Below, in pieces: positions 1 through 64,000 of a DNA stretch of 64,000 bases (positions within the stretch are counted from its first letter, which is position 1; each line of letters opens with the position of its first letter). Under the pieces are notes generated by a model, which saw only the letters and a program-made list of their open reading frames with translations, was not told the DNA's origin and did no database searches. This DNA is from Allacma fusca (taxonomy: Eukaryota > Arthropoda > Collembola > Symphypleona > Sminthuridae): contig OX359247.1 in assembly GCA_947179485.1 (NCBI GenBank), positions 2,447,060 through 2,511,059 on the forward strand, in the 5' to 3' direction. A program made the translations under genes and the position numbers.

Positions 1-2462
1 GTACGTCTAATATCATTAAAACGGGTACCAGGTGATTCAGGGGGTTCCCAGTTCATTGGCTCCAAATTAGAGAAATTCTAATGTAACTCAATAACTTCTA
101 AAGTACTCCACCGATTTCTGATTCAAAGGGTTGACTGTTCGTAGTTCCCATCAATAAACCTCAGGATTTCCACTTCAATGAAAAAAAAAATTATAAAAAT
201 TGCTAATTTTCTGAACATTTCCTATACTGCACAATGTTATTTTTTTGAACGTTTCCAATACGGCACAATGTTAACATCGTGAACATTTCCTATACTTGAC
301 AATGTTAACTTTGTGATAGTCTTGTATTGTATAGGGCGAAGTAAAATTTATGAAAAAATCCCGTACAACACCGTCTTTATTTAGATATACATATATTCCT
401 TTACAACTCGCTCTTAATTTTCTGAAATTCCTTCATAGCTCTAACTTACATTAGCATATATGTAGATTCCTCTACAGCTCTAGGTTAATTTTCGGATAAA
501 TTTTTATAAAGCACAATGTAAAATTTGGAGTAAATTCTAAAAAACACGAACGTTAAGTTTGCGATCATTTGTTACACCTTAGATAAAGCAACCTATTGAA
601 TCACAAATCTCCGAAACTCCGCAAGGTTCCAAAACAATTCTTTCAGATTCGTAATTTATCATGGAATCTCCCTTTCCTTCGTACCAAGTTTTGTAAAAAG
701 AAATGGAGAAGAGCTATTAAATGATGGAAATCCATACGACAAAAATTATTTTATGCAAAAATGCAACACAAAAAGATTTAAAAATACGAAGAACTTGGTC
801 ATGAACTCCAAAACTGGTCATCATTTAAATGTAGTTTTTGCATTATCACATCTTTGAAACATTGAATTACCTCCCACAAGTAATGAATTATACCTTTTGT
901 TTATTAGCGAGGATTTATAAAAATTTAAGCGTATTTTCGCATATATACCAATTGCTCAATTATACGCCTGAATCAATGTTCAAATCAGTGGACATTCTGA
1001 GCGAGCAATCAGCAGCCTTGTAAAGGAATCTCATTGTAAGTTTTTTTCGTATAGCCGAATGGAATTTACAGAGTCCTCTGAAGTATGTAAATCTAGCCAG
1101 ACTTTCCAGTGGTGCTCCTTCTAGGGCACCTTACAAAACATTTCAGTCAAATACGAATTCAAATCCAGATTCATGTAAAAACCTAAAACTCATGAAAATA
1201 TTTATCGTTGTCATTACTGCGACCACGGCAGTTTAATATTTTACCTCATCCAGAATCTCTTTAGATGTCTTATTTCGTTTGCACAACTCAACTAAATCAC
1301 TAGTGATTCGCACTAAACTGGAAAGTTAGAACGGGGCGAAGTGATCTGCTGTTTTTCATTGCGTAATATGTAACTTGTTAGTTCGTAAGATTTAGGTCAA
1401 ACACATGCCCAAATCTAATACAAAATAAATTAAGGACTGATTATGGATGCCGCTGTAGAAAATTTGAATTGTCTGGTGATATATTGGTTCGGTAGTCAAC
1501 GTGATTAGAGTCAATTACAGTCAGGACGACCACAACTTGGACTTCCGTTTGTAATTACTAATTATATCCTTTGATCAAGTTTTTTAATTAATTAAAATTT
1601 TGAAATTAACTTCGACCGCGCCGCAAAATTTAGAAAAAATCTAAATTTGAAAGCTATACCTTAGTTTCCCAAAATGTGCAATACCTTTTGACTAGAGCTG
1701 TGTACATATCCCGGTGACGCGTTATTGGTTCACTTAAAGCCAAGTTATACTGTTCTGTAGGAAAAATAGAAGTGCGTAGTAAATAGTTACAATTTTCACT
1801 GGTTATTCAATGATTTGATAATTTGGACCAATAATTCCAACATCTGAACTTTGACGCCAGAGAACAAAACAAGCCATGAAGTGACGTGTTTTTGGAAAGA
1901 TTCTTTTAAATCAGTAATTTTAGGTTGTACTACGATATCTATCCCAAAAGTCCATTACGCATTAAATGCATTGTGGCACATTATGTATGTAACCCATTGA
2001 ACCACAAATCTCCGAAACTATACAAGTTCCAAAAATATCCCAATCGTTCGTACGAGTCTCTTATGAAAAACGGATAGGGCTAGTAAGTTATGGCAAAAGG
2101 TATTTTACAAATTTTATACTTACATACACGCGTAAATGCATGATTCGAATACGAACGGAATACTATTTGATTATATTACTGTAAATGGAATGTTATCCAA
2201 TAAAATATATTGAACGACAACACTACTCTACCGGGCAGAGATAGAATCGAAGGAAAAGATGGGCATTAAATTGCCTTACAATTAGTTCCCATCCATAGAC
2301 CTCAGGATATCCACTTTTGTGAATAAAATGAAATGACTGACATGAAAATAATTCAGATGAAAAATTGTTAATTCTGTGAATGTTTTCTATACTTGACAAT
2401 GTTAATATAGTGAACATTTTCTTTACTTTACAATGTTAGTTTAGCGAACACTTCATATACAG
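1..2462. repeat. Gene-free dispersed repeats with a 34-bp minisatellite
   Basis: I see no convincing gene here. Two blocks occur twice with divergence. One at about 140-335 (a run containing TTCCCATC, CTCAGGATTTCCACTT, then 34-bp tandem units with the core ACAATGTTAA) recurs at about 2280-2460. Another at about 590-760 (ending of the kind ACAAATCTCCGAAACT) recurs at about 1990-2140. The 34-bp units are visible three times at about 213-314 and again at 2375-2460. The outer hAT-like element sits inside the last of these units, and the unit resumes at about 10039. The rest is AT-rich and featureless. Confidence 0.6.
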
Positions 2463-4094
2463 CAGTGCATCGCATGGGTACAAAAATGCTGTACCTGGAC
2501 CTGAACCTGGACCCAAACAGTGGGTACCGGCAAACATAGTACCCAAACCCGTACCTGAATAAAAGTACCCATTAAATAAATGTTGGTACCTGGACCTGAC
2601 TATTTTGCAAGTAGTGCGTACCTGTACCTGAATTTTACCCGTACCCAAAATATACCCAATATCTGGACCTGTACCTGAAAAATTTTCCTAAGTACCTGTA
2701 CCCAATCAGGTACTTTAAAAACAATTACTGTAAACGATTCAACATGATTTACATCACAGCAATTACAAGCTAGGAAAAATTCTGCCTCTTAATTTTTGCA
2801 ATACTATACATCTTAATGGAACTATAACTTCTATTTTCTATACCATCTGACGTATTAAATATTCCACTTCTAGGACATCCTCCATAACCACAATATCATT
2901 TAACGACCTTTTTACTGAATCTCAAGTGGAATTTGTAATTACACGTACTTATTGCTGGCACGTTGTGCTATGCCAACCATCTCTATTACATACAGTGCTC
3001 GGCACGGGTATGGGTAATACTCGGGTAAACGGGTATGGGTACGGGTATGGGTACTACCCGGGTACGGATTTTGTGTATACCCGAACAATTCCGGGTACTA
3101 CCCGGGTACACTTTGGTCGGCTCAAAATTTCGGGTACGGATACGGGTATGGGTACGGGTACAAGGATTTCAAAATGGGTATATACCCACCGGGTACGGGT
3201 ATAATGGTGTCATTTACCCGTACCCGCGACCATTGTACCCGAGTATTTGGATATGTTGAGATTTGAGACATTTTGATGAATTTTATGAAAATAATGGAAC
3301 TTCCGTTGGAAAATTCTGTCGGTATTTTTAGTAATTCTGAATGCATATAGCTTATTGTTAATACCCTTTTAACCTTACAACATGCAGTAACTGTATTTCA
3401 GACTGTGTTGCTAAAATATATATTTATATCTATAATATAGCTATTTAATTGTTTTTATGGAAATAGGTTTTAGGAAGAATAATTAATAAACAGACGAGGA
3501 ATAATATCAAAATAGAAGTGGAGAATAGGATTCAACGAAATTTTATACAAAACGTCTTCATAATTTAGTAATTTGTTACTAATTACATAAATAGTCTGAT
3601 TGACATGTATGCACATGATGATTAGCTACAATGAATACAATTTAAAAATTAGAGTTCCGATGAGTTGGACGGCAAGATATTTTTTGTAATTGGTAGTTGA
3701 TTAGGAAAAGGCGGATATTTGTAACAAGATATTAATGAGTTACATGTACACAGAGCTACTGAGGTGAGAAAATTAATGTAAAAGGCCGAATAAATCAAGA
3801 AGTGAAAAATCGAGTCGCCAAGTCCCAAGCCAAAAATGCATGTATATATGGACTGGGTGCTATAAAATACTTCGCCCATCAGCCCATAAACAATCAAATG
3901 GGGATAATTTTACTTCTAATCAAAAACGCGTATAGTTTTCTACTCTTCAATAAAAATATATAATGTCAAATACCTCTCTAGCTAGTCAAAATTACACACT
4001 TAGGTGTCATACATTATTACGTATAACGTACTATGTATTACATTAAAACAAATCTGGATAAAGTATCCGGGTACGAGTACGACACTGAGATACC

Positions 4095-4180
4095 AGTAGA
4101 GTAAGTAATGGTGGCCAGCCCGGCCTGAATTGACAGACCCCGTCTAATCAGTGGTGAAGGGGTCTGAATTGACCAGGGCC
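4095..4180 (+). repeat. Left terminal inverted repeat of the Polinton-like element
   Basis: About 86 bp match the inverse of 9336-9421 with about two mismatches. The repeat contains a short internal duplication, with CTGAATTGAC occurring twice. The near identity of the two ends contrasts with the broken genes inside. Confidence 0.9.
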
Positions 4181-4198
4181 TTTTAACACTGCAGTGAA

Positions 4199-4428
4199 AA
4201 TAGAGATAATCCCTTTCACTTTGACTAATCCTTTAGAAATACAGGTAATTCCTTTCACTTTGGTTATTCCCTTTAAAACAGAAATAACCCCATTTAATTT
4301 TGTTAATCCTTCAAACATATGGGTAATCTCCTCCGCTTTGACTAATCTCTTAAAAGTAGAGGTAATCCCCTCCACTTTGACTAATCTCTTAAAGGTAGAG
4401 GTTATCCCCTTCACCTTTATGTTTAGCG
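4199..4428. repeat. 39-bp minisatellite next to the left TIR
   Basis: About six imperfect copies of a 39-bp unit follow the left TIR directly. Because 39 is a multiple of three, both strands stay open and would encode 13-residue repeats: on plus of the kind VIPFTLTNPL, on minus of the kind GITSTFKRLVK. I treat this as a subterminal tandem array rather than a gene, since no start context or family match supports translation. Confidence 0.75.
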
Positions 4429-4449
4429 ATTAAAGTAAGTATCAAGCAA

Positions 4450-4530
4450 TGCCACCCCAAGTGGCAGAGTAGATAGAGTTTCGAAAACTTAGAATTGGGC
4501 AATAGATTCAATCCGAGCTAGACACACATA
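4450..4530 (+). other. tRNA-like pol III promoter boxes (candidate SINE or tRNA relic)
   Basis: TGGCAGAGTAGATAGAG resembles an internal A box. AGATTCAATCCGAG, about 40 bp downstream, resembles a B box, at tRNA-like spacing. No good acceptor stem or cloverleaf is visible, so this is at most a tRNA-derived relic. Confidence 0.25.
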
Positions 4531-4818
4531 CACGTAAAATGATGTATGATTTGTTTACAGGTTATGGTCATCCCATCCAATAAGGTAAGAATAGAAAAAA
4601 CAAAAAAAGTTTGTTTCCCCCTATAAAGGGGTTTGTTTTGCTACCGCATATTATCATTCCACACAGTTTCACTTGTAGGAGTACAACTGAGAGAAAATTC
4701 CTAAAATTTCATTCCAATTGTAAGTGTCACCCAGGATTTTGATTTTCTCAAAATTTCCAATGAGAAAAAGGAAATCATTGCTAAAAAATCAGAGAAATTC
4801 TGGGCTGCAAAAGTGGCG

Positions 4819-5487
4819 ATGTATAACTTCACCTTCAGGGTAGCGAAAATTATGGTGAATTACAGCTGTGGAGTCGATTGGCGTCTTTTATTGAAACCTT
4901 GCATGGAAATTCTCTGTGGTTGTGACGACCTAGCCTATCTCAAGCTGGAATGGGATCGGATTTGCTTGAAATTCGAAGCTGCACTTCCGGAAACGAAACA
5001 AGGAATGGATTTTAAAGAATACACAGGCACCTCGAAAATACACCCTGGTATAGACACCGACACCGGTATGGAAGTTAATGTAAGTAACCCGGGATACCTG
5101 GATATAGTTCCGAGGCTATCATCCATTGCGATGAGTCCTATGAAGAAAAAATTATCCCCTTATGTCACTCCCACGGCGTTGGCTGAAGGTTATTACTTCA
5201 TGAAATCAGATGAAATAACATGTGTCTACTGTGATGGAAAGCCCGGATGAGTTTCCGAGGATCGTCAGATTAAATATAGAAAAGGATGTTTCAAGAACTG
5301 TCCACTGGAATTAGCTTATTTCTTTGGCGATGATGACAGACGACCGAAATGGAAAAGAAGGAGGACTGAGTCATTGCAGAAGGAATTTTCCGCGATACGT
5401 GAAAACAAACCGGGAGACATAGAGGCTATATTTCGTCTTCAGTACTTGGATAGAGTCATTGAAAGTAGAACTCACAGATATATTTAA
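4819..5487 (+). pseudogene. BIR-domain-like (IAP-type) gene broken by an in-frame TGA
   Basis: The frame starts at ATG 4819 and runs to TAA 5485-5487 (about 222 codons), interrupted by a single TGA at 5248-5250. Around residues 120-160 it resembles a baculovirus-IAP repeat: TALAEGYYF, then a CVYC zinc pair, then a KGCFKNC segment where the last zinc cysteine is expected. The stop falls where BIR domains have a conserved aromatic residue, and the usual zinc-binding histidine is not evident. BIR proteins of IAP type block apoptosis in hosts of DNA viruses. A structural or unrelated role is equally possible for this copy. The N-terminal 110 residues are unrecognised, and the C-terminal part is basic (WKRRR). 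It lies first in the gene row of the Polinton-like element. The BIR call is moderate. Confidence 0.5.
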
Positions 5488-5588
5488 CTTCAATTTGGAT
5501 GAATAAATCGGATCTCATTTATGTCTTTATAATTTGATAAATCTAGCATGAATTGTAATATTTATTCATTCAGGTTTTGTAATTCATC

Positions 5589-7072
5589 ATGGCAGATTTC
5601 ACAATCACTCTTCTCAGCGATGCCTCATAAAATTTTTTTTCCAGAAAACACTTTCAAATTTTCGAAATAAAATGGCTACAAGAATAGATTTGGAGTCAAA
5701 GGAGTTCGAGGTGGCTATGACCACTTGCACATATACGTCAATAAACGTATTCATTCGTGAGGGTGAAGAAATAGGTGTGGCTTCATTGAGTTCTGAACGT
5801 GGAGAGTTATTGTCACTATCCTTACTAAATTTAAGTCAAAATAAATGGGTTGATGGTAATACATTGAAATGCAAGTTATTTGCACCGTACAATTTTTCTG
5901 ATGAGTTTGATTTTTGCTTCTATCTCTCTAATGTGACCAGGGATTTGTATGAAATAAATCCAAGATCATACTTAGAGGTAACTAAAGAAAACGGCAATAT
6001 GAAAATTCCATATTCATTTGAATTAACAGATCGTGTGAAAAAAGTATTTGGAATCCATGAGGGCTTCGTAGACTCAAAAGTGATTGAAAAACAGATTATA
6101 TTAAAACATAATCAATCCGTGCTATGTGGGAAAGATGATATTATTACTTGCCCATTACTAGTTCAGTTGAATCAACCAACTGATGTGTTAAAAGTGAAGA
6201 AAGACGGACAAGTTATCGAGGATAAAATATATACTTCAGGAATGGGTAGTATAAATCCATCAATTGCAGGATTAGAGTACATCCTATCAGTCAAACCGTA
6301 CATCACCCTCACAAGTGTTGAGAACATGCATGCGAAAATTTTACAAGTGACTGAGGCTGACGAGATTCTAAGCTATTCTTACTCGGATTACATCATCAAA
6401 AATTATGGGGACATAGCCAAAGGTAAAGTCATGGAAGATGTTACTACATCTGGAAGGAATGTAAAAATAGTGTCAGCTCTGGAGAAAATTGATTTAAAGT
6501 ACTTCCTAGTTTCTGGGGACAGGATTGGCTCAAAGATCAAAGAACCCGAGATATTTCTTACCACAAATGAAGATATTACATCATTCGATGGACTTATGAA
6601 AATGCTTTCTGAAGAGTTTGACTTTGATTGGAATATCATCTCTGGGAAAATGTATCTTATCTATAATAAATATTCCAAATTAAATGACTTTGAATTTTGC
6701 CCTACTGTCAAAGCATACTTGGGATTTCTGAATGGAAGTGCAGCCGCCTCTTCTAGAGTGCAATTATCCAAAATTAGGGGTCGCCATAAGCTTCATAAAG
6801 GATTTGGGAATGACTTACTATTTGTTTACTGTGACATCGTTGAAAACCAATATGTAGGAGATACATATGTCCCACTTCTGAGATGTATACCGCAAACGTA
6901 TAATAATGGAAAGGCTTACGAACACGAGTTTTACAACCCAACATATCTTCCGCTAAAATCCAGTTCCTTTGAAAGTGTTCGTGTATATATAATGAATGAA
7001 TCTGGAAATCCACCGCCATTTGAATTTGGAGACTTCAAGTGTACACTACACTTCCGTGAGCGGAGATACTAA
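5589..7072 (+). pseudogene. Virus-like structural protein (466-residue frame) with N-terminal frameshift
   Basis: The long intact frame is 5672-7072 (ATG to TAA, 466 residues). An upstream ATG at 5589 opens a 13-codon frame, ends at TAA 5628-5630 and contains TLLSDAS, the typical beginning of a protein family that accompanies F54H12.2-like genes in invertebrate genomes. The long frame is open upstream of its own ATG and continues that family's N-terminal pattern. I infer that the original start was 5589 and that a frameshift at about 5624-5632 (beside a T8 run) separates the two parts. The C-terminus has the family ending PPFEFGDFKCTLHFRERRY. A capsid-associated or minor structural role is inferred from the neighbours and is not shown by motif. 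No transmembrane segment is seen. The gene ends 19 bp before the next ATG. Confidence 0.55.
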
Positions 7073-7091
7073 AAAACAACATACGAATAGA

Positions 7092-7493
7092 ATGACTAAA
7101 ACGTTTCAGTGTTCCGATATGGAGAGCAAGTTTTACAGAATTCATAATCCTCAATATGGACAAGGTATACAATATGGTGGTGGTGGAGGACTTTTATTTT
7201 ATAGGGGATCTCAAGTTTGTCAAAAAGGTGCTGGTCTGGGCTCCTTCTTTGGGTCAATTGCTCGAAGGCTTATACCTTTCGCTTCTAAATACCTTCTCCC
7301 CCATGCTAAAACAGCCTTAAAAAATGTTGCACATGATGTGTTGGAGGGTGGTCGCCCCCTTAGCGAGTCCCTTAAGGATCGTGGTCTTCATGCTCTTAAA
7401 GCAGTTGGTCAGGATGTAATGTCTCAGTCTGGTTCTGGATTTGGAAGAAAACGTAAGGCGGAAGATCATGGTGGTAACCTTTACCCATATTAG
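7092..7493 (+). CDS. Small Gly-rich amphipathic protein, capsid-core/membrane-active type
   Basis: The frame runs from ATG 7092 (alternative ATG 7119, MESKFYRIHNPQYG) to TAG 7491-7493, 133 or 124 residues. A glycine run (GGGGG) is followed by GLGSFFGSIARRLIPFASKY, then an alternating hydrophobic and basic stretch, and a basic end (GRKRK). This Gly-rich start, amphipathic helix and basic tail recall the small core or membrane-active proteins (adenovirus pX/VI-like) found between capsid genes of Polinton-like viruses. That analogy is inference. Past the stop the same frame meets a second stop (TAA 7500-7502), then codes a Lys/Arg-rich stretch to an A7 run. After this a second frame (7535-7657) stays strongly basic up to the next gene. 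The protein therefore probably once had a longer basic tail, now cut by two stops and a frameshift. Confidence 0.5.
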   Translation: MTKTFQCSDMESKFYRIHNPQYGQGIQYGGGGGLLFYRGSQVCQKGAGLGSFFGSIARRLIPFASKYLLPHAKTALKNVAHDVLEGGRPLSESLKDRGLHALKAVGQDVMSQSGSGFGRKRKAEDHGGNLYPY

Positions 7494-7534
7494 AAAATCT
7501 AACGTGCACCTAAAATTGGACGACGGAAGAAAAA

Positions 7535-7657
7535 AAGGCTTCTAAGAAACGAGGAAAGAAAAACGGACGTGGAATACTGAAGCTGAATATTTCCAAGAAG
7601 ATTAAGAAGAGTGCTCCTAAAAGAAAAAAAGGAAATTCTAGAAATATTTTTTCATAA
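7535..7657 (+). pseudogene. Detached basic tail of the upstream small protein
   Basis: This frame has no ATG. It encodes a Lys/Arg-rich segment (KASKKRGKKNGRG, later KKIKKSAPKRKKGN) ending in NIFS and a TAA that overlaps the next gene's ATG. It sits one frame away from the Lys/Arg codons at 7503-7536, across an A7 run. It looks like the nucleic-acid-binding C-terminus of the preceding protein, put out of frame. Confidence 0.4.
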
Positions 7658-8679
7658 TGGCCGGGCATCATTTTTTGAGGAGTGAATTCGATATTTTTAA
7701 TCGTGAAGGTTATGATATGTCAATTCAAACAACTCAAACTTGTGATGTATTCCCAAATTGCCCTTTATCTGAGACTGCTGTACCATTAACATTCAATGTT
7801 AATAGTACAGAGGCCGATTATATTGACCTAAGCAAGACTCGTCTGTATTTACGCATGAGAATTTTAGATTCGGATGGTAATGCCAATGCTGCAAATATAG
7901 TTGTTGCTCCAGTCAACAATATTTTACACTCTGTATTTTCTCAATGTTCAGTGTATTTAAATGAAACATTGATATCACCTACAAATACTTATTATCCATA
8001 TCGATCAATGATTGAGCGCATGTTACTATTTTCGAAGGAGTACAATGAGACTCAATCACAATGTGCGGGTTATTTCAAAGATAATAACCCTCCAAACGTT
8101 GATGCTAATGTGACATCATCCTATTATCAACGATGGACATTGAGTCGGGGTAGTAAAGTTTTCGAGGTAATAGGAAGACCCCATGCATACTTTTTCTGCC
8201 AGCCGGACTTCTTACCACCGGGAGTAGACCTTAAAGTAGTATTTCATCGTTCCACTGAAGACTTCGCTGTTCATACTGATTTGGCACTTGTTAACCAGCC
8301 TCATTACAAACTGCAAATAGTTGAGGCTAAGCTACAAATTCTCAGCCATAAAGTCATTCCAGCTGCCGCTCTGGATCATATTCGATTATGGGAGTCTGGA
8401 GATGTTGCGAATCTGTATTTAAACAAGGTTGATATCAAGAGCTTTCCATTGCCGATTGGGACATTGACACGGATAGAGGAGGGTGTATTCAAAGGTGGGC
8501 AACTTCCTGATCGATTGGTACTTGCAATTGTACCGAGTACTAACTTAAATGGAACTTGCACGAGTAATCCTTTTGTATTTAGCGACTTTGGACTTACCCA
8601 CATTAATGTTTCTGTTAATAGAGACACTTGCGAGTCTTATCCACTAGGTGGAACAAATGGCTCAGGCTTCGCTGGATAA
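7657..8679 (+). CDS. F54H12.2-like protein, candidate capsid protein, C-terminally truncated
   Basis: The 340-residue frame runs from ATG 7657 to TAA 8677-8679. The N-terminal pattern (SEFDIFNREGYD, TQTCDVFPNC, then DYIDLSKTRLYLRMRI) matches the widespread invertebrate family annotated as 'uncharacterized protein F54H12.2-like', whose genes lie in Polinton-like or virus-derived elements. Later segments fit too (PHAYFFCQPDFLPPGVDLKV; IRLWESGDVANLY). A beta-rich capsid role is inferred from context and needs a profile search. The protein stops soon after GLTHINVSVN, where I expect the family to continue for roughly another 100 residues. The following frames do not restore that part, so this copy looks truncated. 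It is the most confidently recognised virus-like gene of the element. Confidence 0.6.
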   Translation: MAGHHFLRSEFDIFNREGYDMSIQTTQTCDVFPNCPLSETAVPLTFNVNSTEADYIDLSKTRLYLRMRILDSDGNANAANIVVAPVNNILHSVFSQCSVYLNETLISPTNTYYPYRSMIERMLLFSKEYNETQSQCAGYFKDNNPPNVDANVTSSYYQRWTLSRGSKVFEVIGRPHAYFFCQPDFLPPGVDLKVVFHRSTEDFAVHTDLALVNQPHYKLQIVEAKLQILSHKVIPAAALDHIRLWESGDVANLYLNKVDIKSFPLPIGTLTRIEEGVFKGGQLPDRLVLAIVPSTNLNGTCTSNPFVFSDFGLTHINVSVNRDTCESYPLGGTNGSGFAG

Positions 8680-8767
8680 ACAGTCTATGGAAATGGATTC
8701 AACTATTAGTGGTAAGAATAAGTTATTGCTTCCCCGTAGGCGATTACCGCGGCGCGCGCGCACGTAG
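8657..8767 (+). CDS. Small basic ORF overlapping the capsid-like gene end
   Basis: The frame runs from ATG 8657 to TAG 8765-8767 (36 residues), overlapping the previous stop by 23 bp in another frame. It begins MAQASLDKQSMEMDST and ends in an Arg-rich stretch (LLLPRRRLPRRART). A CG-repeat (GCGGCGCGCGCGCAC, about 8749-8763) lies at its end. One frame away, 8770-9086 stays open and encodes a Pro/Ser/Thr-rich stretch with KRKATTPLKD. The two may be halves of one gene split at the CG run. No function is recognised. Confidence 0.25.
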   Translation: MAQASLDKQSMEMDSTISGKNKLLLPRRRLPRRART

Positions 8768-9335
8768 CTGTAACGGTTTGGCCGCAAAAAGGGAGGGGAC
8801 GCAGGAAGTCCCAAACCTTACCCCATATCTGCCACTTCCTTCGCCCCTAGCTAATGTGGTGCATGAGGAAACTGGCTTTGATGTGTGTGGTACTTGGGAT
8901 TGGCTTAAAGTTACATCCATGAACATAAAACCATCATATTCCCCATCATCTTCGTCTACAGGATCAACACCTGAAATATCCACTGATGATTCCACCAAGC
9001 CAATGATTGACCCAAACGTGAATAAAAGAAAGGCGACTACACCTCTCAAAGATGGTATTTATTTATTTATAGCATTTATTGAATAGTTTTTCACCACCAT
9101 CACAGCGGGTGTTGCATGTACTACTTAAATTTATGATGTTTTCCGACTAATCCTACTATACTGATTCCGAATCCATGATCAGAATTCGGAAATTCACTCG
9201 GGAAAATAAATTAGGTTACAAAAGGATTATTAGGGATTTAAACCAAGGATTAGTCCCTGGTGAAGTGAATGTAGCGACGTAGACGGAACGGATTAAGTGA
9301 AGGGGATTATTATTATTATTAATACAATGGTGAAA
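8768..9335 (+). other. 3' part of the Polinton-like element, no recognised gene
   Basis: An open frame to 9086 (low complexity, Ser/Thr/Pro-rich, e.g. SPSSSSTGSTPE) may be the rest of the small gene before it. From 9087 to the right TIR I see only AT-rich sequence with an ATT run. Confidence 0.3.
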
Positions 9336-9421
9336 GGGCCTGGTCAATTCAGGCCCCTTCACCACTGATTAGACGGGGTCTGTCAATTCAGGCCGGGCTG
9401 GCCACCATTACTTACTCTACT
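9336..9421 (-). repeat. Right terminal inverted repeat of the Polinton-like element
   Basis: This is the inverted partner of 4095-4180. It ends CTTACTCTACT immediately before the right-hand GATACC target duplication. Confidence 0.9.
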
Positions 9422-10046
9422 GATACCCGAGTATGGGTACTATTTTCGAGTATTTTCGGGTACGGGTACAATACGGGTACAGGTACATGGATTGAGATAA
9501 CATTGCGGGTACGGGTCCGAAAAATTTGTACCCGGATACTGGGGTATTTGTACGGGTATAGATACAAGTTATTGAAATACCCGCACTTCGGGTACGGATA
9601 CAGGTACGGGTACCGATTTTTTGTACCCGTGCCGAGCACTGATTACATAACCATTTGCGTTTTCAAAAATTACGACGCACTCCTGGAAACACGCTGAATA
9701 TCAAAAGAAACCTGTAGGTCGGAGAGAGAGTCACATACTACACTAGATGCCTCGTAAGATGGATTTCTGTTTGTTAAAGTACCCACATTTTCGTGTATTA
9801 ATTTGTCAGGTTCAGGTATATTGGAAGCTTGTACCTGTTCCTTTCAGGTACAACCAAAAAATTCCAAGTTTGTACCTGCACCCAACACCTGGTTTTGTAC
9901 CCAAAATTTGGGTACATATAGCTAGTTTCCATAAAGTACCTATTCATGTTGGGTACTTAAACGGAGTACCCATTTCGGACCTGGACCTGTACCTATACCC
10001 AAATACTCAGTTACTACCAGGACCCATGCGATGCACTGCTATACAG

Positions 10047-10195
10047 CACAATGTTAATTTTTTGAACATGAACAGATACAGCTAGTAAATTATGGTTAAA
10101 GTTATTTTACCAATTTTATAAAATAAACACGCGTATATTATTACGAGGACACCAGTCGGTCAAATATTCTTAATTCAAGATTTTTTTGGTCTGGG
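10047..10195. other. Short spacer between two nested transposon complexes
   Basis: This resumes the 34-bp repeat unit and dispersed repeat seen at 2041-2140 (CTAGTAAATTATGG). No gene is seen. Confidence 0.5.
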
Positions 10196-10399
10196 CAGAG
10201 CTGTTTTCAAGTCATGTCTTTACGCTAACCCGACCATGGACTTGACTTGGAATTGAATATTACGTCCAAAAATATGTTCAACCTGGACTTGATATTTTGA
10301 CTTGAGTCTTGAACATGAATTTTCAAATCAGATCCCTTCACGCCATTTATAACATGACTTGGACATGAATAGGACTTGGAATGTGTGGTTTCAAATGAC

Positions 10400-10562
10400 G
10401 TGACTTGATCATGACTTGAGACGTGACTTGATCATGACTTGAGACGTGACTTGATCATGACTTGAGACGTGACTTGATCATGACTTGAGACGTGACTTGA
10501 TCATGACTTGAGATGTGACTTGATCATGACTTGAGACGTGACTTGATCCTTGATCATGACAT
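10400..10562. repeat. 23-bp tandem array
   Basis: About seven near-identical copies of a 23-bp unit beginning GTGACTTGATCATGACTTG are present. It contains the palindrome TGATCA and the ACTTGA word that builds the subterminal arrays of the surrounding hAT-like element. Confidence 0.9.
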
Positions 10563-10599
10563 GAACATGGGACTTCAAGTCAATCAAGTTATATTTAAT

Positions 10600-11204
10600 C
10601 ATGTTATTAATCATTAAATTACTAAAGTACCAAATAACATTTAAATATATCAACGAGTATTAACAAATATTATGCAATTCAGTCATCCGTTTCTCCTAAA
10701 ACGTTTTTAGCGACAGCTTCAGCTCGAACTTGATCAAAATTCTGCAAATGGTATTTTAATTTTAGCCATGCATCTAACTATTAATCTCGTGAGGTAGCGT
10801 GAATGAAAATGAATGATGAGATTAACGACGTTGTAGAATAGGAAAGATTAGAGTATTTATTCCAAGAAAGTCCGAATGGGTAAAGAGGGAGAGAAGAGAT
10901 AGATGAGGTGTGTAAAGTGTGAGAGTCGGAGGAAGAGTTTCTGTGGGCATGAGAGTGTGTATTCTCAGGCCCTGCAATGGTAAGGATTGTGAGTTCAGGT
11001 TGAGACAGGATTATTCCTGTTGAGACAAGAATAGACAGGAACGGGCGAGGTAGGACGTGTGGGCAAATGACACGTGCCAATGTACATACATGCATGAATG
11101 CTCATATAATAATGCCTTGTATATGTAATATTCGCACACTAACTATTTTCATGCACAGCTGAATAGTTTCATCCATCATTCTTGATAGTCTCTTTGGGGT
11201 TAAA
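10600..11204. other. Interior of the hAT-like element, no gene seen
   Basis: AT-rich, then a purine-rich stretch (10850-11050) that leaves the opposite strand open by composition only. No supported gene. Confidence 0.45.
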
Positions 11205-11339
11205 AGACCGGTTCCCATTGAAAATAAGCATTCCATTGGAACTATAGTTGAACCCGATGGAAAATCTTGCTACATAGTTATGCATGAAACATCGTACATA
11301 AAAAGCAAACATTTTCCTACATATTTTTCGGACGCTTTT

Positions 11340-11495
11340 TATGCATAATAATTTCTGTTATATTTCTGCATAGTAATTTCTGTTATATTTATGCATAGTA
11401 ATTTCGGTTATATTTCTGCATAGTAATTTCTGTTATATTTATGCATAGTAATTTCTGTTATATTCATGCGTAATAACTTCTGTTACGTTTATACA
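11340..11495. repeat. 25-bp subterminal array of the EnSpm-like element
   Basis: About six copies of a 25-bp unit containing GCATAGTAATTTCTG are present. Related GCATA motifs recur near the right end (16690-16805). Subterminal repeats of this kind are the transposase or regulator binding sites in CACTA elements. Confidence 0.8.
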
Positions 11496-11698
11496 TGCCG
11501 ATCTATATTACTGATATGCTGAAAATATTGTCTAATTATAATAATCTAGCGAGTAAATTATTTATTGAAACAATTAATTAATTACATAATTCACCAAATC
11601 AAATTTTATTTGTCTACTGAAAACCTTATTTATTGAGTAAAATAATACCGCAACAAGTAGTTGAAATACAAATATTCATACAAAAATGATAATCAAGG

Positions 11699-13087
11699 TC
11701 AATTCACGTCCGCTTCCATATCTTGAGCCGCAACTCCAATTGAATCTTTGTAATTCACTTCCCGGATGTATTCTCCCAAGGATTGGGAGAATACACGAGT
11801 CACGATCCTTTCAAACTTAACACCAGACTTTTTGCAATCTTCCTCTAGAACCGACATACAGTAACTTGAATAAGTTAAATAATATCACATACAATACGAT
11901 TCAACTGGCCAGGCTTTATCCTATTCAAACTCCAGGAAATAAAACCAAATTACTTACTAATAACGGCGTCTCGCTTGGAAGGATCCACGGATGGCTTTGC
12001 TGCTAGCAGTTTGTTTGCATTGCATACCCGACCAAATAATGATTTCCCTGTCAATTCTGCATCCTGGAAGACTAAACGAAGGATATTGCGCCCTAGAACG
12101 GCTGGATACGATGACAACAATCTCGCCCTCTCCAACAACACTGCGCTAACCGGTACACCAACTCCAATTTCAATCGTTGTCTGTATTAAAGCAAATATGC
12201 TCAATATATACACGTGTAAATACGAAGAATTACTAAGCTAAAAATCTTTCACGTATATTGCACTTGATATTGTCATTACCGTCTTATCTGCCTTGAATTT
12301 GCTAATTTTGCGGCGAAGGGATTTGCATTTTGCTAAAAAAGGAATCCATGCTGTAGAGCACTTACATTACTTAGGTATTATTTCATTTGATTAAAAGTTC
12401 ATGCACATACATTTGTACTTCTCGTGTAATTCACGTTCCGCTGCAAGCTTTGATTCTAGGGTTTCGATTTTGTGATTAGCTTTTCTGAGCTTCTTCTCTA
12501 GCTTTCGAATCTGTCTCGGCTCCCTCTCAGTCACCATACTTGAAGATGGGTCGAATTGCAACCATGAATGTTCCAAGTCCACCGACGCCGATCTCCGCAA
12601 TTCTATCTCTTCAATGACCTTTTCAATTCCAGATGCAACAGATCCCTTTTTCTGTCTTGCTGTTTTCTGGAAAATATTACGAAACACGTTTATAGAAATT
12701 CAACACACATTGCATAACAACGAAGGTAAATGAACTACAAAAGAATGAAATAACCTGAGCAGGTAATTTTTCGGAGCCTGTTGCTGGCTCTGAATTAGCA
12801 GCATCGAATTCATGCTCGTATGATTTCATTCGCAAAGTGATTTCATTTTGGGTGGCACCTGTAATATAACAATTTCCATAAAATCTATCCGGTCAAAAAA
12901 TTCATACTTGTATCAGAATCCATTTAAAATGATATATTCTTTAAAGCTATAATTAAATAAAATATTACCATGCATTATATGCATGCAGAAGCTTTCCTTT
13001 ATATACTTTTCGGTTGAAGATAACCTCAAGGTTTTCCAAAGTTTCCACGACACCAGAAAATACGGCGAAAAACTCATAATTAGCCAA
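11699..13087 (-). CDS. Coiled-coil plus BEN-domain-like protein, spliced, inside the EnSpm-like element
   Basis: Minus-strand exons inferred from splice sites are 13087-12969, 12858-12755, 12666-12411, 12332-12280, 12180 to about 11953, and about 11864-11699 (stop 11699-11701). Phases agree across 12755/12666, 12411/12332 and 12280/12180. The join between the first two listed exons and the exact donor near 11953 are uncertain, and the 5' end was not found. The 12666-12411 exon encodes a charged heptad-like coiled coil (IRKLEKKLRKANHKIETLES). The 12180 exon reads TTIEIGVGVPVSAVLLERAR, then a VFQDAELTGKSLFGR segment and KPSVDPSKRDAVI, the pattern of a BEN domain, a DNA-binding helical fold. It may bind the element's ends, or it could be a captured host gene. 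No stops interrupt these exons. Confidence 0.5.
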
Positions 13088-13927
13088 CTGAAATGTAAAA
13101 AGTTATGGCCTACTCAGTCGACACTTGATACATAACTTCACGCATTGCTGTGGAAGTTAAAATCATGGCGACTTGGAGGAATATTTGAATCCTAACGACT
13201 TTGATAGCCATTCAACACTGCTGGGAAGACTCGTGAGGGATGAGTAGCAAGTGCACTCGCACTCAGAAATTCATATAAAAGTTTTAGTACGAACTGTATC
13301 ATACACATTGGTGAGTTTAAAAGACAATCGGGATTTCAAATGTGCTGAGACGGTATTGATGCCCGGCATATGTTTACGGAAAATAATAAAATAATAAATA
13401 CCACAAAGAAATGAAAATTCTTAATCTCCAGCAATATCTTCAAAGGATAGTCCAAACTGTAGAAATTGTAATAAATTTGAAGATACGATTTGTAATCATA
13501 AGTTTCACTCAAGATTTTAAAAGATGGTTTGAAAACATTTTTTAATTTCTTCCTCAAGTAATGTAATCAAGAAGTCCGACTTATGAAAAGACGATAAAAT
13601 AATTCACACACACAGTCATTCAGAGTTCAAATAATCTAGATACATTTTCCAGTGCAATATGAATAAATTTTTGAGTGCAATATTACGCAAATTTTGAAAT
13701 AACGGTCATTATAAGCACGCGACGCGTCAAAGGGCTGGAACTAAATATATATGCCCACCTTTGTATTTGAAGCAGCATCCAATTTTTCATTCTTTCTTCC
13801 ATTCTCATAGAGAATTCTAAGATAACTCTAAAGGTACAGAATCGTAAATGCAATAACTACATTAATACTTCTATATGTTATTGTATGAATGGATTTTTGT
13901 TGCTTTTAACCGGGTCTAATTTTGTAG
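13088..13927. other. Region between the two divergent transposon genes
   Basis: AT-rich; an open minus-strand frame at 13336-13557 is low complexity. The first exons and promoters of both genes may lie here, but none could be assigned. Confidence 0.4.
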
Positions 13928-16647
13928 AAGCAAAGAGAACAAAATGTGAATGATCTTGAGCCAAGTGAGGTGACAAGACTAGCTTCTGATTTAATTCCGA
14001 CTACAGTTTCTCATTCCGATGTTACAAATGACATCACTGGTTTTGATGCAAGTACAGCTGTATGTAATATATGGGTATATAATAAAAGTAAATATAAATT
14101 CTATAACATATATATAATATCTATATAATATAAATAATATGATTGAGCTATATTTGGTTCATTATATCAATTAATTATGCAATTTTTGAAATCAAAGTCC
14201 AGTTATTTCTGTGAACGTTTCTAGATATGAACTGAATTATCTACTCTTAATGTAATAAACGAATCTTCCGATGGTGAAGATTCTCAGCATTTTTCAAATT
14301 ATTGCAGTGAGTACTCCGACGACGACGTTTAACAATCTGACACGAGTCAAAGTGATAGCGAATATAACTGTGAGGTACAACTGTCGGATTAATGTATTCA
14401 AAAATTTTGTCCCATATGTAGTATGTAGTAAACTTGTGGTAACGTGTTGGAATTATTTTACAACTGTGTAACAAATCTTTTACGTAGGGCGATGATTTGA
14501 TCAACCCCAATATTTCATGCAGAGAAGGGTGCCTGCTAGTGTTTGCATACATACTCAAACATAAACTTGGGAGATGGGATACAAGACCTTCTGGATTTGA
14601 TCAAATTTTTTATTCCAAATTCTGCAGAATTCCCTGGGTCACATTATTTGCTTAAGAAAAAGTTAGAAGTACGGTACGGTTCTGTAAAACATCATTATTA
14701 TTGTAAAATGTGAATGTCTCATTCCCCAAAACGCCAACGTGTGCGTAAGTTGTGATTTTACTGTATCAACTAACTTCTTCTTCGCCTTTGATGTCGAACA
14801 ATCTCTTAAAGATATTTTCAAACTCGAGGAAGTTCCAAATGACTTCATGAAACATATTGCTAAAAGAAACCAGAGACGACAAGAAGAACGAGCATACTAT
14901 GAAGATATTTATGATGGAAACAGGTACAAGAGCTTGGGCTTAGAAAACCACGATTTAACTGCAACGAAAAATACTGACGGTGTGCCTTGCTATAAATCGT
15001 CAACATTTTCAATTTGGCCATTTCTGGTGTCTTTGAATAAATTGAGTTACCCATTGCGAAGAAACAACACATATGTAGCAGCCTTATGGTTTGGAAAATC
15101 CAAACCAATATTCCAGACCTTTTTGACGCCAATAGTTGACCAATTTAACGCGATTTCATTCGCAAAAAGATATTACCTGGACATTCCAAAGGAACACAAT
15201 CAAAACTCATGTTGCTTTTCCTATTTTGGCAGCGGATTCTGTGGCGAGGTGTGCGCTGCAAGGGCTAAACCAATTTAATGGTATGTATGGTTGTCCATGG
15301 TGTTTAGCAAAGGGTGAAACTATTTGGCTGACCGAAACGTCTCACAAGTGGATTTATCGAAACCACGATGCAACACAACGGAATAAGGATGCGTTTTTAA
15401 AGGATTTAAAAATTCTAGGGCAACGGCTGAATCAAAATGATACTTTGAAAAGTTACCACGGAATTAAACTTGCCAGCCCATTGCTTCTTTTAGAACATTT
15501 CTAATTGTTTGGGGATTCGTGTTTGATTACATGCATACTGTCAATCTGGGAGTTGCTAGGACTTTAACTAATTCATGGCTGGATACAAAATATCATGACA
15601 AACCATTTTATGTTGGAAATAAAATTCAGATTTTGAACACCCGGTTAAAAGAATGGCGTACACCATGCAGTTCAGAAAGAACAATTCGAGGTTTGGATGA
15701 GCGCAAACACTGGAAGTCAAGTGAATGGAGATGCTGGGTATTTATTTCCCCGATTATACTCAAAGATATTCTACCTTCCCAGTATTATCTCCATTTTGTT
15801 AGATTTGTTCAGGCGGTCCACATATTATGTAGCCAACGTGTTTTTGTTGTGGATTTGCCATTGGCAGAAAAGTGGTTAGGTGATTTTGTGTTGGCAGTTG
15901 AAAACTTATACGGTATATCTTTTTGTACATTCAATCTTCATATTTTAACGCATGCTACGCAATGTGTTAAGAATTGGGGACCGCTGTGGAACTACTCCCT
16001 TTTTCACTTCGAAAATTTTAATGGGATTTTGCTGAAATACTTTAAAGCGGCTTCCAAAATTGAAATTCAGATCAGCAAGAAAATTGTCGAAAACTCCCAT
16101 GCATTGACATTAGGGACAAGTGTTTTTTAAAATGTGCACGCGCTACAATTTTACGAAGAACTTATTCATAAGCATCAAGGTTTGGTGAAATTTCCTGCAG
16201 TTTCTGACAACTGCCTTCTCCTTGGTGCGTCAAAACTGTACGCTTTAAATGATGAAAAAATCAAACAAATAAAACTAGACAATTCGCGTCAAATCATATC
16301 ATGCAAAAGTTACAAGAGGTTTCGTGAACGGGCTACATATCAATACGCAATCAGGTATTACTTCAAAGAAATGTGCGTGTATTGTTAGGAGTAGATCAAA
16401 ATTTTACCTCATTAGGTCTATCTTACTTGTGAATAGCAACTCCTCCAACGGTTGCTATTTGGTTTGTAGTAAATTAAAATCTATCCCAATAGTTAAAGCG
16501 TATTCTGCTTTTAATGTTCGATTAGAAAATACAGTGAAAATAATTGCCGCCAGTAACATTCAAGATTGTTCCTTTTATTGTGGAGTTAAAGAGGGGAGAA
16601 CAATCGAACAAATTGTGTACATACCGAATAGTATTGAGCAAGAATAA
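13928..16647 (+). pseudogene. EnSpm/CACTA tnp2-type transposase, decayed
   Basis: Scattered frames on the plus strand follow the order of animal EnSpm transposases. There is an acidic N-terminal part with a stop (about 13928-14390), a CVSC/SDFTVSTN segment near 14740, and GVPCYKSSTFSIWPF at about 14980. Next come the GMYGCPWCLAKGE segment (about 15280), DYMHTVNLGVARTL (15522) and the C-terminal tnp2/DUF4218-like block LHILTHATQCVKNWGPLW (about 15940). The tail ends EGRTIEQIVYIPNSIEQE at 16647. Frameshifts separate 14739-15130, 15136-15504 and 15519-16130; a stop follows at 16128-16130, and there are further stops upstream. The enzyme would cut and paste the element via a DDE/D RNase H-like fold. 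This copy cannot make a full protein. Confidence 0.75.
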
Positions 16648-16830
16648 ATTAAACATTTTGCTTTTAAAATTATTAGAGTAATGATTAATATTTCTGCATA
16701 TTAATTTCTGCATAACCGCATGTGCATACTCTTTTATGTCAAGTCCGATAATAATTATGCACGTAGCAATCCGCCAGGCGAAAACATGTACATAATTATG
16801 CATAACATTTCCCATCGGGAAGAAACTTAA

Positions 16831-17059
16831 ATATTATATTAATGTTTGTCCATCCTAACACTACACTTTTAACGACAGTCAAACGTGTCTAATAAAAAAC
16901 GCTTTCTTGAAGGTTTAGGGCTCCTTGATGGTTCCTGCGAATCTTAGTCAACGTTTCTCAGGTTGGGTAAGATTTAAAACATGTGCAACCAACACTTCAA
17001 CGACAGTAACGGTAGGGAGTGCGATTTCTGTAGGAATTTGGAACACGTGAGTAAATGTC
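16831..17059. other. Right interior flank of the hAT-like element
   Basis: About 230 bp between the EnSpm-like right end and the ACTTGA array. No gene seen. Confidence 0.4.
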
Positions 17060-17406
17060 AACTGCTCGTTTAGACATGGGAATTGAACTTGAGGAGTGAA
17101 GTCATTTCTCAAGTCACGTCATGTCGTTTAACTTGAACATGAAATAGACTTGGTCGTCAAGTCTTTTAGAAGAACATGGACTTGAATAGACTTGAACATG
17201 AGTTCGTGTTCAAATTTCGTTACGGAATTGACCCTCTACTTGAAATTTCAAGTCAAAATTTTCGTTTGCACGAACATGACTTGGACGTGACTTGAATGAG
17301 CCAAAACAGACATGGACTTGAAAACAGCTCTGTCTATGGGTGAAATAATCTAAGGACCAACCGAAATGAGTCTCATGCCCAGGGCGGTGAGATTATGTGG
17401 CTATAG

Positions 17407-18560
17407 CAGAGCTGCGTTCAAGTGCAAGTACAACTTGAACAGTTCAAGTACGTATCAAGTTCAAGTCAAGTCAAGTGCATACAATTTTGTAACTTGAAAC
17501 TTGAACATCAAGTTCAAGTTAATAATTCATTACTTGATTGCAAAATCAAGTCAAGTTCAAGTATCCTGAATGGAAGTACTTGAATAAAACTTGAGTATAA
17601 CTTGAGTTTTTTTACTGAAAAGGAATATAAGCATTGCGTAATTAGTGGCATCATTGCATCCCGCCAAAAACAATAATGGGCGTCAATCATCATATTATTG
17701 ACATCTTTGTGTTTCTTGATATTCTATCGACATTAAAGTCACCTCCACGATGCCCAGTGGTCGAGATCAAAAATAAGTCTTGTCCTGTTTCCATACTTTG
17801 AATTATTAAAGGTTCTGACTTATTGTTTTATAAGGATGTTCTTTATGATCGGGTGTCTGGTTCCATTACAAAAATGAAGTTATTGTGCAGTACACCTGTT
17901 CTGTAGCTAAGAAGTTAATTTATTATTCCATGTAAGAATAATTTTTGCTGATATTAAACATGATGGCACTAACGATCAACAAACAATCTTATAAAATTCA
18001 ATATTGGTTAAGCAAAATTACCGAGGGCAGAATATAACTGCTGGTTACACTCACCAGTAGAGTGCAACTCTAATGTGAACAGGCCAATAATATGATTGCT
18101 AACCTCTTAATTGTGGAAATTAGTAATATATACTAGTGTTTACAGTTAAACTTTTTAGAAATTTTAAAGTAATGGATATCATCCGCATGCCGTTTAGTTT
18201 ATCCTAATTACGGCCTAATCATTGTCAGCTTAATAATTGTGGACGAAATTTCTAGCATTGTTTATTCATTTACGAAAACAATACTTGAATAATCAAGTTC
18301 ACGTTCAAGTCAAGTTATGTGTCCAACTTGAACGTCAAGTTCTTATCAAGTCAAGTTATGTGTCCAACTTGAACGTCAAGTTCTTATCAAGTCAAGTTAT
18401 GTGTCCAACTTGAACGTCAAGTTCTTATCAAGTCAAGTTATGTGTCCAACTTGAACGTCAAGTTCTTATCAAGTTCAAGTTCTGTAAAATGAACTTGAAA
18501 ATCGTGTACTTGAATACTCAAGTTGCTTCAGAAACTTGATTAATCAAGTGCAAGTGCGGA
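17407..18560. mobile_element. CAAGTT-word hAT-like element, right end unclear
   Basis: It begins CAGAGCTGCGTTCAAGTGC, another hAT-type CAGAGCTG start, followed by dense CAAGTT/AACTTG words to about 17610. A featureless interior (17610-18280) follows, then a second dense block to about 18555 ending CAAGTGCAAGTGCGGA. A matching inverted CAGAGCTG terminus at the right was not found, so the right end may be eroded. No coding capacity is seen. Confidence 0.5.
18310..18485. repeat. 41-bp tandem array
   Basis: About four near-perfect copies of a 41-bp unit containing TTATGTGTCCAACTTGAACG lie in the right block of the CAAGTT-word element. Each unit contains inverted copies of the word (CAACTTG and CAAGTT). 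Confidence 0.9.
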
Positions 18561-19272
18561 TACCTCGTTTAAACTTTGTCCATAAAATATTTTGACGCTA
18601 CTTTATTGGAAATCCGGGGAGCTACATACATATAACACAAATCTTTACGTTGAGAATTGTGGGCAAGACCGGAAAAATTTCCAGAACAAGGTTGGAAAAT
18701 TGTTATTTCAAGTAAATAATACTTTGCATTATTTTTTTTTAATTTCCTTAATTTTGCTGTTGGATCCAAACTCCGAAGACCAATATCTTAAGACACGCCA
18801 GATTCATTTACAGGTTAATTAATTGACGAGGAAGCCGTAAACTATAATGTGAATATAAGATCCAAAATTCTATATGCATGGTTATATATATATGAACGTT
18901 TTATAGTGCTGATGAAACTACAATATTATTATAGTAAGTCAGTTTAAAAAAAGATTTAGTTTGCATATAAAACATATGTATATTTTATTTCATCGTGTAT
19001 GATCTCAGAATTTAGCAAAAATTTGCTTCAAAAGTTGAGCGCACTCAATTTTAAGGTACAACAGTAGTTACAGGTACAGAGAAAGGATCGATGCTTTTAG
19101 CTGGAGAGTGGAAATGGAAAAGGAAAAATATTCACAGCTATACAGAGTATTGGCCAATTGAAACAGAAAATTACTGGCAGTAAAGAGGGAGGTAGAGAGA
19201 GAGACAGAAAGAGACAGGAAGGAGGGGATGAATAAATAACATTTAATCCATTATTTAGTTTGTACTTGCAAT
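18561..19272. other. Intergenic, one GGGGAG repeat motif
   Basis: No gene is seen. AATCCGGGGAGCTACATA at about 18611-18628 is a diverged copy of a motif also present at 26888-26908, 34443-34465 and 34795-34815. A purine-rich stretch lies at about 19180-19230. TTTAAT at 19242-19247 (ATTAAA on minus) could be the poly(A) signal of the cuticle gene. Confidence 0.4.
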
Positions 19273-20051
19273 TTAAATAAGTCTAGCGCCAGCAAGACCG
19301 ATAGGGGCAGCTCCAATGCGAGCAATACCTCCACCGATCAGTCCATGTGGAGCAAGCCCTCCAGAAATAAGAGTTTGAGGAGCAATTCCACGGGCAAGAA
19401 GGGTTTGTGGGGCAAGTCCTCCAGCAATCAGAGCTTGAGGAGCAATTCCAACGGGAGCAGCAATACGAGCGACAGGAGCCGCGGCAATGACTGGGGCAGC
19501 GGCAACCTTCGCAACAGCTGGAGCAGAACGCTCAACGACTGCGTTGAATCCGTTGATGGAATCAGCCGTGTAAGTGACGGTGCGGATAGCACCATCGGGC
19601 TCAACCAAAGAGTATTGTCCTTGGACAAGGTCACCATCCCGAGTCTCTGAGGCAGTCTTCGAGTCTCCAGTTAAACCGTCAGCGACGGAGTATCCGTACG
19701 AGTATTGGGGGTGGAGGTCAACGGGCTCAGACACAACCGTCTTTGCAATCGCTGGGGCCAAACCGATGGCGGGAACTCCGACGCGGGCAATGCCTGGAGC
19801 AATCCCGAGTCCCAGTGGGCTAGCGAGCCCCAGACCAGAAACCAATGGAGAACCAATAGGAGCGAGTCCAGCTTGGGATACAGCCACAAGGGCCAAGAAC
19901 GTAGCGACCTAACCAGCAAGAACAAGAAAAAAAAATCAGTACATTGTATTGCCAATTTGTAATTTCTAAATTCAAATCCAAAAAGTAAATTCTAAGCATA
20001 TAAAAATTCATAAAAACTATAAAAGTATTTTCTCCATACCTTTCCAATCAT
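19273..20051 (-). CDS. RR-2 cuticular protein (CPR family)
   Basis: There are two coding exons: 20051-20040 (only MIGK) and 19908-19273, joined across a 131-bp GT..AG intron, giving 215 residues. A tiny first coding exon cutting the signal peptide is typical of arthropod CPR genes. The signal peptide is [18 protein letters not shown]. Residues about 73-133 form an extended Rebers-Riddiford RR-2 chitin-binding domain: [20 protein letters not shown], then [17 protein letters not shown] and [15 protein letters not shown]. The aromatic residues thought to contact chitin are present. The flanks are Ala/Pro/Gly/Leu-rich, and the C-terminus repeats [13 protein letters not shown] units about five times. 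The protein would be secreted into hard cuticle. No damage is seen. TATA and initiator-like sequences lie upstream. Confidence 0.93.
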
Positions 20052-20129
20052 GTTTGCAGGGGTTAACAATTAAATTGTTTTCCAAGAGAGCGGAAGTGAT
20101 TTTATTGTTGTACTGTCTCAACTCCAAGT

Positions 20130-20176
20130 TCTTGTCGACTGTGTGTATCCCCTCAGACGCCGTTGGTTTTTATACT
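20130..20176 (-). promoter_or_regulatory. TATA box and initiator of the cuticle gene
   Basis: On the minus strand GTATAAAAACC (20175-20165) is followed about 30 bp downstream by ACACAGTCGAC, an arthropod CAGT-type initiator. The predicted 5' leader is then about 85 nt before the ATG at 20051. Confidence 0.6.
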
Positions 20177-22342
20177 AAACGCATCTATACTTACAATGTA
20201 TCCTATTTTTTTCCATCCCAAGGGTTATGGTATTACAGTATTTACAAACAATTAGAATGTTTTCAGAGCCGTTGATCGCACCCAGCAGTAGGTAATAAAT
20301 GATATGCAATATGATCAGAAAAAAGCACGTGCTCATATTGTTGTAGCCGCATGAACTGTATCACAGATATTATATAATTATTACTTTCTACACCTTTCCG
20401 TCCTTGAAAATGTCATGCGTTCCCTCTCCTATAGAAACATTTATCCAATGTAACAGAATACCGTGCGTTGATCCATATATATTAATGCACACTTTTAGTA
20501 TCTCACTTTGATCTTATTTCTTTCCTTTTGGCTGATGCAATTTTTCCTTCAATTACTACTTTTAACATGGGGTCCACTCCTTATAGAAAATATTCACGTG
20601 CCATTCGAAGGTATCCACATGCTCCATTGTATGAAATCAATACTCCATGGAACTGTATGGAATATTGTTTCCACAAAAGTTAATACAATACATGGCATTG
20701 TCTCGTCTTGTATTAAAGCTATTTTACTTTTGAACAACGACTCTTGAAGAGTTTTATTGAAACTACTTACTTCAAGTTTTCATTTGTTTTAGCAAATGTA
20801 CAGAAAATCGAGCTTAAATAGGAATTTAAACCATTTTAGAAAAAAAATTAATGGGTAAATCCTGAAATTTGAGGCTTTTGAGAGTCAGGAATTAAGCCTT
20901 TAGCTCCCGGTCCGGATACAGCTGGAAAAGTATCATCCAGCAATGTTTCCTCGCAACGAAATTCACGGATCCTAATACGACTTCTATGGCTGTTTTCATT
21001 TTTGCTAACAATATACAGGTGACAGATTAAATCATTGCAATGAATGAATGCATGAAGGTAAACTAATGATCAAGCGGCATGATAATGTTCCTTTTGTGTT
21101 GTTCCCCAAAGCTTTTTCATAACAAATTTTGAAGACCACAAAATTTACAAACTACTGTTAGTATTTATTTTATATGAAATTTTTTTCGGAAATTAAACAT
21201 TTGAATCCATATTTTCCGAAAAAAAATCCCGACTTTGCTTGCTTCAATTCTTGTGTTCTTATTTGTTAACGTAGGTTAATTTTGTTCCTTTGAAAATTCG
21301 GCAAGCGAATTCTCTCTAAAAGAGACTTCGAAGTTGTTCAAGCATGTTCCTGAAATCCATATTTCAGCTGATATTTTTGTGATTACGGATATATGATGTA
21401 AGTTACATTTTTATCGTCTGAATCCTATGAAAGCCCTTATGTATGAAATAATTTCCTACTGCATGAGTATTACGAAGGCCTAAATAATGTTTTGTTTTGT
21501 CAGTGAGTAAAATGAATTATAAAAACGAAAATCTTGACACACGGCCCTCGATCAAACTTAAATGCGGCTTATGTAATCAGTCCAAATGTTTATTAAAAAC
21601 TAAAATACCCATTGAACAAATGGTACGTAATTTAAAATTAAATCTTTAATTTGTTTTGTAATTGAATCTTGGGCCTTCCTGGCCATTTTCACGTTTCCCT
21701 TCATCTACCTAAAGTATTCAACGCCGGGGTTTTATATTATCTTAGAAAAACTTTCAAAATTTTCACAAACGAGCATCAAATTTTATTTTGGTTTAACATT
21801 ATTTGAGTAAAGAAAGAAATTAAAACGCTTATAATTTCATTTTAATTGAAAGGATTTGGGTGAGCGGGACGAAACAAATAATAAAAGAATTTTATATTCC
21901 GGGAATACAGATATATTTAGATGCATGCCACAATATTCAAGCAAATATTTCAACCATGTTCTGTTTTGCTTTTAATATATTTTAGTAATTATTATCAGGA
22001 CCGATTAGCCACCAGATCAGCATCTATACCAAGGACATTTCATTATCACCAATGTGAACATTTTGAACATGATCCTTCAAATTTTGAATATTGGTGTTGA
22101 ATATGAACTACAATGATTTTGATGCACCCACCCTTCCTGGGATGTGACGTCTCGCTAGTTATGAACTCAGTTAAAACCATTTAAATGTTTAAATATCAGT
22201 ACGACATTCAAAAATATGGCAGGTTTCATCAAAACCTCAACAATCTGTACGTTGAGCTAGAGCAGCAAATTAATGATGTCCAAAATAAGCCTTTATTTTT
22301 ACAGTAAGAAAACATTAAAAACGTGTTTTGGCTGTATATGTC
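20177..22342. other. Intergenic with two exon-like stretches
   Basis: There is mostly nothing recognisable. On plus, ATG 21511 opens a short frame with a C-x2-C pair (LKCGLCNQSKCLL) and meets a good donor (ATG/GTACGT) near 21621. It could be a first exon of an unseen gene. On minus, about 21010-20853 is an open exon-like stretch after an acceptor, ending PDSQKPQISGFTH and TAA. Neither connects to a larger model. Confidence 0.25.
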
Positions 22343-22482
22343 CTGGGGGGTTATTTCCGAAACTTAACGATATCGTAAGTTATGATTTTGTATGTTGTTA
22401 ATTCAGTAAACGTCAACTATCGTAACTTAGGAGTTACGACTTACGACTCAAGCCACGGAAGTCAGTCCTTTAAGAATAACCT
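22343..22482. mobile_element. Short MITE-like element with GGTTATT ends (candidate)
   Basis: GGGGGTTATTTCCGAAAC at the left and TTTAAGAATAACCTCC at the right form about 10-11 bp inverted ends around a sequence rich in inverted CGTAACTTA/TAAGTTACG words. A target duplication could not be fixed. It lies just beyond the 3' end of the first zinc-finger gene. Confidence 0.35.
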
Positions 22483-22496
22483 CCAGATGACTAATC

Positions 22497-25391
22497 TCAA
22501 GTTTCATCTATTCCATCTTTACTGCTCCGTGTTGAAAGTGTTTCATCTTCACTTTGCTCCTCTTCAAAGCTTTCTTCGGGATCTTCTTCCGAATCTTCTT
22601 CCGTGGAAACAACTGCTTTTCGTTTGCTTTTTCCAGATTTTGAATACGTTTTTATTTCTTTATGCGAATTATGAACCACAATTTTATGGCGCGTTACGCT
22701 GTAGTGCTGGGTGAATTTCATTCCACAAATGTCACACTCATAGGGCTTGGCTCCATCATGGCTTTTCAAATGTATATATAAACTGCTGCCATGTCGAAAT
22801 TTCTTGCCACACGTTTTGCACTCAAATGTATTTTCTTCGCTGTGAGAAAGAATGTGATCGTTCAGAAAGAGCATACGGACATTTTTACCGCAAATATGAC
22901 ATACAGAATTCATGTGTTGCTTGCTGTGTGACGTTAAGAGGCTGAAAGATCCGAAGAGTTTCCCGCATACTTCACATTTAAATTTCTTGTCAAAAATGTC
23001 AAGGTGTGCTATGGCTTTATGGGTTTTCAGGCTTGCAAGACATTTAAACGACTTTCCACAAAATTCACATGTAATCGGTCGATCATCTGTATGTCTTTTA
23101 AGATGCGTTGTCAAACGGCATTTTGAGAAGAATACCTTCCCACAAATCTTACAAACCAAGCCGTCTTCTGAAATAATTCATGCCGAAATACAAATACTCT
23201 TGTCAGTATCAAATATTTGTCACTTCAAATACGTTATAAAATACAGTTTACTTACCAATGTGAACGGTTCGAACATGTTGTTTCATATACTTGTCTCTTA
23301 ATGCGGAATATGAGCACTGATCACACTTGTACATGTTGCCCACTTTCTCAAAGGAATGTTTTTTATTGAAAGGATCTGTCCAAACAAATTTATCTGGTGA
23401 GATGTTTTCGTAAACAATCATCTTCTTAACATTCGCCCCTGTGAGAGAGAATAGTTATAATTCAGTCAACACCGCAGGTAAATATTTCAATCTTGTTGCA
23501 CTATTACATACTTACAAATGTGTTCCCTCTGTATATGTGCCAGTACTTCCGAGCGAGTTGAGAATTCTGAGAGACAAGTCCCACAGTGAAACTTTTCATC
23601 CTTCACCTCAAATGGATATTTTTGGTTACAAACAAACTTGTTGGGTTCCAATTCAACGTATAACGGTTTAATTTTTTCTTTCAGCGTCTTTTTTTCTATT
23701 ATAAAATTAAAAGATCACAATTTCAGTAATTAATTTATATCTTTCGAAACAAATCCTACATGAAGAAAACAAGTTAAACAAAGTACCAACTTTTATGAAA
23801 TGCTCTCATGTGTAAACACATTTCGTTTGGTGATGAACACAAGACCATGCATCGTCTGCAGCGGAACTCGCCACTTTGTAATTTATCGTATACCAGTCCA
23901 CCACGATATTTAAAAGTTTGTGTCACATCATCGGATGGGTTACCTGAGTGTGTATATAATAGCTGTGAGTGCAAGATTGATTCATGATTTCAATAATTAG
24001 TTGGTTTCTTTTATGTATTACTTACCAGGACAGTCACGCAGGTGTTCCTGTAAGCGCGCTTTACTTCTAAAGAGAATATCACACGAGATGCATTTGATCC
24101 TAGTTTTGCTACACTCAAAGAGACATTTGTCATCCAGGAGGAATTGACATTTCCCTACTATTTTTATCCGATCTCTGAGTGTCCGAAAAGGGACAGTATC
24201 AAGCCACTCAACAGTAGTTTCCTCGTGGTTTCCACCGTCGTCATCATCCTTCATGCTTATATTCTCTGCGTCTTGATCATCTTCTTCAAAATTATGGCTT
24301 GTTTGACATTCGTTTGAATCACTGTGGCATGAATCATCTTGATCATCTACGCCCCTCTCACAATCAGGGACTTTTAAAGTCGGGTCCGAGATGATTCTGA
24401 CAGACGGGAAATAACCTGGAAAAATTTGCCCTATAGTATTAGTACAAGACTTTTATATACAGTGTTCAATAACTTTTGACCCCAGGTTCTCCAAGTTCTA
24501 ACCACGCTACGCAATTTATTGTCGAAGGTGTTTTAAGTTCACAATTTTATTTCAGATCTACCGGTATTGTATTATTATAAGTACGCCGATTCGAGAAGTT
24601 GCTGGGACTAAACAAGTTACAAAATTGAATTATTTAGTTATTTTGGTTTCATGATCATAACTGCTGCACTTGTTGACCGATCGCTTTGAAGTATGTTTTT
24701 TCCTAAATTCTGCACACGAAAATACTTCCTTCTATAGTGTAGGTTAGTTAAATCTTGGAGAACCTAATGGGGCAAATGTCATTGAGCTTCCTGTATATTC
24801 CAAATTATTTGCATGATTTTATACTTACGTCATATATTTTTTCTATGAGTAGATATATACCACCCATTTCTCCCTCTCTACTCTCAGATAATAACTTAAA
24901 TAATCCTGTAATGTCGTTACTAACTTACGTCTACAAATTGCGTTTCTGTAATATCCCGATTTCCCAGAACCACTGAGGTTGTCCATTAAATGTTTTGTAC
25001 GACTGATTTCAGTCGAGATTAAGGCCTCTGTTGGTTGCAGATTTTCTCGATCATGCTGTGACTGTAAAATTTTCGCCGATATTTGTAAAGCTAAAGTATC
25101 TATTTCCTTTTGTATTTCTGACAGTAAGCTGTCAAATTTGTACAGTTTAGCCACCAGGACTCGACACTCCTCACAAAACGGGAAAACGTCCGTGCCGAAT
25201 TTGTACTGGAATTTTGATGGAGGAGCCCATTTCATGTGGATGGAAATTACTTCAAAAATATCAGCTAGGAGTTCTACAATTTCTAAATTTCCGTTAAAAT
25301 TCTTATCGCCGAAAAAAGCGGAAAGGCATATCATGCAATTCAAGTTTCCAGGGCTGGGAATTGAATTGACTCTAATTGGTTGGCAGTCCAT
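22497..25391 (-). CDS. ZAD-like C2H2 zinc-finger protein 1
   Basis: Six exons join in frame: 25391-24929, 24415-24026, 23943-23791, 23695-23516, 23438-23256, 23167-22497; every junction is phase 1 with GT..AG (679 residues). Exon 1 carries a ZAD-like domain: C19-x2-C22, then C73-x2-C76 followed by a helix (VLVAKLYKFDSLL). ZADs mediate dimerisation of arthropod zinc-finger factors. Exon 2 is acidic, ending in a C2HC finger (CISCDILFRSKARLQEHLRD-C). Exons 3-5 hold one degenerate or isolated finger each (e.g. FHCGTCLSEFSTRSEVLAH). Exon 6 holds six clustered fingers (CKICGKVFFSKCRLTTH onward), a basic stretch (KSGKSKRKAV) and an acidic tail. A nuclear DNA-binding regulator is likely; the target is unknown. 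It is a close paralogue of 31061-33757, with identical exon phases and near-identical exon sizes. Confidence 0.88.
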
Positions 25392-27073
25392 TTGCTGCTG
25401 GAATTTCGCAATTATTGTAAAGGATTTGCTTATTTAGACCAAATGACAACTCTATAATTTTATAAAATAATTTATAATAATAAAATTACTAATTTACATG
25501 TAGGTATTAAAATATACGCAAAGTTCGTAGCTAAGGCACTGTTTACTACACGAGAAAATACTACTATTTCTTTTTATGCAAAAAACGGACGAATATATCT
25601 AGGATGGACGATACTGGGTGAATTGGTTTCGTAATTGCATGTCTTGGAAAACTGTAATCAGGGAAATGTTAAACTAGACTTGAAGCCTTTGACAGTTGAC
25701 AAGTTGATTTCTGAAGGTTGTCTCCTTCGCTGGTCCTTCAATCCTTGCACTTATTGTTAGTAATTTAAATCCTTATAGCTCCTTTTTATCCAGCGCGCCG
25801 AGTTTTGTTGTTTACATTACTTTTTAGTGGTGAAGGGCTGAAGGGTGAAGGCGAAAGCAATAGCTTATTGACAGTACACTTATGCACTTACCTGCTGTAT
25901 GTATTCCCACAAAAACCATGATTATTCTTCATGAATAACTGGGAAATGTACAACATATCAAAATTATTGTTCAGAATTACATACCTAAGCTTGACTTAAG
26001 TATATATATTTAAAAAAATCCAGACTGGTAATACAAATAATAAAATATTTATAACATTCCAAACGGGAATCACATTTGGAAAAGTACACTACCCTCAAAT
26101 GTGCAATAGCCCTTGGAACCTTTTAACTAAAATACTAATGTAATAATTGTTGAAAAGCACGCAGTAAAGTTACAAGTACGGAAATAAAGTCAGGACGAGT
26201 TATATAACCAGTAAACGGGTAGTAGGATCTTCCATTTGTTTTTTGACCACTAATTTTCCATTTTCCTTAGACTCTGGTTTTAGCAACTAAATGGGGTAAT
26301 CTTGAATATCCACTGTGTTCGAATACACTCGTGTCCAAAACTTTTTGAACGTTCCAACAATAGTTCCCCTTCAAATTTACACCAAGTTTAATTTAAAGTA
26401 AGCTTCAAGGGAAGAAATAATCGTAAGTAGTTTTATGTAACTTATAATTGCAAACCAAATAAGAATATAAAATATCTACAGTGTACGAAGAAGCGATTGC
26501 TCCAACTCTAGCTCACGTAAGGGTTCAACTGTAAAGAATATTCAATTCCCCTGGGATTTAGCGGTTGAAAATATTAATCCAGATTTTTCAAAAATTAAAT
26601 TAAAATTCAGAGCCAAAAAACATTACGTAGGTTTATGAATTAATTTATGGAGTAAATAATTTGTATCAATTTGCCTTCCATTCCCGAGATCCCAAATTTT
26701 GACTTGGGAAATTCGATTCAAATGAATCCCAATGGAATTTGTTATAAATAATATGTTTCAAAATATTTTTACAAACGACTATAGCCTTAAAAAATGTAAG
26801 ATAATAAACTTTCATTTTTCACATCTTTGTTCCTAAAGATTTCCTCAGTTTCGCTCTGTTTATGGTCATGCTCACCGTTCTCAACGTAGATAGCTCCCCG
26901 GAAAGCCCATAGAATTCGCTAGACCAAGCGGCGTAACACATTGAAAAATAATTTTGGTTGGGAGAGCGGAACTTTCCGCAATAATCCTAACTTTCCTCTC
27001 CGATTTTTGAAAAATCTAGAAAAATATTTGTTAAATGATGACGATCTAAATCATTTTTACCCTTGCCCCTTAC
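25392..27073. other. Intergenic with a dispersed repeat
   Basis: No gene seen. About 26640-27010 resembles 34540-34870 (shared TGAATCCCAA and ATAGCTCCCCGGAAAG), so both are copies of one dispersed repeat. Confidence 0.45.
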
Positions 27074-27141
27074 ATGGGCTGGAGGTGGGATAGTAATTTC
27101 TTCGCACCCTGTAGTTTGATTCACAAATATTGATTTCAAAG

Positions 27142-27832
27142 TTACATGAAAGTAATTCGACCCCGGAATTTAAACGGGGGCATCCAAGTCAGAATGACAT
27201 CCTCAGAATATTGGGCATGACTATGTGTGATAGTATTCTGAAAAGAAATATTCGTCTTATTAAAGCATTTTTTATTCATTACAAGCGGTAAAATGTACAC
27301 AACCGAATGCAATCATGTATGTATTAACAGATCATTTACTTTAAAAGAATGACGTAATGTAGCTAATAATTTTTGATTGGGTCATAGTTCAATAAATTTC
27401 TTACATGCTCTCCGTGGTAACAGTTTAACCTTCGGGTTCCTGCTGTAAATTTGAAAGTGCCTATTGCTGGTTGAAAATGTCTTTGCCAGTAGGCAGTTTC
27501 CTTTGCCTGTGCAATGAAACCTTTGAAACGATACTTCTTGGATACAACCCTAATTGTGACTTAAAATTTAAAAAAAAAATATTTAGTCCTAAATTACATA
27601 TACTGAGCGAATGATAAAAATAAGCTCATTACTGGTAATTACCTGTGACTGTGGTGTTGTCGTAGATCTTCTGGGGATCTGCGATGATTTGATAGGGTGG
27701 GTGGGTCCTTTGCGCAGGATAACCATGTGCTGGTATCAGACTACGACACGCAGTTGTAGGAGCTCCTCTGGATCTGCTTTCACAATTTGAGATTTCCTCT
27801 AAAATCAGCAATGCCAATACAATTTTACTCAT
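27142..27832 (-). CDS. Small secreted Reeler-domain protein (defense-protein/noduler type)
   Basis: The exons are 27832-27643, 27559-27405 and 27237-27142 (stop TAA 27144-27142), 146 residues, with GT..AG introns and matching phases. A hydrophobic signal (MSKIVLALLILEE) precedes a Reeler domain. The domain reads GAPTTACRSLIPAHGYPAQ, then RFKGFIAQAKE, IGTFKF, an LNC cysteine and NTITHSH, then VILTWMPP and GRITF. Single-domain Reeler proteins in insects act in haemolymph nodulation and microbe binding; that role is inferred for this one. The stop falls directly after GRITFM, slightly before where the domain's last strand should end. A donor-like GTAACT overlaps it, and downstream frames at 27108-27074 could be an alternative last exon. 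The exact C-terminus is therefore unsure, and the gene may be slightly truncated. Confidence 0.7.
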
Positions 27833-28652
27833 TGTTTTGCAAGTGAGTGGTTTTGGTCACATGGTTCGCATGATCTGCTGTCTCATTTACACTCAAGAGT
27901 GTGGTGTGTCTGCTGTGAGTGTCTTCAATAAAATGAATGTTTGCGCAGGAATAGCTATAATTATTACGTATAACCCAATTCTTACATTTAGAGTTAGCCT
28001 TGTCAATGAGATGATGGTGTTAATGTAAAGTAATAATTTTAACAACATTTATTGTTTGCAATGTTTACCTTTTCAGCCATCAAAATACAAAACAACTACG
28101 TGAATGAAGTTGTCCTCGTTGTTACATACAACAACAATCTATTTGAAAAACATTCTTTGCTGTTTATGAGCGTATATTAGACGTTTTACTTTAGACAATC
28201 TCTGATAAAAAGTAGTTGGATGAATATTCACTTGTAAGCTAATTAGCCAAATTAAAATCAAAAGGGGTCAGCACTAATAATAATTTCTTAGACCTCCAGT
28301 CTATTAGCGATTCCGGCCTCCCAGCCTAATAGTGTTCTCCAGACAGACCTATCCAGCCATCGAGCGTATTTGTAAAACAACCAGTTGTTGCACAAAATAA
28401 GAAATGCAGTATTACATGCTTACAAAACAAATTATACTGTATTCCATAAACAAGATGAAAATGACCCCAAATATATTTTACGAAATCCAGAAATAATTGG
28501 AAAAATATTTCCCTTCAAAATTGAACACTAAGTCAGTAGTTTCTGCATGCAGTCTATGACTCTAATTCAGAGGGATAAATCTGCACATGGAACACATCAC
28601 AATATTAAATCACAATATTATATTTTAACAGTTTTAGTAATTTGGTCATGTG
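27833..28652. other. Intergenic, no gene seen
   Basis: Upstream region of the Reeler gene. No supported coding region; no clear TATA box was identified. Confidence 0.4.
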
Positions 28653-29464
28653 TAGGCTTGGGATTTTGCGAAAAATGCGAAATTTTAAAAACGATTAGAT
28701 ACGATACTCCCATTGGGGTGAAACTTAATCCCAGATGTTGGTAGAAACCAAAAATGAAAAAACATTTTTCGAAATTTGCGAAAAATTCGGAATTTGCGAA
28801 ATGGGAAGGTTAACTGCGAAATTTTAAAACGCATTAAAAAATCCTGAATCTCTTAAAATATTTTACATACAATCATAATATTTTCAGATTTTTATCATTC
28901 AATTCTGGATCCTCGGGTTTCCCCGGAAAATATTTGCCACTGCATTCCTTCGTCGCTTTTAAAACCTTCGAGAAGGTCAATTCCATTAGAAGATTTGGTT
29001 CAATACTGTACGCTAGTACAACAGCTGAAGTAGACGTTACGGCATTTTGGCTGAAATTTTCTCGTGAAATGCCGATTTTGGTGGTGGAACTAAAAGCCAT
29101 TTCCGCACCTAGCAGTATCGCTCCAGTTCAGAGAAGCTTCACTTATTTAAAAATCTTCTTGCTCCCCAGCGTCTAAAACTTATCTAAGAAAATGTTGTCA
29201 TTCATATGCATGTGGTATTTGGCGATTCAACGGTTCGACCAGACAATTTTGATGACAACAATGTTTCAGCAATCATAATTTCAGCGATTTGAAGTATCGT
29301 AATTTCCAGTAATATGTAAGCTACTTCTTTTAGACTGTCACTCAATAAAAACTAAAGTCTGCAAAATTTGCGAAATGCTCTGGAAAGTATTGCGAAATTT
29401 GCAAAAAATATTTTTTAATTTGCGAAATTTTTACGCAAAATTTAGCAAAATATTCCCAAGCCTA
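28653..29464. mobile_element. hAT-like MITE (GCGAAATTT word), perfect 8-bp TSD
   Basis: The ends TAGGCTTGGGATTTTGC and GCAAAATATTCCCAAGCCTA are flanked by the identical duplication GTCATGTG (28645-28652 and 29465-29472). Both ends are filled with the word TTTGCGAAA. The 812-bp element contains a minus-strand open stretch at 29100-28873 (FSQNAVTSTSAVVLAYS) of unknown origin, possibly captured sequence. No transposase. Confidence 0.85.
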
Positions 29465-29472
29465 GTCATGTG

Positions 29473-29774
29473 GTAAAAAAAATAGGAATTCAGCATAACT
29501 ACATACTTAAAGTTTCTCAATCGCCCAATTATTACAATTATATAGAAGAATTATGTAACACTAGGCTTTACAGTCCATGATTTACAATGTTTGTCAAATT
29601 GGAGCAGCGATCCGACATCTCGGTATAAATGTTACTCCGTTTAACCCTATGCTTAAAATATTTACTTACAGTACAATCGCGATCAACGTACAGATATTAC
29701 AGCTAAAACAAAAATATTTTACAGAGACAATTTTCAAGACGGTGTTTCGGAAAATGAGTTTAAAAAAATTTAAT
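29473..29774. other. Spacer, no gene seen
   Basis: AT-rich, no supported coding. Confidence 0.4.
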
Positions 29775-30085
29775 TAATCACTTGTGTGAATTGCATGCCC
29801 CAAACGCTACGCTCTTAGGGCTGAGCTATGTACATCATAGCGTTTTAAATGTGTTTGTAAGCAAGGATAATGTCGAAATTGCTGAACACAATTTGTGCAT
29901 TCGAACGGATTTTCTTTGCCGTGAAACAGTAAGTGGCTTTTCAGCTTTGCTTATAGCTTTTGCTTAGAACTTAGAAGAACATTTTTGTCGCAAAAATGAC
30001 ATAGAGAAATATTGTGTCTTTTACGATGTGCCGTCAGTAGACCTATAGTTCCAAACTTTCGCCCACAGCCCACGTTCGGACTCAT
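29775..30085 (-). pseudogene. Decayed C2H2 zinc-finger exon, copy of the last exon of the paralogues
   Basis: On minus, broken fingers follow the order of the terminal exon of the neighbouring genes: CHFCDKNVLLSS, then GKENPFECTNC with QFRHYPCLQTHL, close to the GEENTFKCKTC...FRHPNSLSVHL of 31061-31743. Stops and a frameshift interrupt it. It is the remnant of a further tandem gene copy. Confidence 0.6.
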
Positions 30086-30825
30086 ATTTCTTCTCAAAGT
30101 TCTCCCGGTATGTGTTGTTGTTTCATATTGTTTCAGACCGACTTAATATGGACAAAAATGACCTTCTTTGGAGTGGAGAAAAGTCAGACATGGTAAACGT
30201 TATTGGTTTATTGCTTCTGCATAAACACAACATGCTTATTTGTATGTACTTTATCATAATAATGTTATTAGTACCTTTGTCACAATGATAATGATTATTG
30301 ATGTTATTTTAATTTAATTACTGTTAAATACTATTTTATTTAAAGAGAAATTATTGGTTGAAAGTAGTCTAGTCAATGGTTTGAATCTCAAGACTATAAA
30401 AACGAGATCTCAATAACTGGAGCTATTAGCCTGACTTGGGAGTCGGGGTAATCTCTGGCTCTTGAGAAAGCTTATGACGGCAGGGAAGCTCTGCCCAAAC
30501 CAATATTATTATATGTATTGTTATACTTCCATAAAAAAATAAAGCAGATAATTGCAAATGAATAATAGGGTAATAATACTGGGCCACATTAATTCTTTCA
30601 TAGTATGTGCATGTATCTACACAATTGAAACAAAATTACAATGGATGTCTTCTCTTATTAATTAAAAATATTCTTGGAAATTTATTTCTGACATAGTTAA
30701 GTTTATATAATTATTGGGAATGTACAAACAGGACATTACGAATAATTCTATCATTGGACAACATCATTTTTCAAATGCACATTTAAGCAGTTAGACTCGC
30801 AATTTTTTGCTGCTATTTTGTAATT
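30086..30825. other. Intergenic between decayed finger copies
   Basis: No gene seen. Confidence 0.4.
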
Positions 30826-31015
30826 ACACGTAGTTACTTCACTGTGAGAAAGCATGCGATTAATCAGTCCGATTAGAATGACACCAGCTAGACACATGCA
30901 AATATCACATCATAATTAATGTGTGTTGCATTTAGACAACGCCCGTAAACTTCACATTCACTTTCCTGGTCAAAAACCTCTTGACATTCTAAACCTTTGG
31001 GAGTCCAATTAATGT
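30826..31015 (-). pseudogene. Second decayed zinc-finger fragment
   Basis: On minus, QEVFDQESECEVYGRCL and, further on, INRMLSHSEV resemble the third and fourth fingers of the terminal exon of the adjacent gene, with lost cysteines. It could be a continuation of the 29775 relic, separated by later insertions. Confidence 0.45.
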
Positions 31016-31060
31016 AAACCCGAACACATTAAAAAAGGTTTGGCTAACAGAATGCGCAGA

Positions 31061-33757
31061 TTACTTTTCTAAGGTATCATCTACCCCATGCGTACTGCTC
31101 CGTGTTGAATATGTTTCGTCTTCACTTTGCTCCTCTTCAAAGCTTTCTTCGAACTCTTCTTCGTCAATGGAAACATCCTCCTGGCGTCTCCTTTTTCGTG
31201 ATTTTGCATACGTTTTTGCTGTCTTATTGGAGTTGTGGACAACATTTTTATGACGCGTTACGCTATAGTGTTGTGTGAATTTCATGCCACAAATGTTGCA
31301 TTCATAGGGCTTACAATTAGCTCCATCGTGGCTTCTCAAATGTACGCTCAAGCTGTTCGGATGTCGAAAATTTTTGCCACACGTTTTGCATTTAAACGTA
31401 TTTTCTTCCCCGTGAGACAACATGTGGTTGTTCAGATTGCTTAAAAGGAAGTTTTTACCACAAACATGACATACAGAATTCGTATGTGTCTTGCCATGTG
31501 CCGTCAGTAGACCTATTGTTCCGAAGACTCTCCCGCAAGGTTCACATTCATATTTCTTATCACAAATCTCGGGGTGTTGTAATGCTTTGTGAGCTGCCAG
31601 ACTAGGGAGAGATATGTAAGATTTCCCACAAAATTCACACATAGGCAACTGACGATCGTCTGCATGCATTTTGCGGTGGTTTCTCATTTGGTGGATCGAT
31701 TTGTATACTTTTCCACATGTTTTGCAAATTAGTTTATCGGGGTCTAAAATGTTGATACGAATTTAAACAATTACATGCATACACTTATTCCAATTTCTAC
31801 GATTGTTATTTTTTAAAAAATATGAAACATTATTATTTGTCTTACCGATGTGAACGTATCGAACATGCTCCTTCATACGTTCGAGTGATGATGTGGAGTA
31901 TAAGCACTGATCACATTTATACATGCTATCCAGCCTCTCGAAGGAAAATTTTTTGTTGAAAGCATCTGTCCAAACGAACTTATCCGGTGAGATGGTTTCG
32001 AATACAACTTTTTTACGAAAATCAATCCCTGTTTCAGAAAATAGTTGAAGAAATTTGTAATTCAATCAACACCGGAGGAAAATATTTCAAACTGGTTACG
32101 CTATTACATACTTACAAATGTGTTCCCTCTGTATATGTGACAGTACTTCCGAGCGAGTTGAGAATTCTGAGAGACAAGTCCCACAGTTAAATTTGTCATC
32201 CTTCACCTCAAATGGATATTTTTGATTACATACATACTTGTTTGGTTCTACTTCAACGCATAAAAGTTTAACTTTGTCCTCGATCGTTTGTTTACCTGTG
32301 ACATTGAAAATAAATGACCAAATGGATTCATAAATTAATTACATAAAATTTTTGCACAACTGCTACGAGTTGCTCAAGAGAATTAATTTGAAAACTCATA
32401 ATTATCACTGACTCGCATGAAATGTCCTCAGATGCAAGAACATTATGTTTTTTGATGAGCACAAGTACTTGCATCGTCTGCAACGGAGTTCCCCACTTTG
32501 TATTTGGTCGTAGACGTGTCGATAATATTTATAAGATTTTATCACATCATCTGCTGGATAACCTAGACCATATAAACTACACTCGTTGAATGTAAAACAT
32601 ACAATGTCATGATTTCAATACAATAATAATAATTTACCTCCTCTCAAGCTCAAATTACTTACCAGGGCAGTCATTTATTAGATGATCCTCCAGCGTAAGT
32701 TTACCTCCAAACTGGATATTACAGGTGACGCAGTAGAACCGGGTTTTACTGCACTCAAAGTGGCACTTAGAATCCAGGAGGTATTGACAATCTCCAACCT
32801 TCCTTACCCGATCTCCAAGTGAAGGAAAAGGTTCAGTATCAAGCCCCACAGTCGGAGTCTCCTCGTGTTTCCTATTGTCACTCTTCTTGACAGTATCTTC
32901 ATCTTCAGTATCTTGATCATTATTCTGATAATTATGTCTGGTTTGACATTCGTTTGAAACGCTGGGACACGAATTGTCTTGATCAACCTCTATATCTCTC
33001 ACAATATCCTCTTCGTTTCCACCATCTTCATTTGTACTCACATCGTCAGTAACTCCGTCACTATGGTATGGCTCATCCTGATCAACTTCGATGTCCCTCT
33101 CAGTTAATACTATAGTTGGATCCGAAATGAGACTTACGGAAGGGAAATAACCTGACCAAAACATATATAATATAAGCATTTTAATACATGGCAACGATAC
33201 TTTACTGTGGTCTCACACAAATTCACTTAATTGCCAGATTATCTACACTATTCTACAGTCCCATTAAAGAAATACATAGAGCAAAACTTACGCCGGCAAA
33301 CTGAGTTCCTGTAATATCTCGATTTCTGTGGACCATTATTGAGCAGGTCCTCCGAATATTGGTCAGAACTGGATTCAGAAGTAATAAAGGCTTTTGTGGG
33401 TTGCAAATTATTACGATTTAGTTCTGACCCCAAAATCTTGACAGACAGTTGTAAGGTCAGTATGTCAATTTGTTTGTGTATATCTAAAAGCAAACTGTCG
33501 AATTTGCAGAGCTTAACCACTACTAATCGGCAATCCTTACAAAACGGGAAGAAGTCGGTGGAAAAATTGTACTGGAATTTTGATGGAGGTGTCCATTTCA
33601 TGTATGTACTAAGGATCTTAAAAATATCTGATAGGATTTCCACAACTTCTAGACTTTGGATCAAATAGTCCTTCTGGGTGAAAGGAGAGAGGCATATTAT
33701 GCAATTCAATTTCTCTGACCCAGGACTCGAACTGGGGCTGACTGGTGCGCTAACCAT
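31061..33757 (-). CDS. ZAD-like C2H2 zinc-finger protein 2
   Basis: Six exons are 33757-33292, 33151-32663, 32562-32413, 32295-32116, 32028-31846, 31743-31061, all phase-1 joins, 716 residues. The ZAD-like domain has a CIIC pair near residue 20 and FCKDC about 50 residues later, then VVVKLCKFDSLL. Exon 1 ends YYRNSVCRR as in paralogue 1. Exon 2 is a long acidic linker with a duplicated DIEVDQD motif, ending in a C2HC finger (CVTCNIQFGGKLTLEDH). Single fingers lie in exons 3, 4 and 5 (CRRCKYLCSS; CGTCLSEFSTRS; CDQCLYSTSS). Six fingers follow in exon 6 (CKTCGKVYKSIHQMRNH to CNICGMKFTQHYSVTRH), with a basic stretch (KSRKRRR) and acidic tail. Likely a sequence-specific nuclear factor. It arose with 22497-25391 by tandem duplication. 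Confidence 0.88.
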
Positions 33758-36700
33758 TTTCTACCTATATCAGATTCTGAAACTACAGCCTTTTTATACT
33801 TATTTGAGGGTAGACGCTCCTATTAAGCTATATACACTATATATGTATGTTCTTTTTACACATGAAATTTTTGGCTGAACTGAAATAAATTTAAACAATT
33901 ACTAGAACAGAAATGCTATTTCTGTGAAAACGAATTCATATTAACTCCACGATACTTGGTAAATGTTTGGGAATGTATAATGTGTAATATGCCTTATGTT
34001 AAACCTGTACACATTACATGAAGCAGTTTGAAAGGAAACTAATTGAGGGAAACTTCTGTGAAAGTTTGTCTTCGTTGGGTTGAGTTAAAACAGCTTTTAC
34101 TCCGAGCGCGCCGTTTTCATTATTTGTTTTTGTCAGTGAAAGTAAAAAGGAAAGCTCGATGTCCAAAGAAACTTTCTTCTCCAGAATATCAGCATCACAG
34201 GCAGATGTGTTCAAAGCTCAATGACTACTCATCGTTTGTAGTCCCAGCCCACATAGGGGAGTGATTCCTTAAATATTGTATTTCTCCGGTTTGTAGAAAA
34301 ATGTAGTTTATTGACCCGGGTCAATATCTGAGGTCAGAGGGACTTGATGCAAAGTCGGGTTTTTATCTATTATCAATTTCTTCATTTTTAGTTGTTACAT
34401 GAAATAATTGTTTTCACTTTGATACTCATTCGTAGGAAATTTACGGGCTTTCCGGGGAGCTATACGACAGGTGTCTAGGTTGCTTTTAATAAAGGAATAA
34501 AACCTTTTGATCCTTATGACAACCCTTTGAAATAATTCGACCTGTTCTTATATTTTTGGATGCTGTGGGGCCAATTTTTGCAAGGGTAATTGGTGAAAAT
34601 GAATCCCAACGAAATTTGCAACAATCCCAGGGCTTTGAAGTATTTTCAACCCGTCCAGGTCTTTCATAAAAAAAATGACAGTATCAGAAATTCCTTCTTC
34701 CCCGCAATTTTTTCCATTATTCGTCAAGTATAATATCTCCTAACTTGCTCCTTGTCTCTTCCAACCATGACCCCAATACAGAGACCAATCAAATATCTCC
34801 CCGGAAAGTCCGTAGGATCTGTAACGAGCGAAAAAAAAAGTGTAGAAGAAATTAGCATTCCGCCCCGACCTTTCTTCAGATTTTTAAACCATGAAGTCTT
34901 CAAATATTCTACCTAGGTTAATGAAGTAAATTTCAGGAAATATGAAGCTTAATATGCTACAGACTGGGATATTCAAATATTTTATGTCCTCATGATGGTT
35001 ACGGGGCAACAAATGATTATGGCCACCCTTTACAACAATTTCTGTTAATGAAAGTATTCGTAAAATAAGGACTTGAAATACGGTATTCTGTGTTATAAGT
35101 ATTAGTATTATTTCTAATCTACAGATAAATGTGCCCTTGTTTTTGCCTCAGACCTTACAAGGGGATGTCATATAACGTGGGCACACGGTGTGGGTGTAGG
35201 GATTGGATTATATAGCTTACTTACAATCAGAGTTGTGCGTTGTCAAGAATGGCTTCCTTCGTAATCAATGAGTTAATGCTTTCTTCCAATAACTTTACTT
35301 GAGAGAGATCACATTGGGTTAATAAATTTCTCATTTACAGATTTAGTTTCGAAATCATTTCAACATTTTATTTTTATTGATATTGGTTTATTAAGATCAT
35401 GTATGTAGACTTCCGTAGGAGGTTAGACCTGTAAATTGTATATATATCGCTAATATATACGAGTGGTTATATCGTAGAGGCTTATGACTTCATAGCACTT
35501 CTTTCCCTTGAATCACCAGCTTGAGTTGAACATATTGTCGAGGTTGTCTTTATTTCCCAGGTACTCTAACAAGGGAACCTCTTGGGGTGGATATCACGGA
35601 TCGAAATGAAACTTTGTGTGCCCATAGGACCTTGGCCAAATACCCATACAACAAAAACGTTTGGGCCAGTTTGCACTAGTTCAGACCACAGGCTGGGCGA
35701 AATTTTATCCGAAAGGAATCAGTACTGATAATTCCCATAAGAAATTTCAAGATATAAAATTTGCTTTTGTCACGAAATGTGTCACGACAACTTCAATGAC
35801 CTGCGAAATGGTCATAAAGTGTGACAACGGCTTCAATGACCTGTGATTGGCCAAAGTGTGTCACAATCACAAAGGTGTTAATTTGACCAAATATCGGTCC
35901 TTGAAGCACTTTTGTTCGTTTTGACTACTCACAGGCCATTCACGATCTCTTTTGTAATTGTTTGTGAGCCTTTTGCTGCAAATGAGCGTCAAATTTTAGT
36001 TGTTGTAAAATTTTAAAGTTTGAGAAAATTAAAAACTCAAAATTTCAGTTTTTCAAAAAAATTCCTGACTTAACTTCGCTTTCCTGAGAGCTTTTTAGAG
36101 TTGTGGTAGTTTATGAGTTTTTGAGATAATGGGATGGAACAAATTTTTAAAAACTAAGACAATTCATTACAAATCGGGTATATCGCATATTTTTTTATAG
36201 TTGCCACTTCTATGGGCTAGGGGGAAGAAAAATGGTTTAAGGTACCCTGCAAAAATAAGCTGACAGTTCACTTAAGCGCATTCCCTTTGCTACTTTCAAC
36301 GTTTATCAAAACCGCAGCTATCTGCAATGTCAATACTTGATGCATGTATGAGGGAATGAAAGCTCCAAAATATTACAAATTAAAAACAAAATAGAAAAAA
36401 AATATATTTATTAAAAATTTTGGATTAGGAGCTCTTGAGTGTAACTGTATAGATTGAAATTATAACTGACTTTTTCACACAAGAGCTTCCATGCTTATAT
36501 ACACGACTGAGGAACAATAATTTTGGACGTGGCTATTTTCGGGTACATTCCCGATCTTAACTACGTTTTAAATATGTTTACTTAAAGTGCAATAAATTCT
36601 TGTTTTAATTCATTCAACTACATCGTGTTTAAAGTATTGGTGTTTTAGGAACCCAAATGGTTAATTTAAGCAACTATGCATTCAATATAAATAACTTCAC

Positions 36701-37948
36701 TTGTATGTCCATATTATTCAAATACACCTGGTTACACACGATTCTTTACAGAGCTTACCAGTAGTTGTTCAAAGAAAGATAAGACAGGTTAGATCAGAGA
36801 TTTTAATTTTTGTAAAAGTAAAAAGGCACAATCTGTAGCTCACAATTTATCTTAACTCACTGTTACTCTATTTCCTGAGTGCGAATTAAAGTATCTACAG
36901 TCTGGTATTTATAAAATTACAGCCAGTGTATTATTTTATATTGTAATAAATTTCCCTTTTATTAAAATAATTGATTCCGAGAGACCGTTTTTTGTAATTC
37001 CGGCCTGATGAGCGTGGATATCTACCATTAACCTTAAACCCCAACCTTAAGGTTTAAATTAAAATGTGGGGTTCACTTTGTGTCCTTAAAGCTAAGTTTT
37101 GTCCCCTTCTTTTTTCAAGTTTAATTATAATTATCTAATTTAATTTGTATTAAACTGGAATAACTATTCTTAGTGCTAGCACCCTCACAGTACATACAAT
37201 ACAAAGCAGCTGGTGTTTTCCCAACGACTTTTGTCACTACGAGAGATGAAAATTGAAGTAATTGCAACTACGTAGGTACTGCACGCAAATATTTGTCTAT
37301 ATTTAACCAAGCAATTTATATGTACACAAAACTTAGCTTTAACCTTTAACTTTTTAGGAAACATTTAACAGTCATCATTAAAGGCCATGCCATTTCTTAT
37401 CCTTTCTGTAGTCAAAGAGGTTCGACACAATTCCAATTTACTTGAGTTACAATGGGTGGCAATGCCTGTACAAGTACACATACAAAGTACAATTATACAT
37501 AATTATTAATTTTTAAAAGATAACAAAACAACTTTTTTTTCCATTCAGAATTTTATAAACTAGCTTATATAGTGTACAGTAATTAAATAGATAAATAATA
37601 CAATTTAGATCCATTATAGTTTTTAGACGTCTATCACTGGAAATCAGAGCTATATGTTCTGTGTTGATTTGACGCAATAAATCAATTACATTACATTACA
37701 TACATGTGTATGGTAGTTTTGGTGAGCTGTTATTTTACGCAGATGGTACAGTTGACATACTTCAATTTGGTAGCAAGTATTGGTAAGAAAAGAATCTCGT
37801 TTTACATACTCTACTCAAAATAGTTTTTTACATAATGTTAGCCAGAGAGTTTTAAATGCGAGGATAGGTACTTGTGTCTTTCTGATTAAAATGTATTATT
37901 TAAATTATATTACTATTTAACACTTATATCACATTACAACATCTCTCG
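33758..37948. other. Intergenic, repeats only
   Basis: No supported gene in 4.2 kb. ACGGGCTTTCCGGGGAGCTAT (34443-34463) and ATATCTCCCCGGAAAGTCCGT (34793-34813) are inverted copies about 370 bp apart, the ends of a MITE-like repeat related to 26640-27010. About 35765-35875 has two to three imperfect repeats around GTCACGACAACTTCAATGAC. A minus-strand open stretch at 34214-34014 (DADILEKKVSLDIELS) is exon-like but isolated. Telomere-like AACCTTAAACCCCAACC occurs once near 37030 and means nothing alone. Confidence 0.45.
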
Positions 37949-40900
37949 CTAGTCTTGTTCCGATGAAGGTATTGTAAGCGACATTTCGGAGCAATGAACT
38001 CGGTTTTTGTGCCGCTTGAGGCTGAACTTCTGAGAAAAATTTCGACCACAAACATCGCATGAAAACTGATTATCATGCGACTTTAAATGACGGGCAAGGT
38101 TCTTGGGCGACCTGAATTTTATATTGCATTTTGAGCATTGAAATAATGTTTTGGTACTGTCAACAAGACCATGTAACTTTGGGGGCATGGTATCATCGTT
38201 TTTGATAAGATATAAATTCTTGGTTTGTTTTACTTCATCCTGTGCAACATCGCTTACGTCACTCTGAAATATACTATTACTTTTTCCATGCTCAGTCTCT
38301 TTATTTAAATTGTGATGTTTTTCGCCGTGCTGGATGAGCTTGGTTCTTCGGTTAAATGTTTTGCTACACAAATGGCATGGAAACTCTTTACTTCGGGTAT
38401 GAACCTTTGAGTGGTGGTGTAGCCCGGAATAAGAAGCAAAAGATTTAGCGCATTGGGGACATTCAAAAATGCTTTCGATGCTACAAACCAAATTTGACGC
38501 TTCAGAATTTGGCTTCTCAGAATTTTTCATATTAGCACTGTAATACTCGTCTGCTTGACTTTTAACCAAATTTTCGTGATCACCTTGTAAATTATCACAA
38601 TCGGTAGCTCCCTTTGATTCTTCTTCAATTATGGCGTGAACGTTCTTCTTATGTCGCACAACGTTGTACTTGTTGGAAAACGATTTGCCACACATATCGC
38701 ATTTATATGAGGAGGAAATGCTCGCATGGTTCTTCAAGTGATTATTAAATTGCCAACATGACTTGAAAGACTTATTGCAGTCACACTTGAAAGTTTTGCC
38801 TGTGTTATGAGTTCGCATGTGTATTTTAAAAAGCGATTTAGTCACGTTCTGTGCACATATATAGCAACGAATTTTGTCGTGCTTTGTGCTATGTGCTCTC
38901 AATAAATCAATTCGTTCAAACTTCTGTCCGCACACGTGACAGATAAATTTTTTGTCGCTAACTCTGATATGAACCGCAGCTTTATGGTGCATTTCGTCGA
39001 CTGATGATTTAAAACACTTACCACATAATTCACAACAAAATGGCAAACCACTTCTGTGAACCATTTGATGTTTCTTTAACGAGGATATAGTCAAGAATTT
39101 TTTGCCGCAAGTTTCGCAAACATTTAACTTTGAGTCTGAAATTAATTTAAAAAAAACAATTTGTAACCCAAAATATTTAAGTTGAGTATTCTGTTATCCA
39201 CACGTTATTTATGCACACGTTATTATAAACTAAATCAAACTACTGATATTGATTACAAAAGTACCCCAGTAAAAACCCAAAAAGCAAATGTGCGTTAGGC
39301 TGTTTACACTACTACCTTACATTAAAATATTCAAATTCCCCATCCTTATAATTAAATAAAATTGCAGTCAGATTGGTTACTATGCATATTCTTAAGATTT
39401 ACATACATATATCCCAATGACGAGATTCGCAATTTTGCTTGGTAGCGTGTGCACCATTTTAAAATGATAAAACAAATTTTTATATAGCTGAAAGTAAATA
39501 TTTTCAGAGTCAAAAATATTTTGTATGCGCCTGTTACACCGGGACCAAACCCCTCAGGGACTAACTTACTTATGAAGGCGTTTTTAATTACAAAAAAAAT
39601 TAATTCATGTCGACAGGGATTCAAAATTTTGAAAAAACCGATTTTGAGGCCAAGTGGTTTCAAAAAACTGTAATAACTTTGGTTTTGTAAGAAGCACCTC
39701 GGTCGATATTAGCTCATTGGAAAGGTATTAGATTGATCTACATAAGTTAAAGTTTTGTCAGTCGCAATTTCGAAATCATAGTTAAAATGTTGGCGTAATA
39801 TGCAAATTCACCAAATGTTTTACCAAAATTAATTTTTTTTTCGCGTATCAACTGGTGTTCAATATATACTTTAAAAAACAGATTACGGAGCGATGGGAGA
39901 CTTGAAAAACCTGAATGACTTTTGACTGAGATGCTGGATCTCGTTCGCTGATACCTCATTTAACTGGTACTATATGTTCTACAAGCTAAAATAATGCCTA
40001 GAAATTTTGGTGGCATATTCAAATTCACCGATCTTTTAGCCAAAATTTTAGAATTTTTTTGCCAAGAAGAAATCATCAGAGACTTGGCCCCCTCAGGCTA
40101 AGTTTGGTTAGTTAAGACCTCATTTTAAAAAAATGATTTTAAAATAGATACTGCTAATTCAACAATTCAATGCGGGAGTGGGTTGAGGAATTAAACTTTA
40201 CGGTTTGGTAATGAGAAAACATTTTTCGTAACGAACTTTAATAGTTAATAGGTAAGTTTGCCATTTTATTAATTGTATACTTATAATTATTATTCTATAA
40301 TATACTCACTTGAGTCAATCATCTCCCTTGAGTTTGAAAAATCAGAAATTTCTGACGCCAATGGTTGAGGTCTCCCCAAGACTTGTTCATCCAATCCAGG
40401 AAAGTCGATGTTTCGATGTTCATGTTGTATATTCCTCGATGAGCCACCTATTTGTTTATATGTCAGTGTCAACGAAGTTGAAAGAATAGAAAACATGTTA
40501 CGGAAACAAAATAAAATAAAGATCTTGAGAATTCCATATAAATCTATAAGATAGTTAATTAAGTACGTAACTTCATCAGCATGTTATTCTTTATATTAAC
40601 GTGTCACTATTTGATCAGTGAGAAATTGACTGTCCCTACCAAGTACCACATAGAGCTGGCTAACTTCTTGGTAAAATGTTTGCGTATAAAGTATTTTTTT
40701 GCTAACTTTTATAATTGCAATAATTACGCAATCCTATTACAACTAGTAAGGTGAATAATAAATTCATAATAATAAATAATAGTAAATAAAATTTTTTTAC
40801 TTCCTCTCAATGTGCGCTGAATAGTTTCGATTAGTTAACCATTAACATCAATCATTTGAATTTACAAATTACCTGATGTATATTCACCCGAAAAAATGGA

Positions 40901-41873
40901 ATCCGGTTCATTGGTAAAGCTAATTTCACCCGAAAGAGGGTTCGCTAATCTTGGATAAAGATTGCTAATGGTTGGATATTCTGAATCATTTGATTGAAGG
41001 CTTGTTATTTGATCATCGTTCAACTGATTACTACACAAATCCACATTCTGGTACTCGTAACCGTAGGCAAATGAAATTGACAGGGGATCAACCTCTAACT
41101 TCAACTCAATGGGTAATGGCTGCTTCGGTAGACCAGATTCTGGTTAAAAGCATCTTGAATAATAATATTCATTCTCTTTTGAGTAAATTTGTTTCCTGTG
41201 AGATATTGTTCTTGAAATTACCACAATCAATAAACCTTTTCGGACATGGTGCTCCGGATTTATCCACCTGTAGCTTCACTGAAGGAGTAAAACCTGTGAG
41301 CCAAAAATAAAGACACCCGATCCAATCATAGAAACAAGAACGTACAAAACGAACACCATCTGTCAAATAATATTTGAATGTGCAATAGCATAATTAATTA
41401 CGTCTGTATAATTGTCTTCTGTAGTACTCGCATTTCTCTTCAGTCCCGATTACATACATAAATTTTGATGCATGCAAAACTTTTGGATTTTCCCTCTTCA
41501 CATTCACCCTTTTTCTGACGTTGCTTTTAGGAGATATCAATATCCTCCCAGAGATCCCAATAATGACTTTATTTAATTTCTCTAGAGTTTCTTCAAGTTG
41601 TTCGTGCAGCTTATACAACTTAACCACAAACAACACACACTTCTCGCAAAAAGGAAATGCATCATGTGTGAAATCAAACCGGTACTTTGAAGTAATAGTC
41701 CACTTCATGTACTTGCAAAGAACGTCCAGCAGATCGGAATATATTTCTGAAACTTCGGCAGGATGAACTTTTCCAGGCAGTAGTGAGACATTTTTAGTAC
41801 AAATCAAGCACCTCACATCACATGTTGTATAGTAAGTAGAATAGCAATTATCATTATTGCTGAGCAAATCCAT
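37949..41873 (-). CDS. ZAD-like C2H2 zinc-finger protein 3
   Basis: Five exons are 41873-41402, 41293-41222, 41139-40873, 40447-40310, 39135-37949, all phase-1 joins with GT..AG, 711 residues. Exon 1 has a ZAD-like domain (CLIC, then FPFCEKC and VVKLYKLHEQLEE), and ends YYRRQLYRR. Exons 2-4 are a mostly unstructured linker. Exon 5 carries ten C2H2 fingers. The first eight run from CETCGKKFLTISSLKKH to CHLCSKTFNRRTKL, and the last two are after a gap (CSKCNIKFRSPKNLARH and CDVCGRNFSQKFSLKRH). One finger (FKCDCNKSF) has C-x-C spacing rather than C-x2-C. A nuclear transcription factor is likely. The 1.17-kb last intron is a gene-free AT-rich stretch. It pairs with 45748-48648. Confidence 0.88.
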
Positions 41874-42889
41874 CGTGATGAAATGTTTTATTAGCTTCCA
41901 GCCTAAAATATAAAAATAATTGAATAAGATTGAGTATAGATATATTGAATAGAGATTGAATAATAGAAAAATAAAACAACACTTGACATACAGATATATA
42001 TATATATATAATTTATAGCTATCAAGAGCAATGATACAAACTCAAATTCTAAAGCTTTTTCATAATAATTTCTTTTGCATACTTAAATCATTGTACAAAA
42101 ACAATCTTCTTCCAATGTTCATGGGAAAATTGCTCCTCAGAAGTATGGTCAATATTATTTTAGTTGTCACAACATAAATCTACACCCAAACTCACCTGAC
42201 TTTGATGACCACACACAACCTCTTTAGACTGACAAATACACACTTAATAGTAATAGCTACAAAGTTATAATTTAATTACATATGTATATTCCTGTTTTTC
42301 GGCAACAATTGACACACTTCAACGTCAGGGCGAAACCGTCGTTCCGTCCTTGCCGTTTCAACTTTCCAATTCTAAAGTTTCTATTCCCAAGTGTCCAATA
42401 TAAAGTGTGCCGTGGGATCTTATTTGAAATTGTCTCTCACGTGCGTACACCGTACACGTACATGTAAGAACTTCCATGTCTTTTAACACGTGCGTATAGA
42501 TGGGCACCGTCACGAGGAAATTAGTGATGCCTCGCCCTCACAAACTGCGAGCGTGATGGTGAGTATACGCGTTGATTTCAGACGCTCTCATGAAAATCAG
42601 AAACAGGACTCATGGACAGGGTATGACGAAAGAGAGAGGCAGAAATTATCTTTTATCACAAAATCTTGTAGCTTGACTACTAATATTTTGCTATTATTTC
42701 AAGATAAAAACTATAACAAACAATTTGCAACCGAGCAGATAATAACTTTTTCAAGGCATGCTACGTTTTAAACTATTGATGGACCTCTCACCGCGCCTGT
42801 AAGCTCAAATGTACCTGAAAATGCTGGTGTCAATATTTGACATGGAATACATAAATTGTTTTGACATGACATTTAAAATCAAAAAATGG
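41874..42889. other. Upstream region of zinc-finger gene 3, no gene seen
   Basis: AT-rich with a TA microsatellite at about 41996-42010. A frame at 42490-42771 has no family resemblance. Confidence 0.4.
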
Positions 42890-43400
42890 TTAACAAACAT
42901 TAGCGTATATGGTCAAATGATCTCCAATTGACCTCAAAGAATTGAGTAAATGACATATAGACCCCAAAAAATTGTCTCAGGACCTCAATTCGACCTAGTG
43001 GGTCACAAGTAGGTCCATGATGTGTGGTTGACCTCAGGGGATCGTAAGTATTCCCACTACCTCAGACCTATGGGTCACAAGAAATTCCACGACCCCAAAA
43101 ATTGACCTGTGGGTCACAAGACAATTCCACGACCCCAAAAATTGACCTGTGGGTCACAAGAAGTTCCACCACCTCAATTAACCTCAGTGGGTTATAAGTA
43201 GTCCCAAGGTCTGAGATTGACCTTAGTGGGTCACAAATATTCCCAAGACCAGAGATTGACCTTAGTGGGTCACAAATATTCCCCAGAGATTGACCTTAGT
43301 GGGTCACAAATATTCCCCAGAGATTGACCTTAGTGGGTCACAAATATTCCCAAGAACCCAATTTGACATCAGCGCGCCATACATTGCCCAGTGATTTTAA
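42890..43400. repeat. Tandem satellite built on GACCT/GGGTCA words
   Basis: About ten imperfect units of 40-60 bp contain TTGACCTTAGTGGGTCACAA followed by ATTCC and C/A runs. The last three copies (about 43240-43350) are nearly identical. Earlier units are more diverged, suggesting expansion at the right end. Confidence 0.85.
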
Positions 43401-45519
43401 TTTGAACTTATTGGATATTAGTACTTGGTTTGCCATCTTGTGTTACAGGTTACACACCTGTTACAGGCCTCTATGTACATTACAAATACAAGTTGTACTG
43501 TATTGTTGTTTTTCAAAAAAAAAAATGAAATTATAAAAAAATCCCATCTCGGATTATCCGGGCATGGAGAGTTCAAAAATAGAGGTTCTAGTCCCCAACA
43601 GGTCACCAGGATTTTTAAAAACTTATATTTTCTGGGTTGCTCACCTAGCATCTACTAGACATATGATGGTGACCTATTAATCCTGCATTTAAGCTTTTTA
43701 TTTATAGTTTTTTTTGCGTTTTTGATAGGGGCAGCTTTTTGGTCTTATTGTTAGCGAATATGTGGGTTAGGGATAATGATGAATTTATTTGTTAAGGCAG
43801 TGAGAACTTTATACGTTAGGGGTAAGGAAACGTTTTAAATAAGTATATTAGGAATAAACTAGAAATGTTGAGGAAATTACTGGCGGAGCAGTTTACCACA
43901 CCCTTTTAAATGGCGTAAATGCTGTTTGATTACTGATTATGGCATCATATGGCAAAAATATCTTCACTATACACGGATTGGGACAATATTGGTTCAAAAA
44001 ACGGTTTTGGTATTATTAGTCTTATTTAAACTGTACTATATTCGGCCATCACAATAAAAGGTACGGTACAAATTTTACTGCCCATTAGAATATTGAGACG
44101 AATTTTCCTTGTGATAGGCTACAGGATTTAGGCGAGATTTACACGATAACGAATTATTTTGTCGACCAGTAAATTTCAAAAACTGTAATTTTCGGTGTCG
44201 CGTTATAATGCGGATGAATAAACAGACACCCAGATGATGTCAATATGAAAACCCTAAAAAATAACAATACGTTGTAGGTCAACAGTTCTGTTTTGTTTCT
44301 GCCCTGATCAAGTCCTGATCAAGTGCAACTTAATTCTTAGCAATCTGATGTTGCTCTGGGTTGCTACATGATAGTTTGAATACATAAAATAACAGTGTGA
44401 AATTTTTCATTTATTTTCAGCTACAATACAAATAAACATACATACATACATATTTTACTATTACCGGCGTTTCAGTAGTTCAGTTGAGAGTTGTGAACCT
44501 CTTGATTTTAATTATTTTCTCTGGTTACGTTATATGCAACTCTTGGGAGCTCTCTATTATAGTACTTATTTTGACACATACATTTCTGTTTTCGTGAAAT
44601 GTGACTTGAGCTCAGTAGAAAATCAAATCAATAAAAAATAAAAACATTATATGTATGTATCTTATACAATATAATACGATATACATAAAAAATATGAAAT
44701 ACCTTACGGATAGCTATATAACTCTGTTGCAAGTACTTGCAAGACAGCCTTTCTGCATACGCTTGCAAAAATTCTTAAAGACAGACTGACATGTATAACG
44801 ATGCCTAAAAATCTCCATTACCTTACTATCCATTCCGGGTTAACTGCATCTGTAGATAGTAGATACATGAAACTAAGAAAAGAGTGAATTACTCAACATT
44901 CCTGTTCTATTACTCATCTTCTTTGTCACTAGTACAGACACTTCTGTAGGGGGAAAGTAAAGTGCCAGCTAATACATACTTATGTAAGTAAATACTGCAC
45001 GACGAGTAATTAACAGTAACTGTACATTCAAGTAGACTGATAGATCTAACGATAGAAAATGACTTTACATATTACACGCAATTTTAATTATTTCGCGAAC
45101 ATAAACAGTTGACAATAACAATCGACATAATTAATGCCGCTGTAATAAAATAAAAATCTCATATTATTCCTAAACTATTGATTTCTCAGGTAGAAATTGA
45201 GAATTCTATGCACGTATATATGTATATAACTAGTTATAATTTATTTTTCACATTGATTAAATATTTTCAGCAGTGGGATTGCGGCCAGTGTGTTGAGAAC
45301 GATTAAATGTTGATGGTAAAGTTTATATATTAACTTTTATTTGCTCAAAATGGCAATGAAATAATTTAATTTGCTGGATTTAAAATAACTTGTTAATGTT
45401 TAGTAGAAGTGTTTCAACTGGAGAGTTTGTAATACTCATTACACTTTCTCGTAAACTACATTATTATAATATTCCGATGTAGGGATTCCAAAGGCAGTAA
45501 TTAGGAACAATGGAATTCA
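43401..45519. other. Intergenic, no gene seen
   Basis: AT-rich with short poly-A/T runs; no supported coding, RNA gene or transposon ends. Confidence 0.4.
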
Positions 45520-45725
45520 ATGGATGTTGTTTCCGTGCCGAATAAGAAACCATTTCAATGAAACCTGTCTACCGTAATATCGCGTGAAAATCGTTTATCA
45601 TGGCAACTTGCATCTCAAATGACGACTAATTGGAAGTTGCTTAGGATAGCTGGTTTTTTTAACGCATCTGGATCTGGAGAACAGAAGTTTCATATTCGGA
45701 ATGTAGTTCTTCAGGAAATCTACGT
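45520..45725 (-). pseudogene. Decayed last two fingers of zinc-finger gene 4
   Basis: Directly beyond the stop of 45748-48648, the minus strand still aligns by eye with the last two fingers of paralogue 3. The frames contain SRHLR, then CHDKRFSRDI, and end EFHCS, but with stops, frame changes and lost cysteines. Gene 4 has therefore lost its two terminal fingers, and the sequence is drifting. Confidence 0.55.
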
Positions 45726-45747
45726 ATAGTTTTGAAAACGTGATTCA

Positions 45748-48648
45748 TCATTTTTGCCTAGAAAAAACCAATTTTGGGTTTGTTGTAATAATTACATTAC
45801 TCTGTAAAATGTATTCTCTGTCACACTGAAACCTATTAACGTTTCTCTGATCAGTCTCTGTTTTTTCCCCGTGAACGTTTTCTTCGTGCTGGATAAGGCT
45901 AGTCCTCCGAGAAAATTTTTTGGTACACAATTCGCATGGAAATGGTTTCTTTGTAGCATGGACCTTAGAATGTTGGTGAAGCCCGTAATACGAGGCGAAA
46001 GATTTCTCGCATATGGGACATTCAAAAATACTGTCGCTACTATAAACTAAGTCTGATACTTGAGAATTTACACTTAAATTATTAGAAGTTAGTTTACTAT
46101 TAGCGCTGTTATGCTGGCCTGTTTGCATTGTAATCATATTTCTTTTGCCATAGTGAAAACTGTCAAGATTACCAGCGTCATTTACTGATTTTATTGGCCT
46201 CCTGGCGAAATTTTGAATGCTTCTCTTACTTCTTATATTTCTTCTGAGATGAGTCACATAATTATGACGCTTCATGTATTCTGAGGATTTAAAAGACTTG
46301 CCACACAAGTCACAATGAAAGGGCCGCTCGTCTGTATGTACCAACTGGTGTCTCTGCAATGAGAATTTATTGGCGAATTTTTTGCCACAGATATCGCACA
46401 TATGTGATGCTGAAATTCTTCCATGGTTCTTCAAATGATTATTAAATTGCCAACAGGACTTGAAAGACTTATTGCAGTTGAAACACGTGAAAGCTTTTCC
46501 TTTCCGATGAGTTAGTATGTGCATTTTAAAAAGAGATTTGTTAATTTTTTGACCACAAATAAAACAAACAGTTTTTTCGTGTATTTTTCTGTGAGATGTC
46601 AGTAGAAGAATGCGCTCAAACTTTTGTCCACACTCTTCACAGGCAAATTTTTTCTCTTTGCTTTTGAAGTGAGCACCAGCTTTATGACGCCTCACGTCAA
46701 ATGAAGTTTTAAAACACTTGCCACATAGTTCACAACAGAAAAGTCTATCACCGGTATGAAGCAATTGGTGTCTCTGTAATGAGGATTTACTGGAGTAATT
46801 ATTTCCGCAAGTTTCGCAGACGTTTAGCTTCGAATCTGAAAATATTTTTTAAAAATATATAACGCTTAAGTAAGTAGCTTTGTGATCCAAACTCATTATT
46901 TTAGTCAATCTATCGTTTTAGTCTAAAATATCCCAGTCCAAAACTTAAAAAATGGCTAATCTGATTTATACGGCATCCTTAACATTAAAAATCTAAGCTA
47001 CGATATTTTCAAACTTGTATTATTTAAATAACAAGTTGAAATGTCTGTAAATTTTTCGGTATATCTCACATAACATAATTTGCACCAGTCTGCTACGCAC
47101 TGTTATATTTTACATCATTTGTTAATTATTCAACAAATCAATGTGGGGGTGGGTTTTCCAATTAAGTTTTAGTCACTGTTGATTAGGTAATGAAAATAAT
47201 TATCATAATGAATGTTAATATACGCTAGGCACTATTCATTTTTAATGAAAGTAAACATAGTATTACTAAAGTACTCACTTGAATCAATCACCTCCTTTGA
47301 GCTTGACATCACAGGAGAAATTACTGGCACCAGTAGTTGAGGGTTTCCCAAGGTTTGTTGATCCAGTACAGGAAAACTGATGCTTAGATTTTCACGGTCC
47401 TGAATATTTTCATCTGATTGTGAGCGTCCTAAGTATTAGCAGAATCAATGAAATCGCATTGGAGCTTAAATCTTGTATATGTGAGTTCAGTAAAAATCAA
47501 ATTAAGGAATGTTATTTTCAACTTGAAGTATATAACAGATTAATTGAATACATTAAAGTGGGAGTAATACATGTACAGTTGAGATGCCTTATTTTGTACT
47601 CTGTCATATTTGTGTTGAATAGATCAGATTGGCTATTTACATTAATCATGCAAATCCACACGAATAAATATTACCTGAAATGTAATCATCCAGTAAACTG
47701 CAATCCGGCTCACCACCAAAATTAATTGCATCCAACAACGGGCTAGATAATTCCGGAAAAAGATTGCTAACCGATGGCCATTTAGAACCACTGGATGAAA
47801 GCTTTGACGCTTTATCACCACACATTCGGTGATTCTGTATATCTACATTCTGGTACTCGTCGGCACAAGCAATTGGTATGGGATCTTCCATATTCAACTC
47901 AATCGGTACTGGCTTCTCCGGTACACCAGATTCTATTACAGACATCGTTGATAATTTATTTAATAAAGAAGTTATTATTATTCTCTACTGAGTTTGTTTA
48001 AATTACCATAATCAATACACTTCTTTGAACACGACGATTCCGCTTTTTGCATCAGGAGCTGAACTGAGGGAGTAAAGCCTAATTGTCAAAAATAGAGGCA
48101 TGTTTATCAAACAAGTTAAAATTAACACATAAAACATGTATGTATGGTGTAAATATTATTTTAATTTGAACATATCCCTTACGTCTATATAGTTGACTTC
48201 TGTAGTATTCACATTTCTCCTCAGCCCGGATTCCATCCATTAGTTCTACTGCATTTTCTGGACCCTCTCCCTCAATATCGACGTTTTTCCTGACGCTACT
48301 AAATTTTGGGAACAGTAATATCCTCCCGGTGATCCCAATAATGGCGTCATTTATTTTCCCCCGAGTTTCTTTGAGTTCCTCGTGCAGCTTATACAACTTA
48401 ACCACAGATAATATACACTCCCCACAAAAAGGGAATGAATCATGTGTGAAATCAAACCGGTACTTTGAAGGAATAGTCCACTTCATGTATTTGCAAAGGA
48501 CGGCCAACAGATCAGAATATATTTCTGAAACTTCTCCAGATTTGATTTTTCCATGCAGTAGTTGGACATTTTTCGCACAAATCAAGCACCTCAGAACACC
48601 AGTTTTGGAGTTAGCATCAGAATCATTATTGCAGCTTTGGGAATCCAT
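45748..48648 (-). CDS. ZAD-like C2H2 zinc-finger protein 4
   Basis: Five exons are 48648-48183, 48078-48007, 47932-47675, 47413-47279, 46835-45748, all phase-1 joins, 672 residues. Exon 1 has the ZAD-like domain (CLIC, then FPFCGEC and VVKLYKLHEELKE) and ends YYRSQLYRR, as in gene 3. The exon 2 size (72 bp) is identical to that of gene 3. Exon 5 has nine fingers, from CETCGNNYSSKSSLQRH to CELCTKKFSRRTSLIQH. Compared with gene 3 it has one more finger in the middle (CDLCGKSFKSSEYMKRH, after a TDERP linker) and lacks the two at the end, whose relic lies just downstream. It ends NPKLVFSRQK in a novel tail. A nuclear regulator is likely, with altered DNA specificity relative to gene 3. Confidence 0.88.
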
Positions 48649-49359
48649 TCTGCAAGTAAATTCATTTGCTTACAACCTAAAAAATATAACAACCATTAAA
48701 TATAAGTTTAGCAACACTCCGAAACTCAATCTCTGAAGCTTTATTCATAATAGTCAAGCACAAATATGAACACCAGTTTTGCCAGTTGATTCCTCCCAAA
48801 TTGTTTTAAGATACACAAAACACTTACAGATCCTTTTCGGTGAATTTTTTTACGATAAGCTTCAGTTTTACTTACTACAACCAGGGTATATTTATAGCGA
48901 ATTTGTCCCAACATCCCGAAATCCACGATTTTTTAAAGACTAGAATTTAAATGTAGCACCTATAGGTTTCTTCGTAATGAAATTATAGTACATGCTATAG
49001 ATACGTATGTACTGCCCCTGTTAATAGCAAAATAAGGTGAATATTATTTTAGTTGACAGCTCGTAACACACATTGACAGCTTAAAATAGAACTCCCCTTC
49101 CTTTTTCATGACCATCGGAAACTATTAATAGTTACAACTATTTACTACAGCTCAACATTCACAAAGTGTCATATGTCATAATTGTAACAATACTCAAACG
49201 TCGTACATTGAAACGTCCTTGCTATGTTTCAACAACAGGCTGTAATAATCAACGCACATTCCCTCACAACCTCATTTGATTTGTCAATGACAAGAAGTGA
49301 CATTTTTCCGTTCACGCCATTTTGAGTCTCTCCACGCAGGACTGGGACTGACAATGAGG
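48649..49359. other. Upstream region of zinc-finger gene 4, no gene seen
   Basis: No supported gene. CAGGACTGGGACTGACAATG at about 49337 looks like a hAT-type start for the CCGACA array that follows, but no inverse end was found. Confidence 0.35.
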
Positions 49360-49925
49360 CGTAAGTAAAATTTTAGCCGACATCCGACAAGTGTCGGCAG
49401 ATTTTAGCCGACATCAAAAAGTTTCTACCCGACCAGACATTACGAGATAATCCTCGACTCGACATCCGACATTGTCGGCCAGAATCCACCGACATTGTCG
49501 GGAATTTTATGGGTTTTAGCCGACTTGTGTCGGGTGAAGTGGACGTTATTTTTTAAAATTCTAGTTGATTTCATCCGACATCCGACATATGTCGGAAGAT
49601 TTTAGCCGACATGAAAATATATTTTCATCTCTCGACATCCGAAACGTTGGGAGATTTTACTCGACATGAATTTGTTTTCTTCTTCCAAAACGTCGGGAGA
49701 TTTTACCCGACATGAATTTGTTTTCTTCTTACAAAATGTCGGGAGAATTTACCCGACATGAAATGTTTTTTCTTCTTCCAAATGTCGGGAGATTTCAGCC
49801 GACATGAAAAAATTGTTTGCTTCTTCCGGCATCCAACATGCAGGAAGATTTCAGCCGGCATAAAAATATTTTTTTCATCTTCCGACATGAAAAATTGTTT
49901 TCTTCGTCCGACATCCGAAATAAGG
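49360..49925. repeat. CCGACA/TGTCGG word satellite
   Basis: Dense inverted and direct copies of CCGACATCCGACA and TGTCGGGAGATTTTA-like units with a 45-60 bp period fill this stretch. The units at 49690-49800 are most alike. Short open frames here are by-products of the repeat. Confidence 0.85.
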
Positions 49926-49933
49926 CGGGAGCA

Positions 49934-50225
49934 GAGGTGGCCATTCACTTTTCCACTACACTCGCTACTCTAAAAACTTATTCAGGGTAAATTAGGGTAG
50001 TTACCACTACACTACCAATAAAAATGGTCTTTGTCAACTACTCTACTCGTACCATATTTTGTTCACAATCAAGACTACCACTACACTACTTTCCAGTAGA
50101 GTTATACTTTCACAGATAGCATGTACTCTACTCTACCACTACTTGCCGCAAGCTAAAAATGAGTGTTACTCTACACTACAACTATCGCACTACTATACAC
50201 AGCAAAAAGGTCACACTATGCAATA
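49934..50225. repeat. CACTAC/GTAGTG word array with CAGAGGTGGCC start
   Basis: It starts CAGAGGTGGCCATTCAC (hAT-like CAGAGG start) and continues with repeated CTACTCTAC, ACCACTACAC and their inverses. A matching inverted right end was not found, so it may be a lone left end. Confidence 0.55.
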
Positions 50226-50685
50226 TATGTAAAAGTTCACTGAACAGAGGTGCAAGGCGATCAAATCAGCCTAAAAAGGTTTCCTGAATTCCAAAAATAA
50301 GCTATAAAAATGATTTCTAGAAAAAAAATTCCCATTTAATAATAAACCGTTTATCCAGTAGTCGATGAAGCTAGACTACTGATGAAGCTAAATTAGAGGC
50401 GTACAGGACCGTCCTTTACAAGAAGCATCAAATTATAAGTTAAACATTTTGGGAAACTAGTTTATTGTTTAGACAACATTCACATGCTTGTACAGTTCAC
50501 GTACAAAACGAAAACCACTGATTATACCATAGAAACCTTATGTTGACACAACAAATTATTGCTGCATTTTTTAAAGCAAATAAAAAGGATCGCCTGCAAT
50601 TAGAGCAAAAATTACACAACTGATTTGGGCAAACAAGCGGGTTGAAACACCTCTTGCAAATGCGTTTGCAAAACAGCTGGAGAAG

Positions 50686-53012
50686 ATGGGATCTAATGTG
50701 GAAACTTCAGCATTGACAGAGCCAGTATCAACAGAGTCATTGCATGTCGATGTTGAATTCGCCAGTGCATCAATTGATGAAGACGTTTCAAAAGAATATC
50801 ATCAAGATAATTCCTACATATCTCGGCGAAAGCGAAAGAAGCCTGCTCAGGAGAAACGTGAGTCCGAAATAAGCAAGCTGGATGCTGAAATACTTGAGAT
50901 ACAGGAAAATCATCTATTGCAATCAAATGATTCGAATCTGAAAAGCCTCAAGAGACTAAAATTGGAACACGAGAAGAAACTAAAATGGTTGCGGGCGAAC
51001 GAAGCAGCAGCATCCAAGTTCCGAATACATGAAAGAAAGGTAAAGTTACTAATTCATTCCGATCCAACTACATCCAGCAAGCTTCAAGTAAAAGTAAAAA
51101 TGAGTGCAGGAAGACCACGGCTTGAGGAAGATCAGCCTATGCTACTAAAGACTATTTCAGAGATAGCTGTACAGAACGGATTAGCTGATGAACGGAGGAG
51201 TACCGAAAGTATCCGAATGTGCCGAACGCTAGATGATCTCCGTCAGCAATTGATACTTCGAGGTAACTCTTAAATGTTGATAATTTTGAACGAACCCCAG
51301 GTCTGCATGCACTGACTCAAAGGCTCCGGCTCTGCTAGGTTAGCTAGAGTTGTTTAATATTTGTAGGATTTAGCTTGACTAGCTTGGATGTATATTATCC
51401 TGTTATTATGCCTGCAAATATTCACAATCCGGACGGGAAGAAACATGTGAAAACTGTTCCTGTCACACTGGATCGGGCTCAAAATGACATGAGGAAGACA
51501 CATGAAGATCCTCACTTTGCAGCAACAACTGTACTGTTTAGCAGCACTGATGGGGGCAAAGCTGTGGCAGTGATTAGCCAAGATGACAAAAGTCGTGTTC
51601 CTTTAGGACTTAATGCAGCAAAGGTGCAGTATCCAATCCTAGTGCATTTCTAATACAAGGTCAAGCTTCCGGATCACGATTGGGTTGTAGGGAGTAGGCA
51701 TCGGCTCATCCCATCTTTATATGCTGCAATGGACTTTAATGGGAGCTAAGCTACAGGTGATTTCATTTTGTTTTGATGACATACGGAAAAATATAAGAGC
51801 CAGTACCTTGAGTCAATGCATGATATCTTATAGTGGCCCAACATACATCGCTGTGCGAAGCGGGAAGCACGACAAATCTACCGCTGAATCACATAATATT
51901 GACTTTAGCAGGTTAACGGAGCTAGAAAGTTTCACAGACATTTTTTTCAACGAAGAGGGCGCAATGAAACCAATTTTAATTCTACTTGTTGATGGCGGAC
52001 CAGATGAAAATATCTGATTTTCAAAGACTCAATTGTAATTTTTTGCGTAACGCATGCTCCACATCATTCAGGTGTGTATCTTACGCAACCTCAATAATAC
52101 AATATAACTATACGCCATCAAGCTCGAACAGTGCGTTAGCTATTACCATTGTTCTCTGCAGCATCAAACTCAGTTGAACTTCGAATGGCGCCATTATCTA
52201 GAGATGTGGCTGGAATTATTTTGGATTATGAAACATGTGGTAAACATTTAGACAGCAAACGAAAGACTATTGACAAGGCTTTACAGATCAGTAACTTCCA
52301 GAAGGCTGGTGAAGCCTTGCCTGAAGTTTGGAGTAAATCAGTAATTGACGGGTATTCCGTATCTTCTGAATACATCCCCTCACATTCCGGGTACTGACTC
52401 AAATGGTTATGACTCGCGGGATGAGGAATGGAAATCTTCTCATGTACGCCAGTCAAAATGTTTCCTTCAGATTCCTAAATGTGACAACAAGCACTGTTGT
52501 AGTCCAAAGAGAAGCAACATTGATGAAGTACTAGGCGGGATGGTTTTCCCACTCCAATACTCTTCACACGATCAGACAAGGGGTTAGAGGCAGCCAAACC
52601 TAACGACACTAATAAATTAGCACACTTTTTCGGGAATCTTTTGTCCCACCTCTCTTTAAAGCACTTGGCTTTCAAGTCCAAGTTGTTTCCGAAGCTTCCC
52701 TAGGATTTTTACTACCCATCGGAGCAGTCAAACCTGGCTGCGAAGTATTGTAAAAGCTGCGAGATCTTCTTTCCTTCAGCAGCAACAGCAAACTTCCACA
52801 AGCGCATCCGTAGACCTGGGAAATACATCTTCGTTTTATCATCGAATGGGGATTCACCGAAAGAGAATGAAAAGCAGACATGCTATATTATAAACAATCT
52901 TCGAAACTGGGTTGCAACAGCTTCTGTTACAGAAGTTCACACAACCGCTGTTACAGAAGAAATTCCTGGAAATCGGAGCCAGTACCAATAAGTCAGCGCA
53001 CTATTTTATCTC
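50686..53012 (+). pseudogene. DDE-type transposase-like gene, spliced and decayed
   Basis: The first exon, ATG 50686 to 51262, has a basic patch (ISRRKRKKPAQEKRE) and a coiled coil (ISKLDAEILEIQ). A 104-bp GT..AG intron (51263-51366) follows. The second part carries motifs of a large animal repeat-encoded family: ISQDDKSRVPLG (stop TAA at 51651-51653 soon after), LPDHDWVV, YSGPTYIAVRSGKH, VDGGPDEN (then stops), and RMAPLSRDVAG. The Asp, Asp and a Glu-bearing segment look like a DDE triad. A Cys pair and FPSAATANFHKRIRR-like segment near 52790 could be a C-terminal zinc motif. I recognise the family by motif order but cannot name the superfamily. Several stops and frame changes make it inactive. 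Termini were not identified. Confidence 0.55.
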
Positions 53013-53533
53013 CAAAATCGGGAAAGCTGGATCTAGCCTTTGCAAGTGTTACTTTTGTTTGGTTTTACTTATTGTTTCCTTTACATTTATAATAAGCATT
53101 AGTGCTTGTGTATTCGTTTATATGGTAATGCTTGGCCGATAATTACATTTAAATCTATCATATTTGAACGTGTATTTTCAATATTTATTTGTAGAATCTA
53201 AGTGTAGGAGCCGGTACCTGGAAGTCCGTGCACTACGGTATATTTTATTACACGATGTTCTTAATAAATATTTGATGCCAATGGAGAAGGTAAATTTTGA
53301 TTGTTCAATACATTTGAATCAAAAAGTGACTCATTTTGTTTTGCTTCTATTACTATTATTAACAAATGTATCCAAAATAGTTAACATAAACAAACATTCA
53401 AAATACGTTACAAGAATTACAAAATCATAGATAACAAATCAGACCAAGAACAGTTCAATCATCAGTAAACCTTCACAACTTATACTTACTTTTCAAGGTT
53501 TCCTTGGCTTTATCATTCAATTGTTCGAAATCA
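53013..53533. other. Spacer, no gene seen
   Basis: AT-rich, with one 88-codon open stretch of no recognisable family. Confidence 0.35.
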
Positions 53534-54350
53534 TTAAAAATTGTATGACATCTCTTCCGATCGAAAGCGTCTTCCAAATTCTGTCTTCAACTTCACGTAT
53601 TGTTCTATAAAAATCTTCATCGTATAAGTTTCTACTGTATAAGTTAATGCTGAATGAGCAGTATCTTGAATATAAATTTTATAGAACTGGAATACTAAGC
53701 TTCGAAATTCTGTTTTTGAGATCCACTTTTCCCCTTGAACTGTAGAACGTGCGGTACAAAAATTGATGGAGAATAAACTTCTCATAGTTTCCTCGCTCCA
53801 ATCCCAAGCAAGTGAAGTCTGAAGTTCCCGCCGCATACAATAACTAGTTCGCCTTCGGGTAAAGCAGCAAATTCCTCCTGAATTTCGATGAAATCTTCAC
53901 CATTCATCAGCGAAGGTGGTTCAAACCCGTTGGCTCGTTTTGTATACTTGTCAACAAAACAACTCCATTTTGGATGTTTAACACATTTGTTCAACAAGCA
54001 TCTCCCTTTGAATCCACGACTGCGACACTTCCAGTAACGAGCTCCCCAGTTCGTTGATTCAAATGTTGATTTGTATTGGGGTCGAATTTCTTCCTTTCCA
54101 CGTACTCAGTGGCAATGGCTACAACATCTGAGCGATTAAATCCCTTCCGCCAAGGTTGAACCCTTACGTGCTCTGCCTCGCATGGCGCTGGCTCCGTGAG
54201 CTCAACTTCTTCCTAGCTTCCTTCTCTTCGTCTTCTTGATATTTCCTTTTTAATTGTCTTCGTTTTATGCGTGCAGCCGCATTCATCACTGCCTTGACTT
54301 GTCTTTCCGTTTCCACTGTTGTCATTAACTGAGCTATAAACCGAATCCGT
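53534..54350 (-). pseudogene. Unrecognised decayed minus-strand gene
   Basis: Minus-strand frames read coherently but break repeatedly. A Lys/Arg-rich part at about 54310-54180 (KRRQLKRKYQEDEEKE-like) is followed by WGARYWKCRSRGFKGRC, then CVKHPKWSCFVDKYTKRANG, then EEFAALPEGELVIVCGG near 53830. A second frame (53836-53534) continues. Spacing of Cys/Trp suggests a small metal- or DNA-binding region. No family recognised; a transposon-associated origin is likely from context. Confidence 0.3.
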
Positions 54351-54610
54351 TCCTTAAGATATGTTCCAGCAACTCAGTCCAATATGCTTTGCTGTGAAAC
54401 AAAATGTGAGAAACAGTCAATAGGAGTCAGAACCTTGAGTCAGAGCACTATTGATTGATTTCTGCAATTTTCGTGGAAACTCAACATTTTTGAATATGAT
54501 TATTAGTCGCGCAACTATTTACTGAAACATATTTCCTCACCTTTAATTTATCCATTGCTTCGTGGAACTTTCCGGTACTGTTCCCTTCAAAGAAAAATTT
54601 TGATTTTGAA

Positions 54611-55630
54611 ATGGCGTGTACAAAAAAAACTCTCAGCTCTGGTCTTGAAAGCGCAGCAGACTCATTCCTTCTGAAATCCGACACAAATTGTAGGTTTGGA
54701 TTCTGGCTGCTCAAGCAGCGTCCAAGGATTCCTTTAGGAACCCTGAAAGTGATTGGTATGTATTATTTTCAATTGAGGGTGCACGTACAGTCATACATAC
54801 AATATGTACGTATGTACGTAATACTGAGGGGTGCCGGGGGAAGGACTACGTTCAATGATGACGTTTTACCATGGGGGTGGGGGAGTCGGAAATTCCGGGA
54901 AATTTGATGACGTAATAAAGAATGAACCCTAATCAGTATCGTGTTTATATTTGTTAACCGTGTTGTAAACACTGTATTTTTTGTTCAAGGTATTGTTTGG
55001 GGAACACAGTCACGTTTTCACATCTGGTGGACATCTGGTTATGGCACATCGACACAATCACACTGGCCAAATCAACGTAGACGCGTTTTCAATAAAATAT
55101 TCTGCAGACATTACAATTTATATCGATGCACTGAAACAAAAAATGACAATGAAACAACCTGGATTTCAAAGCAGACGGTAATATTGCTATTTAAAATCTG
55201 AGGTTGAAGTCTTTCCAGGACAAGGAATCTGTTATAGCAATGGTTTCTGAATACACAAAAGCTACCAACACAGGCAAAGAGTCTCAGGTCGCGTATGTTA
55301 TCATGACTTTTGAGGATATTTATAGCATCAAAAAGTCATTACTTCATCACAACTCCCCTCATCACCTACCCCTGAATACAGTTGATACAACTTACTTAGA
55401 AGACTGACTTCCACGAGTTTTGCATACATACTAATTTTATGGCGTCCAGCAAGACCGAATCAAATTACTGCAGGCCAAATACCGAACGTTTCTGAAATAT
55501 AAAGACATTTTACCAGACGGTGTTCCGACAAGTGACAGAGAACAACTGCATAATATAACAGCTACATCTTGTCAATACCATCTACGATTGAAACATTTGA
55601 TCTCCGAAGGCCGTTATAATTAATCGGGGG
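54611..55630 (+). pseudogene. Unrecognised decayed gene, possibly multi-exon
   Basis: ATG 54611 opens MACTKKTLSSGLESAADSFL and reaches a good donor (TTG/GTATGT) near 54754. Open stretches follow at 54981-55181 (FTSGGHLVMAHRHNHTG, KYSADITIYIDALKQKM), at 55204-55407 (MVSEYTKATNTGKES), and at about 55440-55622 (a Lys/Tyr-rich stretch with KYKDILPDGVPTSD, ending EGRYN and TAA). Frame changes separate them. The composition looks like real protein, but I know no matching family. It may belong to the same mobile unit as its neighbours. Confidence 0.3.
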
Positions 55631-55979
55631 TTAAATTTCAAAATTTGTCCGAAGAGTTCAACAATAATTACAAGGGCTTAAGTTATTACCTTGCTGAGCA
55701 ACACATATTAGCAGACTATGGTTAGAGGGTATGGGAATACAAATGATGTCCAAAGCTGTTAACGTTTGCACGTGCTGATTTAATGGATGACTGAATTTTT
55801 GATACTGACAACAACATGGACAAAACTGCGGATTTGTCTAAACCAGCGTCATCGAAACGTGGTACGTGTTAAACGTAAATTCAGTTAACTATTGTGTGCA
55901 TTAATGTTACCAACGATGTGTGCTAGTCTTTGATTGAATAGTTGCCTTTCCCACGTTCACAGGTTCATAAGCTATGTTT

Positions 55980-56534
55980 TTTTCACTTGGTCCAGGTAAC
56001 GTCGGTGAGGTACTTATCCTCGGCAGCGCCATGGGCGTTACCCCAATGATTGGTGAGATAGCAGGTCAGGCTATGGAAAGCAACGCAGCTGCTGACCTAC
56101 AAAAAATCCCGAGTTCCAACGCGAAATTTCAGCGCAAGGGCGGACCATGCTAGCAAAATATAAAGAGCTCATCATGCGAACACCAGCGACAACGACGACA
56201 ACGACTGCAAAAACCACAACTAAACCTGACGAGCTGCTGAAAATTGTACGCAGGTTCTTTGGAGGAACAACATAAGAACCAAATTCATATCCGGGATTCT
56301 CATTTCGGATCCACTACAATACAGAATGCTTCTATAAAACCGTCCCTCGCGACTCAATCTCTTGCGGTTATTGGTGCGGTTGCAGGCTCAATTGTGGTTA
56401 GCTTGTGTGCGGTATTTGTCTTTGTTATTAAATGCAAACAAACTCACAACATACACGCAGGTAGTCAAACCCGAACTCGTTTCGTTCGTCGTGGGAATTA
56501 CGACAGCGCCTCTTCGCTTGAAGGAGGACACTGA
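55980..56534 (+). pseudogene. Decayed membrane-protein-like frames
   Basis: GNVGEVLILGSAMGVTPMIG and GEIAGQAMESNAAAD (about 55995-56100) are followed by a stop, a Thr-rich frame (TTTTTAKTTT), and an open stretch 56244-56534. The last contains a clear hydrophobic segment (LAVIGAVAGSIVVSLCAVFV) followed by KCKQ and an Arg-rich tail (TRTRFVRRGN). The pattern suggests an ectodomain-transmembrane-cytoplasmic tail protein, now broken. Family unknown. Confidence 0.3.
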
Positions 56535-57238
56535 GGCATTCACTTACACGCATTTCAATAATTCTAAAGGTACACAGTCCCTTCCCCTCAAAGTCTGAAC
56601 ACCTTACACATTATTTCATTGCTGTACTGCGTGTACCAATGAAGCTTTCCTGTCGTCTTTGTTTAATTCTGAGTGTTTGTTGTATTTTCGATATGTAAAG
56701 AATGCTAATTTTTCTGCAATGAATAATTGGTATTATATGCTGGTATTAATATTACAGGTATACATTATTTGGCTAGCGCTAAAAATGTGATATATTTTGG
56801 TTGGTTTATGATGTGCGTCAAGTGCTATGCAGGTTTTAATCTTTACACGTATTGCTGACAACGTTACTTTAACCAAACATTGCTTAAACAGTTAAAGGCA
56901 TAAACAAAACTCGTGGAAAAACATTCGTAACAAGATAAGCATCATAATTATTTACACAAACTGACAACAAGCTGTCTACATGCGAATCTGAAACTGCATA
57001 CGAAAACATTGTGTGGTGTCTAAATACTAACACAACCGTATCTGACGCCGTAGTGATATCATTCTTGTGATCATATTGAAGTTACAACACCCCAGTATTT
57101 GTATGGTCGTTATGAGCTGTGTATAAAACAAACGAAATTTATAAAATAATCACTGTGATAATAAAAAGTTATACAAACGCCTGTTTTATTGTTTCAACAT
57201 ACACAAAATTAAATACAATGTTTTCCTTCGAATATATG
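56535..57238. other. No gene seen
   Basis: AT-rich spacer without supported features. Confidence 0.4.
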
Positions 57239-57635
57239 TTTTTCAGAAGCTCGTATGCAGATGAGCATGCTAAAGGAGACGTTTTGATTAGTCGTTACAT
57301 GTACACGATAGTAAAAAAATATTTAAATCTAAGTCACATTTTGTTTCGTTTTCTGAAAAACCCAAAAATAATCACCAACTTTTGCCTGAAACACTTAGTT
57401 TTCGGATGCTCTTACTCAGGTGAGATCCATAAAGGCAACGTCGTGATTAGTCATTACATATACATGATAGTAAACAAATATTTAAATCTAAGTCAAACAT
57501 ATTGTTTTCGTTTGTTAACTTTTGCATATAATACATTTTTTTTCGGAATTTCGTATTCAGGTGAGCATTATAAAGTCAACGTTGTGATTTGTCATTACAA
57601 GTGCTTGATTGTAAGCGCACATAAAATTCTAAGTC
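57239..57635 (+). repeat. Three imperfect tandem copies of a 140-165 bp unit
   Basis: The unit starts near 57239, 57400 and 57540. It contains TCAGGTGAG-like sequence, then ACGT(C/T)GTGATTAGTCATTACA and AAATATTTAAATCTAAGTCA. All three stay open in one frame across the array (57119-57640), giving repeated SYSGE...VVISHY-like segments. The frame has no family resemblance and is probably a by-product. Confidence 0.7.
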
Positions 57636-57653
57636 AGTAAGTTTGTTTGGTTG

Positions 57654-58259
57654 TCAAAAATGCACACAAATAAATACAACTCTACTACCTAAAGGGTTTT
57701 TAAAGGGCGGTTTATTCATATTTAGCAAGCGTGTTTTCAGGTCACTTATTGTAGCATCCGATTTCGGAATGGGTAAAGGAGTGTAAGCATCTATTGGGTA
57801 ACCCATGCCAACACTTAGGTCCCAGTATGCCGTAACAGCATTGCAATCTCTTGTGACTTTAGAATACAAAGAAATGTTTAAGTACAAGCTGTACTGGAAT
57901 GTCGCAACAAAGAAGTGATTATGCACGTATAAATCCTTCTAACTTGCGGGCTAGTCCAGATTACATTCTCGGTGATGACTACTGAACGTCCAACCAACGG
58001 ACCGACAAAGATCGTGGCGAACATCAGTTCTCCGCAGCCCGTTCGCAAAATTTCGACTTCGTTTTGGCTCGAAGCTGTCGTAATATGTCGCCTGCACGGT
58101 TGACCCAACAGTGTGGCGCAGTTTCAGAAGAACGAAAGCAGAGTTTGTCATCCTTATAAGGTGGTGCCAACTCCGCGTGGGATAAAAACTTGCAGGAATA
58201 CCTAAGTAGTACAAGTTCACCTGCATCATGGAAGTAATTACTTTACGTTTTAAAGTCAT
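57654..58259 (-). pseudogene. Unrecognised broken minus-strand gene
   Basis: Three overlapping minus-strand frames look like one protein cut by frameshifts. ATG 58259 opens MTLKRKVITSMMQVNLYYLG with SWHHLIRMTNSAFVLLKL. A second frame near 58100-57960 has GELMFATIFVGPLVGRSVV. A third, 57926-57654, has YLNISLYSKVTRDCNAVTAY and DAYTPLPIPKSDATISDL. No domain recognised. It abuts the retrotransposon and may be viral or transposon-derived. Confidence 0.3.
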
Positions 58260-58264
58260 GATAC

Positions 58265-58570
58265 TGTAAGGATGTTAAAAATGTAATGTTAATTTTAAGA
58301 AGATACATTTCCTTTAGGAAGAAATCTACACATTTATTTGAATATCTTTAATTCTGAAAGATGTAAATAGATGAGAGAAGAGAGGAGGAGTGTGTGCGAA
58401 GAAGACATTCTGGATTGAATCGCGTTAGGGATAGGAACTAGCCTCTCTGGTTAGATATATTTCAGTGTTATTTTAGAGACTGATCCTAACTAATATTCCT
58501 TCCTTTGGAAGTATCTTTGGAAAGTATATTTCGTGAAATAAGTATAGTATTGTTAATTAATCAAACTGCA
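58265..58570. repeat. Candidate 5' LTR of the Ty3-like retrotransposon
   Basis: The segment starts TGTAAGGATG and ends AACTGCA just upstream of the gag frame. The partner LTR is outside the window and no clear primer-binding site was recognised, so this is only positional. Confidence 0.3.
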
Positions 58571-58599
58571 CTTTAGAAGAGGGTTTCAAAAACTTCAAA

Positions 58600-59620
58600 A
58601 CTGGTCGGAAGTCTTCCACACCCCGAGCATATCGGCGCATTCATAATTCATCTTCTGACGAGGAGGATGAACCCAAGGACCAGGATCAACAGACTTCCCT
58701 GGGACACTTGTATCGACAAAAGCGACTATTTAAGGTATTTAAAGATCGCATTATTATTTATGAAATCTCATCTGATGCGGAACTATACGCTTATACATTC
58801 AATACCGAAGTTTAAGAATTAGGTTTAGAGCCTAATTTCCTCATCCCATTATTATATCAGTTCTTTAAACATTCCAAATCCATTGAGGTAGTATCATGGT
58901 TCGAAAGTGTTGAATTTTCCTTAAGGGAATGGCGTAATTCTAGAAAAAGACCTTACACTATTTTGGATGAATTCTTTCATGAATTTATTGAACATTTCAA
59001 AAACGAACATAAAGCGGATAGAGCTGAGGCTAAACTTGAACTTTACAAATTTGACTCTAATAAGCCTGTCTCTAAATTCATCTCCGAACTAAATTCTTTA
59101 TTGTCACAAGTTGATGGTAAAATGACTAACTGCTAAAATTAGCCGAATGATTGCCGTACTGAATTAGCCGATTCATACAAGAACCACATAAAGCTAATTT
59201 TTCGATTTTTTCGGCACGACTTGAAACTATTCTTGAAGGTGAAAAGACTTTGATTTCACAACCTTCATCAACCTCTGCTACAATTAATCCTACTATTGTA
59301 CCAGTACTCCCTATGGGAGATCTTTTGGCAAAAACTGCTGAAAGCAAAAAAGATGACAATGCTTCTACTAAAGTTAAAAACTTCAAGCAATCTACGCAGA
59401 GTTGCCAAATATGTTCAACACCGGAGCATATTGCGTCAAAATGTTACAGTCGTTATAAACAAGACAACAACAATACTGGCAACAATTCTGGTCGTGGACA
59501 ACAATCCAATAGGGGCAATAGGGGACATCCCAATACTTTCAACAATGGAAGAGGCAATAATCATAACAACAATGCCAATAATGGAAGGACTTTTCATAAT
59601 TCATGATTTCGAGGAAATTC
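58600..59620 (+). pseudogene. Ty3/mdg4 retrotransposon gag, broken
   Basis: One frame (about 58620-59136) encodes an acidic start (SSSDEEDEPKDQDQQ) and a capsid-like helical part (WFESVEFSLREW; FFHEFIEHFKNEH; SKFISELNSLL), with TAA at 58813-58815 and 59134-59136. A second frame (59250-59606) carries the nucleocapsid zinc knuckle CQICSTPEHIASKC (C-x2-C-x4-H-x4-C) and an Asn/Gly-rich tail. Gag packages the RNA. This copy has stops and a frameshift. Confidence 0.8.
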
Positions 59621-59983
59621 CAGAGGAAATTTCCGTGGTCATAATTATCGAGGCAACGATAATTAAAACAATTAAAACAATTACAACAACAATGATACTT
59701 GCTACAACAGTAACTACCGCAACAATGGGCAATCCAACAATGGACCCAACAATGGAAATTTATTGAACAATTTCCTACAATTAGTAGCCAACTCTACTAA
59801 TCAACGTCCCTCAGGACAAACTCAACCACAACTCAACAATCAATATAATTTAAACTAATTAGTCAGATTCCGAGGGGAAATCTGACTGATGGTTTAACAA
59901 CAGTAAATACTTCTACTAACGGCAATTTACAAATTACACAGCCTACAACAATTAATTCAAGTTTAATAAAGCATTCCAAAGGA

Positions 59984-62871
59984 ATGAATAAAGTCAAAGT
60001 TATGAAGACTCAGGTTCAAGAAGATGTCCTTTCTCAAGTTACCCCTGAATCAGTGGTATTATCAGACACTTCCTCTGTTCTGAACCATGACTTCATCTCA
60101 ACTCAACGTGATCAATTTTCAGACACAGATGTCCGTTTCCATTTGAAGAATTTTGGAAATAACTTCACAGTTGAGGCATTGTGCGATGATGGAGCTGGTA
60201 TTTCTACGATTTCTCCTTCATGCGTCTACAATATTCAACAAAATAATCCTCAAGGGACTAAACTACATCTACATCAAGACAAGTCAATAACACAAACAGT
60301 CTCTGACTCTACAATTATCTACAATAAGACTGCTACCATACATTATTACCTTAAAGACATTTTACATTCGCTTCAATTCGCAGTTATCCCCAAGTCAAAT
60401 ACTTTACTCTTACTTGGTGGTAATTTCTTACGTAAGCATAGAGCCATTATTAATCACGGCACACTTACAGCGACAATGTTTGCAGAAATCAATATTGACA
60501 ACAATCTCAACAATAATGACAACAATTCAACAATTTCCTCAGGAAATTCCAACTTACCTTCCAACAATTCTACAAATTCTACATCAAGCTCTTCAACTTC
60601 AACTCATCCCAAGATTCGAAGGATGAATACGGTCCGTACCACACGTCCTTATGAACTTCTTCCGAGGTCTTGGACTCGTGTAGACGTGAAGTCAACTGAC
60701 AGCTTCACGGGAAATGTCCTCATTTCCCCCAACCGCACCTTAAGGAAGGATCTTCTTTTTGGGGACATTGTCTGTCCAATGGAAGATGGAGATTCCTACA
60801 CGTTGGTCTGGAATCCATCCAGAAGACCAACAAGGCTTCAAACCCTCCGCCGGTTTGCTACCTTCGACCAATTCAATGGTGTCGAGGTCGGAATGGGTGA
60901 TTGTCCGGAGACGTGGCAATCACCTGTGAAGACTCTTGACCCATTGCAATCGAAGGATTGCAATTTCGGTTCAACGTTAAGGGAGGACCAGAAGACCGAA
61001 TTGTTGACCATCATCAACAACTACAGGAGGTTTTTCGCCAAGGATGACACCGAGTTTGGCTGTGTCAACTACAAGTACGTGACCATTGACACAGGGGACT
61101 CCAAACCGGTCTACACTCCGCAATACAGGCTTTCTTTCACCGAGCAGCAGGAGTTACGGGAGTTGGTACAACTCCACATCAAGCAAGGAATTGTCTCACC
61201 TTACGATTCACCTTGGAACAACCCAGTCCTTTTGGTGATACAGGCTGATGGCACCAAGAGGTATGTATTGGATTTGAGACGTTTCAACAAGCACGTCGTC
61301 AAGAACACATATCCTTTTCCCATTCCCCAGGATCAATTTGACCGGCTTCATGGGGCGAAGTGGTTCATCTTTTTAGATGCCATTCAGTGATTTCTTCAGC
61401 GGATGTTGGACGCCAAATCCAGGCTGAAGATGGCCTTCACCACTCCGGATGGAAAGTTCTGCATGAACCGACTTCCATTCGGAATCATCAATTCTCCGGG
61501 AGAAATCCAGAACATGATGGATGATATTCTAGGAGTTCTCCGGTACACCGTAGTCCTGGTATACATTAATAATGTACTGGTGTACGCAGGAACCTTCGAG
61601 GAGCTGCTGAGGCGTTTCATCTTGGTCCTACAGCGAGCTCAAAAGTTTGGACTGATGTTCAAACTGAAGAAGTGCAAGTTCGGATTCCAGGAAATCGAGT
61701 TTTTGGGACTCAAGATCAGTGCCGATGGCAAGGCACCAATCCCCCTCAAACTCGAACCCATCCTCAACATGGAACCCTGCACGGACTTGGCTTCCCTTCG
61801 AAGATTTTTAGGCAAGACGGAATGGTACCGTCATTTCGTTAAGGATTATGCATCAATCGCTAGACCCTTGAATGAGCTCCGCAAGAAGGGAGTTCCTTTC
61901 AAATGGTCTGAAGAGTGCGATATGCCTTTTCGACAACTCAAATAAGCATTAATGAGTGCGCCAGTATTAGAATTCTTTAATACGGACGCTGACTTATATC
62001 TATATACTGATGCTAGCTCATATGCTATAGGTGCTATTCTACACCAGTCTATGGATGGAAAGAAGTTACATCCCATCCATTATGCTTCTAGGAACCTCAC
62101 CGAAGCGGAGAAGAAATTGGACGCTCGTGAACGAGAGGCTCTTGCTATTGTTTGGGGTTTGGAGATATTTAGGCAATATGTGTATGGCCGCCATATACAC
62201 ATACGAACGGACCATCACAGCTTGTAGAACCTCCAAAGCATCAAGGATCCCCATAACCGAATTGCAAGATGGGCCATGATTTTAGCAGCCCAGCGACATA
62301 CCATTGAATATGTCAAAGGTTCGAAAATGGCACATGTGGATTGCCTGTCTCGAGCCGTCATCCGCAGACTTCGGACAACTTTAGTCGACTCGACTGAAGA
62401 GGAAATAGGTGCCGAAGACATGGTAATTAATGCTACAGCGGGTGGTAACATGCATTTATTCAAGACAAAGCAATATGAAGATGAGTTCCTCAGGAATATT
62501 ATTGTGACTTTAAATAAGAGTGGTGATCATATTAGTGACCCGCCACACATTTTCGGTACTAATTATGCTTTAATACATGGACTACTTTATAGACTTGACA
62601 AAGGTAATACTCCTAATCCGTGGAAATTAGTTATTCCTAAAGATATGCGTGCGACAATATTAAAACTTGTACATGAAAACCCTACAACAGGTCACGCTTC
62701 AATTTATAAAACATATTCAGTTTTACACATGCGTTACTACTGGAAAAATATGTTCCGTGATGTACAAAAGTTCCTCATGTCTTGTGATTTATGCCAAATA
62801 CATAATCCACGTAATGCGACAGCGGTGGGGCAACGTAAGGCTTTACCTCCGCCGGCACAAGCACTTTCCAG
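59984..62871 (+). pseudogene. Ty3/mdg4 retrotransposon pol: protease, RT, RNase H, integrase N-terminus
   Basis: A single frame runs from 59984 to 62871, broken only by TGA 61388-61390, TAA 61943-61945 and TAG 62225-62227. The order is aspartic protease (ALCDDGAGIST, later LLLLGGNFL), then reverse transcriptase (SPWNNPVLLV, RYVLDLRRFN, MNRLPFGIINSP). The RT active-site box reads VYINNVLVY where the family has two aspartates. RNase H follows (LYTDASSYAIGAIL; DAREREALAIVWGL; RTDHHSL), then the integrase zinc finger (HENPTTGHAS ... CDLCQ). The three stops and the changed active site make the copy inactive. The frame is cut at 62871 by a MITE. Confidence 0.9.
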
Positions 62872-63414
62872 CAGGGTTGGTTTGGTTTAAACCAAATGAT
62901 TTAAACCATGGTTTAAACCATGGTTTAAACCAAACGGTTTTTTTTATAAAAACGAATGGTTTAAACCAAACACCTAAAATTTTATTGATTTCAATTCAAA
63001 ATGCTTTTATTTCGTCGTGCACAGAACTTGTGCAGTTACTGTGATATTGTATGGTTAAACTTTAGTAAAGTAAATAATACTATTAGCCTTTAGTCTTGTA
63101 CATTTAGAAATTCGGAATCGTTTGTAAAATGAAAAATGCCAAACTTTATGCTGGAAAGTTATCGTTACAATTATATCTAAATTATTAAATATGTAATGCT
63201 AAGTGATACTTACTGAGTTTGGGAAATACGTAAATTTTTTCAAATTCATATGTTTTTGCATAATAATGAATGTTTTGGATTGAAAATTTGTTTAAACCAA
63301 AAAAACCTGGTTTAAACCAAAAAAACCTGGTTTAAACCAAAAAAACCCGGTTTAAACCAAAAAAACCTGGTTGTTTGGTTTTTTTGAAAAAAACCAAAAA
63401 AACCCCCAACCCTG
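62872..63414. mobile_element. hAT-like MITE (GGTTTAAACC word) inside the integrase
   Basis: The ends CAGGGTTGG and CCAACCCTG are flanked by the perfect duplication CTTTCCAG (62864-62871 and 63415-63422). Subterminal stretches consist of TTTAAACCA and TTTGGTTTAAACC words, including a clean tandem run at 63290-63370. At 543 bp it is non-autonomous. Removing one TSD copy and the element restores the integrase frame. Confidence 0.9.
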
Positions 63415-63422
63415 CTTTCCAG

Positions 63423-64000
63423 AGTAGCTTTAGACTATATCGGCCCTCTTGATACGACAAGCCGAGGTAACAAGTATGCACTTGTTATGATGGACTATAC
63501 CACACGTTATGTTTTTGCTTTACCCAGCCGAACTGCAACAGCTAATGACTCAGTTAGACTCTTAAATAATGCAATAGTGTCGGTGCATCATTGTCCGCGT
63601 GAAATTGTCACGGACGGTGGTACTCATTTCACGGGTAAAGACTTTACTGACTATTTGAAATCTAACGGAATAAAACACATAGTTGTCATGCCAAATAGCC
63701 CACAATCTAACGTGTTAGCTGAACGTCAAATACGTACTTTAAAAAGTTTCATACGGAAATATATTGAAAAAGACTTTTCAAAATGGGATTTGTTATTACC
63801 CTTAGCAGTGCGTAGCCATAACTTCCATGTGAATCAAGGTACCAATTATTCCCCATATTACTTATTTCATGGTCATTATCCCATCACGAAGTTTGACTTA
63901 TTGACTCCAATATTATGTCCAGACAACACTAAATCTCCAGAGGAAATTCAACAAGATCTGTCGCTGGCGACGGATAAAGCTGTTGAATTCACTAAGACTC
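63423..64000 (+). pseudogene. Integrase core of the Ty3-like retrotransposon (runs off the window)
   Basis: This continues the pol frame after the MITE and is open to the window end. The DDE catalytic core is visible: LDYIGPL, then TDGGTHFTG, then NSPQSNVLAERQIRTL, so all three acidic residues are kept. NYSPYYLFHGHYP follows, typical of Ty3-type integrases. It is separated from the N-terminal zinc finger by the inserted MITE, so this copy is non-functional as it stands. Confidence 0.88.

Follow-up and report, generated by a model that had tools for sequence, protein, structure and literature searches.

A 5.3-kb capsid-gene element of Allacma fusca as a probable deletion derivative of a Polinton

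Introduction

Polintons are large elements, and this raises the question whether a piece of DNA of little more than 5 kb that carries virus-like genes between proper transposon ends is a compact mobile element in its own right or a shortened copy of a larger one. Such a piece lies in a 64,000-nucleotide stretch of the genome of the springtail Allacma fusca (OX359247.1, positions 2,447,060 to 2,511,059 of the forward strand), which is called the window here; all positions without a contig name refer to it. A first-pass annotation had interpreted the element as a compact Polinton derivative, and had suggested that it might be a satellite mobilised by a full element or a member of a distinct family of small virus-like transposons. 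We consider it highly probable (about 0.94) that the element is a one-off, non-autonomous deletion derivative of a Polinton and a decaying relic.

Results

The element comprises 5,327 bp (4095–9421) with AG...CT termini and is flanked by a perfect 6-bp target site duplication (TSD), GATACC, at 4089–4094 and 9422–9427. Both features, read directly from the sequence at the element borders, agree with the first-pass annotation. The inverted repeats that it had described are likewise real, but not 86 bp long: the two arms agree at 84 of these 86 positions and differ, past position 83, mostly at sites common to two sister copies, so that we take 83 bp with a single mismatch (position 69) as the true length of the terminal inverted repeats (TIRs). 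The left TIR occupies 4095–4177 on the plus strand and starts with AG, the right TIR 9339–9421 on the minus strand and ends with CT. The longest exact inverted repeat in the region measures 69 bp, whereas none longer than 18 bp arose in 100 order-1 Markov sequences, which excludes chance as its origin. Next to the left TIR, repeats with 39-bp spacing (family D1; 4197–4417, plus strand) resemble repeats in the sister copies. The element has the AG...CT TIRs and the 6-bp TSD of Polintons/Mavericks.

The host genome (392.7 Mb) was searched for copies with the same TIR, as the first-pass annotation had proposed, and the TIR was found at 16 places, including that in the window. TIR pairs with 97–99% identity to those of the window element also bound a 15.0-kb copy on C8 and a 20.0-kb copy on C9 (C9:46177335-46197309), sister copies that each have their own 6-bp TSD (CCTGTA and ATGTAT). 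In the C9 copy, the frames for the major capsid protein (MCP), the protein in penton position, a protease-like protein, an integrase, an ATPase-like protein and DNA polymerase B (PolB) are open, which is the gene set of a Polinton. The assignment to protein families was made on the related copy at C8:63.69, with 39.4 bits for rve, 23.1 for Pox_A32 and 21.1 for Peptidase_C5, the last just below the cut-off of 21.3. A Pfam scan of two polymerase frames returned no polymerase family, but a genome-wide search with PF03175 gave a match of 60.8 bits inside the PolB frame of the C8:63.69 copy, which the scan had therefore missed. Integrase matches within 12 kb downstream were found for 24 of the 30 MCP loci with at least 91% identity over residues 1–330. 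The six others are the window element, two loci truncated at other points (C1:41125667 and C1:8985028), one with polymerase sequence (C1:53801526, L035) and two further loci. A TIR pair at C1:3250081-3263348 was considered as a second short form and rejected, being a near-perfect palindrome that abuts an assembly gap. Two of the eight unpaired TIR matches (L007 and L008) were compared with the element and match, near the TIR, nothing beyond its left end and the shared repeat.

Except at three sharp junctions, the window element is collinear with the matching parts of the C9 copy. At junction 1 (8650–8656), which holds a few bases of uncertain origin, about 4.27 kb are missing relative to C9:46185763/46190032, and with them the end of the MCP gene, the protease, the integrase and a gene for 197 amino acids. 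The sequence that follows (8656–9054, plus strand) is a remnant of the region that contains an ORF of 190–192 residues in full copies, and is itself interrupted by junction 2 (8848–8849), where the C9 copy has about 56 bp more. Junction 3 (9053–9054) marks the loss of about 6.45 kb with the packaging ATPase and PolB. No PolB frame exists in the window element, whereas the 20.0-kb copy with the same TIR and related copies have one; similarly, the window locus is absent from 124 rve integrase matches; this gene belongs to the sequence lost by deletion and is present in sister copies. The adenovirus-type protease and the packaging ATPase of Polintons, lost at junctions 1 and 3 respectively, are present in relatives. 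The 551-bp junction region has 72 matches, and the 71 besides the window itself extend at most 4 bases across any junction. Scores were obtained for 40 of the 73 first-look candidates, among the best of which any further full copy of the short form would be expected. Among the scored matches, the form with three junctions is unique.

Four genes remain in the element, and every one is damaged. The first, which the first-pass annotation had overlooked, is a BIR-like (IAP-type) gene with an early stop (4819–5250, plus strand). Its match to PF00653 is weak and below the cut-off (E 0.094), as is that of the 293-codon ORF which is its homologue in another copy (E 0.017), and a further open piece of this gene region (5254–5487, plus strand), searched separately, did not match PF00653. 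Virus-like genes between the TIRs had been correctly recognised, although none of the three is complete. The 466-residue ORF (5672–7072, plus strand) encodes the penton-position (PX-like) protein and lacks 28 N-terminal residues of the open copies, where the frame is broken in the window. This ORF is free of internal stops and has a dN/dS ratio of 0.19–0.27 against seven class A copies, so that it shows no decay except at the N-terminus, which weighs against the view of the element as a decaying relic. The small Gly-rich/basic protein (7092–7493, plus strand) has lost its lysine-rich C-terminal tail to stops in comparison to the 220-residue ORF of the copy L016. The 340-residue ORF (7657–8679, plus strand) corresponds to the first approximately 330 residues of a 440-residue MCP, the C-terminal quarter of which was cut off at the first deletion junction.

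Beyond the weak BIR match, a Pfam scan of the window ORFs gave nothing useful, and neither the window MCP nor the full-length MCP matched a Pfam family. PF21738 (DJR-like_dom) was matched above the cut-off by one MCP relative with 46% identity (P0008) and below it by another with 47% identity (P0006), while the other two of the four relatives scanned (P0010 and P0016) did not match. By homology only, the truncated protein of the window element is thus a putative double jelly-roll MCP. Neither the MCP nor the penton-position protein nor the polymerase, searched as sequences or profiles against PDB sequences, gave a credible match. Over MCP residues 1–330, the window element and its sister C8:52826576 are separated by 17 non-synonymous and 4 synonymous polarised changes and by 1 further, unpolarised synonymous change. 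The 17:4 ratio equals the neutral expectation (P = 1.0), so that MCP changes since the split from the nearest sister show a neutral ratio; on the window branch itself the ratio is 7:1, from too few changes to be strong. By contrast, the dN/dS ratios of the window MCP were 0.10–0.11 against six class A copies, 0.15 against the C9 copy and 0.31 against L034.

Discussion

The first-pass annotation was right in regarding the element as a compact Polinton derivative, as indicated by longer copies with the same TIR to which it is collinear but for three deletions. It had itself named a one-off deletion, with full copies carrying polymerase and integrase between the same TIRs, as the outcome that would speak against a distinct compact form, and this is what the 20.0-kb C9 copy and the junctions, unique among the scored matches, show. 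About two thirds of the length of the element are gone, and with them the genes required for its copying and insertion. Its capsid-only content is a result of deletion, the capsid genes being left over and not selected. The lack of polymerase, integrase, ATPase and protease together with the damage to all four genes identifies a non-autonomous, decaying relic. A Polinton of probably roughly 15 kb would have inserted at this site by its own integrase, thereby generating the 6-bp duplication, and three deletion events would then have removed internal DNA while both ends stayed. The junctions share 0–2 bases and one holds a few bases of uncertain origin, which suggests end-joining or aborted gap repair as the repair mechanism. 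Today the element consists of its left half with the structural genes (BIR-like, penton-position, small basic and truncated MCP), its right end and, between them, what is left of one more gene.

The satellite suggested in the first-pass annotation would have arisen as a deleted replicating genome that was copied and integrated, perhaps also packaged, by the proteins of a full Polinton. The element has kept both TIRs and a perfect TSD, the genome contains a same-TIR copy whose frames for polymerase and integrase are open, and truncated mavirus-like elements of 5–15 kb that are still flanked by TIRs (EMALEs) are known from the protist Cafeteria burkhardae, according to the passages of PMC8547959 that deal with them. 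However, a single copy was found among the scored matches (40 of 73 candidates), broken capsid genes are no help to a satellite, the MCP ratio is neutral, and deletion in place yields the same picture. Our analysis found nothing to suggest that the element was mobilised in trans before it inserted here, and we regard this origin as very improbable. Still far less credible is a distinct family of small capsid-only transposons: capsid-type genes do lie between proper ends within 5.3 kb, but near-identical ends and genes recur in longer copies that also carry polymerase and integrase, the element is collinear with these except for deletions, most of the closely related MCP loci have an integrase match downstream, and neither a second copy nor several copies of the same architecture appeared among the scored matches. 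Intact capsid genes under selection were not found either, as the MCP is truncated with its neutral ratio and frames are broken, the 466-residue ORF being without a stop.

As a shortened Polinton copy, the element resembles Polintons/Mavericks (polintoviruses) in its ends and in having MCP and penton-position genes one gene apart, and its longer relatives in the host carry PolB, rve integrase, ATPase and adenovirus-type protease. It differs from them in its length of 5.3 kb instead of 15–20 kb, in the deletion of these four genes and in the breakage of the rest. EMALEs similarly keep flanking TIRs when shortened, but are protist virophages for which the authors of PMC8547959 inferred TIR regeneration after truncation, whereas the window element has internal deletions and its original ends. 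In the maize Ac/Ds system, Ds moves with the help of Ac, in contrast to the window element, which is a single virus-like copy with no sign of later movement. The two have in common the internal loss from a longer autonomous element, described for Ds-del elements in PMC3260210. It is in itself ordinary, and a caution against inferring compact virus-like transposons from one copy.

The relatives of the element matter more than the element itself. The penton-position gene lies one gene upstream of the MCP gene, which fits the order of the PX/penton gene and MCP in Polintons, as given in the relevant passage of PMC4028283. No credible Pfam or PDB match was obtained for its protein; searches of a protein database returned nothing at E <= 0.001, neither with a single sequence (6,385 candidates) nor with the alignment A3 (best 8,000 candidates), and 10 pattern matches in viral contigs contained no relative. 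Synonymous divergence of the penton-position gene conflicts with that of the MCP gene in three comparisons, and in one pair of relatives the exchanged block matches the limits of the penton-position ORF. Tentatively, and at slightly less than even odds, we propose that this probable capsid gene moves between Polinton lineages that are distant in their other genes, and that the full-length Polintons of this genome behave as recombining viruses. A duller alternative would be that gene conversion between integrated copies explains the exchange. If Polintons do recombine as viruses, the 466-residue ORF of the window would be one damaged allele of the exchanged gene, and genomes of different Polinton lineages may replicate in the same cells. 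Reassortment of penton-position and MCP genes in one genome bears on the question whether the Polintons of animals form particles and infect cells together. The penton-position protein, which has conserved ends and a hypervariable centre at about residues 160–330 of 494, could then be a vertex or attachment protein under host-driven selection.

Structure and longer relatives of the element

The element at 4095-9421 (5,327 bp, flanked on both sides by GATACC) is a Polinton-type insertion that has kept its ends and is shortened, by deletion before or after it inserted, at three points. The first-pass annotation had described 86-bp terminal inverted repeats (TIRs) with a GATACC target-site duplication (TSD); both are real, with the repeat length corrected to 83 bp, because most of the sites at which the arms diverge past position 83 are common to both sister copies, C8:52817036-52832007 and C9:46177335-46197309 in the host genome. 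The C9 sister shows both states of the single mismatch within the 83 bp (position 69), and thus no private change separates the arms of the window element. An exact inverted repeat of 69 bp is the longest in the region; none in 100 order-1 Markov sequences exceeded 18 bp. Subterminal repeats with a 39-bp period adjoin the left TIR (4197-4417) and also occur in the sister copies, and the flanking DNA outside the right end (9455-9630) is rich in CGGGTACGGGTAC-type short repeats.

A TIR search of the host genome (392.7 Mb, 91 contigs; 16 of 16 candidates scored) returned 16 matches, forming four facing pairs and eight unpaired ends. Besides the window element (5.3 kb, TSD GATACC), the pairs enclose the C8 sister (15.0 kb, TSD ATGTAT), in which the polymerase is split over several frames, the C9 sister (20.0 kb, TSD CCTGTA) and 13.3 kb at C1:3250081-3263348 (L014 and L015), so that the search for further copies proposed in the first-pass annotation did yield longer ones on C8 and C9. 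The C1 pair is a palindrome with 5.9-kb arms of 99.8% identity, one of them directly adjoining a 200-N gap, and may have arisen in the assembly or be a head-to-head dimer of a polymerase end.

The C9 copy contains a 494-codon version of the penton-position gene (window 5672-7072, forward strand, 466 codons), a small basic gene, a 444-codon major capsid protein (MCP) frame, protease-like, integrase and ATPase-like frames, and a polymerase frame of 1,507 codons containing what we take to be DNA-polymerase motifs. Its integrase frame is 98% identical to that of a copy at C8:63.69 Mb, for which Pfam reported rve (39.4 bits, cut-off 32.6), a Pox_A32-type ATPase (23.1, cut-off 22.8), an adenovirus protease just below threshold (21.1, cut-off 21.3) and a sub-threshold BIR match. 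A direct Pfam scan of the polymerase frames of two copies missed the polymerase; the genome-wide PF03175 search gave a 60.8-bit match inside the C8:63.69 polymerase frame and none in 14 control genomes. Other elements with a polymerase may account for additional PF03175 frames in the host, about 1,270-1,312 codons long. The MCP search of the host genome gave 121 match rows, in which some loci appear twice as separate parts; they fall into several subfamilies, and many scores are identical, which makes the bursts look recent. The window also holds frames that are presumably cuticle-like and of the ZAD zinc-finger type, which would point to an arthropod host.

Internal deletions

In their matching parts, the window element and the C9 copy are collinear except at three points. 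About 4.27 kb are gone at 8650/8656 (end of the MCP gene, protease, integrase and a 197-codon gene), about 56 bp at 8848 and about 6.45 kb at 9053/9054 (ATPase and polymerase). The junctions share 0-2 bases, the first also having a few bases of uncertain origin, and the internal DNA may have been lost through end-joining or aborted gap repair. The C9 copy has extra DNA that is missing from the window element; it sits between the BIR-like and penton-position genes and includes a frame resembling a nested transposase. When window 8600-9150 was used as query (40 of 73 candidates scored), 72 matches were obtained. One was the window itself over the full query length; the other 71 extended past a junction by no more than 4 bases. 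The sequence at each boundary is therefore ordinary at other places in the genome, and is joined in this way only here among the scored candidates.

For a census, we took the 30 MCP matches of at least 91% identity spanning residues 1-330 from the 121 rows, leaving aside four partial rows of at least 91% and all more distant ones, and looked downstream for integrase (36 of 124 rows used), the 190-192-codon gene region (33 of 72 rows of the junction-region search) and polymerase (13 of 56 rows, scored among 909 candidates). Integrase lay within 12 kb at 24 of the 30 loci, the 190-192-codon region at 26, not counting the window's own remnant, and polymerase at 12 in the rows used, with three more (L032, L009 and L035) added by direct comparison. 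In the rows used, no integrase match was found within 12 kb at the window, C1:41125667, C1:8985028, C1:8976182, C1:53801526 (L035, where polymerase sequence is present) and C10:57100250. C1:41125667 and C1:8985028, which were read, end at two other points than the window element, indicating that remnants of the structural half recur and that those seen are separate accidents. Together with junctions unique as far as scored, this speaks against the earlier suggestion of a distinct family of small transposons. The other suggestion, a satellite whose short form is copied in trans, receives no positive support from these data and is very improbable, although shortened mavirus-like elements with TIRs are described in a protist (PMC8547959).

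State of the remaining genes

The BIR-like gene (window 4819-5250) is interrupted by a stop when compared with a 293-codon frame in another copy. These Polintons carry such a gene, with a sub-threshold Pfam match, close to their left end (L016:3918-4796); its product is possibly an apoptosis inhibitor. In the penton-position gene, 28 codons ahead of the 466-codon ORF, conserved in seven aligned open copies, are out of frame; L010 and L034 are likewise broken in these codons. The ORF itself has no stop, and its dN/dS of 0.19-0.27 against seven class A copies counts against decay. The small gene stops ahead of its basic tail, and the MCP frame retains about 330 homologous residues of 440, followed by about 10 unrelated ones. 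Among nine MCPs compared, C8:52826576 is closest (22 of 990 sites differ). Polarisation with three further copies placed 21 of these differences on one branch or the other, 17 non-synonymous and 4 synonymous, which fits no selection (P = 1.0); the window branch alone has a ratio of 7:1, a small number. MCP dN/dS between the window and other copies (0.10-0.11 for L016 and five like copies, 0.15 for C9, 0.31 for L034) indicates that selection acted in the circulating lineages.

Evolution and exchange of the penton-position gene

Protein-database searches with the 466-residue protein and a 12-sequence alignment gave no homologue at E <= 0.001. The penton-position gene lies one gene upstream of the MCP, the place of the Polinton PX/penton gene (PMC4028283). 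Across copies (window 5672-7072; L016:4917-6398, L047, L048, L049) it evolves faster than the MCP gene and has a hypervariable centre, and we read its product as a putative vertex protein whose variable centre would be exposed. Hypervariable genome regions are reported for endogenous virophages (PMC10945749). In the ten pairs of class C copies, the dN/dS of the penton-position gene exceeds the MCP value by a factor of about two to ten (0.36 and 0.04 in C4-C5, 0.38 and 0.09 in C3-C4, 0.26 and 0.13 in C1-C2; these are copy labels, not contigs).

A relative at C1:8984491-8989000 shares 88-97% identity with the window element outside the penton-position ORF, less in the outermost alignment window at either end; across the ORF identity is 50-76%, and about 270 alignment positions are gaps. 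For the 28 pairs formed by eight copies, we compared synonymous divergence (pS) in the two genes, a measure that helps to tell exchange from fast protein evolution. Between copy A (C8:63.69) and copy X (C10:45.93), pS is 0.143 in the penton-position gene and 0.757 in the MCP gene; for C1-C2 it is 0.146 and 0.509. In A and B (C12:22.02), whose MCP proteins are identical across 330 residues, the values are 0.690 and 0.130. Among the other pairs, either both genes are saturated or their pS values differ moderately. A misaligned variable centre could inflate the penton-position value in A-B; inflation cannot explain the lower values of A-X and C1-C2, so that exchange of the gene between Polinton lineages is firmly indicated for these two pairs. 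In A-X, the apparently exchanged block matches the ORF limits, as identity climbs at about 4920 and drops at about 6390 of L016 (ORF 4917-6398). In A-B, the unlike stretch also spans the upstream BIR-like gene, and that exchange, if it was one, was wider. The exchange may have involved genomes that were replicating in the same cell, or gene conversion from one integrated copy to another; for endogenous virophages, recombination and gene exchange are reported (PMC8547959). Reports of penton exchange among animal Polintons were not found in a search mostly outside subscription journals, which makes this weak evidence of novelty. With 32 of 106 penton-position match rows used, 15 of the 30 MCP loci of at least 91% identity are accompanied by a class A gene, 12 by class B and 3 by none in the match list, and a 31st row, with an MCP of 81%, is also class A.
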